A stretch of DNA of 64,000 nt from Serratia marcescens (lineage in GTDB: Bacteria; Pseudomonadota; Gammaproteobacteria; Enterobacterales; Enterobacteriaceae). Below the pieces are notes generated by a model, which was given only the letters and a program-made list of their open reading frames with translations, had not been told where the DNA came from and searched no databases. Of this stretch, positions 1 through 64,000 are shown piece by piece; position 1 is the first letter of the stretch; every line of letters begins with the position of its first letter. Position numbers and translations under genes: made by a program. The stretch spans positions 248,001 to 312,000 of the forward strand of contig NZ_JARVZZ010000001.1 of assembly GCF_029846115.1 (NCBI RefSeq), read 5' to 3'.

Positions 1-1530
1 AGCGGCGAGGAGCACGTGCGCCGGGCGCTGCACGGCTGGTCATTCTGCGCGACGCCGGTCTACGACAACAGCGGCCGCCAACGCGGCTCGATCGCGCTGG
101 GCTGCCTGCTGGCCGACTGCGCCGCCGGCGATCTGTCGCTGACGCTGGCCATCGCTCGCGAAATCGGCAATTCGCTGAACGCCGACGGCCTGCTGGCGGA
201 ATCCAACCGCCATCTTAACCAGCTTTACGGCCTGCTGGACGGCGTAGACGACGGCGTCATGGCCTGGGATCACCGTGGCTACCTGCAATATATCAACCAG
301 CGCGCCGCCGCCCTGTTGAAGCTGGACGAGCAGCAGAGCCAGGGCAAACCGCTGGCGCAGCTGCTGACGCTGCCCGCCCTGCTCAAGCGCGCCATCGCCG
401 ACCGGCAGCCGCTGCAACACGTCGAAGTCACCTTCGAAAGCCAGCGGCAGTTTATTGCCGCCTTGCTGACGCTCAAGCCGATTTTCGACGGCGATCGCTG
501 CAGTTTCATCGCCCTGCTGCACCCACTCGAGCGGCTGCGCCAATATGTCAGCAGCCAGTTGGGGCGCGTCAGCCACAGCTTCGAACAGATGCCCTCCGCC
601 TCGCTGGAAATGCGGCGACTGATCCGTTACGGGCAGCAGGCGGCCAAGGGCCAGCATCCGATCCTGCTGCGCGGGGAGGAAGGGGTTGGCAAAGAGCGGC
701 TCAGCCAGGCTATCCACAACGCCGGCGAACGTGCCGCCGGGCCGTATATCGCCCTCAACTGCCAGCTGCTGCCACAGGCGCAGGGGCTGCGTGAACTGCT
801 GGGCAGCGACGCCAGCGAAGAAGAGGCGGGCCAGCTCAGCAAATTCGAATTGGCCAACGGCGGCACGTTGTATCTCGAACAGATCGAATACCTGCCGGCG
901 GAGATGCAGTCGGCGTTGCTGCAGGTGCTGAAAACCGGCGTGGTGATCCGCCTCAATTCCAGCCGAGTGATCCCGGTCGATGTGCGGGTGATCGCCGGCA
1001 GCGCCGCCGATCTGCCGCTGCTGGTGCAACAAAACCGCTTCCGCCGCCAGCTGTTTTACAGCCTGCAAGCCTTCGAGATCCAGATCCCGCCGCTGCGCCA
1101 GCGGCTGAGCGATATTCCGCTGCTGGTCAAACACCATCTGCGCGCGCTGGAGCAACACTTTCAGTGTCGCTTTCGGGTGGATGACGAAGTGATGGCCCAA
1201 CTGGCGCTCTACCTGTGGCCGGGCAACGATTTGGAACTGAAAGGGGTGGTGGAGCGCGCAGCGATGATTTGCCACGGCCACCACATCCAGTTAGCAGATT
1301 TGCCGACACACCTGCTCGGCCAGCCGTCGCTGCTGGAGAGCGATCCGCAGCCCGGCGCGCCGCTGTTGACGCTGACGGACATGGAGCGCCAGGCGATCCT
1401 GCGCGCGGCGACCGTCAGCCGTGGTCAGTTGACGGAGATGGCGCAGCTGCTGGGCATCGGCCGCACCACGCTGTGGCGGAAGATCAAACAGCACGGGATC
1501 GACATTCGACAGTTCAAGCTGCGCGCCTAG
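1..1530 (+). CDS. dhaR: DhaR, transcriptional activator of the dihydroxyacetone kinase operon (5' end outside the window)
   Basis: The frame is open from base 1, so the N-terminus, including most of the GAF sensor, lies outside the window. The visible 509 residues hold the end of the GAF region, a PAS-like segment (about bases 220-500), an AAA+ domain (about 590-1280) and a C-terminal Fis-type helix-turn-helix (about 1380-1520, core LLGIGRTTLWRKIKQHGI). The Walker A is GEEGVGKE instead of the usual GESGTGKE, the Walker B region reads GGTLYLEQIEYL, and the GAFTGA loop that contacts sigma-54 is missing; the matching stretch is LLGSDASEEEAGQLSKFELA. Known DhaR proteins activate dha genes and answer to the DhaK and DhaL subunits. 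The gene faces the dhaDKLM operon tail to tail, supporting the name. Loss of GAFTGA fits an activator that works with sigma-70. Confidence 0.9.
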   Translation, partial: SGEEHVRRALHGWSFCATPVYDNSGRQRGSIALGCLLADCAAGDLSLTLAIAREIGNSLNADGLLAESNRHLNQLYGLLDGVDDGVMAWDHRGYLQYINQRAAALLKLDEQQSQGKPLAQLLTLPALLKRAIADRQPLQHVEVTFESQRQFIAALLTLKPIFDGDRCSFIALLHPLERLRQYVSSQLGRVSHSFEQMPSASLEMRRLIRYGQQAAKGQHPILLRGEEGVGKERLSQAIHNAGERAAGPYIALNCQLLPQAQGLRELLGSDASEEEAGQLSKFELANGGTLYLEQIEYLPAEMQSALLQVLKTGVVIRLNSSRVIPVDVRVIAGSAADLPLLVQQNRFRRQLFYSLQAFEIQIPPLRQRLSDIPLLVKHHLRALEQHFQCRFRVDDEVMAQLALYLWPGNDLELKGVVERAAMICHGHHIQLADLPTHLLGQPSLLESDPQPGAPLLTLTDMERQAILRAATVSRGQLTEMAQLLGIGRTTLWRKIKQHGIDIRQFKLRA

Positions 1531-2957
1531 TGGCTGAGCTGCAACACCCCGCGCGCGGCGTCCAGCATCGCCTTCTGCCCGCTGCGGGTTTTGCTCAGGC
1601 AATCCTGCATACCGACCACCATCGGAATGCCCATCGCCTTCGCCAGAATGGCGCTGTGCGACAGGGCATTGCCACCGCTCAGGCAGATGCCGAGCACCAG
1701 CCGCCTGTCGAGCATCACCACCTCCGAAGGCATCAGCTCGTCCATCACCAGTATCGACGGCTCTGCCAGCGCGATGGCCGGCAGCGGCAGCCCCTGTAGA
1801 TGGCACAGCGTGCGGCGCAGCATGTCGCGCACGTCCAGTTCACGCGCCCGCATGTAGTCGTCATCCAGCTCGCGGTACTCTTCGGCGATCGCCTCCAGCA
1901 CCTGCCGCCAGGCCTGTTCGGCGCTGCACAACTGCTGCGCGATGCGGGTGTACGCCGCCTGCTGCAGATCCGGATCGTCCAGCAGCATGCTGTGGGCGCC
2001 GAAGATCGCCGCCTGCGGCTTGCCGATCAGCGTGCCGGTGCGTTCCGCCAGCCGGTTCAGATCGCTCAGCGTGTGCTGTAGCGCCTCACGCAGGCGTTGC
2101 TGTTCGCCCAACACCTCGTCCGCGCCAATCCGTCGATCGGCGGTTGGCGGCCAGAAGCTGTGGGCCTGAAACACCGGCCCGCTGGTGACGCTTTCCGCCA
2201 CCGGGATACCGTGCAGCGAAGGCTGCTGCCGCTCGGAGACCGTCTCGCCGAAATGTTGCTTCGCCAGCGCGTTGAACGCCGCCAGCGCCTCGTCCGCCTG
2301 CGCGCCGTCGGCGATCAGGCGAATAGTATCGCCGTGGCGCACCTGCAGCAGCGCCAGCTGATTGAGGCTGCGTGGATCGACGCACTGCCCCTGCTTTTCC
2401 AGCACCAGCTCGGCCTTGAACGGCGCCAGCGTCTCGACCAGCCGCGCCGCCGGGCGCGCGTGCAGCCCGTGCGGGTTCTGCACCGTCCAGGTTGCGCTTT
2501 TGCCCTGCGCCAGCGGCAAAGCCGCGCTTTTCGCGGCCGGCGAGCCTTCGCCCAGCTGCGCCTGTTTGGCCTGCAGCGCGCCCTGAGCCTCCGCCACCAC
2601 CTGTTCCAGCGAGGCACCGGAGTTGGCGGCCACCACCGCCGCCAGCGTGCCTTCGACCAGCGGCGCCGCACACAGCCGCACTTTGACAGCCACGTCCGGG
2701 TCCAGCAGATCGAGCGCGGTTTCGGCACTGAGCAGCGCGCTGCCCAAATCCATCAGCACCAGAACGCCGTCACCGTCGGCGACCGCTTCGATCGCCTCCA
2801 TCACTTTGACCGCGTCGGTGCCGATCGGGTGTTCCTCGTCATCTACGCCCGCCGCCAGCGCCAGCTTGCAGCCATCGCCGCGCATCATCTGCCGCGCCAA
2901 CTGCTCAACGCCGCGCGCCAGCAACGCGCTGTGCGAAACCACCACGATATTAATCAT
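1527..2957 (-). CDS. dhaM: DhaM, PTS phosphoryl donor subunit of dihydroxyacetone kinase
   Basis: DhaM passes phosphate from the PEP phosphotransferase system to ADP bound on DhaL. The 476-residue protein shows three PTS modules in order. The EIIA-mannose-like domain (1-130) has active His9 in VVVSHSA. The HPr domain (about 155-240) has His166 in NPHGLHARPA. The truncated Enzyme I N-terminal domain (about 248-476) has His434 in GGNALSHSAIL. These three histidines match the arrangement in E. coli DhaM. It is the last gene of dhaD-dhaK-dhaL-dhaM, starting 17 bp after the dhaL stop. Its TAG stop and the dhaR TAG stop share the palindrome CTAG at 1527-1530. Confidence 0.96.
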   Translation of the reverse strand: MINIVVVSHSALLARGVEQLARQMMRGDGCKLALAAGVDDEEHPIGTDAVKVMEAIEAVADGDGVLVLMDLGSALLSAETALDLLDPDVAVKVRLCAAPLVEGTLAAVVAANSGASLEQVVAEAQGALQAKQAQLGEGSPAAKSAALPLAQGKSATWTVQNPHGLHARPAARLVETLAPFKAELVLEKQGQCVDPRSLNQLALLQVRHGDTIRLIADGAQADEALAAFNALAKQHFGETVSERQQPSLHGIPVAESVTSGPVFQAHSFWPPTADRRIGADEVLGEQQRLREALQHTLSDLNRLAERTGTLIGKPQAAIFGAHSMLLDDPDLQQAAYTRIAQQLCSAEQAWRQVLEAIAEEYRELDDDYMRARELDVRDMLRRTLCHLQGLPLPAIALAEPSILVMDELMPSEVVMLDRRLVLGICLSGGNALSHSAILAKAMGIPMVVGMQDCLSKTRSGQKAMLDAARGVLQLSH

Positions 2958-2974
2958 CTCGCCTCCTGCTACGG

Positions 2975-3607
2975 CTAACTACCGGCGACCTCAGCCAGCG
3001 TTTTCATCATCAGCATCACCGAAGTGGCGCCGGGATCCTGGTGGCCGATGCTGCGCTCGCCCAGATAACTGGCCCGCCCCTTGCGCGCCTGCATGGTAAT
3101 GGTGCTCTCCACCGCCCGCTCGGCGCTGTCGGCGGCGCGCTGCAGCGCTTCCGCCACGCTCAGGTTCTGCTGCGCGGACTGGCCGAGGCTTTCCACCACC
3201 GGCCACCAGACGTCGCACATGGTTTTATCGCCCGGCTCCGCCTTACCGCGCATCACCACGCCTTCCACCCCCTCTTGCATCATCTGATGCAGCTCCGGCA
3301 GATCCAGGCTTTGCTTGGCGTTCGCCGCCTGTGCCGCGCGGATGAAGAAGGTGCCGAACAGCGGGCCGCTGGCGCCGCCCACGCTCGACAGCAGCGTCAT
3401 GCCGGTGTTTTTCAGGATAAAGCCGATATCCTTGTCCGCCACCGACGGCAGCTTTTCCACCACCTTGTTGAAACCGCGATTCATGTTCAAACCGTGGTCG
3501 GCATCACCGATCTCGGTGTCCAGCCGGGTCAGAAAATCGCGCTCCCGGCTGAACACCTCGCCGCAACGCATCAGCCAATCGACAACCTGTTGTTTGGTCA
3601 ACGCCAT
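2975..3607 (-). CDS. dhaL: DhaL, ADP-binding subunit of dihydroxyacetone kinase
   Basis: DhaL holds a tightly bound ADP with two magnesium ions. The ADP is rephosphorylated by DhaM and serves as cofactor for phosphorylating the substrate on DhaK. The 210-residue length is normal for the family. The metal-binding signature DTEIGDADHG lies near residues 30-39, and the glycine-rich TLLSSVGGASGPLFG segment forms part of the nucleotide lid. It starts 9 bp after the dhaK stop, so the two are probably translated from one transcript. In E. coli the ADP- and ATP-loaded states of DhaL differ in their effect on DhaR; whether that feedback operates here is an inference. Confidence 0.96.
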   Translation of the reverse strand: MALTKQQVVDWLMRCGEVFSRERDFLTRLDTEIGDADHGLNMNRGFNKVVEKLPSVADKDIGFILKNTGMTLLSSVGGASGPLFGTFFIRAAQAANAKQSLDLPELHQMMQEGVEGVVMRGKAEPGDKTMCDVWWPVVESLGQSAQQNLSVAEALQRAADSAERAVESTITMQARKGRASYLGERSIGHQDPGATSVMLMMKTLAEVAGS

Positions 3608-3616
3608 GATTCCTCC

Positions 3617-4687
<1,071 letters not shown>

Positions 4688-4738
4688 GATGGTTTCCTCT
4701 GTAAGAACAGGGACGCGGCGCACCGCGCCCCAAGGGTA

Positions 4739-5839
4739 TCAATGACGCTGCAGCCAGGCGGCGCCCAGCCTATCCGCCGTCAGGATCGCCGCCTGCACGC
4801 CCGCAGGGGTGACCTTGAACGGCATGTTGTGAATGGTTTCGCCGGCCGCGCAGCTGGCCTCGGCCACCGCCATGATCTTCGCCGTCGCATCGCCGGTGAC
4901 GCCCATCTGCGCCAGCGTGATCGGCAAGCCGATGCCATGGCAAAACGCCAGCACGGTTTCAATCTGCGCCATCGGGCTGTTCTGCAGCACCAGCTGCGCC
5001 AGGGTGCCGAACGCCACTTTCTCGCCGTGATACAGGTGGTGGCACTCTTCGAGCACGGTAAAACCGTTGTGAATGGCATGCGCCGCCGCCAGACCGCTGC
5101 TCTCGAAGCCGATGCCGCTCAGATAGGTATTGGCCTCAATGATGCGCTCCACCGCTTCCGTCACCACGCCGGCCTCGACCGCCAGTTTGGCTTTCACCCC
5201 TTCCGCCAGCAGCGTGTCATAACACAGCCGCGCCAGGCTGAGCGCCGCCAGCGTCGATTTGCCGCCGGCCATGCTGGTGGCCTGGGCGTCGAAACAGGCC
5301 TGGGCTTCGAAATAGGTGGAGAGCGCGTCGCCCATGCCGGCCACCAGCAGGCGCACCGGCGCTTTGGCGATGATGGCGCTGTCCATCACCACCATGTCCG
5401 GGTTGCGCGGGTAAATCAGGTATTCGGCGAATTCGCCCTGTTCAGTGTAGAGGACCGACAGCGCGCTGGTCGGCGCATCGGTGGAGGCGATGGTGGGAAT
5501 AAGCACCACCGGCAGCTGTTGGTAGTGCGCCACGGCCTTGGCGGTGTCGAGCGTCTTGCCGCCGCCGACGCCGATCACGCCGCGGCAACCGTGGGCCTGG
5601 AGCTCATGCCCGAGCCGGTCTATCTCTTTGCGGCAGCACTCGCCGTTGAAGCGGGCCGCGTGATGTTTCACGCCGTGCTGCTGCAGGCTGCCCATCAGGG
5701 TGTCGCCCGCCAGCTGCATCACGAAGTCGTCTGCGATCACCAGGTAGTGATCGGCGAGGGATTTGGCATATTCGCCGACGGCGGCCAGCGCATTGGCGCC
5801 CTGAATATATTTGCCTGGTGACTGGATGATTCTCAACAT
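4739..5839 (-). CDS. dhaD: Glycerol dehydrogenase (DhaD/GldA type)
   Basis: This NAD-dependent, zinc-containing dehydrogenase oxidises glycerol to dihydroxyacetone, the substrate of the kinase encoded downstream. The 366-residue length matches GldA and DhaD. The dinucleotide-binding segment [17 protein letters not shown] is near residues 88-104. The metal ligands fall in [20 protein letters not shown] and HGEKVAFG. It is first in the dhaD-dhaK-dhaL-dhaM operon, and the two palindromes at 5973-6021 lie upstream of it. The name dhaD rests on this context; by sequence alone gldA would be equally apt. I saw no diol or glycerol dehydratase genes in the window, so this looks like the oxidative branch only. 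Confidence 0.93.
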
Positions 5840-6192
5840 AACCGGATCCTTGTAGGGAGTTGGCGATGGTAACGTTCAGATATCAGGTGATGACGCGCCG
5901 ACTTCGCCGCCGGCTTGTTGTTGTGCTTCGACTATGAGCGCCCGCCGCCCGCCTGGCGAGCCTCGCGATTTTTGTTCCATTATGGAACATCAGCATAGCG
6001 ACAACGTTTCATGATGAAACGCCAATGCGCGTTTTTTCGCCGCGAAAGCGAACTGGCGCACACCCCAACGTATAACTGCGTAAAGAGTCGATTCTGCGGG
6101 CGTTTCAGCTTTAATTTTGACCATGTTTCCCCTATCCTTAGCGCCACTACTGGGAAAGGGCGAAAACAGCCCGCATGATGGGATTGATAACG
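5840..6192. other. Divergent intergenic region between dhaD and ygiB
   Basis: No gene is seen here. Besides the paired palindromes there is a CTATCCT hexamer-like -10 at 6132-6138 that could serve ygiB, with a weak -35 (TTTAAT) 17 bp upstream. No convincing sigma-54 -24/-12 element was found on the dhaD side. Confidence 0.5.
5973..6021. promoter_or_regulatory. Two 17-bp palindromes, likely DhaR operators upstream of dhaD
   Basis: TGTTCCATTATGGAACA at 5973-5989 and CGTTTCATGATGAAACG at 6005-6021 are each perfect inverted repeats around one central base. They share the pattern YGTTYCAT-N-ATGRAACR. Their centres are 32 bp apart, three helical turns, so two dimers would bind the same DNA face. 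They lie 134-182 bp upstream of the dhaD start and about 170-220 bp upstream of ygiB. Fis-type activators often bind such paired palindromes. Assignment to DhaR is inferred from position. Confidence 0.7.
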
Positions 6193-6861
6193 ATGAAACG
6201 GACAAAAAACATCAACCAAGAGACGTTCCGCAAATCCTGGCGCAGCTACCGTGTCGCGCCCGTGGCTTTGGCGATCAGCGCTGTCTTTATGCTGGCCGGC
6301 TGCGAGAAGAGCGATGAAACGGTCTCCCTGTATCAGAATGCCGATGACTGTTCGCGCGCCAATCCTTCGATGAGCGAGCAGTGCACCACCTCCTACAACA
6401 ACGCCCTGAAAGAAGCGGCGAAAACCGCGCCGAAATACGCTACCCGCGAAGACTGCGTCGCCGAGTTCGGCGAAGCGCAGTGCACCCAGGCGCCGGCTCC
6501 GGCGCAGGCCGGCATGGCGGCGGAATCGCAAAGCAGCGGCAGCTTCTGGATGCCGCTGATGGCGGGCTACATGATGGGCCGCCTGATGGGCGGCTCCGGC
6601 TTCGCGCAGCAGCCGCTCTTCACCTCCAAGAACGCCGCCAGCCCGGCGAACGGCAAGTTTGTCGACGCCAGCGGCAAGAGCTACGGCCCGGCCACCGCCG
6701 GCGGCCGCACCATGACGGTGCCGAAAACCGCCATGGCGCCGAAGCCTGCAGTCACCAACACCGTGACTCGCGGCGGCTTCGGCGAGAGCGTGGCCAAGCA
6801 GACCAGCATGCAGCGCAGCAGCGCCACCTCCAACTCCGGCTCTCGCAGCATGGGCGGTTGA
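6193..6861 (+). CDS. ygiB: YgiB, DUF1190 family lipoprotein-like protein
   Basis: The 222-residue protein is close to E. coli YgiB throughout, including the segments [29 protein letters not shown] and [18 protein letters not shown] and the C-terminal SRSMGG. The start at 6193 was chosen because MKRTKN is the family N-terminus; an upstream in-frame ATG at 6175 adds six unrelated residues. Residues 21-37 form a hydrophobic segment ending in LAGC (Cys37), so it may be a lipoprotein or have a membrane anchor. The C-terminal half is low-complexity and rich in Gly, Ser, Ala and Pro. The function is unknown. ygiC follows after 3 bp, so the two are an operon. Confidence 0.95.
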
Positions 6862-6864
6862 TGC

Positions 6865-8025
6865 ATGAAACGTATTGCTATTACCGAGCGCCCGGACTGG
6901 CGTGAAAAAGCGACCGAGTTCGGTTTCCGTTTCCACACCATGTACGGCGAGCCGTACTGGTGTGAAGACGCCTATTACCAGTTCACGCTGGCGCAGATTG
7001 AAGAGATCGAAAACGCCACCGCCGAGCTGCACCAGATGTGCCTGCAGGTGGTGGAAAAAGTGGTCGGCAGTGACGAGCTGATGACCAAGTTCTGCATCCC
7101 GAAACACACCTGGGAGTTCGTACGCAGCTCCTGGCGCACCAACCAGCCGTCGCTGTACTCGCGTCTCGATCTGGCCTACGACGGCGTCAACCCGCCGAAG
7201 CTGCTGGAGAACAACGCCGATACGCCAACCTCGCTGTATGAGGCGGCCTTCTTCCAGTGGCTGTGGCTGGAAGACCAGATCAACGCCGGCAAACTGGATC
7301 CGGAGTCGGATCAGTACAACAGCCTGCAGGAAAAGCTGATCGAGCGTTTCGCCGAGCTGAAAGCGCATCACGGCTTCGGCCTGTTGCACCTGGCCTGCTG
7401 CCAGGACAGCGAAGAAGATCGCGGCACGGTGCAATATCTGCAGGACTGCGCGCAGGAAGCCGGTCTGCCGACCGAGTTCCTGTTCATGGAAGAGATTGGT
7501 CTCGGCGAGAAAGGCCAGTTTACCGATCTGCAGGATCAGGTGATTGGCAACCTGTTCAAGCTCTACCCGTGGGAATTCATGCTGCGCGAGATGTTCTCCA
7601 CCAAGCTCGAAGACGCCGGCGTGCGCTGGCTGGAGCCGGCCTGGAAGAGCATCATCTCCAACAAAGCGCTGCTGCCGCTGCTGTGGGAAATGTTCCCGAA
7701 CCACCCGAATCTGTTGCCGGCTTATTTCGCGCAAGACGATCATCCGCCGATGGATCATTACGTCACCAAGCCGCTGTTCTCACGCGAAGGCGCCAATATC
7801 CAGATCGTCGAAAACGGTCAGGAAGTGGCGCGTGTGGACGGACCTTATGGTGAAGAAGGCATGATCGTGCAGCAGTTCCACCCGCTGCCGAAGTTTGAAG
7901 ACAGCTATACGTTGATCGGCAGCTGGCTGGTGAACGATCAGCCTTGCGGTATCGGCCTGCGCGAAGATCGCGAACTGATCACGCAGGATCTGTCGCGCTT
8001 CTATCCGCACACCATCCTCGGCTGA
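6865..8025 (+). CDS. ygiC: YgiC, glutathionylspermidine-synthase-like ATP-grasp protein
   Basis: The 386-residue protein has the length of E. coli YgiC and the C-terminal ATP-grasp synthetase fold of glutathionylspermidine synthase. Supporting segments are [35 protein letters not shown] and [15 protein letters not shown]; the last holds ATP-binding residues. Family members that were tested ligate peptides rather than making glutathionylspermidine, so the substrate is uncertain. It lies 3 bp after ygiB, and a strong terminator follows at 8042-8072. Confidence 0.92.
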
Positions 8026-8041
8026 TCGCCCCGCCGAAGAC

Positions 8042-8072
8042 AAAAACGCCAGTCTCTGACTGGCGTTTTTCT
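8042..8072. terminator. Bidirectional terminator between ygiC and ygiD
   Basis: AAAAACGCCAGT and ACTGGCGTTTTT form a 12-bp stem with a short CTCTG-type loop and A/T tracts on both sides. It can end ygiBC on the plus strand and ygiD on the minus strand. Confidence 0.9.
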
Positions 8073-8855
8073 TTAGCCCACCTGCACCGACAGCATGCTC
8101 AGCGCTCCCATTTCGATACCGTCGATCGGCACGCTGATGGCCTCTTTGCCATCCCAACCGCCAAGCACGTACAGCAACGGCAGATAGTGTTCCGGCGTCG
8201 GATTCGACAGCGCCGCCCCCTCATGGCGCATGAAATCCACCAGCGGATGGTTTTCGCCCCGATAACGCAGGTTATCCCGGACAAAGTTATTGAACGATTC
8301 CGCCCACGGGTAGGCGCTGGTATCGCCCTGCCATTTCACCATGCGCAGGTTGTGCACCACGTTGCCGCTGGCGACAATCATCACGCCCTCATCACGCAGC
8401 GCAGCGAGTTTGCGACCCAGCTCATAGTGATAGGCCGCCGGCTGCGTACCGTCGACGCTGAGCTGCACCACCGGAATGTCGGCATTGGGATACATCTTGA
8501 TCAAGACGCCCCAGGTGCCGTGATCCAACCCCCACTCACCGAGATCGGCCGTCACCGGCACCGGTGCCAGCATTTGCTGCAGCTGCGCAGCCAGCGCGGG
8601 AGAGCCCGGCGCCGGATAACGGGTATCGAACAGCGCCTGCGGGAACCCGCCGAAGTCGTGAATGGTTTTGGGTTTTTCCATCGCGGTAACCGCAGTGCCG
8701 CGGGTATACCAATGTGCGGAAACCGCCACGATCGCCTTCGGGCGCGGCAATGACTCACCCAACGCACGCCATGCCCGGGTGTAACGGTTGTCTTCCAGCA
8801 CGTTCATCGGGCTACCGTGGCCAAGAAACAGTGCAGGCATACGAGAGGTGTTCAT
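8073..8855 (-). CDS. ygiD: YgiD, 4,5-DOPA-extradiol-dioxygenase-like protein
   Basis: YgiD belongs to the LigB-type extradiol dioxygenases, which cleave catechols with a non-haem metal. E. coli YgiD opens L-DOPA to a betalamic acid precursor in vitro. The 260-residue protein shows the expected metal and active-site histidines in FLGHGSPMNV (near residue 13), VSAHWYTRG (near 46) and GLDHGTWGVL (near 112), and a later His in SGNVVHNLRM. It lies tail to tail with ygiC. The physiological substrate is unknown. Confidence 0.92.
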   Translation of the reverse strand: MNTSRMPALFLGHGSPMNVLEDNRYTRAWRALGESLPRPKAIVAVSAHWYTRGTAVTAMEKPKTIHDFGGFPQALFDTRYPAPGSPALAAQLQQMLAPVPVTADLGEWGLDHGTWGVLIKMYPNADIPVVQLSVDGTQPAAYHYELGRKLAALRDEGVMIVASGNVVHNLRMVKWQGDTSAYPWAESFNNFVRDNLRYRGENHPLVDFMRHEGAALSNPTPEHYLPLLYVLGGWDGKEAISVPIDGIEMGALSMLSVQVG

Positions 8856-9177
8856 AGGGAGATCCTTAGTTCAAATTGTGCTATGCCGCTACATTACGCG
8901 CTTTGCCACACCAACACAGCCGGATAACCGTGATGAAGATATTCAATAAATTTGAATTAAAAACGGAGGAATACGCCGGTAAACAGAAAGATAAAAAATT
9001 TATATATTTCAATAGATTAATAACAAGCATGAATGTCATGGCATTACTGCCACACAGATCCAATTTGTGAACAATTTATGTATTTTTTGTTAACGTAATC
9101 TATACACTCCTCCTCTGCCGACGGGTGCCGACAGCCCCGCCGCGCAATGGGAACTACGTCTCACCAAGGAGGAATTC
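8856..9177. other. AT-rich divergent intergenic region before the alkaline phosphatase gene
   Basis: Bases about 8935-9115 are clearly more AT-rich than the flanks. Open frames of 64 and 60 codons exist on the two strands, but neither has a good ribosome site or family features, and I do not call them. A near-perfect Shine-Dalgarno, AAGGAGGA at 9166-9173, precedes the phosphatase ATG. TTGTTA and TATACA around 9088-9108 resemble promoter hexamers but are not properly spaced. No Pho box was recognised. Confidence 0.5.
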
Positions 9178-10710
9178 ATGTTCAGACTCACACTGGCAAC
9201 CCGCCTGGCACTTTCCATATCCTTATGCGCCGGCTGGACGGCAACCGCCGGCGCGGCGGACAACGCGCAGCTGACGCAGCGCGAAGACCCTTACTTCCTT
9301 CAGGCGCAAGCTCAGCTGCAACAGCGGCTAAAACAGACGCCAAACACCAACCGCGCCAAAAACGTCATTCTGGTGGTCGGTGACGGCATGGGATTTTCCA
9401 CCGTGACCGCTGCCCGCATTTTTGAAGGGCAGCAGCGCGGCGTGGACGGCGAATCCAACGTGCTGGCCTGGGAGGCCTTCCCCTATCTGGCGGCGGCCAA
9501 AACCTACTCCGCCGACGCCCAAATCACCGACTCCGCGCCCAGCGCAGTGGCGATGACCACCGGCGTCAAAACCATCAACGATCTGATGGGCCTCAACCAT
9601 ACGGCGACCCTCAGCAATTGCGAGGACCAGCAAACCAAGGCCGTCACCACGCTGTGGGAGATGGCCGCAACGCTTGGCATGGCCACCGGTGCCGTGACGA
9701 CCGCGACCATCACCCACGCCACGCCGGGCGCCACCTATGCCCATATCGCCAACCGCGATTGGGAATCCGACGCAAAAATGCCGGCAGCGGCCCTGGCCGC
9801 AGGCTGCCGCGACATCGCGCGCCAGCTGGTGGAAATGAAGTACGGTAACGGCCTCAACGTGGCGATGGGCGGTGGGCGCGCCAACTTCCTGCCCGACAGC
9901 GTGAGCGATCCGGAATACCCCGGTAAAAAAGGCGCCAGAAAGGATGGCCGCGATCTGACGCAGGCCTGGCTACAACGCTATGGCGAGCGTGGGCAATATG
10001 TCTGGAATCAGGCGCAGTTCGCCAAAATCGAACCGGCCAAAGTCGACCACCTGTTGGCCCTGTTCGAGCCATCGCACATGAACTTCGAGCACGATCGGCG
10101 GCAAGACGCAGCGGGAGAGCCTTCGCTGGCGGAAATGACCGGCAAGGCCATCGATATTCTGGCCAGGAATCCCGAAGGCTACCTGCTGTTGGTGGAGGGG
10201 GGACGCATCGATCACGGTAGCCACAACGGTAACGCCTACCGCACGCTGAGCGACGCGGTCGCCCTGAACGAGGCGGTGAAAACCATCGTCAACAAGGTCA
10301 ATCTGGACGAAACCCTGGTGATCGTGACCGGCGATCACAGCCACACGTTGACCATCGCCGGCTATGCCAAGCGAGGTAATCCTATCCTCGGCATTTCCGT
10401 CGGCGTCGACGGCAAACCGCGACTGGGCAGCGACGGCAAGCCTTACACCACCGTCGGCTTCGCCAATGGCCCCGGCGGCACGATCCCGCTGACCGAACGC
10501 CCGGCATTGACCATGGAACAGGCCACCGCGCCCGACTTTATTCAGCCGGCGCTGGTGCCGCTGAAAAGCGAGACCCACGGAGGGGAAGATCTCGGCATCT
10601 ACGCCATCGGCCCTTGGGCGCATCTGTTCCAGGGCACGGTGGAGGAAAACTACACCTTCCACGTGATGAATTACGCCAGCCGCATCGGCGAACGCCTGTC
10701 AGAACGGTAG
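9178..10710 (+). CDS. Secreted alkaline phosphatase
   Basis: The 510-residue protein begins with a Sec signal peptide of about 25 residues ending in TAGAA. Alkaline phosphatase family landmarks are present. The metal-binding VVGDGMGFSTVTAAR is near residues 65-79. The phosphorylated serine is in TDSAPSAVAMTTGVKT near 115. EGGRIDHGSHNGNA and VTGDHSHTLTIAGY supply the remaining zinc and magnesium ligands, and ETHGGEDLGIYAIGP is near the C-terminus. It would hydrolyse phosphate monoesters in the periplasm or outside the cell. The motif spelling is nearer to the long Vibrio/animal-like branch than to E. coli PhoA. It has its own strong ribosome site and terminator, so it is probably monocistronic, and it occupies the place of zupT in E. 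coli. Confidence 0.92.
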   Translation: MFRLTLATRLALSISLCAGWTATAGAADNAQLTQREDPYFLQAQAQLQQRLKQTPNTNRAKNVILVVGDGMGFSTVTAARIFEGQQRGVDGESNVLAWEAFPYLAAAKTYSADAQITDSAPSAVAMTTGVKTINDLMGLNHTATLSNCEDQQTKAVTTLWEMAATLGMATGAVTTATITHATPGATYAHIANRDWESDAKMPAAALAAGCRDIARQLVEMKYGNGLNVAMGGGRANFLPDSVSDPEYPGKKGARKDGRDLTQAWLQRYGERGQYVWNQAQFAKIEPAKVDHLLALFEPSHMNFEHDRRQDAAGEPSLAEMTGKAIDILARNPEGYLLLVEGGRIDHGSHNGNAYRTLSDAVALNEAVKTIVNKVNLDETLVIVTGDHSHTLTIAGYAKRGNPILGISVGVDGKPRLGSDGKPYTTVGFANGPGGTIPLTERPALTMEQATAPDFIQPALVPLKSETHGGEDLGIYAIGPWAHLFQGTVEENYTFHVMNYASRIGERLSER

Positions 10711-10712
10711 AT

Positions 10713-10742
10713 AAAAAAAAGCCGCGTAACGCGGCTTTTTTA
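10713..10742. terminator. Bidirectional terminator between alkaline phosphatase and ribB
   Basis: AAAAAAGCCGCGT and ACGCGGCTTTTTT form a compact stem flanked by A and T tracts, between two convergent genes. Confidence 0.92.
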
Positions 10743-10763
10743 TCGTTGAAAAGCGGCCGGCTG

Positions 10764-11417
10764 TCAGCTGGCTTTTTTCTCGTGCGCCTGGCGGTAGGCC
10801 ACCAGATCTTCGATGGTCAGCACCACCATGTCGTGCTGTTTGGCGAAGGTAATCACTTCCGGCGCATGCGCCATGCTGCCATCGTCGTTGGTCAGCTCAC
10901 ACAGCACGCCGGCAGGTTTGAAACCGGCCATGGAAACCAGATCGATAGTCGCTTCGGTGTGGCCGCGACGGCTCAGCACGCCGCCTGGCTGCGCACGCAG
11001 CGGGAACACGTGGCCCGGACGGTTCAGGTCGCTCGGCTTGGCGCTGTCTGCCACCGCCGCACGGATGGTGGTCAGGCGATCGGAAGCGGAAACCCCGGTG
11101 GTCACGCCCTGCGCCGCTTCAATGGTCACGGTGAAGGCGGTCTGGAACTGACTGGAATTGTTGGTCACCATCATCGGCAGCTCAAGCTGCTGACGGCGTT
11201 CTTCGGTGATGCACAGGCACACGATACCGCTGCCGTGGCGAATGGTCAGCGCCATCTGCTCAACGGTCATGGTTTCCGCGGCGAAGATCATGTCACCTTC
11301 GTTTTCACGGTTTTCATCATCGAGCACCATTACGCCGCGCCCGTTGCGCAGTGCGTCGATCGCGCGTTCAACGCGTTCTGTCGGCGTGCCGAAGTCTGAA
11401 AGTAGCGTCTGATTCAT
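10764..11417 (-). CDS. ribB: RibB, 3,4-dihydroxy-2-butanone-4-phosphate synthase
   Basis: RibB converts ribulose 5-phosphate to the four-carbon unit used to build the riboflavin ring. Starting at the ATG at 11417 gives 217 residues, the E. coli length, and has GAGG about 9 bases upstream. Longer reading to 11432 lacks a ribosome site. The acidic metal-binding loop [10 protein letters not shown] is near residues 33-42, and the [24 protein letters not shown] segment near 135-158 carries the phosphate-binding and catalytic residues. It is a single-function RibB without a RibA domain. An FMN riboswitch lies in its leader. Confidence 0.97.
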
Positions 11418-11533
11418 GGTAAAAAACCTCATTAAAAAATTATGGATTACCAGAACCAGGGCGATCTTGAGGAGTAGCTAGCAATAGCTAAAAAAATAAC
11501 GCAAGCGGGCACAAGCCCGGCAGATACCGTTAC

Positions 11534-11687
11534 TCTCTCCCATCCGGACTATAACCGTCGGCCCCGGAATTACACCGGATCTGCTGACCTCTAACCGGCC
11601 CTTACGGGCTGGCTGAGCGCTCGCGGGCTTTCACCGTAGAAGGTGATTTACCGCCGGTGGGGACTTTCACCCCGCCCTGAGAATAAG
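11534..11687 (-). ncRNA. FMN riboswitch (RFN element) in the ribB leader
   Basis: Read on the minus strand, the leader contains the conserved blocks of the RFN aptamer in order: TCAGGGCGGGGTGAAAGTCC, ACCGGCGGTAAA, the AGCCCGCGAGCG arm, GATCCGGTGTAATTCCGG and GACGGTTATAGTCCGGATG. These form the closing stem and the FMN-binding junction. About 115 bases separate it from the ribB ATG. FMN binding should lower ribB expression; a GGGC-loop-GCCC hairpin followed by a T run lies in the platform region. Confidence 0.95.
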
Positions 11688-11694
11688 CAGGTTG

Positions 11695-11723
11695 ACTATA
11701 GCGCTAATGGGTAGGCAGGGCAA
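11695..11723 (-). promoter_or_regulatory. ribB promoter
   Basis: On the minus strand a -35 TTGCCC (11718-11723) and a -10 TATAGT (11695-11700) are separated by exactly 17 bp. They lie just upstream of the RFN element, so the transcript would begin close to the aptamer. Confidence 0.75.
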
Positions 11724-11770
11724 TTGGCAAAAGCACAATTCGGCCACGCACGGCGAATGCGCTTAATGGT

Positions 11771-11798
11771 TTATCCGGCGGGCAACTCGCATTACACT
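11771..11798 (+). promoter_or_regulatory. Candidate ubiK promoter
   Basis: TTATCC at 11771-11776 and TACACT at 11793-11798 are spaced by 16 bp, about 35 bp upstream of the ubiK start. Confidence 0.4.
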
Positions 11799-11833
11799 AA
11801 GCGGCAGCTATTAAACTCTGAAAGGGATACGCC

Positions 11834-12109
11834 ATGATTGACCCGAAAAAAATCGAACAAATCGCACGCCAGGTTCATGAGTCCATGCCTAAAGGCGTTC
11901 GTGAATTCGGGGAAGACGTTGAGAAAAAAATCCGTCAGGTCCTGCAGTCGCAGCTGACCCGCTTGGATTTGGTTAACCGCGAAGAGTTCGACGTACAGAC
12001 TCAGGTGCTGTTGCGCACCCGCGAGAAACTGGCGCTGTTGGAACAGCGCATGGCCGAGCTGGAAAGCAAACTGAGCGCGGCACCGGCAGCCAAACAGGAA
12101 GACGAATAA
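11834..12109 (+). CDS. ubiK: UbiK (YqiC), ubiquinone biosynthesis accessory factor
   Basis: The 91-residue protein matches UbiK/YqiC in length and sequence, with the N-terminal [21 protein letters not shown] helix and a C-terminal coiled coil (about residues 45-80, [22 protein letters not shown]). In enterobacteria UbiK helps organise the soluble Ubi complex with UbiJ and associates with lipids; it is needed for efficient aerobic ubiquinone synthesis. AAAGGG lies 8-10 bases before the ATG. It is a single-gene unit ended by the terminator at 12119-12151. Confidence 0.95.
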
Positions 12110-12118
12110 ATTCCCGCC

Positions 12119-12151
12119 AAGGGCGCGCACCAGAACCGCGCGCCCTTGTTC
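12119..12151. terminator. Terminator between ubiK and hldE
   Basis: AAGGGCGCGC (12119-12128) pairs with GCGCGCCCTT (12138-12147), followed by GTTCTTT. It lies between convergent genes. Confidence 0.85.
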
Positions 12152-12167
12152 TTTAGATTGCCCGGCG

Positions 12168-13598
12168 TTAGCCGCGACCGTCTTTGATCGCGTTGATGAT
12201 GTTGGTGGTCGACAGCCCGTCTTCAAAGTTCAGCACTTTGACATCCCCGCCGTTGGCCCACACTTCCGCACTGCCGGCAATCTCTTCCGGTTTGTAATCA
12301 CCGCCTTTCACCAGCAGATCCGGCAGAATGTCGGCGATCAAGCGCTGCGGCGTATCCTCTTCGAACGGCACCACCCAATCCACCGCTTCCAGCGCGCCCA
12401 GCACGATCATCCGATTCTCCAGCGCGTTGACCGGGCGTGTTTCCCCTTTCAGGCGTTTGGTCGACGCATCGCTGTTCACCGCCACGATCAGGCGGTCGCC
12501 CAGCTTGCGGGCGTTGGCCAGATAAGAGACGTGGCCGGCATGCAAAATGTCGAAGATGCCGTTGGTCATCACCACTTTTTCGCCGCGCTGACGCGCCTGC
12601 GCGACAGCATGCTTCAACTGCGCTTCGGTCATCACGCCAAAACCGGTTTCGGCACGGCCGCGCACCGCGTTTTCCAGCTCGATGGGCGACACGGTAGAGG
12701 TGCCAAGCTTGCCCACCACCACGCCGGCGGCGGCGTTAGCCAGGAAACAGGACTCTTCCAGCGAATTACCGGCGGCCAGCGAGGCGGCCAGCACGCCGAT
12801 CACAGTGTCGCCCGCGCCGGTCACATCGAACACTTCCTGCGCCTGGGTCGGCAAATGCAGCGGTTCAACGCCCGGCTGCAGCAGCGTCATGCCGTGTTCG
12901 GAACGGGTAACCAGCAGCGCCGACAGCTCAAAATCCGCCACCAGCTTCATGCCGCGTTCCACCAGCTCCGCCTCATCCTTGCAGTGGCCCACCACCGCTT
13001 CGAACTCGGACAGGTTCGGCGTCAGCAGCGTCGCGCCGCGATAGCGCTCGAAGTCAGAGCCTTTCGGATCGATCAGTACCGGCACTTTGGCGGCGCGCGC
13101 CAGTTGGATCATGCCCTGCACCTGGCTGAGCGCGCCCTTGGCGTAATCGGACAGCACCAGCGCGCCGATCTGCGGCAGCGCCTGCTGAATACGCTCCAGC
13201 ATCGGCTGCGGATCGACGTTGGAGAAGCCTTCTTCGAAGTCGAGACGGATCAGCTGCTGGTTGCGCGACAGCACGCGCAGCTTGGTGATGGTCGGATGGG
13301 TCGGCACCGAGACGAAGTCGCAGCGCACGTTGACTTCATTCAGCTTGGCGCTTAGCGCCCGCGCCGCATCGTCGATGCCGGTCAGGCCCACCAGGCGGGA
13401 AGTGGCTCCCAGCGAAGCGATGTTCATCGCCACGTTAGCCGCGCCGCCGGGACGCTCTTCGATGGTATCGACCTTGACCACCGGCACCGGGGCTTCCGGT
13501 GAAATGCGGCTGGTCGGCCCATACCAATAGCGATCCAACATGACGTCACCGACCACCAGCACACCGGCGCGGCGAAAATCAGGCAGCGTAACTTTCAT
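12168..13598 (-). CDS. hldE: HldE, bifunctional heptose kinase/adenylyltransferase
   Basis: HldE makes ADP-heptose for the lipopolysaccharide inner core. The N-terminal domain phosphorylates heptose 7-phosphate at C1 and the C-terminal domain adenylylates the product. The 476-residue length is normal. The PfkB-type kinase domain ends with the signature [14 protein letters not shown] near residues 254-267. The nucleotidyltransferase domain starts near residue 343 with [16 protein letters not shown], which carries the HxGH motif. It lies 77 bp downstream of glnE on the same strand, the order seen in E. coli (ygiF-glnE-hldE). Confidence 0.97.
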
Positions 13599-13675
13599 CC
13601 GATAACTCCAAAAAAGTACAAAATTTTAGTGGCGCAGATATTACCACAGACCGCCGGAATACCCGCAAAAAGGTA

Positions 13676-16513
13676 TTAATCCAGCCATTTGGCCCAGCTG
13701 GCACGCACCTGCTCGCGCTCGGCGGCGAACAGCTCGCTGCCGACCTTGCCGGAATGCTCCTGCAGCGCCAGATGGTGGATCTCGTCGCGCATGGTGACAT
13801 AGGCCTGGGTCAACGCGCGCGCCTCCTCTTCCGGCATGATGTCGTAATTGGCCATCAGCTCGAAGATGCGCACGTTGTCCGACCAACGCGTCAGCCGCGG
13901 TTCACCCGGCGCATAGCGTAAGACCAGATATTGGGCGATAAATTCGATGTCGGTAATGCCGCCCTCATCGGTTTTGATATCAAACAGATCGCGCTGCTTG
14001 TTGCCGAGATGGTTGCGCATCTTTTCGCGCATCTCGCGCACTTCGCGCTTCAGGATCTCCGCATCGCGCGTTTTGCACAGGATCTCGCGCCGGATCGCGT
14101 CGAACTGCTGATGCAGCGCCGGATCGCCATGCACGATGCGCGCACGCACCAGGGCCTGATGTTCCCAGGTCCAGGCTTCATTTTGCTGGTAGTCGGCGAA
14201 CGCCTCGACGGTGCTGACCAGCATCCCCGCGGCGCCGGAAGGCCGCAGGCGCGCGTCCACCTCATACAGAATGCCGGAGGAGGTGCGGGTACTGAACAGA
14301 TGCATCACCCGCTGCGCCAGCCGCAGGTAGAACTGACGGCCGTCGATGCAGCGATCGCCGTCGGTCATCACCTCCGGCGGGCAATCCAGCAGGAACACCA
14401 GATCGAGATCGGAACTGTAACCCAGCTCCCAGCCACCCAGCTTGCCGTAGCCGATCACCGCAAAGCCGCGCCCTTCACGCTCCTGCAGATGGGTCGGCTG
14501 GCCGTAGCGCGCCACCATGTCGCTCCAGGCCTGTTGCACCACCGCGTCGATGATCGCTTCCGCCAGATAAGTCAGGTGGTCGCTCACTTTCATCACCGGC
14601 AGCGCGCCGGCGATATCCGCCGCGGCGATGCGCAGTTGCTGCGCCTGTTTGAACTGGCGCAGCGCCTCCAGCTTTTGCTCTTCGTCGTCTTCCGGCACCC
14701 GCAGCAGGTACTGGCGCAGCTCGCTGCGGTAGGCATCCAGCGCCACCGGCTGATACAGCGTGGCCGGATCCAGCAGTTCGTCCAGCAACAGCGGATAGCG
14801 CGACAGCTGGTTGGCAACCATCGGCGACGCGGCGCACAGGCGGATCAGATGGCTGAGCGCCGCGTGGTACTCCACCAGCAGCTCGAGGTAGGTCGTACGG
14901 GTGACGATGCTGAGCAGCAGCTGCGCCAGTCGCACCAGCGCGGTCGGCGCGTCCTGGCGCGGGCACACTTCCGCCAACAGGCGCGGCATCAACTGATCGA
15001 GCACGTCGCGGCCGCGCGGGCCGATGGTGCGTTTGTCGACGTCATGGCGGAAATCGGCGATGGTGCGCAACATCTGTCGGCGCCCCTCTTCGTCCAGGTG
15101 CGGCGTCAACGGCGCCAGCTCATTTTCCTCCAGCGCGTCCTGCCATAGGCTGTGGTAGTGTTGGTAGTCGGGATCTTCGCCGACATCCGGGCTATCGTCG
15201 CCGATCAGGTCGTCGAACACCGCCCGCACCGCCTGCATGTGCAACTCCAGCGTCGCCATCAGCGCCGGCCAATCCGCCAGCCCCATGCCGTAGGCCAGCC
15301 GTGCCTGATCGAGCGCATCCTGCGGCAGCGTCTGGGTTTGCTGATCGCCGATCGCCTGCAGCAGATTCTCCAGCCGCCGCAGGAACAGATAGGCGGCGCT
15401 CAGCGCCCGCACTTGCTCGGCCTCCAGCAGCCCCAGCTCACCCACCGCCTGCAGCGTCGGCAACAGTGAACGCCCCTGCAGCGCCGGCTCGCGGCCGCCG
15501 CGGATCAGCTGGAATACCTGGGTGATGAATTCGATTTCCCGAATGCCGCCGGCACCCAGCTTGATGTTGTCCTTCAGGCCGCGACGCCGCACTTCACGGG
15601 CGATCATGCCCTTCATGTTGCGCAATGATTGAATGACGCTGAAATCGATATAGCGGCGGAACACGAACGGCCGCAGCGTTTTGCGCAGCTCCTGGCTGTG
15701 GGCGTCTTCTGCGCCGCCCATCAGGCGCGCCTTCACCATCGCATAACGTTCCCAGTCGCGCCCCTGCTCCTGATAGTAATCTTCCAGCGCCGCGAAGCTC
15801 ATCACCAACGGGCCGCTGTCGCCGAACGGCCGCAGCCGCATGTCGACGCGATAAACGAAGCCGTCGATGGTCTGCTGATCCAGCGCCTTGATCAGCCGCT
15901 GGCCGAGGCGGGTGAAGAACTGGGCATTGTCCAGCTCGCGCCGCCCGCCCTGGGTCTGGCCGTTTTCCGGGTAGGCGAAGATCAGATCGATATCCGACGA
16001 GAAATTCAGCTCGCCGCCGCCCAGCTTGCCCATGCCGAGGATCAGCAGCGGCTGCGGTTCACCGGCGGCGTTGCACGGCGTGCCCCACTCGCGGCAGCAG
16101 GTTTGGTACAGCCAGTCGCGCGCGCTGACGATCAGCGTTTCCGCCAATCCGCTCAGCTGCAGCAGCGTTTCTTCGGTCGAACACAGCCCCTGAGCCTGCG
16201 CCCAGGCAATGCGCACCAGCGTTTCACGGCGAAACAGACGCAGCGTGCGCATCAGCTGGGCCTCATCGCGCACCTCTTCCAGCTCGTCCTGCAACCAGGC
16301 GGCATAGTGTTGCCACTCGCCGGGCGCCGGCGGCTGTTCGCGCAGCGTCGCCAGCCAGGCCGGCTGGGCGAACAGCGCGTCGCTGACGAAATCGCTCGAC
16401 GCCAGCACCCACTGCTCCTGTTCGCTAAAGGCGCAGTCCGCGCCGTGAACTTCCTGAAAACGCTGCACAACCTGCTGTGCCTGAGCCTGTAACGCGGCTG
16501 AAAGTGGCGACAT
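13676..16513 (-). CDS. glnE: GlnE, glutamine synthetase adenylyltransferase/deadenylylase
   Basis: GlnE adds and removes AMP on glutamine synthetase in response to PII and glutamine, setting nitrogen assimilation. The 945-residue protein has two nucleotidyltransferase domains: the removase copy with [20 protein letters not shown] near residue 160, and the transferase copy with [20 protein letters not shown] near 683. Both keep the paired aspartates. A helical linker separates them. The start 45 bp after the ygiF stop gives the normal length, and hldE follows. Confidence 0.97.
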
Positions 16514-16558
16514 AGTGTATGACCCGTTCTGCGGCCCACGGCTGGCGGGCCGGCTGGA

Positions 16559-17866
16559 TTAACGAAGCGCGCCGTTTAACCAGAATGGCGCATGCGATAA
16601 GGCCTGTTTGCGGCTGGCTTCATACCAGCCCTGGCGGCGCTCGCTCAGCGCTGCCTGCAGCTCGCGCCAGGCCTCGATATAAGGCCCGGTCTGCTCGTCG
16701 GGGTAGGCGCCCGACAGCAGGACCAGCGCCGAAATCTGACGCGTCAGGCGCGGCAATTGTTCCTGATATTCATCTTCGTTCAGCATACGGCTGAAGGCTT
16801 CTTTCAGCTCCGCGCCGCTGCGCCCCAGCATGATGTCGCTGAAGCGCTTGAAAGAACCGTCCAGCTTGGCCTGCCCTTTGGCATCGATAAACGGCCGCCA
16901 GGCGCCGCTCACCAGCCATGATGTGAGCGCCAACTTACATTGCAGATAGGCCGTGCTGTAGCACAGGGTCTCTGGCTGTGCGGCTTTGTCCGCCAACAGC
17001 GGTTCGAGCTCGGTCAGGCGGGCGCGCAGATCGGCGCTGGCCTTGCGCGGCACCAGGCCACCGAAGATCACCAGCGCCTGGCGGATCGTTCCGACCGCCT
17101 CAATCACCGAAGCGCGCGCCTGCGCGTCGCCGCGCAGCCACAGCTCCTCGTGGTACTGCCAGTGGCTCAGCGCCTGCTCGAAGGCGGCGATCATCCCCTG
17201 CTCCACGGTCGCCTTGGCCGCCGGCTTCAGCACCTGCAGTGGGCGCACCTCGCGCGGAGGATTGCCCTGCGCCAGGTGGTAACCGCGCGCCGCCTTGCTC
17301 AGGCTGCCCTGACGCAACCCGTCGTGCGCCGCCAGCTCACCGGCCAACGCCAGCAGATCGGCGGTATCGCCTTTCAACAGCTCCAGCTCGATCTCGCTCA
17401 GGGCTTCGCTGAGGTCACCGGCACGCACCTCGCCCTGGTCCAGGCCAATCTCTATCTCGCTTTTGCCGTAAGTAACCACCCACTTCTCACGCACGAAATC
17501 GGTACGGAACAGCGGTTGCAACGCCTGCTGCAGCGCCGCGATATCGCAATCCTGCGGCCAGATGTCGGCAGGAAACTGCGCCAGCGCCAGCTGCGGCTCG
17601 GCGATAGCGACATTGTATTCCGGGCGCTGGTGCAGGCCGCCCACCACTTTACCGGCGGTTTTGATGGTCATCTCATAGCGATCGTCGAAACCGCGAATGC
17701 GCAGCCCCATGTCGTGACGGCGCAGGACGTTGTCGGCCGTTTCGAAGTAAATGTTGGTCAGCTTTTGCGGCGCGGAATGCTGATGCGGCCAGGCGGCGAG
17801 CCATTGCGGCAGAGCGGCCACCGCTTGCGGCGCGGCGATGAATTTCAGTTCAATTTCAACGGTCAT
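16559..17866 (-). CDS. ygiF: YgiF, inorganic triphosphatase (CYTH-CHAD)
   Basis: YgiF hydrolyses inorganic triphosphate. The 435-residue protein starts with the CYTH signature EIELKFIA (residues 4-11), whose acidic residues bind metal. Tunnel residues such as GLRIRGFDDRYEMTIKTAG follow around residues 57-75. The C-terminal half (about 215-430) is a CHAD helical domain rich in conserved basic and histidine residues (LSHWQYHEELWLRGD). It heads the ygiF-glnE-hldE unit and is divergent from ygiM. Confidence 0.95.
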   Translation of the reverse strand: MTVEIELKFIAAPQAVAALPQWLAAWPHQHSAPQKLTNIYFETADNVLRRHDMGLRIRGFDDRYEMTIKTAGKVVGGLHQRPEYNVAIAEPQLALAQFPADIWPQDCDIAALQQALQPLFRTDFVREKWVVTYGKSEIEIGLDQGEVRAGDLSEALSEIELELLKGDTADLLALAGELAAHDGLRQGSLSKAARGYHLAQGNPPREVRPLQVLKPAAKATVEQGMIAAFEQALSHWQYHEELWLRGDAQARASVIEAVGTIRQALVIFGGLVPRKASADLRARLTELEPLLADKAAQPETLCYSTAYLQCKLALTSWLVSGAWRPFIDAKGQAKLDGSFKRFSDIMLGRSGAELKEAFSRMLNEDEYQEQLPRLTRQISALVLLSGAYPDEQTGPYIEAWRELQAALSERRQGWYEASRKQALSHAPFWLNGALR

Positions 17867-18082
17867 AATTCTTTAACACCAATAAGTTATGCATTCACGT
17901 CGGTTTCAGCGCGGCGCGTTCGGCCCGCCGTATGCTGCCCACTGACGCACAGTTGCCGTTATCTTACCGCGATTCCCGGCGCCTTAACCCTGCTAACTGT
18001 AGAAAAAACCTGTTACGTTATAAAACGCTGCGCAACTCACAGAATCAGCCACAGTAAGATAGTTCTCATTCCGGTTTTGGCG

Positions 18083-18111
18083 TTGCGTCGTCAGACTGAA
18101 CCCTCTACTAT
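18083..18111 (+). promoter_or_regulatory. Candidate ygiM promoter
   Basis: TTGCGT (18083-18088) and TACTAT (18106-18111) are separated by 17 bp, 34 bp before the ygiM start. The remainder of 17867-18144 holds no gene. Confidence 0.6.
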
Positions 18112-18144
18112 CGTTCCATAAATTCACCCAGAAACGATGAACTA

Positions 18145-18765
18145 ATGCAGAAATTACGCCTGATTTGCCTTGCCGCGCTGAGCTTCAGCATCACTTGGGC
18201 CGCACATGCCGAAGATAAACGCTATATCTCCGATGAGTTAAGCACTTACGTCCATAGCGGCCCAGGTAATCAGTACCGTATTGTCGGCACTCTGAACGCC
18301 GGTGAAGAAGTCACCCTATTGAGCGTCAACGACAGCACTAACTACGGCCAGATCCGCGATCCGAAAGGCCGCACCACCTGGATCCCGCTCGACCAGCTCA
18401 GCCAGATGCCAAGCCTGCGCACTCGCGTGCCCGAGCTGGAACAGCAGGTGAAAACCCTGACCGACAAGCTGGCCAACATCGACAACACCTGGAACCAGCG
18501 CACCTCGGAAATGCAGGAGAAAGTCGCGGGCAGCGACAGCACCATCAGCAGCCTGCAGAAGGAAAACCAGGATCTGAAAAACCAGCTGGTGGTCGCGCAG
18601 AAGAAGGTCAACGCCGTTAACCTGCAGCTCGACGACAAGCAGCGCACCATTATCCTGCAGTGGTTCATGTACGGCGGCGGCGTCGCCGGCGTCGGTTTGC
18701 TGCTGGGCCTGCTGTTGCCGCACCTGATCCCGCGCCGCAAGAACAACAACCGCTGGATGAACTGA
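18145..18765 (+). CDS. ygiM: YgiM, SH3-domain protein with C-terminal membrane anchor
   Basis: The 206-residue protein has a signal peptide (about residues 1-23, ending AHA), a bacterial SH3 domain (about 24-92, [22 protein letters not shown]), a coiled coil (about 95-165), one transmembrane helix (about 170-192) and a basic tail RRKNNNRW. This is the layout of the YgiM/TIGR04211 family. It is probably periplasmic and anchored in the inner membrane; bacterial SH3 domains often bind cell-wall peptides, but no activity is established that I can cite. A terminator separates it from cca. Confidence 0.93.
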
Positions 18766-18790
18766 TCTCAGTATCGTTCAGTTTGAGTAT

Positions 18791-18813
18791 GGGCGCCTGC
18801 GGGCGCCCTTTTC
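18791..18813 (+). terminator. ygiM terminator
   Basis: GGGCGCC-TGC-GGGCGCCC forms a GC stem followed by TTTTC. Confidence 0.8.
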
Positions 18814-18887
18814 ATTGGTGCCGACATCCCGCGGCCAATTCATGTAATCTGATAGACAGAGCCTTACACGATATTCAGGAGTCAACA

Positions 18888-20132
18888 GTGCAGATTTATC
18901 TGGTCGGCGGCGCCGTTCGCGACAGCCTGCTCAACATCCCGGTAGTCGATCATGATTGGGTGGTGGTGGGCGCCACGCCGGCGGAGCTGCTGGCATTGGG
19001 CTACCAACAGGTCGGCAAAGATTTCCCGGTGTTCCTCAACCCCGATTCTCATGAGGAGTACGCGCTGGCGCGCACCGAGCGCAAATCCGGCCAGGGGTAC
19101 ACCGGTTTTACCTGCTATGCCGCGCCGGACGTCACGCTGGAAGAAGATCTGCTGCGGCGCGATCTGACCATCAACGCCATCGCCCGCTCCGCCGAAGGGG
19201 AACTGATTGACCCTTACGGCGGCGTGGCCGATCTGCAGGCGCACGTGCTGCGCCACGTTTCCGACGCGTTCGGCGAAGATCCGCTGCGCGTACTGCGCGT
19301 GGCCCGCTTCAATGCCCGCTTCGCCCACCTGGGTTTTCACATTGCCGACGAAACGCTCGCCCTGATGCGCCAAATGGCGCACGGCGGTGAACTGGCTGCG
19401 CTGACCGCCGAACGCGTCTGGAAGGAAACCGAAAAGGCGCTGCAAAGCCAGAGCCCGCAGGTCTATTTTCAGGTGCTGCGCGACTGTGATGCGCTGGCGG
19501 TGCTGTTCCCGGAAATCGACGCGCTGTTCGGCGTTCCGGCCCCCGCCAAGTGGCACCCGGAGATCGACACCGGCGTGCACACGCTGATGGCGCTGGCGAT
19601 TGCCGCCCGCCTCACGCCGGAGGTGGACGTGCGCTTCGCCACCCTGTGCCATGACCTCGGCAAGGGGTTGACGCCGAAAGAGTTCTGGCCGCATCACCAC
19701 GGCCACGGCCCGGCGGGCGTGCGGCTGGTCGAAGCGCTGTGCCAGCGACTGCGGGTGCCCAACCCGGTGCGCGATCTGAGCAAGCTGGTGGCCGAGTACC
19801 ATGATCTGATCCACACCGTGAACAAGCTGCGGCCGGAAACCCTGCTGAAGCTGTTCGACGCCATCGACGTCTGGCGCAAGCCCCAAAGGCTGGAGCAGAT
19901 GATCCTGACCAGCGAAGCGGACGCGCGTGGCCGCACCGGCTTTGAGGAGAACCCTTATCCGCAGGGAGACTATCTGCGCCAGGCGTATCAGGTGGCGAAC
20001 GCGGTATCTATTAAAGAAGTGGTCGCCAGCGGGCTGCAGGGCACCGCGATCCGCGATGAGCTCAAACGCCGCCGCCAGCAGGCGCTGGCCGACTGGAAGC
20101 TCAATCAAACTATCCTCAACGATCAGGCATAA
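18888..20132 (+). CDS. cca: Cca, CCA-adding tRNA nucleotidyltransferase
   Basis: Cca adds or repairs the 3' CCA of tRNAs. The GTG at 18888 was chosen because it has AGGAG about 6 bases upstream and yields the family N-terminus [14 protein letters not shown]; the upstream open frame is unrelated. The 414-residue protein has the class II nucleotidyltransferase GG motif and DHD catalytic aspartates (near residues 21-23), [10 protein letters not shown] near 91-100, and an HD phosphohydrolase domain ([21 protein letters not shown]) in the C-terminal half, as in E. coli where it has phosphatase and phosphodiesterase activity. Confidence 0.96.
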
Positions 20133-20159
20133 AAAAACCCCGCAGAGCGGGGTTTTTTC
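20131..20159. terminator. Bidirectional terminator between cca and uppP
   Basis: AAAAAACCCCGC-AGA-GCGGGGTTTTTT with A and T tracts on either side, between convergent genes. Confidence 0.93.
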
Positions 20160-20171
20160 TTGGCGTCGGGC

Positions 20172-20996
20172 TTACAGGAATACCATGTAAACCACGGCCG
20201 CCACGATAAAGCGGTAGATGGCGAACGGCACGAACGAGATGCGCTTGATCAGCGACAGGAAGGTCTTGATCGCAATCAGCGCCACCACGAAGGCCGTAAC
20301 GAAACCGACGGCGAACATCGGCAGATCGCCCCAGGTCAGGAAGTGCAGGCTCTTGTACAGATCCAGGCCGCTGGCGCCAATCATCATCGGCACCGCCAAA
20401 ATGAAGGAGAACTCGGACGCCGCATAGCGATTCACGCCCACCAGCATACCGCCGGCGATAGTGGAACCCGAACGGGAGAAGCCCGGCCACAGCGCCAGGC
20501 ACTGGAAGCAGCCGATCATGAACGCCTGGCGATAGGTGATGTCATCCAGCCCTTCCGCGCTCGGTTTCTTCGGCTTCAGCCATTCCGCTGCCAGCAGCAG
20601 CAGGCCGCCGACCACCAACGCGTACATCACGTTTTTCGGCGCGAACAGCGACTTGATGAAATCATGGAAGGCCAGACCCAGCACCACCGCCGGGATCATC
20701 GCCAACAGGATGTGCCCCAGCTTCAGCTGGCCGCTGGTTTTGCCCTCGTGCTCCACCGGCTTGCCGCCGAAATGGATGCCGATCAGGCCGAACAGCCGGC
20801 GCCAGAACATCACCACCACGGCCAGGATCGACCCCAGTTGGATGATGACTTCAAAGGTTTTGGCTTTGTCGCCGGTAAAGCCCAGCCACTCGCCAACGAT
20901 AATCATATGCCCGGTGGAAGACACCGGCAGAAATTCGGTTAACCCCTCAACAACCCCAAGAACAAACGCAATAAACAGTGAATGCATGTCAGCCAT
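20172..20996 (-). CDS. uppP: UppP (BacA), undecaprenyl-diphosphatase
   Basis: This integral inner-membrane enzyme recycles undecaprenyl diphosphate to the monophosphate lipid carrier used for peptidoglycan and other envelope polymers; raised dosage gives bacitracin resistance. The 274-residue protein shows the two family signatures: [18 protein letters not shown] near residues 14-31 (catalytic Glu and Ser/His region) and [15 protein letters not shown] near 170-184 (catalytic Arg). Several hydrophobic segments cover most of the length. The start MADMHSL matches the E. coli form. It has its own terminator, and folB upstream is separately terminated. Confidence 0.97.
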
Positions 20997-21033
20997 GTGC
21001 TTCGATCACCCCATAAAATAACGGCTATCACAT

Positions 21034-21066
21034 AAAAAAGCGGCAATGCTTAAAGACAATGCCGCT
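21034..21066 (-). terminator. folB terminator
   Basis: On the minus strand AGCGGCATTG and CATTGCCGCT pair with one mismatch and run into TTTTTTA, between folB and uppP. It suggests the two genes are separate transcripts. Confidence 0.75.
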
Positions 21067-21128
21067 AAAACAATTCTCAGGATTAAGACCAGGTTAACGG
21101 TCTTTCGTTGCAAGCAGATGACATAAAA

Positions 21129-21491
21129 TTATGCGGGACGAGTGCCGCGCTCAATGATCACGCCGACCCGACTGGCATGTGCTACAGCGCCCGGTTTGCT
21201 GACCTTAATACGGACCCAGGGGGAATTGAAGCGCTGAAGCAAAATTTCGGATATTTCCTCCGCCACGCGTTCCACCAGCGCGAAGCGGTTCGACTCCACG
21301 TGCTGGATCACGGCGTCGCTGACGTCGGCATAGCTCAGACAGTCGGTTACGTCATCGCTGGCGGCGGCCGGCCGGTTATCCCAGCCCATTTCGATATCGA
21401 ACACCAGCTTCTGACGAATGCCCTGTTCCCACTCATAAACGCCAATGGTGGTAATTACGGTAAGCTCTTCAATAAATACGATATCCATCAC
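21129..21491 (-). CDS. folB: FolB, dihydroneopterin aldolase
   Basis: FolB cleaves dihydroneopterin to hydroxymethyl-dihydropterin and glycolaldehyde in folate synthesis and also epimerises the substrate. The 120-residue length is typical. Active-site segments are [22 protein letters not shown] at the N-terminus with its conserved Glu, [10 protein letters not shown] near residues 52-61, and the C-terminal [11 protein letters not shown] with the conserved lysine. It is divergent from plsY, 104 bp apart. Confidence 0.95.
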
Positions 21492-21595
21492 GTCATTCTC
21501 TGTTTTTGGCCTTGCCGGATACCACTTCCAGCGGAATGTGCGTATTATCCATAGATGTTGCGAGTAAAACGACCATTATTAAACGGAACCGCGTT

Positions 21596-22240
21596 ATGAG
21601 TGCTACCGCGCTTGGCATGATTATCTTCGCGTATCTGTGCGGCTCGATTTCGAGCGCGATCCTGGTTTGCCGGATCGCCAGGCTGCCGGACCCGCGTGAG
21701 CATGGCTCAGGAAACCCCGGGGCGACCAACGTCCTGCGCATCGGCGGCCGGCTGGCGGCGGCGGCGGTGTTGGTGTTCGATATTCTGAAAGGGATGTTGC
21801 CGGTCTGGCTGGCCTACAAACTCGATGTGCCGCCGCTGTACCTCGGCCTGACGGCGATCGCCGCCTGCCTGGGGCACATCTATCCGGTATTCTTCCACTT
21901 TCGCGGCGGTAAAGGCGTGGCGACGGCGTTTGGCGCCATCGCGCCTATCGGTTGGGATCTGACCGGCCTGATGACCGGCACCTGGCTGCTGACGGTGTTG
22001 CTCAGCGGCTACTCTTCGCTCGGCGCTATCGTCAGTGCGCTGATCGCCCCGTTCTACGTCTGGTGGTTCAAACCGCAGTTCACCTTCCCGGTGGCGATGC
22101 TCTCCTGCCTGATCCTGATGCGGCATCACGACAATATCCAGCGCCTGTGGCGCGGCCAGGAAGGCAAGATTTGGGGCAAGTTCCGCAAGAAGAAAAACGA
22201 CGCGGATGCGGATAACGGCGACCAGCCGAAAGACGAATAA
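21596..22240 (+). CDS. plsY: PlsY, acyl-phosphate glycerol-3-phosphate acyltransferase
   Basis: PlsY is an inner-membrane enzyme that transfers an acyl group from acyl phosphate to glycerol 3-phosphate, the first step of phospholipid synthesis. Starting at 21596 gives 214 residues and the family N-terminus [19 protein letters not shown]; the ATG further upstream would add 30 unrelated residues. The three conserved loops are visible: [15 protein letters not shown] (near 38-52), [21 protein letters not shown] (near 95-115) and [14 protein letters not shown] near the end. About five hydrophobic helices are present. The tail is charged ([17 protein letters not shown]). Confidence 0.96.
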
Positions 22241-22243
22241 CAG

Positions 22244-22267
22244 AAGGGCCGGATTATCCGGCCCTTT
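22244..22267. terminator. Terminator between plsY and tsaD
   Basis: AAGGGCCGGAT pairs with ATCCGGCCCTT, followed by TGCTTT, between convergent genes. Confidence 0.85.
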
Positions 22268-22270
22268 GCT

Positions 22271-23284
22271 TTATACCGCAGGCAGTTCCGCCAGCGGCCA
22301 GCGCGGCCGCACCGAAACGCTCAGCTCCGGGTTGGCGCCGCTCTTCAGGCGCACCATGCCGGCATAGGCGATCATCGCGCCGTTGTCGGTGCAAAATTCC
22401 GGGCGAGCATAGAACACTTCCCCGCCGCGTTTCTGCATCATCTCTGCCAGCTTGGCGCGCAACGTGCGGTTGGCGCTCACGCCGCCGGCCATCACCAGGC
22501 GTTTGAAGCCGGTTTGCTCCAGCGCACGTTTGCATTTGATCGCCAACGTATCTACCACCGCATCCTCGAAAGCGCGGGCGATGTCGGCACGCGTCTGATC
22601 GTCGTTGCCGTTGGAGCGAATGGTGTTGGCGGCGAAGGTTTTCAGCCCGGAGAAGCTGAAGTCCAGCCCCGGACGATCGGTCATCGGCCGCGGGAAGGTG
22701 AAGCGCCCCGCCGTGCCCTGCTGCGCCATCTTCGACAGCATCGGCCCGCCGGGATAATCCAGGCCGAGCAGCTTGGCGGTTTTGTCGAACGCTTCGCCGG
22801 CGGCATCGTCGATCGACTCGCCCAGCAGTTCATACTCACCGATGCCGGTGACGCTGATCAGCTGAGTGTGGCCGCCGGAGACCAGCAGCGCGACGAACGG
22901 GAACGCCGGCGGATTGTCTTCCAGCATCGGTGCCAGCAGGTGGCCTTCCATATGATGCACCGGCACTGCCGGCACGTTCCAGGCGAACGCCAGCGCGCGC
23001 CCCACGGTAGCACCGACCAGCAGCGCGCCCACCAGGCCAGGCCCTGCGGTATAGGCCACGCCGTCGATGTCGGCCGGGGTCAGGTTGGCCTCTTTCAGCG
23101 CCGCCTGAATCAGCGGCACGGTTTTGCGCACGTGATCGCGAGAGGCCAGTTCCGGCACTACGCCACCGTAGTCGGCGTGCAGCTTCACCTGACTGTATAA
23201 TTGGTTGGCCAACAAACCGGTTTGATCGTCATACACTGCAATTCCGGTTTCATCGCAGGACGTTTCTATACCCAGTACTCGCAT
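22271..23284 (-). CDS. tsaD: TsaD, tRNA threonylcarbamoyladenosine transferase subunit
   Basis: TsaD, with TsaB and TsaE, transfers threonylcarbamoyl from TC-AMP onto A37 of tRNAs that read ANN codons. Starting at 23284 gives 337 residues, the E. coli length, beginning [14 protein letters not shown]. Metal ligands His111 and His115 fall in HMEGHLLAP. The ASKHA phosphate loop is in [12 protein letters not shown], and further signatures are [15 protein letters not shown] [13 protein letters not shown] and [12 protein letters not shown]. It is divergent from rpsU, as in E. coli. It is essential in enterobacteria. Confidence 0.97.
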
Positions 23285-23825
<541 letters not shown>

Positions 23826-23897
23826 TTCTTCGGGGGCAACCCCACCGCGTGAATTTCTGATTTTCAAAATCGCGCAGACCGAGTAGTTGCATACGAA

Positions 23898-23930
23898 GGC
23901 CGTGCTTTCCGAAAGGAATGCGCGGCTTGT
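23898..23930 (+). terminator. Internal attenuating terminator between rpsU and dnaG
   Basis: GGCCGTGCTTTCC and GGAATGCGCGGC form an imperfect stem around GAAA, followed by TTGTTCTC. It matches the place of the known E. coli terminator that lets only part of the transcripts reach dnaG. Confidence 0.75.
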
Positions 23931-23961
23931 TCTCGTTTATAGGCTAATGAAGTAAGGGCTT

Positions 23962-25713
23962 ATGGCTGGACGAATTCCGCGCGTATTTATCAATGACTTG
24001 CTGGCTCGCACCGACATCGTCGATCTGATCGACGCCCGCGTGAAGCTCAAGAAGCAAGGCAAGAACTACCACGCGTGCTGTCCGTTCCACCACGAAAAGA
24101 CGCCTTCCTTTACCGTTAATGGCGAAAAGCAGTTTTATCACTGTTTTGGGTGTGGTGCGCACGGCAACGCCGTCGATTTTTTGATGAATTACGACCGACT
24201 CGAGTTTGTCGAAACCATCGAAGAGCTGGCGACCATGCACGGGCTGGAAGTGCCTTACGAAGCGGGCACCGGGCCAACCCAGATCGAACGCCATCAGCGC
24301 CAGAGCCTGTACCAACTGATGGAGCAGCTCAGCGCGTTCTATCAACAGTCACTGCAGCAGTCCTCCGGGGCACCGGCGCGCAGCTATTTGCAGCAGCGCG
24401 GATTAAGTGACGACGTTATTCGCCATTTCGCCATTGGCTTCGCGCCGGCGGGATGGGACAACGCCCTGAAGCGTTTCGGCCGCGACGCCGACTCGCGCCG
24501 CGCATTGAACGATGCCGGCATGCTGGTGACTAACGATCAGGGGCGTTCGTACGACCGTTTCCGCGAACGGGTGATGTTCCCCATCCGCGACAAACGCGGG
24601 CGCGTGATCGCCTTCGGCGGCCGCGTATTGGGCGACGGTATGCCGAAGTACCTGAACTCGCCGGAAACCGAAGTTTTCCATAAGGGCCGCCAGCTGTATG
24701 GCCTGTATGAAGCACAGCAGAACCACCCTACCCTCCAGCGGCTGCTGGTGGTGGAAGGGTATATGGACGTGGTGGCGTTGGCGCAATTCGGCATCGATTA
24801 TGCCGTCGCCTCGCTCGGAACCTCGACGACGGCTGAACACATTCAGCTGCTGTTCCGCGCCACCGACAACGTCGTCTGCTGTTACGACGGCGACCGCGCC
24901 GGCCGCGAAGCGGCCTGGCGGGCGCTGGAAACCGCGCTGCCGTACCTGAACGACGGGCGCCAGCTGCGGTTCATGTTTTTGCCTGACGGCGAAGATCCGG
25001 ACACCCTGGTGCGCCAGGAAGGCAAAGAAGCCTTCGAACAGCGAATGGAGCAGGCGCAGCCGCTGTCCACGTTCCTGTTCGAAAGCCTGCTGCCGCAGGT
25101 GGATCTGAGCAGCCCGGACGGGCGCGCCAAGCTGAGCACGCTGGCGCTGCCGCTGATTACTCAGGTGCCGGGCGAAACGTTGCGCTTGTACCTGCGCCAG
25201 GAGCTCGGCAACAAGCTGGGGCTGCTGGACGACAGCCAGCTCGACAAGCTGATGCCCAAGCAGGCGGAAAATGCGCATCCTTATCAGGCGCCCCAGCTAA
25301 AACGCACAACCATGCGTATACTGATAGGGTTACTGGTGCAAAATCCGCAGTTGGCTACACTTGTACCTTCTCTTGAAGGGTTGCAACACGCCAAACTACC
25401 AGGCCTGCCGCTGTTCAGCGAGCTGGTGAGCCTTTGCCTGGCTCAACCTGGAATAAAAACGGGCCAGATTCTGGAAGAATATCGGGATACAAAGTTCAGC
25501 GCTAACCTTGAAACTTTGTCTGCCTGGAACGATATATCAGATACAGAGATTGCAGAAAGAACCTTTCTGGACTCCCTGAATCATATGTTCGACTCTGTGC
25601 TCGAACAACGGTTAGAAGAGTTACTGGCACTCTCCCGTACGCAGGGCTTGAGCCCCTCAGAGCGAGAAGAAGTTCGTATGATCAACGAGTCAAGAGCTGG
25701 AAAGAAAAACTGA
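23962..25713 (+). CDS. dnaG: DnaG, DNA primase
   Basis: DnaG lays RNA primers for the replication fork. The 583-residue protein has an N-terminal CHC2 zinc ribbon (Cys40, His43, then CFGCG at about 61-65), the RNA polymerase core with FRERVMFPIRDKRGRVIAFGGRVLG near residue 195, a TOPRIM domain with the catalytic glutamate in VVEGYMDVVAL (about 265) and CYDGDRAGREAA (about 309), and the C-terminal helicase-interaction domain from about 445. It lies between rpsU and rpoD, 136 bp after rpsU. Confidence 0.98.
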   Translation: MAGRIPRVFINDLLARTDIVDLIDARVKLKKQGKNYHACCPFHHEKTPSFTVNGEKQFYHCFGCGAHGNAVDFLMNYDRLEFVETIEELATMHGLEVPYEAGTGPTQIERHQRQSLYQLMEQLSAFYQQSLQQSSGAPARSYLQQRGLSDDVIRHFAIGFAPAGWDNALKRFGRDADSRRALNDAGMLVTNDQGRSYDRFRERVMFPIRDKRGRVIAFGGRVLGDGMPKYLNSPETEVFHKGRQLYGLYEAQQNHPTLQRLLVVEGYMDVVALAQFGIDYAVASLGTSTTAEHIQLLFRATDNVVCCYDGDRAGREAAWRALETALPYLNDGRQLRFMFLPDGEDPDTLVRQEGKEAFEQRMEQAQPLSTFLFESLLPQVDLSSPDGRAKLSTLALPLITQVPGETLRLYLRQELGNKLGLLDDSQLDKLMPKQAENAHPYQAPQLKRTTMRILIGLLVQNPQLATLVPSLEGLQHAKLPGLPLFSELVSLCLAQPGIKTGQILEEYRDTKFSANLETLSAWNDISDTEIAERTFLDSLNHMFDSVLEQRLEELLALSRTQGLSPSEREEVRMINESRAGKKN

Positions 25714-25870
25714 ATACCAAACGGCTTAAGTGCCGATAATTGCGAGGGCAGAGCCCTGCACAGTGCCGCCATAGTGGGCCGCGGCGATAACGAAAACGCC
25801 CCAAATGCTATTGTTGGCGGTTTCGCCGACCGACACCAACCTAAATACTCTGAAGTGTGGATACCGTCTT

Positions 25871-27712
25871 ATGGAGCAAAACCCGCAGTCACAGCTGAAG
25901 CTACTTGTCACCCGTGGTAAGGAGCAAGGCTATCTGACCTATGCTGAGGTCAATGACCATCTGCCGGAAGATATCGTCGACTCCGATCAGATCGAAGACA
26001 TCATCCAGATGATTAACGACATGGGCATCCAGGTGATGGAAGAAGCACCGGACGCCGATGACCTGCTGCTCGCCGAAAACTCGAACAGCACGGACGAAGA
26101 TGCGGAAGAAGCCGCCGCACAGGTTCTGTCCAGCGTGGAATCCGAAATCGGCCGCACCACCGACCCGGTGCGCATGTACATGCGCGAAATGGGTACCGTC
26201 GAACTGCTGACGCGCGAAGGCGAAATCGACATCGCCAAGCGCATCGAAGACGGCATCAACCAGGTGCAGTGCTCGGTTGCCGAATACCCGGAAGCCATTA
26301 CCTACCTGCTTGAGCAGTACGATCGCGTCGAAGCGGGCGAAGCGCGCCTGTCCGATCTGATCACCGGCTTCGTCGATCCTAACGCGGAAGAGGACATCGC
26401 CCCTACCGCCACCCACATCGGTTCTGAGCTGTCGAGCGAAGAGCAAGACGACGACGAAGAAGATGAAGACGACGAAGACGACGACACCGAAGACGACAAC
26501 AGCATCGATCCTGAGCTGGCGCGTCAGAAGTTCGCCGATCTGCGCGATCAGTACGAAACGACCCGTCTGGTGATCAAGAAGAACGGCCGCAGCCATGCCA
26601 GCGCCGCGGAAGAGATCCTGAAGCTGTCTGAAGTGTTCAAGCAGTTCCGCCTGGTGCCGAAGCAGTTCGACTTCCTGGTCAACAGCATGCGCACCATGAT
26701 GGATCGCGTTCGCACCCAGGAACGCATCATCATGAAGCTGTGCGTTGAACAGTGCAAAATGCCGAAGAAGAACTTCGTCACCCTGTTCGCCGGCAACGAA
26801 ACCAGCGATTCCTGGTTCGAAGCCGCACTGGCGATGGCCAAGCCATGGTCGGAAAAACTGAAAGACGTGGCTGAAGACGTGCAGCGCAGCCTGCAGAAAC
26901 TGCGTCAGATCGAAGAAGAAACCGGCCTGACCATCGAGCAGGTCAAAGACATCAACCGTCGCATGTCGATCGGTGAAGCGAAAGCCCGCCGCGCGAAGAA
27001 AGAGATGGTTGAGGCCAACCTGCGTCTGGTTATTTCCATCGCCAAGAAATACACCAACCGCGGCCTGCAGTTCCTGGATCTGATCCAGGAAGGCAACATC
27101 GGCCTGATGAAAGCGGTAGACAAGTTCGAATACCGCCGCGGCTACAAATTCTCGACGTACGCCACCTGGTGGATCCGTCAGGCTATCACCCGCTCCATCG
27201 CCGATCAGGCGCGCACCATCCGTATTCCGGTGCATATGATTGAGACCATCAACAAGCTCAACCGTATTTCGCGCCAGATGCTGCAAGAGATGGGCCGCGA
27301 GCCGACGCCGGAAGAGCTGGCCGAGCGCATGCTGATGCCGGAAGACAAGATCCGCAAGGTGCTGAAGATCGCCAAAGAGCCAATCTCGATGGAAACGCCG
27401 ATCGGCGACGACGAAGATTCGCATCTGGGCGACTTCATCGAGGACACCACCCTCGAGCTGCCGCTGGATTCCGCGACGTCGGAAAGCCTGCGTTCCGCTA
27501 CCCACGACGTGCTGGCCGGCCTGACCGCGCGCGAAGCGAAAGTGCTGCGCATGCGTTTCGGTATCGACATGAACACCGACCACACGCTGGAAGAGGTCGG
27601 CAAGCAGTTTGACGTAACCCGTGAGCGTATTCGTCAGATCGAAGCCAAGGCGCTGCGCAAGCTGCGTCACCCAAGCCGCTCCGAAGTGCTGCGCAGCTTC
27701 CTGGACGACTAA
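25871..27712 (+). CDS. rpoD: RpoD, primary sigma factor sigma-70
   Basis: RpoD directs RNA polymerase to housekeeping promoters. Starting at 25871 gives 613 residues, the E. coli length, with the N-terminus [20 protein letters not shown]. Region 1.1 and region 1.2 ([11 protein letters not shown], near 97) are followed by a very acidic stretch at about 194-214 ([20 protein letters not shown]), then the non-conserved region. Region 2 has [14 protein letters not shown] (near 425), and region 4 has the helix-turn-helix [25 protein letters not shown] near the end. A gap of 157 bp separates it from dnaG. A strong terminator follows. Confidence 0.99.
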
Positions 27713-27735
27713 GTCCGGCTGCCGCCCCAAAAAAC

Positions 27736-27763
27736 AAAAACCCCGGCCTGCCGGGGTTTTTTT
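27736..27763. terminator. rpoD terminator
   Basis: AAAAACCCCGGC-CT-GCCGGGGTTTTTTT, the end of the rpsU-dnaG-rpoD operon and also usable by the minus-strand gene at 27769-28221. Confidence 0.95.
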
Positions 27764-27768
27764 ATGCC

Positions 27769-28221
27769 TCAGAACATGCTGTTGCCGCTGGCGGTCTTCT
27801 CCGGCACCGGCTGCGTCACGTCCCAGTGTTCAACGATTTTTCCGGCGGCGTCGAGACGGAAGATATCGACGATCGCCGCGGTCTTGCCGGCCTCGCGCCC
27901 GCTGACCTCGACATGCAGGATCACATAGTCGCCGTCGACAAACGCCTGTTTAACCTCACTGTGCGAGTTGGGGTAACGCGTTTTCAGCAGCTCGACAAAT
28001 TGACGAAAGCCCGCCACGCCGTCTTTGGCATTAGGGTTATGCTGCTTGTACTGCTCGCCTAAAAATGGTCGCGCGGCCGCAAAATCCTTGTTGTTCAGCC
28101 CCTGCCGATAAAACTCCAGCACGTTCTGCTTGTTGCGCGCTTCCTGCGGCGAATGCCCCGCCTGTGCAGCGCCGGTCACCAATAACAGCGCCATCACACA
28201 ACCTTTCATCATCGATGTCAT
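27769..28221 (-). CDS. Secreted NTF2/SnoaL-like protein
   Basis: The 150-residue protein has an N-terminal signal peptide (MKGCVMALLLVTGAAQA, cleavage near residue 21) and an NTF2-like cone fold: NKQNVLEFYRQGLNNKDFAAARPFLGEQYKQHNP, a central HSEVKQAFVDGDYVILHVEV strand region, and a final AAIVDIFRLDAAGKIVEHWDVTQPVPE. This is the pattern of predicted SnoaL-like polyketide-cyclase relatives of unknown substrate. AAGGAG lies 7 bases before the ATG at 28221. It starts 16 bp after the mug stop on the same strand, so it is probably co-transcribed with mug; a link in function is not evident. Confidence 0.8.
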   Translation of the reverse strand: MTSMMKGCVMALLLVTGAAQAGHSPQEARNKQNVLEFYRQGLNNKDFAAARPFLGEQYKQHNPNAKDGVAGFRQFVELLKTRYPNSHSEVKQAFVDGDYVILHVEVSGREAGKTAAIVDIFRLDAAGKIVEHWDVTQPVPEKTASGNSMF

Positions 28222-28237
28222 AGCATACTCCTTTATG

Positions 28238-28726
28238 TCATTGCAGCGCCAGGAACAGCTCGCGATAGCTGGCGGTCAGTTGCTCCAGCGTGGCGCGGTT
28301 CAATCCGCTGGGGTTGGGCAATACCCACACCTCGGTTTCCCCCAGCATCAGCGTCTGCTTGCCCCAGGGCGCGTTTTTCACCCCGAAGGCGGTGGTGAAC
28401 GCCTGCTTGCCCAAAATCGCCAGCGCGCGCGGCTGATAGCGCAGGATCTTCTCTTGCAGCGCCTCACCGCCGCTGCGCAACTCGTCGCGCGACAGCTCGC
28501 TGGCCGCCACCGTCGGGCGCGCCACCAGCGCGGTAATGCCGCAGCCGTTGTCCTTCAGCTGCTGCCACTGCTCCGGCGCCAGCTGGCGCTCGGTAAAGCC
28601 GGCCTGATGGATCACCTTCCAGAAGCGATTGCTGCCGTTGGCGAAAGGATAGCCCTGATGGGCGGAAGAAAGGCCGGGGTTGATGCCGCAAAACACCACC
28701 CGCAGATTGGGCGCCAGAAGTTCCAT
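28238..28726 (-). CDS. mug: Mug, G/U mismatch-specific DNA glycosylase
   Basis: Mug removes uracil and ethenocytosine opposite guanine, from the uracil-DNA glycosylase superfamily. With the start at 28726 the protein is 162 residues, close to the 168 of E. coli Mug. The active-site segment is [13 protein letters not shown] (near residues 9-21), with the Asn characteristic of the family. The DNA-intercalating segment [11 protein letters not shown] is near 135-145. The open frame continues to 28783, but those 19 residues do not resemble the family. The gene sits between rpoD and ileX as in E. coli. Confidence 0.94.
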
Positions 28727-28833
28727 GAGTGTCGTGAGTCCATTGCAGGGATTTACTGCGGTTATCGCAAAATCCGCCAGCAATTACAACAGGCTAGAAC
28801 TGTGCAGAAAAGCAACATACGGGCGGGTAACAG

Positions 28834-28862
28834 TAGACCGCCGCTTAAGGATTCCCTATAAT
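28834..28862 (+). promoter_or_regulatory. tRNA-Ile2 promoter
   Basis: TAGACC (28834-28839), a 17-bp spacer and a perfect TATAAT (28857-28862), followed by a GC-rich discriminator CTCGCGGC typical of stringently controlled stable RNA genes. Confidence 0.8.
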
Positions 28863-28872
28863 CTCGCGGCTT

Positions 28873-28948
28873 GGCCCCTTAGCTCAGTGGTTAGAGCAGG
28901 CGACTCATAATCGCTTGGTCGTTGGTTCAAACCCAACAGGGGCCACCA
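28873..28948 (+). tRNA. ileX: tRNA-Ile2 (anticodon CAT, lysidine-modified in the cell)
   Basis: The 76-base sequence folds as a complete cloverleaf. The acceptor arm GGCCCCT pairs with AGGGGCC, and the encoded 3' CCA is at 28946-28948. The D-loop has AGCTCAGTGGTTAGAGC, the anticodon CAT is at 28906-28908, and the T-arm is GTTGGTTCAAACCCAAC. Sequence and neighbourhood beside mug match E. coli ileX, whose CAU anticodon is changed to lysidine by TilS so that it reads AUA, rather than a methionine tRNA. The T-stem differs from E. coli by compensating changes. Confidence 0.93.
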
Positions 28949-28970
28949 AATTTTAGCTTTAAAATCATAT

Positions 28971-29003
28971 AAAAAAGCCACTTTTCTCGAAGTGGCTTTT
29001 TTA
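28971..29003. terminator. Bidirectional terminator after the tRNA gene
   Basis: AAAAAGCCACTT and AAGTGGCTTTTT enclose a 6-base loop. It can end ileX on the plus strand and the small-gene cluster on the minus strand. Confidence 0.9.
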
Positions 29004-29054
29004 TTTCGTGCTCACAGTGGCGGCAAAATGGCGGCAGTATGCCGGCACTATCAG

Positions 29055-29276
29055 TTATCTTTCCCCTCTTAACCAGCCTATAGCCAGACTCACCAGAAAG
29101 CCGGCAAAGAAAATCACGATAGCCGCAGCGATAGATTTCCACCACTCGTCAAACCAGAACAAGGCAACAAAGGCCGCAATGGAGAAAAGGCCAATGATAA
29201 CGGACTCGGCCAGATCGGCCGTTTGGTGACCAACAAACTTAGTGAACTTCACAAGAAAGGATTTTAGCCAGTTCAT
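29055..29276 (-). CDS. Small two-helix membrane protein, copy A of a tandem pair
   Basis: The 73-residue protein is unrecognised. Residues 1-20 are basic and possibly amphipathic (NWLKSFLVKFTKFVGH). Two hydrophobic helices (about 26-41 and 47-67) are joined by the short acidic loop FWFDEWWKS, and the C-terminus is charged (LRGER). It is clearly paralogous to the 69-residue protein at 29361-29570: G-L/V-FS-I/V-AAF, LFWFDE-x-W and the R-x-ER end are shared, with one 4-residue gap near residue 18. The ribosome site is weak. The small size and topology recall holins or immunity proteins, but nothing in the sequence proves either. It is last in a three-gene cluster next to a tRNA. Confidence 0.6.
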   Translation of the reverse strand: MNWLKSFLVKFTKFVGHQTADLAESVIIGLFSIAAFVALFWFDEWWKSIAAAIVIFFAGFLVSLAIGWLRGER

Positions 29277-29360
29277 TGATTTTCTTACTTAACGATAGGA
29301 AGTCATCATCACTTGATCATTAGTTAAAATCCAACCGCTGGCTTTTGATTGATCAATCCG

Positions 29361-29570
29361 CTATCGCTCGCTTCTCACAAGGCTACACAAAGCAATAGTG
29401 ACAAACACCAGCAACAGGAATATTGCCGCGCTCAGAATTCGTTGCCACCCTTCGTCGAACCAGAACAGTGAGCCAAACGCAGCGACAGAAAATACCCCGC
29501 CCAAAATCACTTCCACAAGGTGCGACAATCCTTTACCGAGCTTACTGCCCCAAGACTTTAGATAGCCCAT
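29361..29570 (-). CDS. Small two-helix membrane protein, copy B of a tandem pair
   Basis: The 69-residue protein is unrecognised apart from its similarity to copy A. It begins GYLKSWGSKLGKGLSH, has hydrophobic helices at about 19-37 and 44-64 around FWFDEGWQR, and ends LVRSER. Its ATG lies inside the end of the upstream 75-codon gene (29-base overlap in another frame), with AAGG about 9 bases upstream, so translation is probably coupled. 84 bp separate its stop from copy A. Preserved motifs in two diverged copies argue that both are, or recently were, real genes. Confidence 0.6.
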   Translation of the reverse strand: MGYLKSWGSKLGKGLSHLVEVILGGVFSVAAFGSLFWFDEGWQRILSAAIFLLLVFVTIALCSLVRSER

Positions 29571-29769
29571 GATTCATACCTTCACAGAACATTTTCGATT
29601 TGCTGGTATAGGCAACAAAGGGTTCAAGATACTCCTCCGCCAGAAAGTAGATCATGTCCAGATTTCGTGGGGTGAGCTTATGGTACGTTGAGGGAGACAG
29701 TTCCCGCAAACGACGCGAAGAAACGGCGGCCTGTTCAATAATTCCTTGAGCTACGGCTTTCGCATCCAT
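29542..29769 (-). CDS. Hypothetical 75-residue soluble protein, first gene of the small cluster
   Basis: The protein is unrecognised. It has no hydrophobic helix and looks mostly helical, with basic and acidic segments (SSRRLRELSPSTYHKL, MIYFLAEEYLEPFV) and one Cys. AAGGGA precedes the ATG at 29769 by 5 bases, a good ribosome site. It overlaps copy B by 29 bases. Base composition is more AT-rich than the surrounding backbone. A soluble partner encoded before a small membrane protein suggests a functional pair, but this is only inference. Confidence 0.55.
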   Translation of the reverse strand: MDAKAVAQGIIEQAAVSSRRLRELSPSTYHKLTPRNLDMIYFLAEEYLEPFVAYTSKSKMFCEGMNHGLSKVLGQ

Positions 29770-29942
29770 AGCAATCCCTTATCAGTGAGCTGGCCGTACC
29801 CTATAGCAACTTCGCTTAAAATATTAACACATCTCTTTCATCCTCTTAGAGAGCCCCGCCATAATGGCTTTTTTGTTTCCCGCCGCCGTGCCACACTTCT
29901 CTTTCGGCATTCCTGATTTATTCTGACTCATAAGGCCCCTGC

Positions 29943-30383
29943 ATGATCGTCAACTGCGACCACGACAACCTCGACGCCTGGTTGGCGCTGCGCTCGGCGC
30001 TGTGGCCCACCTGCCCGCAGGAAGTGCACCGCGCGGAGATGCGCGAAATATTGGCTTCGCCACACCACACCGCGTTTATGGCGCGGGGGCTGGACGGCGC
30101 TTTCGTTGGCTTTGCCGAGGTCGCGCTGCGTTACGATTACGTCAACGGCTGCGAATCGTCACCGGTGGCGTTTTTGGAAGGGATTTATACCGTCGAGCGC
30201 GCGCGCCGCCAGGGTTGGGCGGCGCGCTTGATCACGCAGGTGCAGGAGTGGGCGAAGCAGCAGGGGTGCAGCGAGCTGGCGTCGGATACCGACATCGCTA
30301 ATCTGGACTCCCAGCGCCTGCACGTGGCGCTGGGCTTTGCCGAAACGGAGCGGGTGGTGTTTTACCGCAAAACGCTGGGCTGA
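29943..30383 (+). CDS. aac(6')-Ic: AAC(6')-Ic aminoglycoside 6'-N-acetyltransferase
   Basis: This GNAT enzyme acetylates the 6'-amino group of aminoglycosides such as tobramycin, netilmicin and amikacin using acetyl-CoA. The 146-residue sequence matches what I recall of the chromosomal S. marcescens AAC(6')-Ic, including REILASPHHTAFMARGLDGAF and FLEGIYTVERARRQGWAARL, where the R-x-x-G-x-A/G loop binds acetyl-CoA, and the C-terminal RVVFYRKTLG. A few residues differ from the form I remember (for example residue 4). The gene is intrinsic to the species, often weakly expressed and raised by mutation. An 11-bp palindrome GCCATAATGGC is at 29858-29868. Its TGA abuts the opposing HPP gene's stop (TGATCA). 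Confidence 0.93.
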   Translation: MIVNCDHDNLDAWLALRSALWPTCPQEVHRAEMREILASPHHTAFMARGLDGAFVGFAEVALRYDYVNGCESSPVAFLEGIYTVERARRQGWAARLITQVQEWAKQQGCSELASDTDIANLDSQRLHVALGFAETERVVFYRKTLG

Positions 30384-31100
30384 TCAGGCGATTTTGCTTT
30401 GCCGCTGATGCGCCAACTGCTCGGCGCGCAGCAGGATCTCCTGCAGATCGTCCTCGTCGATATCGAACAGATCCCCCTCCATCAGCGCCTCATGCAAATC
30501 GGCGCGGGTGATGGAAACGGCATCGATCGGCAAATTGGCCGGCTTGGCCTCCGCCGGCGCCAGCGCGTGCGGGTAGCGTCGCCCGGCCAGGTTATTGAAC
30601 AGAATGGCCAGCGCCGCCAGCAGCACCGAGTTCAGCAGCACCGGATACAGTACGAAGTCATAGCCCATCTGGTGAATGCCGGGGCCGCCGAGGATGGCGG
30701 TCAACGCCACCGCGCCGCCGGGTGGATGCAGGCAACGCAGCTTGAACATCAGGCCGATGGCCACCGCCGCCGCGACGCCGCAGGCCAGGCCCGGATCGGG
30801 GATCAGCAGACCGGCGCTGACGCCCACCGTCGCCGCCAGCGCATTGCCGCCGACGATCGACCAGGGCTGCGCCAACGGGCTGTTGGGCACGCCGAACAGC
30901 AGCACCGCCGAAGCGCCCATCGGCGCGATAAACCACAGGTTCACCTCGCCCAAAATAAAGTGGCTGATCCAGCCGGCGAGCATCAGCCCCAAACCGGCGC
31001 CGACGCTGGAAATCAGCATCTCTCGCTTGCCCACCGCCAGCGGGTGCGGCCACAGGCGCGCGCATCCCACTTTCACTCTTTCTATCCACTGCGTCTTCAT
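30384..31100 (-). CDS. HPP family integral membrane protein
   Basis: The 238-residue protein carries the family name motif in CLHPPGGAVALTAILGG (about residues 123-139). About four to five transmembrane helices run from residues 27 to 180, and a soluble C-terminal segment of about 55 residues follows. HPP proteins are thought to be transporters; a plant member moves nitrite, but the bacterial substrates are not established. The start is uncertain: ATG at 31100 is chosen over TTG at 31109 and neither has a clear ribosome site. It ends immediately against aac(6')-Ic, tail to tail. Confidence 0.82.
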   Translation of the reverse strand: MKTQWIERVKVGCARLWPHPLAVGKREMLISSVGAGLGLMLAGWISHFILGEVNLWFIAPMGASAVLLFGVPNSPLAQPWSIVGGNALAATVGVSAGLLIPDPGLACGVAAAVAIGLMFKLRCLHPPGGAVALTAILGGPGIHQMGYDFVLYPVLLNSVLLAALAILFNNLAGRRYPHALAPAEAKPANLPIDAVSITRADLHEALMEGDLFDIDEDDLQEILLRAEQLAHQRQSKIA

Positions 31101-31219
31101 GTTACCCAATACGGCTCAATTCACGTGTTGGCAACAAATATATCACATCATCCTGAAGGAACTCACGGCGCCGTAAACCACGCCGCCCAAGAACTTTTAG
31201 CTAACAGATTGATTTTTAG

Positions 31220-31906
<687 letters not shown>

Positions 31907-31979
31907 GAAAAAAATCGGCGGCCACGACGCCGCCGTTCTCAATGCCGAGAAACAACATCACTGCTTGAGGGAAGGCAAA

Positions 31980-33221
31980 TCACCATCCAGAGGGCAGATA
32001 GCCTAACAATGAAGCGATGGCGTACACCGCGCTGGCCAGGTACAGCAACACAATGCTGACCTGCAGCAACGGGTGCGTGATCCAGTTGCACTGCCAGCGC
32101 GGGGTCTGGTCGCCCTGTTTGCGCGCACCGCGCAGGATCAGCATCGGCATGATCGACAGGATCACCCCGCTGAACACCCCGGCGAAGTAGAGCGCGTTGA
32201 CGAACGACACCAGCCCGCTGTAGGCCAGTACGAACGGCGGCACCACCACCAGCAGCAGTACGCCGAAGCGGCGCAGCGGCAGCTCGTCGTTGCCCAGCCG
32301 GAACTTGTCGAAAATATTGGTCAGGAAGCTGCCGCCCAATCCCCAGTACGAGGTCAGCATCGCGCACAGCGCGAAGATGTTGGCGGAGAAGAACGCCCAC
32401 TGCCCCAGCGCCTGGCCCCAGGAGATGGTGGCTACGTCGGAAATGCCATCCAGCCCGCTGAGCGCGATCACCGACATCGGCACCGCCGCCAGCAAAATGA
32501 AGGTCACGACCATGCCGACGATGATCGCCTTCGGCAGTTGCTCCGGCTTGTCGGCAAAGCCGCGCGCCATCTCCGGCACGATATACTGCGCCGAGAAGCA
32601 GAACACCACCACGTTGAACACCGGCACCATATAGCGCCAGTCGCCGTCCAGCAGGTTGCGCATCTGGGTGGTGTCTTTCAGCAGCGTCGCCGCCACCAGC
32701 GCGGTCAACATCACCACCATGCCGATGCTGATGAACTTCTCGCCGCGGCCGATCGCTTTCAAACCAAGGTACAGCACGCCGGCGGCGGGCACGAAGAACA
32801 GCAAGCTGCCCAGCGCCGGCGAGATGCCGAACAGCGATTGCAGTAGCTTGCCACTGCCGGTCATATAAGCGGTAAGCGCCCCGACGCTGTTGACGCACAC
32901 CGAAGCGAACATCAGCCAGGCGCCCAGGCCACCGACGTAGCGCTTCGCCAACCCACTCAGCTGCAGATGCGCGCGGGTGCGCAGCGTGGATTCGGCGACG
33001 TACAGCATGGTGATGGTGGTCAGGCTCCCCACCAGCACCAGCCAGAACAGCAGCGGCAGGAAACCGGCCTTGCTGGAAGCGTAGGCGATGGAGAGCACGC
33101 CGGCGCCGATGTTGGTGCCGACGATCATCGCCACCCCTTCGAGGAAACTTAACGATTTGGCGGGTGCAGGTGCTCGCACCCCGGCGGCAAGCGCCGGAGA
33201 AACAGAGATATTATCAGACAT
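31980..33221 (-). CDS. Amino acid permease of the aromatic/hydroxy (HAAAP) family
   Basis: The 413-residue protein has about 11 hydrophobic helices. The family signature VAMIVGTNIGAGVLSIAYASSKAGF is in the first helix (residues about 30-54), as in Mtr, TnaB, TyrP and SdaC. SAQYIVPEMARGF near 218 is also typical. Such proteins take up tryptophan, tyrosine or serine by proton symport. It starts 58 bp after gabD on the same strand, so it may be the third gene of a gabT-gabD-permease operon. That would suggest import of GABA or a related amino acid, which would be unusual since known GABA permeases belong to another family. Confidence 0.85.
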   Translation of the reverse strand: MSDNISVSPALAAGVRAPAPAKSLSFLEGVAMIVGTNIGAGVLSIAYASSKAGFLPLLFWLVLVGSLTTITMLYVAESTLRTRAHLQLSGLAKRYVGGLGAWLMFASVCVNSVGALTAYMTGSGKLLQSLFGISPALGSLLFFVPAAGVLYLGLKAIGRGEKFISIGMVVMLTALVAATLLKDTTQMRNLLDGDWRYMVPVFNVVVFCFSAQYIVPEMARGFADKPEQLPKAIIVGMVVTFILLAAVPMSVIALSGLDGISDVATISWGQALGQWAFFSANIFALCAMLTSYWGLGGSFLTNIFDKFRLGNDELPLRRFGVLLLVVVPPFVLAYSGLVSFVNALYFAGVFSGVILSIMPMLILRGARKQGDQTPRWQCNWITHPLLQVSIVLLYLASAVYAIASLLGYLPSGW

Positions 33222-33279
33222 GCATCATCCTTTATCGCCCGGCGACGCTGGCCGCCGGGATGGGTTAACGTCCTGACGC

Positions 33280-34734
33280 TCAACAGCTCACATCGATACA
33301 CAGGTATTTCAGCTCCAGATATTCTTCTATCCCGTAGCGCGATCCTTCACGCCCGAGCCCTGACTGTTTCACGCCGCCGAACGGCGCCACTTCGTTGGAA
33401 ATCAACCCGGTGTTGATGCCGACCATGCCGTACTCCAGCGCTTCCGGCACCCGCCACTGGCGCGCAGCGTTCTGCGTGAACAGGTAGGCGGCCAGGCCGA
33501 ATTCGGTGTCGTTGGCCATGGCGATGGCTTCCGCCTCGTCATGGAAACGGAACAGCGGCGCCACCGGCCCGAAGGTCTCTTCTTTGGCGAAGCGCATTTT
33601 CTGCGTCACGCCAGTCACCACCGTCGGCTGGAAGAAGGTGCCGCCGAGCGCGTGCGGCTGGCCGCCGGTGGCGATCTGCGCTCCTTTGATCAGCGCATCG
33701 TCGATATGGCTCTGCACCTTCGCCACCGCATCGCTGTCGATCAGCGGCCCCTGGGTCGTGCCTTCCTGGCTGCCGTCGCCGACTTTCAGCTGCTCGACCG
33801 CCGCCACCAGTTTCTCCGCCAGTCGTTCGTAGATGCCGTCCTGCACGTAGATGCGGTTGGCGCAGACGCAGGTCTGGCCGCTGTTGCGGAACTTGGAGGC
33901 CATGATGCCCGCCACTGCCGCGTCCAGATTGGCGTCGTCGAACACGATGACCGGCGCGTTACCGCCCAGCTCCAGCGACAGTTTCTTGATGCTCGGCGCG
34001 CACTGCGCCATCAGGATACGGCCGACCTCGGTCGAGCCGGTAAAGCTCAGCTTGCGCACCACCGGGCTGTCGCACAGCACCTTGCCCACCTGCGCTGCCT
34101 CGCCGGTCACCACCTGCAACACGCCGGCGGGAATGCCGGCGTCCTGCGCCAGCTTGGCCAACGCCAACGCGGTCAACGGCGTTTGCTCGGCCGGTTTGAC
34201 GATGATGGCGCAACCGGCCGCCAGCGCCGGCGCCACCTTGCGGGTGATCATCGCCGCCGGGAAATTCCACGGGGTGATGGCCGCACACACGCCGATCGGC
34301 TGCTTCACCACCACCAGGCGCTGCGAAGCCTGCGGCGCCTGCAATACCGCGCCGTCCACCCGCTTGGCCTCTTCGGCGAACCAGGTGATGAACGACGCGG
34401 CGTACGCCACTTCGCCGCGCGCTTCCGCCAGCGATTTGCCCTGCTCGGCGGTCATCAGCTGTGCCAGATCTTCCTGTGCGGCCAGCACCTTGTCGGCCCA
34501 GGCCAGCAGTAGCGCGGAACGCTGCTTGGCGGTCAGCTGTTTCCACTCGTTTTGCGCCCGCTGCGCCGCCGCGATCGCCTGCTGGGTTTCCTCTTCGCTG
34601 ACCAGCGGAATGCTGACCAGTTCGGCGCCGGTGGCCGGATTGATCACCGCTTCGCGCTTGCCGCTCAGGGCATCGCACCATTCGCCGTTGATCAGACACT
34701 GGCTGCGCAGCAGCTCGGGATTGTTCAATTTCAT
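33280..34734 (-). CDS. gabD: GabD, succinate-semialdehyde dehydrogenase
   Basis: GabD oxidises succinic semialdehyde, the product of GABA transamination, to succinate with NADP. The 484-residue protein has the aldehyde dehydrogenase motifs TPWNFPAAMITRKVAPALAAG (near 152), the catalytic glutamate in LELGGNAPVIVFDDA (near 255) and the nucleophile cysteine in NSGQTCVCANRIYV (near 288). GGAG lies upstream of the ATG. It follows gabT by 12 bp and precedes the permease. Confidence 0.95.
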   Translation of the reverse strand: MKLNNPELLRSQCLINGEWCDALSGKREAVINPATGAELVSIPLVSEEETQQAIAAAQRAQNEWKQLTAKQRSALLLAWADKVLAAQEDLAQLMTAEQGKSLAEARGEVAYAASFITWFAEEAKRVDGAVLQAPQASQRLVVVKQPIGVCAAITPWNFPAAMITRKVAPALAAGCAIIVKPAEQTPLTALALAKLAQDAGIPAGVLQVVTGEAAQVGKVLCDSPVVRKLSFTGSTEVGRILMAQCAPSIKKLSLELGGNAPVIVFDDANLDAAVAGIMASKFRNSGQTCVCANRIYVQDGIYERLAEKLVAAVEQLKVGDGSQEGTTQGPLIDSDAVAKVQSHIDDALIKGAQIATGGQPHALGGTFFQPTVVTGVTQKMRFAKEETFGPVAPLFRFHDEAEAIAMANDTEFGLAAYLFTQNAARQWRVPEALEYGMVGINTGLISNEVAPFGGVKQSGLGREGSRYGIEEYLELKYLCIDVSC

Positions 34735-34746
34735 GCCGTTCGCTCC

Positions 34747-36012
34747 TTAGTGGGCCAGCGCGCGAGACAGGATGCCCATCGCCTTGGTGAACTGATCGTC
34801 CGGGATGGTCAGCGGGTACAGGAAGCGAATCACGTTGCCGTTCACGCCGCAGCTCAGCAGCAGCAGCCCTTCTTCCATCGCCTTCTGCTGCACCTGACGG
34901 GTGATATCGGCAGATGGTTTGCCGGTGGCCGGATCGTTGAACTCCACCGCCACCATCGAGCCTTGTGCGCGCACATCGGCGATCGCCGGGCTGGTTTTGC
35001 GCGCCTGCTGCAACACTTCCACCAGGTGCTGCCCCAAGCGCTGGGCGCGCTGGCACAGCTGCTCTTCTTCGATCACGTCCAGCACCGCATGCGCCGCGGC
35101 CACCGCCAGCGGGTTACCGGCGTAGGTGCCGCCCAGCCCGCCCGGCGCCGGCGCGTCCATCACCTCGGCGCGGCCCGCCACCGCCGACAGCGGCATGCCG
35201 CCCGCCAGGCTTTTCGCCATGGTGATCAGATCCGGTTTAACGCTGTAGTGCTCCATGGCGAACAGCTTGCCGGTACGGGCGAAGCCGGTCTGCACTTCGT
35301 CGGCGATCAGCAGGATGCCATGCTGGTCGCACAGCGCGCGCAGCGCCTGCATGAATTCGGCCGGCGCCACGTTGAAGCCGCCTTCGCCCTGCACCGGCTC
35401 CAGCACGATCGCCGCCACCTGCTTGGGATCGATATCCGCTTTAAACAGGCGGTCCAGGCTGCTCATCGCGTCTTCGGTGGTCACGCCGTACAGCGCGTTC
35501 GGGTACTGGCCGTGGAACACCGAGCCGGGGAATGGGCCAAAGCCCAGTTTGTAAGGCGCCACTTTGCCGGTCAGCGCCATGGTCATGTAGGTGCGGCCGT
35601 GGAAACCGCCGCCGAAGGTGATCAAGCCCGGGCGGCCGGTGTAAGCGCGGGCGATCTTCACCGCGTTTTCCACCGCTTCCGCGCCGGTGGTGAAGAAGGC
35701 GGTTTTACACGGGCCGGCGATCGGCGCGCGCTGATTGATGCGCTCTGCCAACGAGACATAGCTTTCGTAAGGAACGATCTGATAGGCGGTGTGGGTGAAG
35801 GCCTGCAGCTGCTTTTCAATCGCGGCGATCACCTTCGGGTGGCGATGGCCGGTGTTCAGCACGGCGATCCCCGAGGCGAAATCGATCACTTCTTTGCCTT
35901 CCACATCCCACAGCGTAGCGTTCTCTGCGCGCTCGGCGTAAAAACCACACATCACGCCCACTCCGCGCGGGGTGGCGTCCTGACGGCGTTGGTTCAATTC
36001 TGCGTTTTTCAT
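34747..36012 (-). CDS. gabT: GabT, 4-aminobutyrate aminotransferase
   Basis: GabT is a PLP enzyme that moves the amino group of GABA to 2-oxoglutarate. The 421-residue class III aminotransferase shows FFTTGAEAVENAVKIAR (near 107), the Asp of LLIADEVQTGFARTGK (near 235) that binds the cofactor, and the PLP lysine in TMAKSLAGGMPLSAV (near 265). GGAGAG lies before the ATG. It is the first gene of gabT-gabD-permease and diverges from a MocR-type regulator. Confidence 0.95.
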   Translation of the reverse strand: MKNAELNQRRQDATPRGVGVMCGFYAERAENATLWDVEGKEVIDFASGIAVLNTGHRHPKVIAAIEKQLQAFTHTAYQIVPYESYVSLAERINQRAPIAGPCKTAFFTTGAEAVENAVKIARAYTGRPGLITFGGGFHGRTYMTMALTGKVAPYKLGFGPFPGSVFHGQYPNALYGVTTEDAMSSLDRLFKADIDPKQVAAIVLEPVQGEGGFNVAPAEFMQALRALCDQHGILLIADEVQTGFARTGKLFAMEHYSVKPDLITMAKSLAGGMPLSAVAGRAEVMDAPAPGGLGGTYAGNPLAVAAAHAVLDVIEEEQLCQRAQRLGQHLVEVLQQARKTSPAIADVRAQGSMVAVEFNDPATGKPSADITRQVQQKAMEEGLLLLSCGVNGNVIRFLYPLTIPDDQFTKAMGILSRALAH

Positions 36013-36029
36013 GCTGTTCTCTCCGGTCG

Positions 36030-36114
36030 GTGCCAGTTACACGTTTCGTTCACATTCGTGAAACAATGACGTTTATTTACACAGGATGTGGCCCTATAAT
36101 CGAGTGCCAGTTAC
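36030..36114. promoter_or_regulatory. Pair of exact 11-bp direct repeats, candidate MocR/GabR binding sites
   Basis: GTGCCAGTTAC occurs at 36030-36040 and again at 36104-36114, 74 bp apart (seven helical turns), between gabT and the divergent regulator. GabR-type regulators are known to bind direct repeats in the promoter region they share with their target. The right copy begins just after the regulator's -10 element, so binding there would also explain autorepression. Confidence 0.65.
36072..36100 (+). promoter_or_regulatory. Promoter of the MocR-type regulator
   Basis: A perfect -10 TATAAT at 36095-36100 with a weak -35 TTTATT at 36072-36077, 17 bp apart, 34 bp before the TTG start. Confidence 0.65.
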
Positions 36115-36133
36115 GAATAATTGAGGGATCCAA

Positions 36134-37624
36134 TTGCGCTCATTGAGTGGTGACCTGTTGCTGCAGCGCCTTGGCGAACAGCCCGATGACAAGCTGCACA
36201 AGCGGCTTTACAACGCGATCCGCACCAGCATTCTCGACGGCAGCCTGCCGCCCTCCAGCCGCCTGCCCGCCTCGCGCGATCTGGCGCAGGAGCTCAGCCT
36301 ATCCCGCAACACTGTATTAACCGTTTATGAACAACTGCTGGCGGAAGGTTACGTGTCGGCGCGCGCCGGCAGCGGCACCTTCGTCGCCGACACGGTGCCG
36401 GACAGCTGCCTCTCCACCGGCGGCGCCCCGGCGAACGGCAGCGGGCAACCGCGCCGCGTCGAACTGTCGGAGCGCGGCGCCACGCTGCTGCACCACGCCA
36501 GCGCCAGCCCCAAACAGTGGGGGGCGTTCATTCCCGGCGTGCCCGACGTCAACGCCTTTCCCCATCAGCTGTTCAGCAAGATCCAGGCGAGGCTCAGCCG
36601 CCGTCCGGCGCCGCAACGGCTGACCTACAGCAATCAGGGCGGTAGCCCGGAGCTGCAGCATGCGTTGGTGGAGTATTTACGGGTGGCGCGCTCGGTGCAC
36701 TGCTCGCCGGAACAGATCCTGATCACCGAAGGCATCCATCAGGCGATCGATCTGGTGACGCGCATGTTGTGCAATCCGGGGGATGACGCCTGGATCGAAG
36801 AGCCGGGCTATTGGGGGATCCGCAATATCCTGCGCATCAATGCGCTGAATATCTGCCCGCTGGCGGTGGACGAAGCCGGGCTGGTTCCGCCGGAGCAGCC
36901 GACCACCCCGCCGCGGCTGATCTTCGTGACCCCGTCGCACCAGTATCCGCTCGGCTCGGTGATGAGCCTGGCGCGGCGCCAACGGCTGCTGGCGCTGGCG
37001 CGCAACGCCGGTGGTTGGATCGTCGAGGACGACTACGACAGCGAATTTCGCTTTTCCGGCCAACCGATCCCGGCGCTGCAAGGGCTGGAGGCCGATGCGC
37101 CGGTGATTTACATCGGCACCTTCAGCAAGACGCTCTACCCGGCGCTGCGCCTCGGCTATGTGGTGTTGCCGCCGCCGCTGGTGCAGGCGTTGAAAACCGC
37201 CCACGCCGAGCTGTACCGCGGCGGGCACCTGCTGATCCAGAGCGCGCTGGCGGAGTTTATTCAGGCGGGGCACTACACCGCGCATATCCGCCGCATGCGG
37301 TTGCTGTACGCCCGGCGGCGCGCCTTTCTGACCGGATTGATCGAACAGCACCTCGGCAAACAGGCGCTCAGCGAGTTCAACAGCAACGCCGGATTGCACC
37401 TGATCCTCAATCTGCCGGACGAGGCCGACGACGTGGCGATCGCCGCCGCTGCCGCCGCGCACGGGGTGCTGGTGCGGCCGCTGTCGCGCTACTATATGCT
37501 GCCCAACCGCCGGCGCGGCCTGCTGATGGGGTTTGCCTGCGTACCGGAAGAGCAGATGGCCGCGGCCTTCACCCAGCTGCTGGCGTGCATTAACGCGCCC
37601 GAGATGAAAAAGGCGGCCCCTTAG
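36134..37624 (+). CDS. MocR/GabR-family regulator with PLP-binding aminotransferase domain
   Basis: The 496-residue protein has an N-terminal GntR-type winged helix (about 20-90: LHKRLYNAIRTSILDGSLPPSSRLPASRDLA and SRNTVLTVYEQL). A class I aminotransferase-like domain follows (about 130-490) with ITEGIHQAIDLVTRML, VTPSHQYPLGSVM and the PLP lysine in IGTFSKTLYPALRLGYV (near 333). Such regulators sense GABA or vitamin B6 through PLP. Facing gabT and gabD, it is most likely the GABA-responsive GabR type; PdxR is the alternative, but no PLP-synthesis gene is nearby. The start is TTG at 36134, preceded by GAGGGA; no ATG lies near. The stop codon is inside the terminator stem. Confidence 0.87.
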   Translation: MRSLSGDLLLQRLGEQPDDKLHKRLYNAIRTSILDGSLPPSSRLPASRDLAQELSLSRNTVLTVYEQLLAEGYVSARAGSGTFVADTVPDSCLSTGGAPANGSGQPRRVELSERGATLLHHASASPKQWGAFIPGVPDVNAFPHQLFSKIQARLSRRPAPQRLTYSNQGGSPELQHALVEYLRVARSVHCSPEQILITEGIHQAIDLVTRMLCNPGDDAWIEEPGYWGIRNILRINALNICPLAVDEAGLVPPEQPTTPPRLIFVTPSHQYPLGSVMSLARRQRLLALARNAGGWIVEDDYDSEFRFSGQPIPALQGLEADAPVIYIGTFSKTLYPALRLGYVVLPPPLVQALKTAHAELYRGGHLLIQSALAEFIQAGHYTAHIRRMRLLYARRRAFLTGLIEQHLGKQALSEFNSNAGLHLILNLPDEADDVAIAAAAAAHGVLVRPLSRYYMLPNRRRGLLMGFACVPEEQMAAAFTQLLACINAPEMKKAAP

Positions 37625-37633
37625 GGCCGCCTT
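37610..37633. terminator. Terminator overlapping the regulator's stop codon
   Basis: AAGGCGGCCC and GGGCCGCCTT form a strong stem whose loop contains the TAG stop. It lies between convergent genes and could serve both. Confidence 0.8.
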
Positions 37634-37639
37634 CCCGCG

Positions 37640-39259
37640 TTACCAGGCCTTAAGCCGCCAGCCGTCCGCCTGCCGGTTCAGGCGGTGCGTCGGCCGCAGC
37701 GCCTGCAGGAAGTCTTCGTCGTGCGATACCACCAGCATCGCGCCGGGGAAATCCGCCAGGGCGGTTTCGATCGCCAGCGACGACGCCAGATCCAGGTGGT
37801 TGGTCGGTTCGTCCAGCAACAGCAGCTGCGCCGGTTGTCGCCGCCACAGCGCGCAGGCCAGCGCCGCCTTGAGCCGTTCGCCGCCGCTCAGCGAGCCCAG
37901 CGGCAGCGCGATGCGATCCGCACCAAGCTGCAGCTGCGCCAGCCGGGTACGCAACGCGCCTTCCACCAGCGGCGAATCCTGCAGCCCCAGATGGTCCATC
38001 ACCGACAGACTCGGGTCGAGCTGCGACAGGGTTTGATCGAGGTAGGCCGTCGACAGCGGGCAATGACAATGGCCGGAAAGCGCCGCCAGCTGACCGAGGA
38101 TGGTCTTCAGCAAGGTGGATTTGCCGCAGCCGTTGGGGCCGGTCAACGCCACGCGCATCGGGCCGTCGATCCGCAGATCCAGCGGCGGCGCGCTGACGAA
38201 CGGCAGCTGCAGCTGCTCGAGCACCAGCACCTGCTTGTTCGCGCTCACTTCACTGCCCGGCAGCGCCAGCAACACCGGTTGCTCGTCTTCCACCCGCTGA
38301 TAGGCCTCGCGCACCGCCGAATCGAGGCTGTCGCGCTGCTCCTGATGCTGTTTGCGCAGCGTGCCGAGGCTCTCCTTCGCCGCCGACTTGTAGGCCACCC
38401 GCTCGAAAGAGGCGATATTCAGCGTATCGACGACGCGTAGCGTTTGCGCCGAGCGTCGCTGGCTCATGTCGTGCTCTTTCTGCTGGCGGGCGCGGGTGCG
38501 GCGGCGCTCCTCGCGCGCATGCTCCAGATCGGCGCGCGCCGCCTGCTGCTCCGTATCGCGCTGGCGCCGGTAGTCGTCGTAGTTGCCGCCGTAGCTGCGC
38601 AGCGCGCCGGGCGTCAGTTCGACAATGCGCTCCATACGCCCCAGCAGCTGCCGGTCATGGCTGGCGATCAGCAGCCCGCCGCGCCACTGATCCAACTGCT
38701 GATACAGCCAGGCGCGCCCGGCGCTGTCGAGGTGATTGGTCGGTTCGTCCAACAGCAGATAATCCGCCTCCCCTAGAAAAGCGCCGCACAGCGCCGCGCG
38801 CATCCGTTCGCCGCCGCTCAAGTCGCACGCGGCTCGCAGCGGATCGAAGGCTGGTAGCCCGGCGGCGGCGAAGGCGCTTTGCAGACGATCTTTGAGATCC
38901 CAGCGTCCTTCCAGACGATCGATATCGTCCGCCAACGGCCGCCCCTGCTCGATGCGCGCCAGCGCGGCGAAGACCTCGCCGTAGCCCAGCAGCTGCGCCA
39001 GCGTGGTGCCCGCCGCGATCTCCGGCTGCTGCGCAACGTAAGCCAATGCGGCATGGGATTCAACGTGCCCGTTGCCCGGCCGATCCCGCCCGGCGATCAG
39101 GCGCAGCAGCTGGGTTTTGCCGACGCCGTTGCGCCCCACCAGGCCGCAGCGCTGCCGATCGAAAGCGAGATCCAGCGGGCCGAACAGCGTTTCGCCGTCA
39201 GCAAATTGGCAGGTCAGTTGATGTAAAACGAAATAAGGGGACTGCGCAAAATGAGCCAT
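37640..39259 (-). CDS. ABC-F family ATPase
   Basis: The 539-residue protein has two ABC domains in one chain and no membrane helices. Walker A motifs are GRNGVGKT (near 44) and GPNGCGKS (near 374). The signatures LSGGERMRAAL and LSGGERLKAAL and the Walker B segments YLLLDEPTNHLD and LLLLDEPTNHLD are all present. A charged linker of about 80 residues (ARADLEHAREERRRTRARQQKEHD) separates the domains. ABC-F proteins act on ribosomes, easing stalled translation or protecting against antibiotics; this member is not one I can name. The ATG at 39259 has AGGAG 7 bases upstream, better than the CAT-proximal alternative at 39265. Confidence 0.9.
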   Translation of the reverse strand: MAHFAQSPYFVLHQLTCQFADGETLFGPLDLAFDRQRCGLVGRNGVGKTQLLRLIAGRDRPGNGHVESHAALAYVAQQPEIAAGTTLAQLLGYGEVFAALARIEQGRPLADDIDRLEGRWDLKDRLQSAFAAAGLPAFDPLRAACDLSGGERMRAALCGAFLGEADYLLLDEPTNHLDSAGRAWLYQQLDQWRGGLLIASHDRQLLGRMERIVELTPGALRSYGGNYDDYRRQRDTEQQAARADLEHAREERRRTRARQQKEHDMSQRRSAQTLRVVDTLNIASFERVAYKSAAKESLGTLRKQHQEQRDSLDSAVREAYQRVEDEQPVLLALPGSEVSANKQVLVLEQLQLPFVSAPPLDLRIDGPMRVALTGPNGCGKSTLLKTILGQLAALSGHCHCPLSTAYLDQTLSQLDPSLSVMDHLGLQDSPLVEGALRTRLAQLQLGADRIALPLGSLSGGERLKAALACALWRRQPAQLLLLDEPTNHLDLASSLAIETALADFPGAMLVVSHDEDFLQALRPTHRLNRQADGWRLKAW

Positions 39260-39265
39260 AAGCAC

Positions 39266-39540
39266 TCCTGAATGAGATCAAAAACATCCCCACAGGGCGC
39301 GGGAGCGCACAGCGTGGGACCAGATATCAACAGGTGTGGTTGTTCATTTTCGGTTATGGCTCCGCAGAGAGAAGGAATTTGCAACGCGCAAAGGTTAACC
39401 GATCTTTTGTTGGTTATGCAAACGTTGCCTGAGATTCATGACGTCTATCACATTCGGCACAACGCAGATTCCCAAGCGGCGCGACAACGGCTAGATTTAT
39501 CTCATCCGACCACTTGTGTTCACATAATAATAACAGATGC
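39266..39540. other. Intergenic region between the ABC-F gene and the ERIC element
   Basis: No gene is called: the open frame of 99 codons here has no ribosome site and no family features. A CATAATAATAAC stretch near 39523-39535 could hold a -10 for fadH. I did not recognise a FadR operator. Confidence 0.4.
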
Positions 39541-39669
39541 TCATCCCCAATCGCTTTCAACCTGCAGCTAGGTGGCAAGTTCGGGCGTTCCCAGGAGCTT
39601 ACTCAAGTAAGTGACTGGGGCGAGCGAACGCAGGCAACAACGCTGCAGGTTGAAAGAGGCGGGGGATGA
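39541..39669. repeat. ERIC element (enterobacterial repetitive intergenic consensus)
   Basis: The 129-bp imperfect palindrome has outer arms TCATCCCC (39541-39548) and GGGGATGA (39662-39669). Inside is a perfect 15-bp inverted repeat, CTTTCAACCTGCAGC (39554-39568) and GCTGCAGGTTGAAAG (39642-39656). The centre (39605-39626) matches the ERIC core AAGTAAGTGACTGGGG followed by CGAGCG, and CCAGGAGCTTA just to its left is the other core half. Length and core agree with full-size ERIC (about 127 bp). It ends 15 bp before the fadH start, so it lies in the fadH leader. Confidence 0.9.
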
Positions 39670-41706
<2,037 letters not shown>

Positions 41707-41708
41707 GA

Positions 41709-41729
41709 AAGGGGCGCACAGCGCCCCTT
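41709..41729. terminator. Terminator between fadH and rlmG
   Basis: AAGGGGCGC-ACA-GCGCCCCTT between convergent genes; the T tract is short. Confidence 0.75.
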
Positions 41730-41740
41730 GGTCATCACGC

Positions 41741-42880
41741 TCAGCGACGCGCGCCGGATTTCACCGCTCTCAAGATCACGAACTTCTTGTTCGAGGCTAC
41801 CAGCGTGCAGTTGCCGAACAGACGCTTGAGCTTCTGGTGATAGTCGAGGTGGCGGTTGCCGACGATGCGCAATTCGCCGCCCACCTGCAGGCAGCGCTTG
41901 GCGTCGCAGAACATCTGCCAGGCGGTGTGATCGGTAATGGCGTGCTGCTGGTGGAACGGCGGGTTACACAGCACCGCCTGCACGCTTTCGCGCTCGATGC
42001 CCGCCAGCGCGTTGTTCACCTCAAACTGGCAACGATCCAGCTCTTGCGGCAGGTTGTGCTCCACGTTCAGCTCGCTGGAGGCCACCGCCATGTAAGATTC
42101 ATCGAGAAAGGTCACCTGCGCTTCCGGGTTTTGCGCCAGCGCCGTCAGGCCAATCACGCCGTTGCCACAGCCCAGATCGACGATATGGCCGTTCAGGCCA
42201 CGCGGTAGATGATCCAGGAACAGGCGCGCGCCGATATCCAGGCTGCCGCGCGAGAAGACGTTAGCGTGGTTGTGGATAAGCCAATCAGTGCCGTCCAGCG
42301 TCCAGTCGGTGGTTTCCGCTGCCGCCGGCGGGACGATGTCCGCCACCTGGCAGAAGATCAGGCGCGCTTTCTTCCACGCCAGGCTGGTGCGCGTCGGGCC
42401 CAGCACCTTTTCGAACAGCTGCATCGTCGAGGTATGCACGTCGCGCGCTTTGGCGCCGGCGACGATCAGCGTGTCTTCGGTCACAACGTGGCGCAGCGCG
42501 CGCAGCTGCTGCTCCAGCAGCGCCAGCGCCTTCGGCACGCGAATCAGCACCACCGCCGGCGCCGCCGGCAGCTCAGCCAGGCTGTCCAACAGCGTGACCT
42601 GCTCAGGATCCAGACCGTTGAGCTTGAGGTTGTGGCGCGTCGCCAGCTGGCTCATGTACGAGTCGCTGACGCTGTAAGGGCGATGCGCGTGCAGCGCACA
42701 GGCCAGGGTGCCGAAGTTATCGTTGAAAATCAGCACCGGGCGGCCGCCGATATCTACGTTTTCAAGCTGTTGCAGCAGATATTCGTCCGCCGCTTCCCAC
42801 GCCTGCAGTTGGGTGGATTCTTCCTGTTGGGGATAACGCTCCAGCTCAAGTTGCTGTGTTCCCAGATCGAGTTGGCTCAT
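41741..42880 (-). CDS. rlmG: RlmG, 23S rRNA (guanine-1835-N2) methyltransferase
   Basis: RlmG methylates G1835 of 23S rRNA with S-adenosylmethionine. The 379-residue protein has a degenerate N-terminal methyltransferase-like domain and a C-terminal catalytic domain with [15 protein letters not shown] (near 236) and the N6/N2-methyltransferase motif [10 protein letters not shown] (near 307), as in RsmC. It is next to fadH as in E. coli and is divergent from ygjP. Confidence 0.95.
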
Positions 42881-43029
42881 TGCCCCTCCTGACTGATAAA
42901 ATTTGGGCTGTTTATCCCCTAAAAACGCCCGTCAGTAAAATGTTTTTTCGGATAAATTGCGTATGTCAGGATTTGAGCGAAAAAACAGCATAGAATGACC
43001 GACTGAATGGCCGTTGATACGGAACAAGA

Positions 43030-43536
43030 ATGTCTGAATTGACCTACCTGCAAGGCTACCCAACGCATCTGCAAAGCCAGGTGCAACAACTGATCCATCA
43101 GAATCGGCTGGGGGACGTGCTGCTGCAGCGCTATCCGCAGGTGCACGACTGCACCACCGACAAGTCGCTGTATCAGTTTACCGTCGATCTGAAAAACCAG
43201 TATCTGCGCAACGCTCAGCCGCTGAGCAAGGTGGCCTACGACAGCAAGATCCACGTCATGAAGCACGCACTCGGCCTGCATACCGCTATCTCACGCGTGC
43301 AGGGCGGCAAGCTGAAGGCCAAAGCAGAAATCCGCGTGGCGACGGTGTTTAAAGTCGCACCCGAACCGTTCCTACGCATGATCGTGGTGCATGAGCTGGC
43401 GCACCTGAAAGAGAAAGATCACAACAAGGCGTTCTACAGCCTGTGCTGTCATATGGAGCCGGATTACCACCAGTTGGAGTTCGATACCCGGCTGTATCTG
43501 ACGCACCTTTCGCTGTTCGGCGAGCTGTATGCATAG
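43030..43536 (+). CDS. ygjP: YgjP, zinc metallopeptidase-like protein (YgjP/WLM type)
   Basis: The 168-residue protein has the zinc motif HELAHLKEKDH near residues 121-131, an HExxH with a further histidine, placing it in the DUF45/YgjP-like metallopeptidase group. No signal peptide or membrane helix is seen, so it is cytoplasmic. The target is unknown. It starts at ATG 43030 after an AACAAGAA leader with a poor ribosome site. ygjR follows on the same strand 50 bp later; E. coli ygjQ is absent here. Confidence 0.9.
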   Translation: MSELTYLQGYPTHLQSQVQQLIHQNRLGDVLLQRYPQVHDCTTDKSLYQFTVDLKNQYLRNAQPLSKVAYDSKIHVMKHALGLHTAISRVQGGKLKAKAEIRVATVFKVAPEPFLRMIVVHELAHLKEKDHNKAFYSLCCHMEPDYHQLEFDTRLYLTHLSLFGELYA

Positions 43537-43586
43537 CGAGTGAGGGCGTGATAATCTGCGGTTTTAAGCCTGGACCGGAGCTCGCC

Positions 43587-44567
43587 ATGATTCGCTTTGC
43601 CGTTGTCGGCACCAACTGGATTACGGAACGTTTTATCGATGCCGCCCATGAAAGCGGCAAACTCACGCTGAGCGCCGTATATTCACGCTCGCTGGAACAG
43701 GCGCAGGCATTTGGCGCCAACTATCAGGTCACGCAGTTTTTCGACTCACTCGAGGCAATGGCCCAGTCCGATGCTATAGACGCGGTGTATATCGCCAGCC
43801 CCAATTCCCTGCACTGCCCGCAATCGCTGCTGTTCCTGCGCCATAACAAGCACGTGATCTGCGAAAAACCGCTGGCCTCCAACCAGCGCGAAGCGGAACA
43901 ACTGGTAGCCTGCGCGCGGGAAAATCAGGTGGTGCTGTTCGAAGCGTTCAAAAGCGCCTACTTGCCGAATTTCCTGGCGCTGCAGCAGGCATTGCCGAAA
44001 GTCGGCCGGCTGCGCAAAGCCTTCATCAACTATTGCCAATACTCTTCGCGCTATCCGCGCTATCTCGCCGGCGAGAATCCCAACACCTTTAACCCGCAGT
44101 TCTCCAACGGCTCGATCATGGATATCGGTTACTACTGCCTGGCCAGTGCAGTGGCACTGTTCGGCGCGCCGCAGTCGGTGCTCGCCAGCGCCACGCTGCT
44201 GGAGACCGGCGTGGACGCCCACGGCACCGTCTGCCTGAACTACGGCGATTTCGACGTCACGCTTTCCCATTCCAAGGTCAGCGACTCGGCGATCCCCAGC
44301 GAGATCCAGGGAGAGGAAGGCACGCTGATTATCGACAAGATTTCCGAGTGTCAGGGCGTGGCGCTGACGCCGCGCGGCGGCAACCGCCAAGATCTGAGCC
44401 AACCGCAGCACATCAACACCATGCTGTATGAAGCGCTGGCCTTCGCCGAGTTGGTTGAGAAGCACCAGGTGGAACATCCGGGGCTGGAGAATTCGCTGAT
44501 CGTCGCCCGCCTGCTGACCGACATCCGCCGCCAGACCGGCGTCGTCTTCCCCGCCGACGGAGAATGA
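43587..44567 (+). CDS. ygjR: YgjR, Gfo/Idh/MocA family oxidoreductase
   Basis: The 326-residue protein (E. coli YgjR has 328) starts with the Rossmann fold RFAVVGTNWITERFIDAAHES (residues 3-23). The family motif VICEKPLASNQREAEQLV (near 90) contains the EKP triad lysine. The C-terminal dimerisation and substrate domain includes NGSIMDIGYYCLASAVALFG. It should oxidise or reduce a sugar or related alcohol with NAD(P); the substrate is unknown. The start at 43587 excludes a long upstream open frame that overlaps ygjP. The amidotransferase gene begins 1 bp after its stop. Confidence 0.9.
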   Translation: MIRFAVVGTNWITERFIDAAHESGKLTLSAVYSRSLEQAQAFGANYQVTQFFDSLEAMAQSDAIDAVYIASPNSLHCPQSLLFLRHNKHVICEKPLASNQREAEQLVACARENQVVLFEAFKSAYLPNFLALQQALPKVGRLRKAFINYCQYSSRYPRYLAGENPNTFNPQFSNGSIMDIGYYCLASAVALFGAPQSVLASATLLETGVDAHGTVCLNYGDFDVTLSHSKVSDSAIPSEIQGEEGTLIIDKISECQGVALTPRGGNRQDLSQPQHINTMLYEALAFAELVEKHQVEHPGLENSLIVARLLTDIRRQTGVVFPADGE

Positions 44568-44568
44568 A

Positions 44569-45300
44569 ATGAAACCGCTGCTCGTGATGCAAACCGGCGA
44601 CGCGCCGCAGGCCATTCGCCAGGAACTGGCCAACTTTGAAGGTATGTTCCTGCAACAGGGCAACATCGATGCCGAACGCGCGCACATCGTGCATCTGCCC
44701 GCCGGCGAACGGCTGTTGCCGCCGGCCGCCTATTGCGGCGTGATCATCACCGGATCGCCGGCGATGGTGACCGAACAGCTGCCGTGGAGCGAGGAAGCCG
44801 CCGAATGGCTGCGTCAGGCGATGGCGATCAAACTGCCGCTGTTCGGCGTCTGCTACGGCCACCAGTTGCTGGCCTACGCGCTCGGCGGCGAAGTGGGCTA
44901 CCACCCGCAGGGCATGGAGGTGGGTACGCTGGAGATCGAACTGCTGCCCGCCGCAGCCGAAGACCGGCGGCTCACCCTGCTGCCGCCGCGTTTCAAGGCC
45001 AACCTTATCCATTCGCAGAGCGTGCTGACGCCGCCTGCCGGCGCGCAGACGCTGGCGCGTTCGCAGCAGGACGCGCACCAGATCCTGCGCTATGGCGATC
45101 ACGCCCTGACCACCCAGTTCCACCCGGAATTCAACGGCGCGGTGATGAGCCAGTATCTGCAGTGGCTCGGCGAACTGCATCCCGAGCAGCAAGCCCGCTA
45201 TCAACAGCAACAACAACAGGTTAGCGACACGCCGTTCAGCCGTCTGCTGCTGCAGGGATTCGTCGTCAGCCTGGGCGCGCAAAAAGCGATGGCCGGCTAA
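44569..45300 (+). CDS. Class I glutamine amidotransferase-like protein
   Basis: The 243-residue protein has the class I triad setting: the nucleophile cysteine in LFGVCYGHQLLAYALGG (near 101) and the His/Glu pair in TTQFHPEFNGAVM (near 184), plus the oxyanion segment IITGSPAMV (near 60). It resembles the GMP-synthase-like standalone amidotransferases (YfeJ group), which lack a synthetase partner, so its acceptor is unknown. It follows ygjR by one base (TGA-A-ATG), which indicates coupled translation and perhaps a shared pathway. This gene is not at this place in E. coli. Confidence 0.85.
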   Translation: MKPLLVMQTGDAPQAIRQELANFEGMFLQQGNIDAERAHIVHLPAGERLLPPAAYCGVIITGSPAMVTEQLPWSEEAAEWLRQAMAIKLPLFGVCYGHQLLAYALGGEVGYHPQGMEVGTLEIELLPAAAEDRRLTLLPPRFKANLIHSQSVLTPPAGAQTLARSQQDAHQILRYGDHALTTQFHPEFNGAVMSQYLQWLGELHPEQQARYQQQQQQVSDTPFSRLLLQGFVVSLGAQKAMAG

Positions 45301-45347
45301 CGCGATTCACGTTGACCGCCGACACATTTTGCATTACTTTCTGCTGT

Positions 45348-45484
45348 GCAAAGGGGAGTAACTTCATTGCCGGTCAATCGTCATTACGATGCGCAAGCAT
45401 CCGGTTACCGGGCAACCTGATGTCAAAGGTGTAACCACCTTCATCAACGTTGTAAGTGAGACCTTGCCGGAAGGCGAGGTTTGC
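45348..45484 (+). ncRNA. Manganese riboswitch (yybP-ykoY) upstream of alx
   Basis: The conserved blocks are present: GCAAAGGGGAGTAAC at 45348-45362, then GAGACCTTGCC at about 45458-45468 and GGCGAGGTTTGC at 45473-45484. GCAAA (45348-45352) can pair with TTTGC (45480-45484) as the closing stem. This class senses Mn(II) and in E. coli controls alx and mntP. An intrinsic terminator follows, giving a clear platform. Confidence 0.9.
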
Positions 45485-45502
45485 TTGCAGCGTTCACAAA
45501 GC

Positions 45503-45540
45503 GGCTGGCGTCTTCCGACGTTGGCCGTTTTTGTTTTTGA
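45503..45540 (+). terminator. Intrinsic terminator in the alx riboswitch platform
   Basis: GGCTGGCGTC (45503-45512) pairs over all ten positions, three of them G-U, with GACGTTGGCC (45517-45526) around a TTCC loop and is followed by GTTTTTGTTTTTG. It ends about 12 bp before the alx start, so manganese binding could switch termination off. Confidence 0.75.
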
Positions 45541-45552
45541 AGGATACCTCTG

Positions 45553-46521
45553 ATGATGAATTCCGTTGGCACACCGTGGTTATGGGGCAGCTTCGCCGCC
45601 GTCATAGTCGTGATGCTCGCAATCGACCTCCTGTTGCAGGGCCGTAAAGGCGCGCACACCATGACCCTGAAGCAGGCCGCCAGCTGGTCGCTGGTGTGGG
45701 TCAGCCTCTCCCTGCTGTTCAATTTCGGTTTTTGGTACTACCTGAATGAAACCGCCGGGCGCGCCGTCGCCGATACCCAGGCGCTGGCTTTCCTGACCGG
45801 CTACCTGATCGAAAAAGCGCTGGCGGTGGATAACGTGTTCGTCTGGCTGATGCTGTTCAGCTACTTCGCCGTGCCGGCCAACCTGCAGCGGCGGGTGCTG
45901 ATCTACGGCGTGCTGGGGGCGATCGTGCTGCGTACCATCATGATCTTCGCCGGCAGTTGGTTGGTCAGCCAGTTCCAGTGGCTGCTGTATCTGTTCGGCG
46001 CTTTCCTGCTGTTCACCGGTATCAAGATGGCGCTGGCGAAGGAAGATGACTCGGCGATCGGCGACAAGCCGCTGGTGAAATGGCTGCGCAGCCGGCTGCG
46101 CATGACCGACAGCCTGGAAGGCGAGCGCTTCTTCGTGCGCCGCAACGGCATCCTGTTCGCCACCCCGCTGGTGCTGGTGCTGATCCTGGTCGAACTGAGC
46201 GATGTGATCTTCGCGGTAGACAGCATCCCGGCGATCTTCGCCGTGACCACTGACCCGTTCATTGTCCTAACCTCCAACCTGTTCGCCATCATGGGCCTGC
46301 GCGCCATGTACTTCCTGCTGGCCAACGTGGCGGAGCGTTTCTCGATGCTGAAATACGGCCTGTCGGTGATCCTGGTGTTTATCGGCATCAAGATGTTGAT
46401 TATCGACTTCTTCCACATCCCGATCGGCGTGTCGCTCGGCGTGGTGGCGGGCATCCTGACGCTTACCTTGCTGATCAACGCCTGGGTCAATCGCCGCAAC
46501 GATCGCCTGGCGAAGAAATAA
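45553..46521 (+). CDS. alx: Alx, TerC-family manganese exporter
   Basis: The 322-residue inner-membrane protein has about nine helices. The TerC family motifs [21 protein letters not shown] (near 79) and [30 protein letters not shown] (near 212) carry the conserved acidic pairs thought to bind metal. It is collinear with E. coli Alx, which exports Mn(II) and is induced by high pH and manganese. AAGGA lies 8 bases upstream of ATG 45553; ATG 45556 is an equal alternative. Control is likely through the riboswitch and terminator in the leader. Confidence 0.95.
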
Positions 46522-46536
46522 CCACAATCTGTTATC

Positions 46537-46555
46537 CGGGGCGCTAGTCGCCCCG
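46537..46555 (+). terminator. Probable alx terminator
   Basis: CGGGGCG-CTAGT-CGCCCCG stem with a poor T tract (CGATTGTTT). Confidence 0.55.
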
Positions 46556-46783
46556 CGATTGTTTGGCAATTCCCCCAAAACGCCAAACGTTATTGCGATC
46601 ACACAAATGTAACCAGTATGTTATCAAGTGTTGATCCGCGCTCAGAATTTCACCCTCGCCTCTTTCCAACATCATTCGATTGCTGAATACTGATTCGGCA
46701 AACACACTTAGTTACAGAATCATATAAAGCTACCCGGCGTCGTTCCCGCCGCGGCGGCCAGATAACATCAGGAAGAAAGCACT

Positions 46784-48019
46784 ATGCAAAAACTATTACA
46801 AAGGATCATGCAGGGTAGCCTGGTCAAACAAATCATGGTCGGCCTGGTGGCCGGCATTCTGGTGGCGCTGGTTTCGCCGGCAGCCGCTGCGGCCGTCGGC
46901 CTGCTCGGCATCCTGTTCGTCGGCGCGCTGAAAGCCGTGGCGCCGGTGCTGGTGCTGATTCTGGTGATGGCCTCGATCGCCAACCATAAACAGGGGCAGA
47001 AGACCAACATTCGCCCGATCCTGTTCCTCTACCTGCTGGGTACCTTTGCCGCCGCGCTGGTGGCGGTCGTCGTCAGCTTTATCTTCCCTTCTACGCTGGC
47101 GCTGACCACCGGCGCGACGGACATTACCCCGCCGGGCGGCATTGTGGAGGTGATGAAGGGTCTGTTGATGAGCGTGGTGGCCAACCCGTTCCATGCGCTG
47201 ATTAACGCCAACTACATCGGTATTCTGGCCTGGGCCGTCGGGCTGGGGCTGGCGCTGCGCCACGCTTCCGAAACCACCAAGGGGCTGATCAACGACATGT
47301 CCCATGCAGTCACGCTGGTGGTACGCGCGGTGATCCGCTGTGCGCCGCTCGGCATCTTCGGCCTGGTGGCCTCCACGCTGGCGGAAACCGGCTTCGGCGT
47401 GCTGTGGGGCTACGCCCAGCTGCTGATGGTGCTGATCGGCTGCATGCTGCTGGTGGCGCTGGTGCTCAACCCGCTGATCGTTTACTGGAAAATCCGCCGC
47501 AATCCGTATCCGTTGGTGTTCGCCTGCCTGCGCGAAAGCGGTGTGACCGCCTTCTTCACCCGCAGCTCGGCCGCCAACATCCCGGTGAACATGGAGCTGT
47601 GCAAGAAGCTGAACCTGAATGAGGACACCTACTCGGTTTCCATCCCGCTGGGCGCTACCATCAACATGGCCGGCGCGGCGATCACCATCACCGTGCTGAC
47701 GCTGGCGGCGGTGAACACGCTGGGCATCGCGGTGGACGTCCCGACCGCCCTGCTGCTGAGCGTGGTGGCCGCCCTCTGCGCCTGCGGCGCCTCCGGCGTG
47801 GCCGGCGGCTCGCTGCTGCTGATCCCGCTGGCGTGCAACATGTTCGGCATTCCGAACGACGTGGCGATGCAGGTAGTGGCCGTGGGCTTTATCATCGGCG
47901 TGCTGCAGGATTCGGCGGAAACCGCCCTTAACTCCTCCACCGACGTGCTGTTCACCGCCGCGGCCTGCCAGGCGGAAGATCAACGGCTGGCGAACGAAGA
48001 CCCGCTGAAGGTGCGTTAA
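46784..48019 (+). CDS. sstT: SstT, serine/threonine:sodium symporter
   Basis: SstT imports serine and threonine with sodium and belongs to the dicarboxylate/amino acid:cation symporter family. The 411-residue protein has eight-helix topology with the re-entrant loop signature [18 protein letters not shown] (near 250), the sodium-site segment [17 protein letters not shown] (near 286), and the second hairpin [18 protein letters not shown] (near 332). GGAAG is upstream of the ATG. It is next to alx as in E. coli. The 262-bp region before it has no gene. Confidence 0.96.
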
Positions 48020-48037
48020 TCCCACCTGTCGGCATCG

Positions 48038-48066
48038 AAAAGGCGCTCTTTCGAGCGCCTTTTTTG
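48038..48066. terminator. Bidirectional terminator between sstT and uxaA
   Basis: AAAAGGCGCTC-TTTC-GAGCGCCTTTTTTG between convergent genes. Confidence 0.93.
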
Positions 48067-48072
48067 TCAGCC

Positions 48073-49560
48073 TTATAGCGTTACCCCGCTTTTAAAGATC
48101 GCCAGCTCGCGGAAGTCGTTGGCTTCATTGCGCGCCGGGCGGCCGTTGGCGATCTCGACGATCAGATCGACGAAGCGGCCGAGCAAGGTCTCCATCGCCA
48201 CGCCGTGGATCAGGCCGCCGGCGTCGAAATCGATCCAGTGCGGTTTCTTCGCCGCCAGCTCGCTGTTGGTCGCCAGCTTCACCGTCGGCACAAAGCCGCC
48301 GTACGGCGTGCCGCGCCCGGTGCTGAACAGCACCATATGGCAGCCGGCGCCGGCCAGCGCGCTGGTCGCCACCGCATCGTTGCCCGGCGCGCTGAGCAAA
48401 TTCAACCCCGGCACGCGCAGCCGCTCGCCGTATTTCAGCACGTCCACCACCTGGCTCAGGCCCGCTTTTTGGGTGCAGCCGAGCGATTTCTCCTCCAGCG
48501 TGGTAATGCCGCCGGCCTTGTTGCCCGGCGACGGATTCTCGTATATCGGCTGTTGATGGGCGATGAAATAGCGTTTGAAATCGTTGATCATGTCGACGGT
48601 TTTGCCGAAGGTCTCCCCATCGCGGCAGCGGCTCATCAAAATGCGCTCGGCGCCGAACATCTCAGGCACTTCGGTCAGCACCGTGGTGCCGCCATTGGCG
48701 ATCACATAGTCGGAAAAGCGCCCTAGCAGCGGGTTGGCGGTGATACCCGACAATCCGTCCGAACCGCCACACTCCAGGCCGAACTTCAGCTCGCTCAGGC
48801 GGCCCGGCTCGCGGCGATCGTGGCGCATCTCCCGGTACAGCTCGTGCAGCAGCGCCAGCCCGGCCTCCACCTCGTCGTCCTGCTGTTGGCACACCATAAA
48901 GCGCAGCCGCCGCTCGTCCACCATCCCCAGCGTGGCGCGGAAGGCATCCACCTGATTGTTCTCGCACCCCAGCCCGATCACCAGCACCGCGCCGGCGTTG
49001 GGATGGCGCGCCATGTTCTGCAGCATGATGCGGGTGTTGGCATGATCCTGCCCCAGCTGCGAGCAGCCGAACGGATGGCTGAACAGATGCACGCCGTCGA
49101 TCCCCTCCGCCTGCGTTTGCTGCAAAAAGCGCTGCTGGATCTGGCGGGCGATGCCGTTGACGCAGCCGACGGTCGGCACGATCCACAGCTCGTTGCGGAT
49201 CCCCACGTCGCCGCCGGCCCGGCGGTACAGCTGCACCTCGCGATCCGCCGCCTGCGGCGGCAACGCCGGGAACTGCGGCTGGTAACGGTAGCTGTCCAGA
49301 TCGCTCAGGTTGGTTTTGGCGTTTTGCGAATGGATATGCTCCCCAGGGCCGATAGCCGCGAGCGCATGGCCGATCGGCTGGCCATATTTGATGATGTCCT
49401 CGCCCTTTGCGATCGGGCCGAGTGCAAACTTGTGCCCGCGCGCCACCGGCTGTACCAGCGGAACGGCGACGCCTGCCAGCTCAACCGTTTCTCCAGCGGC
49501 CAGGTCGCGCAGCGCCACCGCCACGTTATCCTGTTCGTGAATCTTTATCGTACTTTGCAT
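48073..49560 (-). CDS. uxaA: UxaA, altronate dehydratase
   Basis: UxaA dehydrates D-altronate to 2-keto-3-deoxygluconate in galacturonate breakdown. The 495-residue length equals E. coli UxaA. An N-terminal SAF-like domain (1-90: DNVAVALRDLAAGETVELAG) is followed by the catalytic domain with GCVNGIARQIQ (near 132), FSHPFGCSQLG (near 160), LECGGSDGLSGITANP (near 262) and GRGTPYGGFVPTVK (near 415). It starts 20 bp after uxaC in the same operon. uxaB is not in this window. Confidence 0.96.
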   Translation of the reverse strand: MQSTIKIHEQDNVAVALRDLAAGETVELAGVAVPLVQPVARGHKFALGPIAKGEDIIKYGQPIGHALAAIGPGEHIHSQNAKTNLSDLDSYRYQPQFPALPPQAADREVQLYRRAGGDVGIRNELWIVPTVGCVNGIARQIQQRFLQQTQAEGIDGVHLFSHPFGCSQLGQDHANTRIMLQNMARHPNAGAVLVIGLGCENNQVDAFRATLGMVDERRLRFMVCQQQDDEVEAGLALLHELYREMRHDRREPGRLSELKFGLECGGSDGLSGITANPLLGRFSDYVIANGGTTVLTEVPEMFGAERILMSRCRDGETFGKTVDMINDFKRYFIAHQQPIYENPSPGNKAGGITTLEEKSLGCTQKAGLSQVVDVLKYGERLRVPGLNLLSAPGNDAVATSALAGAGCHMVLFSTGRGTPYGGFVPTVKLATNSELAAKKPHWIDFDAGGLIHGVAMETLLGRFVDLIVEIANGRPARNEANDFRELAIFKSGVTL

Positions 49561-49580
49561 AAACCGGTCCCGGATAACGG

Positions 49581-50993
49581 CTACGCCAGGTCAATGGCGA
49601 AATAGTCTTTGGCGTTGTCGAAGCAGATGTTTTTCACCATCCCGCCCAGCAGCGCGATATCCGCCGGCGCTTCGCCGTCCGTCACCCAGCGGCCGATCAT
49701 CTGGCAAAGGATGCGACGGAAGTACTCATGGCGCGTGTACGACAGGAAGCTGCGACTGTCGGTCAGCATGCCGACGAAGCGGCTCAGCAGCCCGAGCTGC
49801 GCCAGCTGCGTCATTTGGCGCTGCATGCCGTCCTTCTGATCGTTGAACCACCAGCCGGAGCCGAACTGCATCTTGCCCGGCGTGCCTTCCCCCTGGAAAT
49901 TGCCGATCATGGTGCCGATCACTTCGTTATCGCGCGGGTTGAGGCAATAAAGAATGGTTTTCGGCAGGCCGCCCTGCCGCGCCTGGGCATCCAGCAGCCG
50001 CGACAGCGGCTCCGCCAGCGGCCGATCGTTGATCGAGTCGAAGCCGATATCCGGCCCGACGGCGGCCAACATGCGGCTGTTGTTATTGCGCAGCGCGCCG
50101 ATGTGATATTGCTGCACCCAGCCGCGGCGCCGGTATTCGCCGGCCAGGAACAGCAGCACCGCGCTTTTGAACTGCGCGCTCTGTTCCGGCGTCGGCAGCT
50201 CGCCGTTCAGGCGACGCAGCAGGATCGCATCCAACGTCACTTCATCGGCCTCGCCGAACACCACCACGTCCAGCGCATGATCGGCCACCTTACAACCGTG
50301 GGCGGCGAAGTGATCCATCCTTTTGTACAGGGCGTCGCACAGCGTGCTGAAGCGGCCGATCGCGGTGTCCGCCGCCGCCTCCAGCTGCCGCAGATAGTCG
50401 TTGAAACCGGGCGCTTCGATGGTGAAGGCCTTGTCTGGCCGCCAGCTCGGCAACACCTTGATATCGAAGCTGTGATCGTCGGCGATCGCCCGATGATGGC
50501 GCAGATCGTCGATCGGATCGTCGGTAGTGCCGACCATTTTCACGTTCATCTGCCGCATGATGCCGCGCGCGCGAAACTCATCCTGCGCCAATAGCGCATT
50601 GCCGCGCTGCCAGATCTCATCCGCCGTGGCCGGCGACAGCAGTGTTCCCGTGATGCCGAACGGCCGGCGCAGCTCCAGGTGCGTCCAGTGATAGAGCGGG
50701 TTGCCGATGGTGTGCGGCACCGTGGCGGCCCAGGCGTCGAATTTCTCGCGATCGCCCGCATCGCCGGTACACAGCCGCTCCGCCACACCGTTGGTGCGCA
50801 TCGCCCGCCATTTGTAGTGATCCCCCCGCAGCCAGATATCGTACAGATTGCTGAAGCGGGTATTCTCCGCAATCTGTTGCGGCGGCAAATGGCAGTGGTA
50901 ATCGAAAATCGGCTGGTGCGCCGCGTAGTCGTGATACAAACGCCGGGCAAATTCGCTGTCCAGCAGGAAATCTTCGCTCAAAAACGTCGCCAT
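49581..50993 (-). CDS. uxaC: UxaC, glucuronate isomerase
   Basis: UxaC interconverts glucuronate with fructuronate and galacturonate with tagaturonate. The 470-residue length equals E. coli UxaC. It is an amidohydrolase-fold protein with the metal-binding [15 protein letters not shown] near residues 33-47, the [17 protein letters not shown] segment, and [11 protein letters not shown] near 157. It is first in uxaC-uxaA and diverges from exuT across a 300-bp control region. Confidence 0.96.
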
Positions 50994-51293
50994 CTCGGGC
51001 TCCTTACCTTACTTGCCGTGCGGCACAGGGATCGAATCACAAAAGTTATCACACCAATTTTAGCGAGCGTCCAGCAAATTTTTCCCGCCATCTGTCATTT
51101 TGCTGTCCTTTAATCCCTTTTTCGCTCATTTTTACGGCATGCGTGTGGCATAAACGCCCTATTTCACCGGCGACAGTATCGCTCAGGCGAATAATTCCTT
51201 TTGTGATATCACTCAACTTTTAAACTTGTATGACAGGTTATTGTCTCGCCAGCCGCATCGACGGCCATACCTTCAAACGGGGAGACATTTCGG
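50994..51293. promoter_or_regulatory. Divergent uxaC/exuT control region with candidate ExuR and CRP sites
   Basis: No gene is present. AAAGTTATCACACCAATTT at 51042-51060 (minus strand reads AAATTGGTGTGATAACTTT) resembles the ExuR/UxuR operator AAATTGGTATACCAATTT in its left half. ACTTGTATGACAGGT at 51224-51238 is a second palindrome-like site, 55 bp before exuT. TGTGATATCACTCA near 51202-51215 is a partial match to a CRP site. Roles are inferred from the E. coli regulon. Confidence 0.5.
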
Positions 51294-52592
51294 ATGCGTA
51301 AAATTAAAGGGTTACGCTGGTACATGATCGGGCTGGTGACCGTCGGCACCGTGCTGGGCTACCTGACCCGCAACGCCATCGCCGTGGCGGCGCCGACGCT
51401 GGAAGATACGCTGCACATCACCACCCAACAGTATTCTTATATCGTTGCCGCCTATTCCGCCTGCTATACCGTGATGCAGCCGGTGGCAGGTTATGTGCTG
51501 GACGTGCTGGGCACCAAGGTCGGTTACGCCATGTTCGCCATTCTGTGGGCGCTGTTCTGCATGGGTACCGCGCTGGCCAACAGTTGGGGCGGCCTGGCGC
51601 TGGCGCGCGGCGCGGTCGGCATGGCCGAAGCGGCGATGATCCCCGCCGGGCTGAAGGCCAGCAGCGAGTGGTTTCCGGCCAAAGAGCGTTCGATCGCCGT
51701 CGGCTATTTCAACGTCGGTTCGTCGATCGGCGGCATGATCGCCCCGCCGCTGGTGGTGTGGGCCATCGTGGCGCACAGCTGGGAGATGGCGTTCATCATC
51801 ACCGGCGTACTGAGCCTGATCTGGGCCATCTGCTGGCTGTTGTTCTACAAGCACCCGAAAGATCAGAAGAAACTGAGCCAGGAAGAGCGACGTTACATCC
51901 TCGAAGGGCAGGAAGCGCAGCACCAGACCTCTAACGCCAAAAAGATGTCCGCCTGGCAGATCGTGCGCAACCGCCAGTTTTGGGGCATCGCGCTGCCGCG
52001 CTTTCTGGCGGAACCGGCCTGGGGCACCTTCAACGCCTGGATCCCGCTGTTCATGTTCAAGGCCTACGGTTTTAACCTGAAAGAGATCGCCATGTTCGCC
52101 TGGATGCCGATGCTGTTCGCCGATCTCGGCTGCATCGTCGGCGGCTACCTGCCGCCGCTGTTCCAGAAGTATTTCAAGGTCAATCTGATCGTCTCGCGCA
52201 AGCTGGTGGTGACGATGGGGGCGGTGTTGATGATCGGCCCCGGCATGATCGGCCTGTTCACCAGCCCTTATGCGGCTATTGCGCTGCTGTGCGTTGGCGG
52301 CTTCGCCCATCAGGCGCTGTCCGGCGCGCTGATCACCCTCTCTTCCGACGTGTTCGGCCGCAATGAAGTGGCGACCGCCAACGGCCTGACCGGCATGGCG
52401 GCCTGGACCGCCAGCACGCTGTTCGCCCTGGTGGTCGGCGCCCTGGCAGACACCCTCGGCTTCAGCCCGCTGTTCGCCGCGCTGTCGGTCTTCGACATTC
52501 TCGGTGCCATCGTCATCTGGACGGTGCTGCAAAACCGCCCGGCCGCCGAACCGCAACCCGCCGCGCTGCAACCGACCCCGGCGCGCAGCTGA
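51294..52592 (+). CDS. exuT: ExuT, hexuronate transporter
   Basis: ExuT is a major facilitator (anion:cation symporter) carrier for galacturonate and glucuronate. The 432-residue protein has 12 hydrophobic helices and the family signature [19 protein letters not shown] in the first helix. The MFS cytoplasmic loops [13 protein letters not shown] and [36 protein letters not shown] (near 105-140) are typical. GGGGAG lies before the ATG. It lies between uxaC and exuR, as in E. coli. Confidence 0.95.
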
Positions 52593-52650
52593 TCCCGTCG
52601 CCCGGCCGCCGCGCCGGGCCTCCTGCTCCTCTGGCAGCGGTGCCGAATAA

Positions 52651-52664
52651 GTGGTATAACAAAT
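52651..52664. promoter_or_regulatory. Candidate ExuR operator before exuR
   Basis: GTGGTATAACAAAT resembles the operator core ATTGGTATACCAAT and lies about 50 bp before the exuR start, where autoregulation would be expected. Confidence 0.4.
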
Positions 52665-52711
52665 CCGATGGCTACGCGCCCCTTCCCACCGCACCGTATA
52701 GAGCATTCACT

Positions 52712-53488
52712 ATGGAATTCACTGAAACCAGACGCCTGTATCAGCAACTGGCCGCCGAGCTTAAGCAACGCATCGAAAGCGGCCGCTACCCGGTGGGCGA
52801 CAAGCTGCCGGCCGAGCGATACATCGCCGAAGAGATGAATGTCAGCCGCACCGTGGTGCGCGAAGCGATCATCATGCTGGAAGTGGAAGGCTATGTGGAC
52901 GTGCGCAAGGGATCCGGGATCCACGTGGTGTCCAACCAGCAAAAACACCTGGTGGTACCGGGCGACAGCATCGAGTTCGCCACCGCCGGCCCGTTTGAGC
53001 TGCTGCAGGCGCGCCAGCTGATCGAAAGCAACATCGCCGAATTCGCCGCCACCCAGGTGACCAAACAAGATATCGTGCAGTTGATGGAGATCCAGGAGCA
53101 CGCCCGCAAAGAGGATCGCTTCCGCGACTCGCAGTGGGATCTGAAGTTCCACGTACAGGTGGCGCTGGCCACCCAGAACACAGCCATGGCCACCATCGTG
53201 GAAAAAATGTGGGTACAGCGGGTCAACAACCCTTACTGGAAAAAACTGCACGAGCATATCGACGAACGCTCGATCGCCAGCTGGTGCGACGATCACGATC
53301 AGATCCTCAAGGCGCTGATGCGCAAAGATCCCTACGCCGCCAAACTGGCGATGTGGCAGCATCTGGAAAACACCAAGCAGATGCTGTTCAACGCTACCAG
53401 CGACGATTTCGAATACAACGCCGACCGCTACCTGTTCGCCGAGAATCCGGTGGTGCATCTGGATGGCGTGAGCCACGAACCGAAATAG
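52712..53488 (+). CDS. exuR: ExuR, hexuronate regulon repressor
   Basis: ExuR is a GntR/FadR-type repressor released by galacturonate or glucuronate. Starting at 52712 gives 258 residues, the E. coli length, beginning [24 protein letters not shown]. The winged helix is at about 8-75 ([40 protein letters not shown]). The FCD ligand-binding domain follows, with metal-binding histidines likely in [12 protein letters not shown] and [14 protein letters not shown]. It lies 119 bp after exuT, as in E. coli. Confidence 0.95.
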
Positions 53489-53674
53489 CCACGGCGGTCA
53501 AAAACCGTCGGCTTATGTCAGGTAATGTAAAATCCGCTGAATCGATGCCGGAACCGCCGTTTGCCGTGTACTATTTCACCGTCGGCAACGTAGATTTCCC
53601 TGTTGCCAATCGTGCTATTTTGGTAGAGTTAGCCCACTTTTTTACCCATTGCTGCGGGGGCGGGACGCGAATAA

Positions 53675-54121
53675 ATGCGCTGGTTGTTTGCCATGCTGAT
53701 TGCTGTTTTCTGCTGGACCGGTTCGGTCTCCGGCCAACAGCTATGCGTGGCGTCACCCAAGCCCACCCCCAGCGCGCTGAGCAGCCTGTCACCGCTGGCG
53801 GAGCCGGCGCTTTCCCCCTATGATCATGTGTATCGGGCGCCGGCCGAAGCGCGCCGCAAAGCCCCCGGTAAGTTGCTGCTGCTGCTGCCCAGAGCGCACT
53901 CTTTCCCCGGTTCGCTGCTCGTATCCTCCCTGCCGGCGCCGGTCTATACCCTGGCTGCAGAGCCGGGCTACCGAATTCGCTTCCCCCGCCAGGACAGTCC
54001 GGCGCCCAACCGGCTTGCCCAGGTCGACTGGATGCTGGACGCCTCCAGGCAACAGAGTCGGCAGGCCGGCTGGAAAGAAAGTAACATGCAGTACCGTGGC
54101 ACGCTGACTTACCACCTATGA
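53675..54121 (+). CDS. Hypothetical secreted proline-rich protein
   Basis: The 148-residue protein is not recognised. It has a convincing signal peptide (MRWLFAMLIAVFCWTGSVSG, cleavage near residue 20), a Pro/Ser/Leu-rich mature N-terminus (PKPTPSALSSLSPLAEPALSP), and a C-terminal half that looks folded (VDWMLDASRQQSRQAGWKESNMQYRGTLTYHL). It has one Cys in the mature part. A GGGGCGGG stretch 11-18 bases upstream is only a fair ribosome site. E. coli has no gene at this position between exuR and yqjA. The ORF is intact and the signal sequence argues that it is real. Confidence 0.55.
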   Translation: MRWLFAMLIAVFCWTGSVSGQQLCVASPKPTPSALSSLSPLAEPALSPYDHVYRAPAEARRKAPGKLLLLLPRAHSFPGSLLVSSLPAPVYTLAAEPGYRIRFPRQDSPAPNRLAQVDWMLDASRQQSRQAGWKESNMQYRGTLTYHL

Positions 54122-54257
54122 CCGGTGTCGCACCGCTAAGAAACCTTAAAGCAACGCCGTTTCATCGTTATCAGCATTCAGGATCGCCGCGCGCTTTCAG
54201 CCCACGCCCGTTCCGCCGCTGAGATAAAAATAAACAATGACGTTTTAGGAACACCGG

Positions 54258-54938
54258 ATGGACATCATTAAAGAACTGATACATGCCTTGTGGCAGCAGG
54301 ATTTTGAGACGCTGGCGAACCCTTCGTTGGTGTGGACCCTCTACATCCTGCTGTTCATGATCCTGTTTTTGGAGAACGGCCTGCTGCCGGCCGCTTTCCT
54401 GCCGGGCGACAGCCTGCTGATCCTGGTCGGCGTGCTGATCGCCAAAGGCACCATGGGTTTCCCGCTGACCATCGTTATCCTGACCGTCGCCGCCAGCCTG
54501 GGGTGCTGGGTCAGCTATATACAGGGCCGATGGCTCGGCAATACGCGAACGGTGCAAGGCTGGCTTTCGCACCTGCCGGCCCACTACCATCAACGCGCTC
54601 ACAACCTGTTCCACCGCCACGGGCTTTCCGCTCTGCTGGTCGGCCGCTTCCTGGCCTTCGTGCGCACCCTGCTGCCGACCATCGCCGGGCTGTCCGGCCT
54701 GAGCAACGCGCGCTTCCAGTTTTTCAACTGGATGAGCGGCCTGCTGTGGGTCTTGATCCTGACAACGTTGGGCTTCGCGCTGGGGAAAACCCCGGTGTTC
54801 CGCAAGTATGAAGATCAGCTGATGTTCTGCCTGATGATGTTGCCGCTGGTGTTGCTGGTGGTCGGGCTGGTCGGCTCGCTGATCGTGCTGTGGCGCAAGA
54901 AACGCGCCAGCAGCCAGAACCCGGGGAAAGGGGCGTGA
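54258..54938 (+). CDS. yqjA: YqjA, DedA family membrane protein
   Basis: YqjA is a DedA-family inner-membrane transporter; in E. coli it supports growth at alkaline pH and, with YghB, envelope homeostasis and cell division. The 226-residue protein has the family motifs [21 protein letters not shown] (near 39), [18 protein letters not shown] (near 89) with acidic and arginine residues typical of the family, and [30 protein letters not shown] (near 117). GGAACACCGG precedes the ATG. mzrA overlaps its stop by 4 bp (GTGA). Confidence 0.95.
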
Positions 54939-55309
54939 CAGCAAAGCGCCCGCGCTGGCAATACGTCTTGCTGATCGCGCTCGCCCTGCTGGCGTTGGCG
55001 ACGCTGCTGGTGCCCTGCATGGTGCGCACCGAGAGCGAGCTGCGCATTCGCGCCAGCCAGCAAGGGCTGTCGCTGCCCGACGGTTTTTACGTCTACCAGC
55101 GCCTGGATGAGCGCGGCATCCGCATCAAAAGCATTACGCCGGAAGGTGATGGCCTGGTCATCCGTCTGGACTCGCCGGAGCAGCAATTGCTGGCGCGCGA
55201 AGCGTTGCAAACCATTTTGCCGCCCGGTTACCACATCGCATTGAGCGAGTCCCCCGTGCCGTCGCATTGGGTACGCGAATTTGCGCGTTCCCCACTCAAT
55301 CTGGGATAA
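54935..55309 (+). CDS. mzrA: MzrA, modulator of EnvZ/OmpR
   Basis: MzrA is a small inner-membrane protein that binds EnvZ and links CpxAR with OmpR signalling in E. coli. The 124-residue form starts at GTG 54935, overlapping the yqjA stop as GTGA, with AAAGGGG just upstream; a longer frame from 54890 would sit inside yqjA. A basic N-terminus and one transmembrane helix (about 9-29, [17 protein letters not shown]) precede a periplasmic domain with the conserved [24 protein letters not shown]. It is translationally coupled to yqjA. Confidence 0.92.
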
Positions 55310-55311
55310 TC

Positions 55312-55337
55312 CCCCTTCATATGAAGGGGTTTCCTTT
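55312..55337 (+). terminator. yqjA-mzrA terminator
   Basis: CCCCTTCATATGAAGGGG is a perfect palindrome followed by TTTCCTTT. Confidence 0.75.
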
Positions 55338-55438
55338 CATTGCCATTATCTTCATTTTCATTCGCACCGATTAGCTCAAGAATTAATCAGTCAGCACTGA
55401 GTCACGGCTGATTCTTTGGGGGCCCGCCGGTTTCATGA

Positions 55439-55551
55439 CTATGCTGAAGGGTAACTTCAGCCGGCGATGAACGCCCTCCTCTCGCGCTGCCGCCTTCGGC
55501 AGTCAGGAAAGCGGATGCCTGTTCAGGCATCCCATGAAAAGGAACTGAAAG
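55439..55551 (+). promoter_or_regulatory. Structured yqjC leader with sigma-S-like -10
   Basis: CTATGCT at 55439-55445 resembles a sigma-S -10. The following leader holds two hairpins, GCTGCCGCCTTCGGCAG near 55486-55502 and GGATGCCTGTTCAGGCATCC at 55513-55532, close to the AAGGA ribosome site. Confidence 0.45.
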
Positions 55552-55923
55552 ATGAAATTACGCCACTCACTGTTACTGCTGTTGCCACTCTGCACGCTGC
55601 CGGCGCTCGCTGCGGCCGCCGAGGGCGGTTGCGCCGCCAAAGCGCAAGACATCCAGCAGCAAATCGATTATGCCACCCAACACGGCAACACCCACCGCGT
55701 GGACGGCCTGAAAAAAGCGCTGAGCGAAGTGCAGACTCACTGCACCGAAGCCGGCCTGCAGGCCGAACGTGAGAAAAATATCGCGGAGAAACAGCGCAAG
55801 GTCGACGAGCGCCGGCAGGAGCTGAAAGAAGCGCAGCAAACCGGCAAGCTGGACAAGGTCGCCAAGAAGCAGCAAAAGCTGGCGGAAGCGCAGGCTGAGC
55901 TGAAACGCGCCCAGGCGGAATAA
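55552..55923 (+). CDS. yqjC: YqjC, DUF1090 family periplasmic protein
   Basis: The 123-residue protein has a signal peptide (MKLRHSLLLLLPLCTLPALAAAA, cleavage near residue 23). A long, highly charged helix follows (about 65-123: EREKNIAEKQRKVDERRQELKEAQQTG), predicted as coiled coil. GGCAAKAQDIQQQIDYATQHGNTHRVDGLKKAL is the DUF1090 signature, with two cysteines (CAAK and HCTE) that may form a disulfide. The function is unknown; in E. coli it lies before yqjD and belongs to the stress/stationary-phase yqj group. Confidence 0.92.
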   Translation: MKLRHSLLLLLPLCTLPALAAAAEGGCAAKAQDIQQQIDYATQHGNTHRVDGLKKALSEVQTHCTEAGLQAEREKNIAEKQRKVDERRQELKEAQQTGKLDKVAKKQQKLAEAQAELKRAQAE

Positions 55924-56087
55924 TTTTTTTACACCAGCGGATTTATCGATGAGAGCCCCATCACACGGGATTTCTTAAGCATATGGAATTGATGTCTGGT
56001 GTTATCTGCTGGCCATCACCCCTTTGCTCCGGCGAAAAAATCCGCTATGTTAAAAGTCTGTCGAAATAAACGTTAAGGAATAATCAC

Positions 56088-56393
56088 ATGGCACATGATT
56101 CAAATGCAGAAAACTTACGCGCTGAACTGAAGTCCTTAGCCGATACGCTGGAGGAAGTGCTGAACTCCTCCACCGACAAGCCGAAAGCCGAGCTTGAGAA
56201 GCTGCGTTCGAAAGCGGAAGGCGCGCTGAAAGAGACCCGCGCTCGCCTGAGCGACGCCGGTGACAAGCTGGCTTCGCAAACCAAACAGATCGCAGGCCAG
56301 GCCGACGACTACGTGCGCGACAACCCGTGGACCGGCATCGGTATCGGTGCGGCGGTTGGCGTCGTGCTGGGCGTGCTGCTCGCGCGTCGCTAA
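56088..56393 (+). CDS. yqjD: YqjD, DUF883 membrane-anchored ribosome-binding protein
   Basis: YqjD and its paralogues ElaB and YgaM are tail-anchored inner-membrane proteins that bind ribosomes in stationary phase in E. coli. The 101-residue protein has a charged coiled-coil N-terminal part (1-75) and the DUF883 end: DDYVRDNPWTGIGIGAAVGVVLGVLLARR, with one glycine-rich transmembrane helix (about 81-99). AAGGAATAATCAC precedes the ATG. CTATGTT at 56045-56051 resembles a sigma-S -10. yqjE starts 2 bp after its stop. Confidence 0.94.
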   Translation: MAHDSNAENLRAELKSLADTLEEVLNSSTDKPKAELEKLRSKAEGALKETRARLSDAGDKLASQTKQIAGQADDYVRDNPWTGIGIGAAVGVVLGVLLARR

Positions 56394-56395
56394 TC

Positions 56396-56797
56396 ATGGC
56401 TGAACAACCGCAAGTGCGCGCGCAGGGCCCCGCCAAAGGGGTCCTGGATATCGGTCAGCGCATCATCACGATCCTGGTCGGCATGGTGGAAACCCGTGTC
56501 CGGCTGGCGGTGGTCGAGTTGGAGGAGGAGAAAGCCAACCTCATTCAACTGCTGATCATGGCCGGTATGACGCTGCTGTTCACCGCCTTCGGTTTGATGA
56601 GCCTGTTGATCCTGATCTTTTGGGCCATCGATCCGGTCTACCGGCTGGTGGCGCTGGGCGCCACGACCGGCGTGCTGCTGTTCCTGGCCGTGGTCGGCAC
56701 TATCTGGACGCTGGTCAAGGCCCGTCGCACCACGCTGCTCGGCGCGACGCGCAAGCAGTTGGAACTCGACCGCGCCGAACTGGAGCGCGAGCCATGA
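56396..56797 (+). CDS. yqjE: YqjE, phage-holin-like inner-membrane protein
   Basis: The 133-residue protein has two central transmembrane helices (about 49-74 and 79-104) and charged ends, the layout of the YqjE/Holin_X family. The start at 56396 lies 2 bp after yqjD and gives the family N-terminus MAEQPQVRAQGPAKG. No lysis function is known; it is co-expressed with YqjD and YqjK. Its stop overlaps the yqjK start (ATGA). Confidence 0.92.
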   Translation: MAEQPQVRAQGPAKGVLDIGQRIITILVGMVETRVRLAVVELEEEKANLIQLLIMAGMTLLFTAFGLMSLLILIFWAIDPVYRLVALGATTGVLLFLAVVGTIWTLVKARRTTLLGATRKQLELDRAELEREP

Positions 56798-57081
56798 GCC
56801 GCCGCCGCTACCTGGAATGGAAAAAAGAGAGGCTGATTCGCCAGATCCAGCAGCAACGCCTGGATCTGGCCGAACACAAGTCTCTGTGGCTGGAAAAGAC
56901 CGAACGCATTGACCGCGGCTGGCAGACGGTGTTTGGCCTGCGCCGCTATCTGGTGCTCGGTTCCAGCGTCATGGCGCTGTACGGCATCCGCCACCCCAGC
57001 AAGATGATCCGCTGGTCGCGCCGTGCTTTCGGCGCATGGAGCGCTATCCGCCTGTTTAAAAAGACCTTCTCCGCCAAGTAA
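56794..57081 (+). CDS. yqjK: YqjK, small basic protein
   Basis: The 95-residue protein begins MSRRRYLEWKKERLIRQIQQQRLDLAEHKSLWLEKT as in E. coli YqjK (about 99 residues). It is rich in Arg and Lys, with one weakly hydrophobic segment (about 46-63, VFGLRRYLVLGSSVMALYG) that could lie in the membrane. Its ATG overlaps the yqjE stop by 4 bp. It is last of yqjC/yqjDEK; its function is unknown. Confidence 0.9.
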   Translation: MSRRRYLEWKKERLIRQIQQQRLDLAEHKSLWLEKTERIDRGWQTVFGLRRYLVLGSSVMALYGIRHPSKMIRWSRRAFGAWSAIRLFKKTFSAK

Positions 57082-57375
57082 GCGCCGCGCTTTTCCTTCA
57101 AACATCCTGTTGCTCCGCCCTCATTTTCCCCCTAAAACAGCGCGGCTTATCCCGAGGGCCGGGCAACCTGCTGACAAGCGTCAGTTTATTAGCACGCTAA
57201 AGATTCAGATTTTTTGAAAAATTACGACAGTTTTACTTGCTAACAACCTGAGCACTTCCCGCTTAACATTCACTCCATCAATTTGAGACGGAGCGGACAG
57301 GGTAAGAGACCCGCTACGCCGCCCGTTGATATGACTACCGCCGAACAGGCGCACAAAAACACTTTGGAGTAGATG
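57082..57375 (+). promoter_or_regulatory. yqjF upstream region with candidate YhaJ (LysR-type) site
   Basis: No gene is present. TGCTAACAACCTGAGCA at 57238-57254 has TGCT/AGCA arms and the T-N11-A form of LysR-type sites. The E. coli yqjF promoter is activated by YhaJ, whose gene is about 1.5 kb downstream here. A GGAG ribosome site is at 57364-57367. Confidence 0.4.
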
Positions 57376-57771
57376 ATGAAAAAATTAGAAGATACAGGTT
57401 TGTTGGTTGCTCGTATTCTGATGCCAATTCTGTTTATCGTGGCAGGCTACGGCAAAATGGGTGACGCTTATGCCGGTACCCAACAGTACATGCAATCGAT
57501 GGGCGTGCCTGGCTTCTTGCTGCCGCTGACCATCCTGCTGGAATTTGGCGGCGGTCTGGCGATCCTGTTCGGTTTCCTGACCCGCACCGTAGCGCTGTTC
57601 ACTGCCGGTTTCACCATTCTGACCGCGCTGCTGTTCCACACTGACTTTGCAGAAGGCGTAAACCAGCTGATGTTCATGAAAAACCTGACCATCGCCGGCG
57701 GTTTCATCGTGTTGGCGGTTGCAGGCCCGGGCGGCTTCAGCATCGACCGTCTTCTGAATAAGAAATGGTAA
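57376..57771 (+). CDS. yqjF: YqjF, DoxX family membrane protein
   Basis: The 131-residue protein has four hydrophobic helices and the DoxX pattern ARILMPILFIVAGYGKMGDAYAGTQQYMQSMGVPGF, then LTILLEFGGGLAILFGFLTR and FMKNLTIAGGFIVLAVAGPG. Start at 57376 (MKKLEDTG) was chosen by family N-terminus and GGAG spacing of 8; ATG 57373 is also possible. In E. coli yqjF responds to nitroaromatic degradation products through YhaJ. A strong hairpin separates it from yqjG. Confidence 0.93.
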   Translation: MKKLEDTGLLVARILMPILFIVAGYGKMGDAYAGTQQYMQSMGVPGFLLPLTILLEFGGGLAILFGFLTRTVALFTAGFTILTALLFHTDFAEGVNQLMFMKNLTIAGGFIVLAVAGPGGFSIDRLLNKKW

Positions 57772-57786
57772 TCTAAACTGTCATTC

Positions 57787-57816
57787 AGGGCCCGGCATGC
57801 CGGGCCCTGTCGTTTT
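57787..57816 (+). terminator. yqjF terminator or attenuator before yqjG
   Basis: AGGGCCCGGCATGCCGGGCCCT is an uninterrupted palindrome followed by GTCGTTTTTT. Confidence 0.85.
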
Positions 57817-57842
57817 TTAACTCGGACACCAAGGAGATTCCC

Positions 57843-58829
57843 ATGGGACAACTCGTCGATGGCGTTTGGCAAGACATCTGGTATGACACGAAATCTACCG
57901 GCGGCCGTTTCAAACGTTCAACCGCTCAGTTTCGCAATTGGGTGACCGCCGACGGTCAGCCGGGCGAACACGGCACGGGCGGCTTTCAGGCAGAAGCGGG
58001 CCGTTATCACCTGTATGTTTCTCTCGCCTGCCCCTGGGCGCACCGCACGCTGCTGATGCGCAAACTGAAAGGGCTGGAGCAGATCATTCCGGTCTCGGTG
58101 GTGCACCCGCTGATGCTGGAAAACGGCTGGACCTTCGGCCAGGATTTTCCTGAAACCACCGGCGATCCGCTGTATCACGCCGACTTCCTGTACCAGATCT
58201 ACCTGCGTGCCGATCCGCACTACAGCGGGCGCGTGACCGTACCGGTACTGTGGGACAAACAGCGGCAAACCATCGTCAGCAACGAATCCGCCGACATCAT
58301 CCGCATGTTCAACAGCGCGTTTGACGGCGTGGGCGCCCGCGCGGGCGATTACTACCCGGCCGAGCTGCGCGGCAAAATCGATGAGCTGAACGGCTGGATT
58401 TACGATCAAGTGAACAACGGCGTGTACAAGGCCGGTTTCGCCACCAGCCAGGAAGCGTATGACGACGCGGTCAACGGGGTCTTCAACGCGCTGGAACGCC
58501 TGGAGCAGATCCTGGGGCAACACCGCTACCTGACCGGCGATCGGCTGACCGAAGCCGACCTGCGTCTGTGGACCACGCTGGTGCGCTTCGATCCGGTGTA
58601 CGTCACCCACTTCAAGTGCGATAAGCACCGCATCAGCGACTACCTGAACCTGTACGGTTTCCTGCGTGACATCTACCAGATGCCGGGCATCACCGAAACG
58701 GTCAGCCTGCCGCACATTCGCAACCACTACTACCGCAGCCACGCCACCATCAACCCGCACGGCATCATTTCCATCGGGCCGGCGCAGGATCTGGACGAGC
58801 CGCACGGCCGCGACCAGCGCTTCGGCTAA
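57843..58829 (+). CDS. yqjG: YqjG, glutathionyl-hydroquinone reductase
   Basis: YqjG is a Xi-class glutathione transferase that reduces glutathionyl-hydroquinones to hydroquinones. The 328-residue protein has the catalytic cysteine Cys63 in SLACPWAHRTLLMRKLKG, the position known in E. coli. VSNESADIIRMFN (near 152) binds glutathione, and the C-terminal domain has RYLTGDRLTEADLRLWTTLVRFDPVYVTHFKC. AAGGAG precedes the ATG. It lies next to yqjF as in E. coli, suggesting joint use in quinone or aromatic stress. Confidence 0.96.
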   Translation: MGQLVDGVWQDIWYDTKSTGGRFKRSTAQFRNWVTADGQPGEHGTGGFQAEAGRYHLYVSLACPWAHRTLLMRKLKGLEQIIPVSVVHPLMLENGWTFGQDFPETTGDPLYHADFLYQIYLRADPHYSGRVTVPVLWDKQRQTIVSNESADIIRMFNSAFDGVGARAGDYYPAELRGKIDELNGWIYDQVNNGVYKAGFATSQEAYDDAVNGVFNALERLEQILGQHRYLTGDRLTEADLRLWTTLVRFDPVYVTHFKCDKHRISDYLNLYGFLRDIYQMPGITETVSLPHIRNHYYRSHATINPHGIISIGPAQDLDEPHGRDQRFG

Positions 58830-58832
58830 GGC

Positions 58833-58866
58833 AAAAAAAATCCCCTTGCCGCCCGGCAAGGGGATG
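58833..58866. terminator. Terminator between yqjG and yhaJ
   Basis: ATCCCCTTGCCG and CGGCAAGGGGAT form a 12-bp stem around CC. The A tract at its left gives a T tract on the minus strand, so it mainly serves yhaJ. Confidence 0.85.
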
Positions 58867-58880
58867 TCATCCAAGCGATG

Positions 58881-59777
58881 TTAGCGCTGCGCGAACAGGC
58901 GCGGAATTTCGCGCAGGAACCAGGCTTTCGCCTCCCCCATGCTGTCGCGTCGCCAGGCCATGATGATATCGGCTTCGCGGCTGTATTCCGGCCCCACCAC
59001 GCGCAGCCGCCCGGCTTCGATATCTTTCTCCACCATCGGATACGGCATGGTCGCCACCCCCAACCCGGCCAGCAGCGCCAGACGCTTGTCTTCGATGGTG
59101 CTCACCGTCAGACGCTGCTGCTTATCCAGCAGCTGCACGGTCAACACCGGACGCTCGCGGGCGGTATCCGCCACCGCGATGCCACGGTATTTCACGCGGG
59201 TCACCTCGGACAGCGGCTCCGGCTCCTGGTGGATAGGATGATCCGGCGCGGCGACGTAAACGCTCATCACCTTGTACAGTTTGCGGGTGTTGATCTCCGA
59301 CGACGCGCGAAAATGCATGTCCGGCGCGATCACGATGTCGGCGCGCCCCTGCTCCAGCCGCTCCCAGGCGCCCGCCAGCACCTCGGTGAAAATCGACACC
59401 TGGGTGTTGGCCTTCAGCGCCAACTTGTCCACCAGCGGGAACAGCAGGCTCGGCGGCGACAGCGCTTCGCTGACGATGGTCAGGTGAGTTTCCCAACCGC
59501 GCGCCAGCGCCTCGGCGTCGGTGGTCAGCTTGTCGGCCGCTTCCAGCAGCACCCGCCCGCGTTCCAGCAACATGCGCCCCACATTGGTGAACTTGGTGCG
59601 GTGGCCCGAACGGTCGAACAGCACCACGTCCAATTCTTCTTCCAATTTTTGCATGGTGTAGCTGAGCGCCGACGGCACCCGGCCCAGTTCGTCGGCGGCC
59701 GCGGCGAAGCTGCCGCGCCGGTCGATCGCGTCCATCACTCTCAGCGCCTCAAGCGTGAGCGCCCGATCTCTGGCCAT
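58881..59777 (-). CDS. yhaJ: YhaJ, LysR-type transcriptional regulator
   Basis: The 298-residue protein has the LysR winged helix-turn-helix (about 5-65: LTLEALRVMDAIDRRGSFAAAADELGRVPSALSYTMQKLEEEL) and a substrate-binding domain (about 90-295). The sequence is nearly identical to what I recall of E. coli YhaJ through RPVLTVQLLDKQ and EAKAWFLREIPRLF. ATG 59777 gives MARDRAL and the E. coli length; 59780 is one codon longer. In E. coli YhaJ activates yqjF and influences virulence and acid-related genes. It is divergent from yhaK and next to yqjFG. Confidence 0.95.
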   Translation of the reverse strand: MARDRALTLEALRVMDAIDRRGSFAAAADELGRVPSALSYTMQKLEEELDVVLFDRSGHRTKFTNVGRMLLERGRVLLEAADKLTTDAEALARGWETHLTIVSEALSPPSLLFPLVDKLALKANTQVSIFTEVLAGAWERLEQGRADIVIAPDMHFRASSEINTRKLYKVMSVYVAAPDHPIHQEPEPLSEVTRVKYRGIAVADTARERPVLTVQLLDKQQRLTVSTIEDKRLALLAGLGVATMPYPMVEKDIEAGRLRVVGPEYSREADIIMAWRRDSMGEAKAWFLREIPRLFAQR

Positions 59778-59884
59778 CACATCCCTCTGTCAGGAAATTT
59801 GAATATGCCGACCAGATTAACTGGCTAACAATCCGACGTCCAGATGCTTACCATTTGGATAATGAATTTAGAGAGCCGATTGCC

Positions 59885-60586
59885 ATGATTACATGCAGAA
59901 CAGCACAACAATGCGGGCAAGCTGACTTTGGTTGGCTGCAGGCTCGCTACACCTTTTCCTTTGGTCACTACTTCGATCCCAAACTGATGGGCTACGCGTC
60001 GCTGCGGGTGCTGAATCAGGAGGTGCTGGCGCCGGGCGCGTCGTTCCAGCCGCGCACCTATCCCAGCGTGGATATCCTGAACCTGATCCTGCAGGGCGAG
60101 GCGGAATACCGCGACAGCGACGGCAACGCCGCGCGCGCCAAAGCCGGCGAAGCGCTGCTGCTGGCCACCCAGCCGGGCCTGAGCTACAGCGAACAAAACG
60201 TCAGCAGCGATACGCCGCTGACCCGCCTGCAGCTGTGGCTGGACGCCTGCCCGGAACGTAACAACGAGCGGGTGCAGCGCCTGACGCTGCCGGCGGCAGG
60301 TAACCTGCTGCTGGCCTCGCCGGACGGCGCGCAGGGCAGCCTGCAGCTGCGCCAGCAGGTTTGGATCCACCATCTCGATCTGCAGCCGGGCGAAGAACAA
60401 ACGCTGACGATTAACGGGCCACGCGCCTATTTGCAGTCGATTCACGGCACCATCGCCGCCACCGGCGAGCGCCACGAAGCGCAGCGCCTGACCTGCGGCG
60501 ACGGCGCCTTCGTGCGCGAGGAGAATCGCCTGACGATCCGCGCCGAGACGCCGCTGCGCGCACTGCTGATTGACCTGCCGGTGTAA
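59885..60586 (+). CDS. yhaK: YhaK, pirin-like bicupin protein
   Basis: The 233-residue protein is a pirin family bicupin matching E. coli YhaK in length and sequence: FSFGHYFDPKLMGYASLRVLN (near 22), YPSVDILNLILQGEAEYRDSDGN (near 59), and a second cupin from about 130. Pirins usually hold a metal through three His and one Glu; here the N-terminal motif has HYFDP but lacks the usual HPH, as in YhaK. E. coli YhaK is a cytoplasmic marker of nitrosative stress. The start at 59885 is the family one; an upstream ATG at 59855 adds ten residues. Confidence 0.93.
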   Translation: MITCRTAQQCGQADFGWLQARYTFSFGHYFDPKLMGYASLRVLNQEVLAPGASFQPRTYPSVDILNLILQGEAEYRDSDGNAARAKAGEALLLATQPGLSYSEQNVSSDTPLTRLQLWLDACPERNNERVQRLTLPAAGNLLLASPDGAQGSLQLRQQVWIHHLDLQPGEEQTLTINGPRAYLQSIHGTIAATGERHEAQRLTCGDGAFVREENRLTIRAETPLRALLIDLPV

Positions 60587-60601
60587 ACCGGCCGGAAAAC
60601 G

Positions 60602-60637
60602 AAAAACCCCGCGCAACTGACATTGCGCGGGGTTTTC
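60602..60637. terminator. Terminator shared by yhaK and rnpB
   Basis: AAAACCCCGCGCAA and TTGCGCGGGGTTTT form a long stem with a 7-base loop, between convergent transcripts. Confidence 0.92.
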
Positions 60638-60644
60638 TTTTGTC

Positions 60645-61022
<378 letters not shown>

Positions 61023-61028
61023 GCGCGG

Positions 61029-61057
61029 ATAGTAGCGTCGCGGCAGCGGCAGGTCAA
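61029..61057 (-). promoter_or_regulatory. rnpB promoter
   Basis: On the minus strand TTGACC (61052-61057) and TACTAT (61029-61034) are separated by 17 bp, with a GC-rich discriminator before the RNA start, typical of stringently controlled stable RNA. The -35 lies 6 bp beyond the rsmI stop codon. Confidence 0.88.
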
Positions 61058-61062
61058 CCGCT

Positions 61063-61926
61063 TTACGGCTGTTGTTGCTCCAGCGCGTGCTTATACAGCG
61101 CATTTTTCTTCACGCCGTGGATTTCCGCCGCCAGCGCTGCCGCCTTTTTCAGCGGCAGCTCTTTTTGCAGCAGCGCCAGCGTGCGCAGCGCCTCGAGCGG
61201 CAGCGCATCCTCCTGCGCCTTGTGGCCTTCGACGATCAGCACCATCTCGCCACGGCGGCGCACTTCATCTTCCTGCACCCACGCCAGTAGTTCGCCCACC
61301 GGCGCGCCGTGGATAGATTCCCAGGTTTTGGTCAGCTCGCGCGCCAACACCACATAGCGCTGCGGGCCCCAGACGGTGACCATGTCTTGCAGGCTTTCCA
61401 GCAGGCGGTGAGTGGATTCGTAGAAAATCAGCGTGCGCGGTTCCTCCGCCAGCGCCATCAGCGTATCCTTGCGCCCCTTGGTTTTCGCCGGCAGGAAGCC
61501 TTCGTAGCAGAAGCGGTCGGAAGCAACGCCCGCGGCGCACAGCGCGGTAGTGGCGGCGCAGGCGCCCGGCAGTGGCACCACGCGAATGCCGGCCTCGCGG
61601 CAGCGGCGCACCAGGTGATAACCGGGATCGTTGATCAGCGGCGTGCCGGCGTCGGACACCAGCGCGATGCTCTGGCCTTCCTGCAGTTTCGCCAGCAGCT
61701 GATCGGCTTTTTGCTGTTCGTTGTGATCGTGCAGCGCGAACAGACGCGCCTTGATCGCGAAGTGTTGCAACAGCAATCCGGTATGGCGCGTGTCTTCCGC
61801 CGCGATCAGATCAACGCTTTTCAGTACCTCTAACGCGCGGTGGGTGATATCGCCCAGATTGCCGATGGGAGTGGGCACCACATACAGCGTTGATGCAGAA
61901 ATGACTGATTGTTGGTGTTGATTCAT
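61063..61926 (-). CDS. rsmI: RsmI, 16S rRNA 2'-O-methyltransferase (C1402)
   Basis: RsmI methylates the ribose of C1402 in 16S rRNA; with RsmH it tunes start-codon choice. The 287-residue tetrapyrrole-methylase-fold protein shows [23 protein letters not shown] (near 14), [11 protein letters not shown] (near 39), [20 protein letters not shown] (near 84), and [13 protein letters not shown] (near 142). It is divergent from lpoA, with 62 bp between the starts, and its stop adjoins the rnpB promoter. Confidence 0.96.
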
Positions 61927-61988
61927 TGTTTCATCCGGGTTGCCGATTTAATATTGAGCATCTTGAAAAAAACATCACTGGATACAGT

Positions 61989-64000
61989 ATGCTTTCCTCA
62001 ACATTCGTTCGTACCAAAGCAGGGCGTTCCAAGCCTGTCCGACTTACTGCAGTCATCGCGGCCGCCCTTTTCCTGGCAGGCTGTCCAAGTCGGGCCCCGC
62101 AAACGCCGCCCGCCAATATACAGGACGAAGCGAGCGCCAGCTCCGATTACTACCTGCAGCAGTTGCAGCAAAGCAGCGATGATAACAAGGCTGACTGGCA
62201 ATTACTTGCTATTCGCGCCTTGCTGCGTGAAGGAAAACTGCCGCAGGCCGGCGACCAGTTGAACCAGTTGCCGAAAAATCTCAGTGGCGCACAGCAGACT
62301 GAACGCCAGTTGCTGACTGCCGAACTGCAGATCGCCAACAAGAGCTACGTCAGCGCCCGCAGCACGCTGGGCCACCTGGACAGCGGTTCGCTGTCGCCGA
62401 ATCAGAAGGTGCGCTACTACCAGGCGCAAATCGCCGCCAATCAGGGCAAAGCATCGCTGCCATTGATCCGCGCCTATATCGCTCAGGAGCCGTTGCTGAC
62501 CGGCAAACCGCACCAGGACAACCTGGATCAGACCTGGCAGGCGCTGCTGCAGCTGACGCCGCAGGAGATGAACAGCCTGGTGATCAACGCCGACGAGAAC
62601 GTGCTGCAAGGCTGGCTGGATCTGCTGCGCGTCTATCAGGACAATAAGCAGGATCCCGATCTGCTGAAGGCCGGTATCAAAGACTGGCAGAACCGTTATC
62701 CGAAGAACCCGGCGGCCAAAACGCTGCCGGCTCGCCTGAACCAGGTGCTGAACTTCACCCAAGCCTCCACCTCGAAAATCGCCCTGCTGCTGCCGTTGAA
62801 CGGCCAGGCGAAAGTATTCGCCGACGCCATCCAGCAAGGCTTCGAAGCGGCGAAAAACGGCGGTTCCATGCCGGCGCCGCAGCCTCAAGCCGCACCACCG
62901 GCCAGCGCGCCGGCCCAAACGGCGCCGGCCGATCAGGCCGCCACGGGCGACATCAACGCCAACGGCGCGGTCAGCCCTTCGGCGCAAGAGAGCCAGCCTG
63001 CCGTGACCGCCGCGCAACCCACTGCGCCGTCCAGCGCGCCGATAACGCCGCTGCAGGCCGCCAACGCGCAGGTCAAAGTGTACGACACCACCAGCCAACC
63101 GCTGGCCGCCTTGCTGAGCCAGGCGCAGCAGGATGGCGCCACCCTGGTGGTCGGCCCGCTGCTGAAAGAGAACGTCGATCAGTTGTCCGCCAGCACCACC
63201 ACGCTGAACGTACTGGCGCTCAACCAGCCGGAAACGCCGAAGGACAACCTGAACATCTGTTACTTCGCCCTGTCGCCGGAAGATGAAGCGCGCGACGCCG
63301 CCCGCCACATCTGGGAACAGCAGAAGCGTCAACCGCTGTTGCTGGTCCCGCGCGGCGCCTTCGGCGATCGCGTCGCCAAGGCCTTTAACCAGGAATGGCA
63401 GAAGCAAGGCGGGCAAACCGTACTGCGTCAGGACATCGGCTCCGCCGGCGAGCTGCGCCAAATGGTCAACAGCGGCGGCATCCGCATGACCGGTACGCCG
63501 ATGTCGAGCGCCCCGGCGCCGCAGAGCGTCACCATCGCCGGGCTAACCATTCCGGCGCCGCCGAGCGACGTGCCCGCCGCGACCGGCGGCAGCGTCGACG
63601 CGGTGTATATCGTTGCTACCCAGTCCCAGCTGACGCTGATTAAACCGATGATCGACATGGCCACCAGTTCGCGCGGCAAGCCGGCGATGTACGCCAGCTC
63701 GCGCAGCTACCAGGCCGGCGCCGGCCCGGACTTCCGTCTGGAAATGGAAGGCCTGCAGTTCAGCGATATCCCGCTGCTGGCCGGCTCAAACCCTCAGCTG
63801 TTGCAGCAGGCCAGCGCGCGCTTCCGTAACGACTACTCGCTGGTGCGCCTGTATGCGATGGGAATGGATGCCTGGACATTGGCCAACCACTTTGCTGAAA
63901 TGCGCCAGCTGCCGGGCTTCCAGGTTTCCGGCACCACCGGTACGCTGAGCGCGTCGCCGAACTGCGTGATCAACCGTAAGCTGCCTTGGCTGCAATACCG
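61989..64000 (+). CDS. lpoA: LpoA, outer-membrane lipoprotein activator of PBP1a (3' end outside the window)
   Basis: LpoA spans the periplasm from the outer membrane and activates the peptidoglycan synthase PBP1a. The frame is open from ATG 61989 to the right edge (670 codons). Residues 19-32 form a lipoprotein signal with lipobox LAGC (Cys32). A helical TPR-like N-terminal domain (about 45-285) is followed by a Pro/Ala/Gln-rich linker (about 294-357) and a periplasmic-binding-protein-like C-domain ([49 protein letters not shown] segments). A second Pro/Ala insertion ([20 protein letters not shown]) is near 505. The last bases encode [13 protein letters not shown], which lies within about 10-15 residues of the family C-terminus. 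Confidence 0.95.

Follow-up and report, generated by a model that had tools for sequence, protein, structure and literature searches.

A putative decayed Ssp6-like effector-immunity locus and its orphan immunity gene beside a CAU tRNA gene in Serratia marcescens

Three small ORFs next to a CAU tRNA gene of Serratia marcescens probably represent (we put the probability at about 0.74) a decayed Ssp6-like effector-immunity locus that retains an orphan immunity gene. This assignment is based on gene architecture, on distribution and on the linkage of relatives to Hcp, with Ssp6 entering the comparison by its published description only. The cluster lies in a stretch of 64,000 nucleotides (positions 248,001 to 312,000 of contig NZ_JARVZZ010000001.1), which we call the window. 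T designates the effector-like gene and M the gene of its small membrane-protein partner, numbered by the length of its product (M69, M73); T' is the effector-like gene of a second lineage, and G and L numbers denote genomes and loci of the comparison.

All three ORFs are on the minus strand and have 75, 69 and 73 codons, and their coordinates confirm the initial annotation, including the overlap of 29 bases between the first two (29542-29570). The 75-aa ORF occupies 29542-29769, M69 29361-29570 and M73 29055-29276. The end of the M73 ORF is 106 nt from the tRNA (28873-28948, plus strand; named tRNA-Met by ARAGORN), and the GC content over the cluster is 46-50% in 500-base windows versus about 56-68% around it, in agreement with the AT-rich DNA next to a tRNA 3' end described at the outset. 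Between the tRNA and M73 we found a perfect 15-bp hairpin between A and T runs (28969-29004, no strand assigned), which resembles a terminator for the tRNA side as well as for the minus-strand genes. It is followed by three copies of a TGGCGGCA-like sequence with 11-nt spacing (29018-29047, plus strand), for which 0.03 chance matches are expected in the window and which we take to be possible integrase arm sites. TGGCGGCA repeats with 11-nt spacing also adjoin T-M modules at other sites (L060 around 869, L080 around 7316); such repeats beside modules at different sites could be the integrase arm sites of a past element.

The first ORF had been described as a separate soluble gene of 75 codons, a view that does not stand. 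Relatives at the same site possess a T gene for 211 aa whose start and end are those of the 75-aa ORF, and, measured against G001, 408 bp (136 codons) of T are missing from the window, in frame. The junction (29735-29748, minus strand) is a single copy of a 14-nt sequence which is doubled (13/14 alike) in the intact T of G001, as expected of recombination between short repeats. Judged from these alignments, the 75-aa ORF is the in-frame deletion remnant of a helical protein of about 211 aa, consisting of its start and its C-terminal part. The structural model of T is all-helical at moderate confidence (pLDDT 73.2). As a candidate Ssp6-like effector gene, T in the window's strain is not intact, with 136 codons deleted, and the window holds a T remnant and no working member of the family. 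Relatives of the 75-aa protein occur in 12 of the 30 genus genomes. A protein search with the remnant yielded two relatives. One has 108 aa and lacks the normal start; the other, P0011 with 62 aa, has the junction in common with the window's remnant but an altered tail, the normal one being lost. Because P0011 combines the same junction with a changed tail, the deletion also exists beyond this strain, and elsewhere the frame has decayed further. A broken effector can in this way be mistaken for a new small gene: annotation would list the 75-aa ORF as a hypothetical protein.

We regard it as extremely unlikely that the 75-aa protein, M69 and M73 form a functional three-gene unit in the window's strain. 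Such a unit would be in line with a deletion that is in frame and preserves the M69 overlap, with the 57 remaining codons of T, which differ from those of G029 by three synonymous and three nonsynonymous changes, and with a junction common to a 62-aa database protein; it is opposed by the missing normal tail of that same protein, by the 211-aa T of the same-site relatives and by the derivation of M73 from another lineage.

That derivation also bears on the two membrane proteins, which had been interpreted as a tandem duplication in situ. The motifs named for the 69- and 73-residue products are indeed all present in both, and an alignment of the two proteins over 73 columns gives 38% identity (E = 1e-13 in a single comparison). 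Nevertheless M69 and M73 are partners of different T lineages rather than local duplicates. The best relatives of M73 are the M proteins of T'-M pairs (90% identity in L060, 89% in G003 and 79% in L062), while identity to the M69 group is 38-42%, so that M73 resembles the partner of a different effector more closely than it does its neighbour. The T' of L060 is 93% identical to the T' of L009 (G003) and 44% to the T of G001. The start of M73 still spells the tail of T' in another frame (last 12 codons and stop, 29239-29277, minus strand), and in G002 M73 is immediately preceded by a longer remnant of T' (26 residues, 96%). Both a remnant of the displaced effector (the T' tail in G002 and in the window) and the extant ancestral state (T'-M alone in G003) could therefore be identified. 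On these grounds M73 is evidently an orphan, the immunity-like partner of a T' whose gene is gone, and M69 is the own, cognate partner of T. Relatives of M73 were found in eight of 295 family genomes and relatives of M69 in eight of the 30 genus genomes. Between the window and G001 dS is 0.44 for M73 and 0.02 for M69, and the locus is thus a mosaic of histories.

M is modelled as a two-helix hairpin at low confidence (pLDDT 67.6), and both M69 and M73 are predicted two-helix membrane proteins. Out of the three roles the initial annotation offered, the evidence favours toxin/immunity. A holin-like function is not supported by the Pfam holin families, whose matches reached 12 and 12.6 bits, far below the cut-off of 28.4, and nothing pointed towards envelope stress. 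Nothing similar was found in E. coli either, as had been stated (no match in 20,395 records by blastn at E <= 1e-3).

In relatives, the CAU tRNA is an integration site of prophages, and 45-47 nt of its 3' end recur past the insertions. The mug-tRNA anchor is present, at least in part, in all 30 genus genomes, and the tRNA flank was compared in 24 other genomes, leaving out G010 (anchor at a contig edge) and G025-G028 (partial anchors). T or M is located at the tRNA site in five of these 24, and the stretch read there in the other 19 contains neither. G013 and G014 have an empty site with 123 bp from the tRNA to a GNAT gene; the stretch missing from them corresponds to 28959-29864 of the window (no strand assigned), near whose ends a 15-nt terminator-like repeat is found (28993-29007 and 29865-29879). 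G021 carries a 32-kb insertion and then the empty flank. At the tRNA site of G003 there is only T'-M, and in G001 the frames of T, M69 and M73 are all open. G002 contains a T split into two pieces, M69, the T' remnant and an M73 interrupted by an internal stop, and G029 a 34-kb insertion followed by an M73 cut to 28 residues, M69 and an intact T; the orphan M73 is therefore not always retained. In G011, T-M69 lies within a 31.5-kb insertion. Empty, older-pair, stacked, remnant and decayed states thus occur together at a single tRNA site in a single genus, and because all of them exist side by side, the order of events is testable.

Downstream of T there is a small overlapping ORF, be it on a chromosome, a plasmid or a viral contig. 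We closely examined 16 loci, picked mostly because the M profile had found no partner there: all 14 readable ones have an overlapping downstream ORF of 58-98 aa (counted from the first start) that contains two hydrophobic segments, some of these ORFs having no sequence relationship to M69. L093 and L079 are two of these loci in which T itself is in pieces. Among 40 further loci with 39 T ORFs no shorter than 195 aa, a count that leaves out seven shorter T fragments, 36 of the 39 have an overlapping small membrane ORF, for 32 of which two or more segments were called and for four of which one; the partner is missing in L198 (disrupted), L207 and L216. The distances of T and M also covary over 22 intact pairs chosen as non-redundant (Mantel r 0.76, with none of 9999 permutations as high). 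Taken together, T of about 211 aa and M, small and with two predicted hydrophobic helices, evidently form a conserved overlapping gene pair.

Several arrangements of such pairs were seen along the way. Two different T-M units adjoin each other in L144 (7711-10793), one of them then followed by Hcp, and in L079 (4030-8833), where one T is in pieces, and an 85-aa ORF in L043 (1420-1677) consists of a T-like start seemingly fused to M, as if the rest of T had been deleted. A second recurrent chromosomal site is indicated by T-M beside a 561-aa gene in L048 (3992-6737), L071 (9468-11153) and L080 (7519-9204); this gene belongs to phrog_4489 in L071 and L080 and is annotated as a putative transporter beside ybjM and grxA in L048.

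How often M outlives T was studied with 48 distinct M proteins of the M69/M73 clade (within the same class, less than 93% alike). In 25 of them M directly follows an intact T, in 21 it follows a broken or partial T or another M, and two have no T nearby. The 21 comprise 13 that come first after a broken or partial T, and eight second M's, five behind an intact T-M pair and three behind a broken T. Also among the 21 are three truncated M's, one frameshift-extended M and one group at a contig edge. Persistence of M after the loss of T is thus common, and these numbers fit a loss of the effector before its immunity gene; because T served as the bait for most of the loci, M-only loci are underrepresented, which precludes a fair comparison of the two loss rates.

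The connection to type VI secretion comes from relatives of T. Hcp-like ORFs are present in 10 of 40 loci within the about 11-12 kb read, in five of them (L217, L219, L221, L223, L224) directly downstream and on the same strand, and all nine Hcp ORFs submitted scored above the cut-off of Pfam T6SS_HCP. TssC was found in none of the 40 loci. The profile of the window's T clade matches a 235-aa T of L144 (Enterobacter cloacae M-7; 6e-12), which is followed by M and then Hcp, an arrangement likewise found in L093. Proximity to hcp thus holds for relatives of T, but not at the window's own locus, and Hcp is not linked directly to the window's own T clade, with the sole exception of L144, where one pair of that clade lies about 0.85 kb from the T-M-Hcp unit. 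In L224 (4353-7408) T-M-Hcp occurs twice in tandem, an effector array with alternating Hcp. Within 392 family genomes T was detected in 136 (66 of 154 genera) and TssC in 231. TssC is found in 130 of the 136 T-positive genomes versus 101 of the 256 others (Fisher p 2e-31, uncontrolled for phylogeny and genome size, many T-negative genomes being small), and six genomes (G162, G237, G312, G388, G390 and G407) contain T without TssC. The window's genome encodes TssC and three Hcp proteins, which indicates a T6SS in the host. It also harbours two intact T-M pairs elsewhere: one of another clade with 215 and 74 aa (G000 C1, about 4848411-4849242; L003 1495-2326 / L133), just downstream of ssrA (tmRNA), as are similar pairs in L014/L126, and a second one with 215 and 69 aa and a 4-nt overlap (G000 C1, about 2412342-2413195; L132 6343-7196), whose arrangement closely resembles the published one of ssp6/sip6.

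The T-M architecture, the T6SS-positive hosts and the Hcp neighbours fit the Ssp6/Sip6 family. In the original report, Ssp6 is described as a T6SS effector which forms cation-selective pores (Mariano 2019, PMC6889166), a small helical-looking protein without Pfam domain or solved relative, and Sip6 as the product of a 204-bp ORF that overlaps ssp6 by 4 nt, has two predicted helices and was found in the outer-membrane fraction. According to the same paper, relatives of Ssp6 are spread over the Enterobacteriaceae and more widely over Enterobacterales, at variable, horizontally acquired locations, each with a small downstream ORF and sometimes beside an orphan hcp. All these features recall T and M. 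The window's locus differs by its broken T, by having two M genes, one of them an orphan, by its tRNA prophage site (the word "prophage" is absent from the main text of PMC6889166) and by an overlap of 29 nt in its clade in place of 4 nt. Less similar is Ssp4/Sip4 (Reglinski 2025, PMC12669606): it is likewise a membrane-depolarising T6SS effector with a membrane immunity protein encoded downstream, but Sip4 has four predicted helices, and Ssp4 consists of 13 helices plus one sheet and occurs beyond Enterobacterales.

For the order of events, the T6SS effectors of V. cholerae provide a model, where sequential displacement leads to arrays of immunity genes: a new pair is placed in front, the older effector is lost, and its immunity gene remains together with an effector remnant (Kirchberger 2017, PMC5361080). 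By analogy, a T-M pair would have arrived here beside an older T'-M pair, T' would then have been lost with its M left behind, and later the middle of T would have been lost by recombination between short repeats. As far as described there, the V. cholerae arrays are situated within T6SS clusters, whereas here the tRNA is away from T6SS genes, prophages occur at the same site and the newer effector has been broken as well. Displacement with leftover immunity genes is thus known from T6SS clusters, and what is unusual here is the tRNA/prophage setting. If the Ssp6 family is a valid guide, intact T would be delivered by the T6SS into neighbouring bacteria and open ion-selective pores, and M in the membrane would block the matching T. 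The locus in the window's strain should no longer attack; at most it would protect against neighbours with T or T', provided that M69 and M73 continue to be produced in working form.

An ordinary chromosomal toxin-antitoxin system, in which T and M act within the cell and stabilise prophages or plasmids and M69 and M73 are antitoxins, seems quite unlikely to us. It would explain an overlapping two-gene unit on prophages and on plasmids (24 records, including seven Cronobacter plasmids), as well as the loss of the first gene with retention of the second. It would leave aside the Hcp linkage of the relatives and the nesting of T in T6SS-positive genomes, and for the Ssp6 family toxicity is reported on periplasmic direction and T6SS delivery (PMC6889166). 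On one of the Cronobacter plasmids, pCsaCS931a (L047 4001-4850), T-M lies among phage-like genes (N-6-adenine methyltransferase, DUF3927).

Carriage of T-M by prophages is clear in one case and likely in two. In L137 (S. marcescens 106R) T-M69 is placed between a replication nickase (phrog_91, 9e-280) and the large subunit of the terminase (phrog_5751, 1e-177), with small ORFs between these genes. Going by its gene types, we take this prophage to be P2-like, and in P2-like phages the region between nickase and terminase is a known hotspot for cargo. In this relative the T-M pair is cargo of a P2-like prophage at the same tRNA. The Pantoea locus L050 shows the order tRNA, T, M and integrase (Pfam Phage_integrase), and L084 is near another such replication nickase. 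T or part of it was found on 42 viral-contig loci, often at the edges of predicted prophages, and the modules of L052-L057, L060 and L082 lie outside the tRNA repeat, towards the host.

One could speculate from these cases that P2-like temperate phages carry Ssp6-like pairs between bacteria into the CAU tRNA site and arm their lysogens via the host T6SS, with immunity genes remaining once the phage or the effector is lost, accumulating beside the tRNA, recording the toxins that earlier prophages brought in, and still able to protect. This proposal is tentative and we consider it possible at best; if the host T6SS did indeed fire prophage-borne pairs, bacterial weapons would be spread by temperate phages. 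The presence of T-M pairs in prophages would be compatible with a phage-related role as well, namely defence or superinfection exclusion, in which T harms the membrane of the infected cell on entry of a second phage, M restrains T and the tie to the T6SS is by descent only. The T-M69 pair between nickase and terminase, the gene order in Pantoea and the viral-contig loci speak for such a role, but many of these matches are at prophage edges or outside the tRNA repeat, three T queries gave no match in 50,697 isolated-phage records, and PADLOC (2023 library) returned for nine T relatives and one M just two weak matches (E 0.011 and 0.019). Given also that the relatives are linked to Hcp and track TssC, a defence function appears unlikely, and we keep to the decayed effector-immunity locus.

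Selection was finally considered for all three genes. The pooled pN/pS is 0.124 for M69 (9 sequences), 0.130 for M73 (7) and 0.126 for T (7), from pairs that are not independent. Homologues with conserved frames exist outside this strain and their pattern is not neutral, in keeping with the initial annotation, and its proposal that the motifs are kept by selection holds genus-wide (0.12-0.13). The window's own M69, by contrast, differs from G029 and L057 by five nonsynonymous and no synonymous changes; with approximate site numbers and post hoc, such a pattern has a probability of about 0.002 at the genus-wide ratio and of 0.26 under neutrality. The M69 of the window may therefore be drifting under relaxed constraint now that T is gone.
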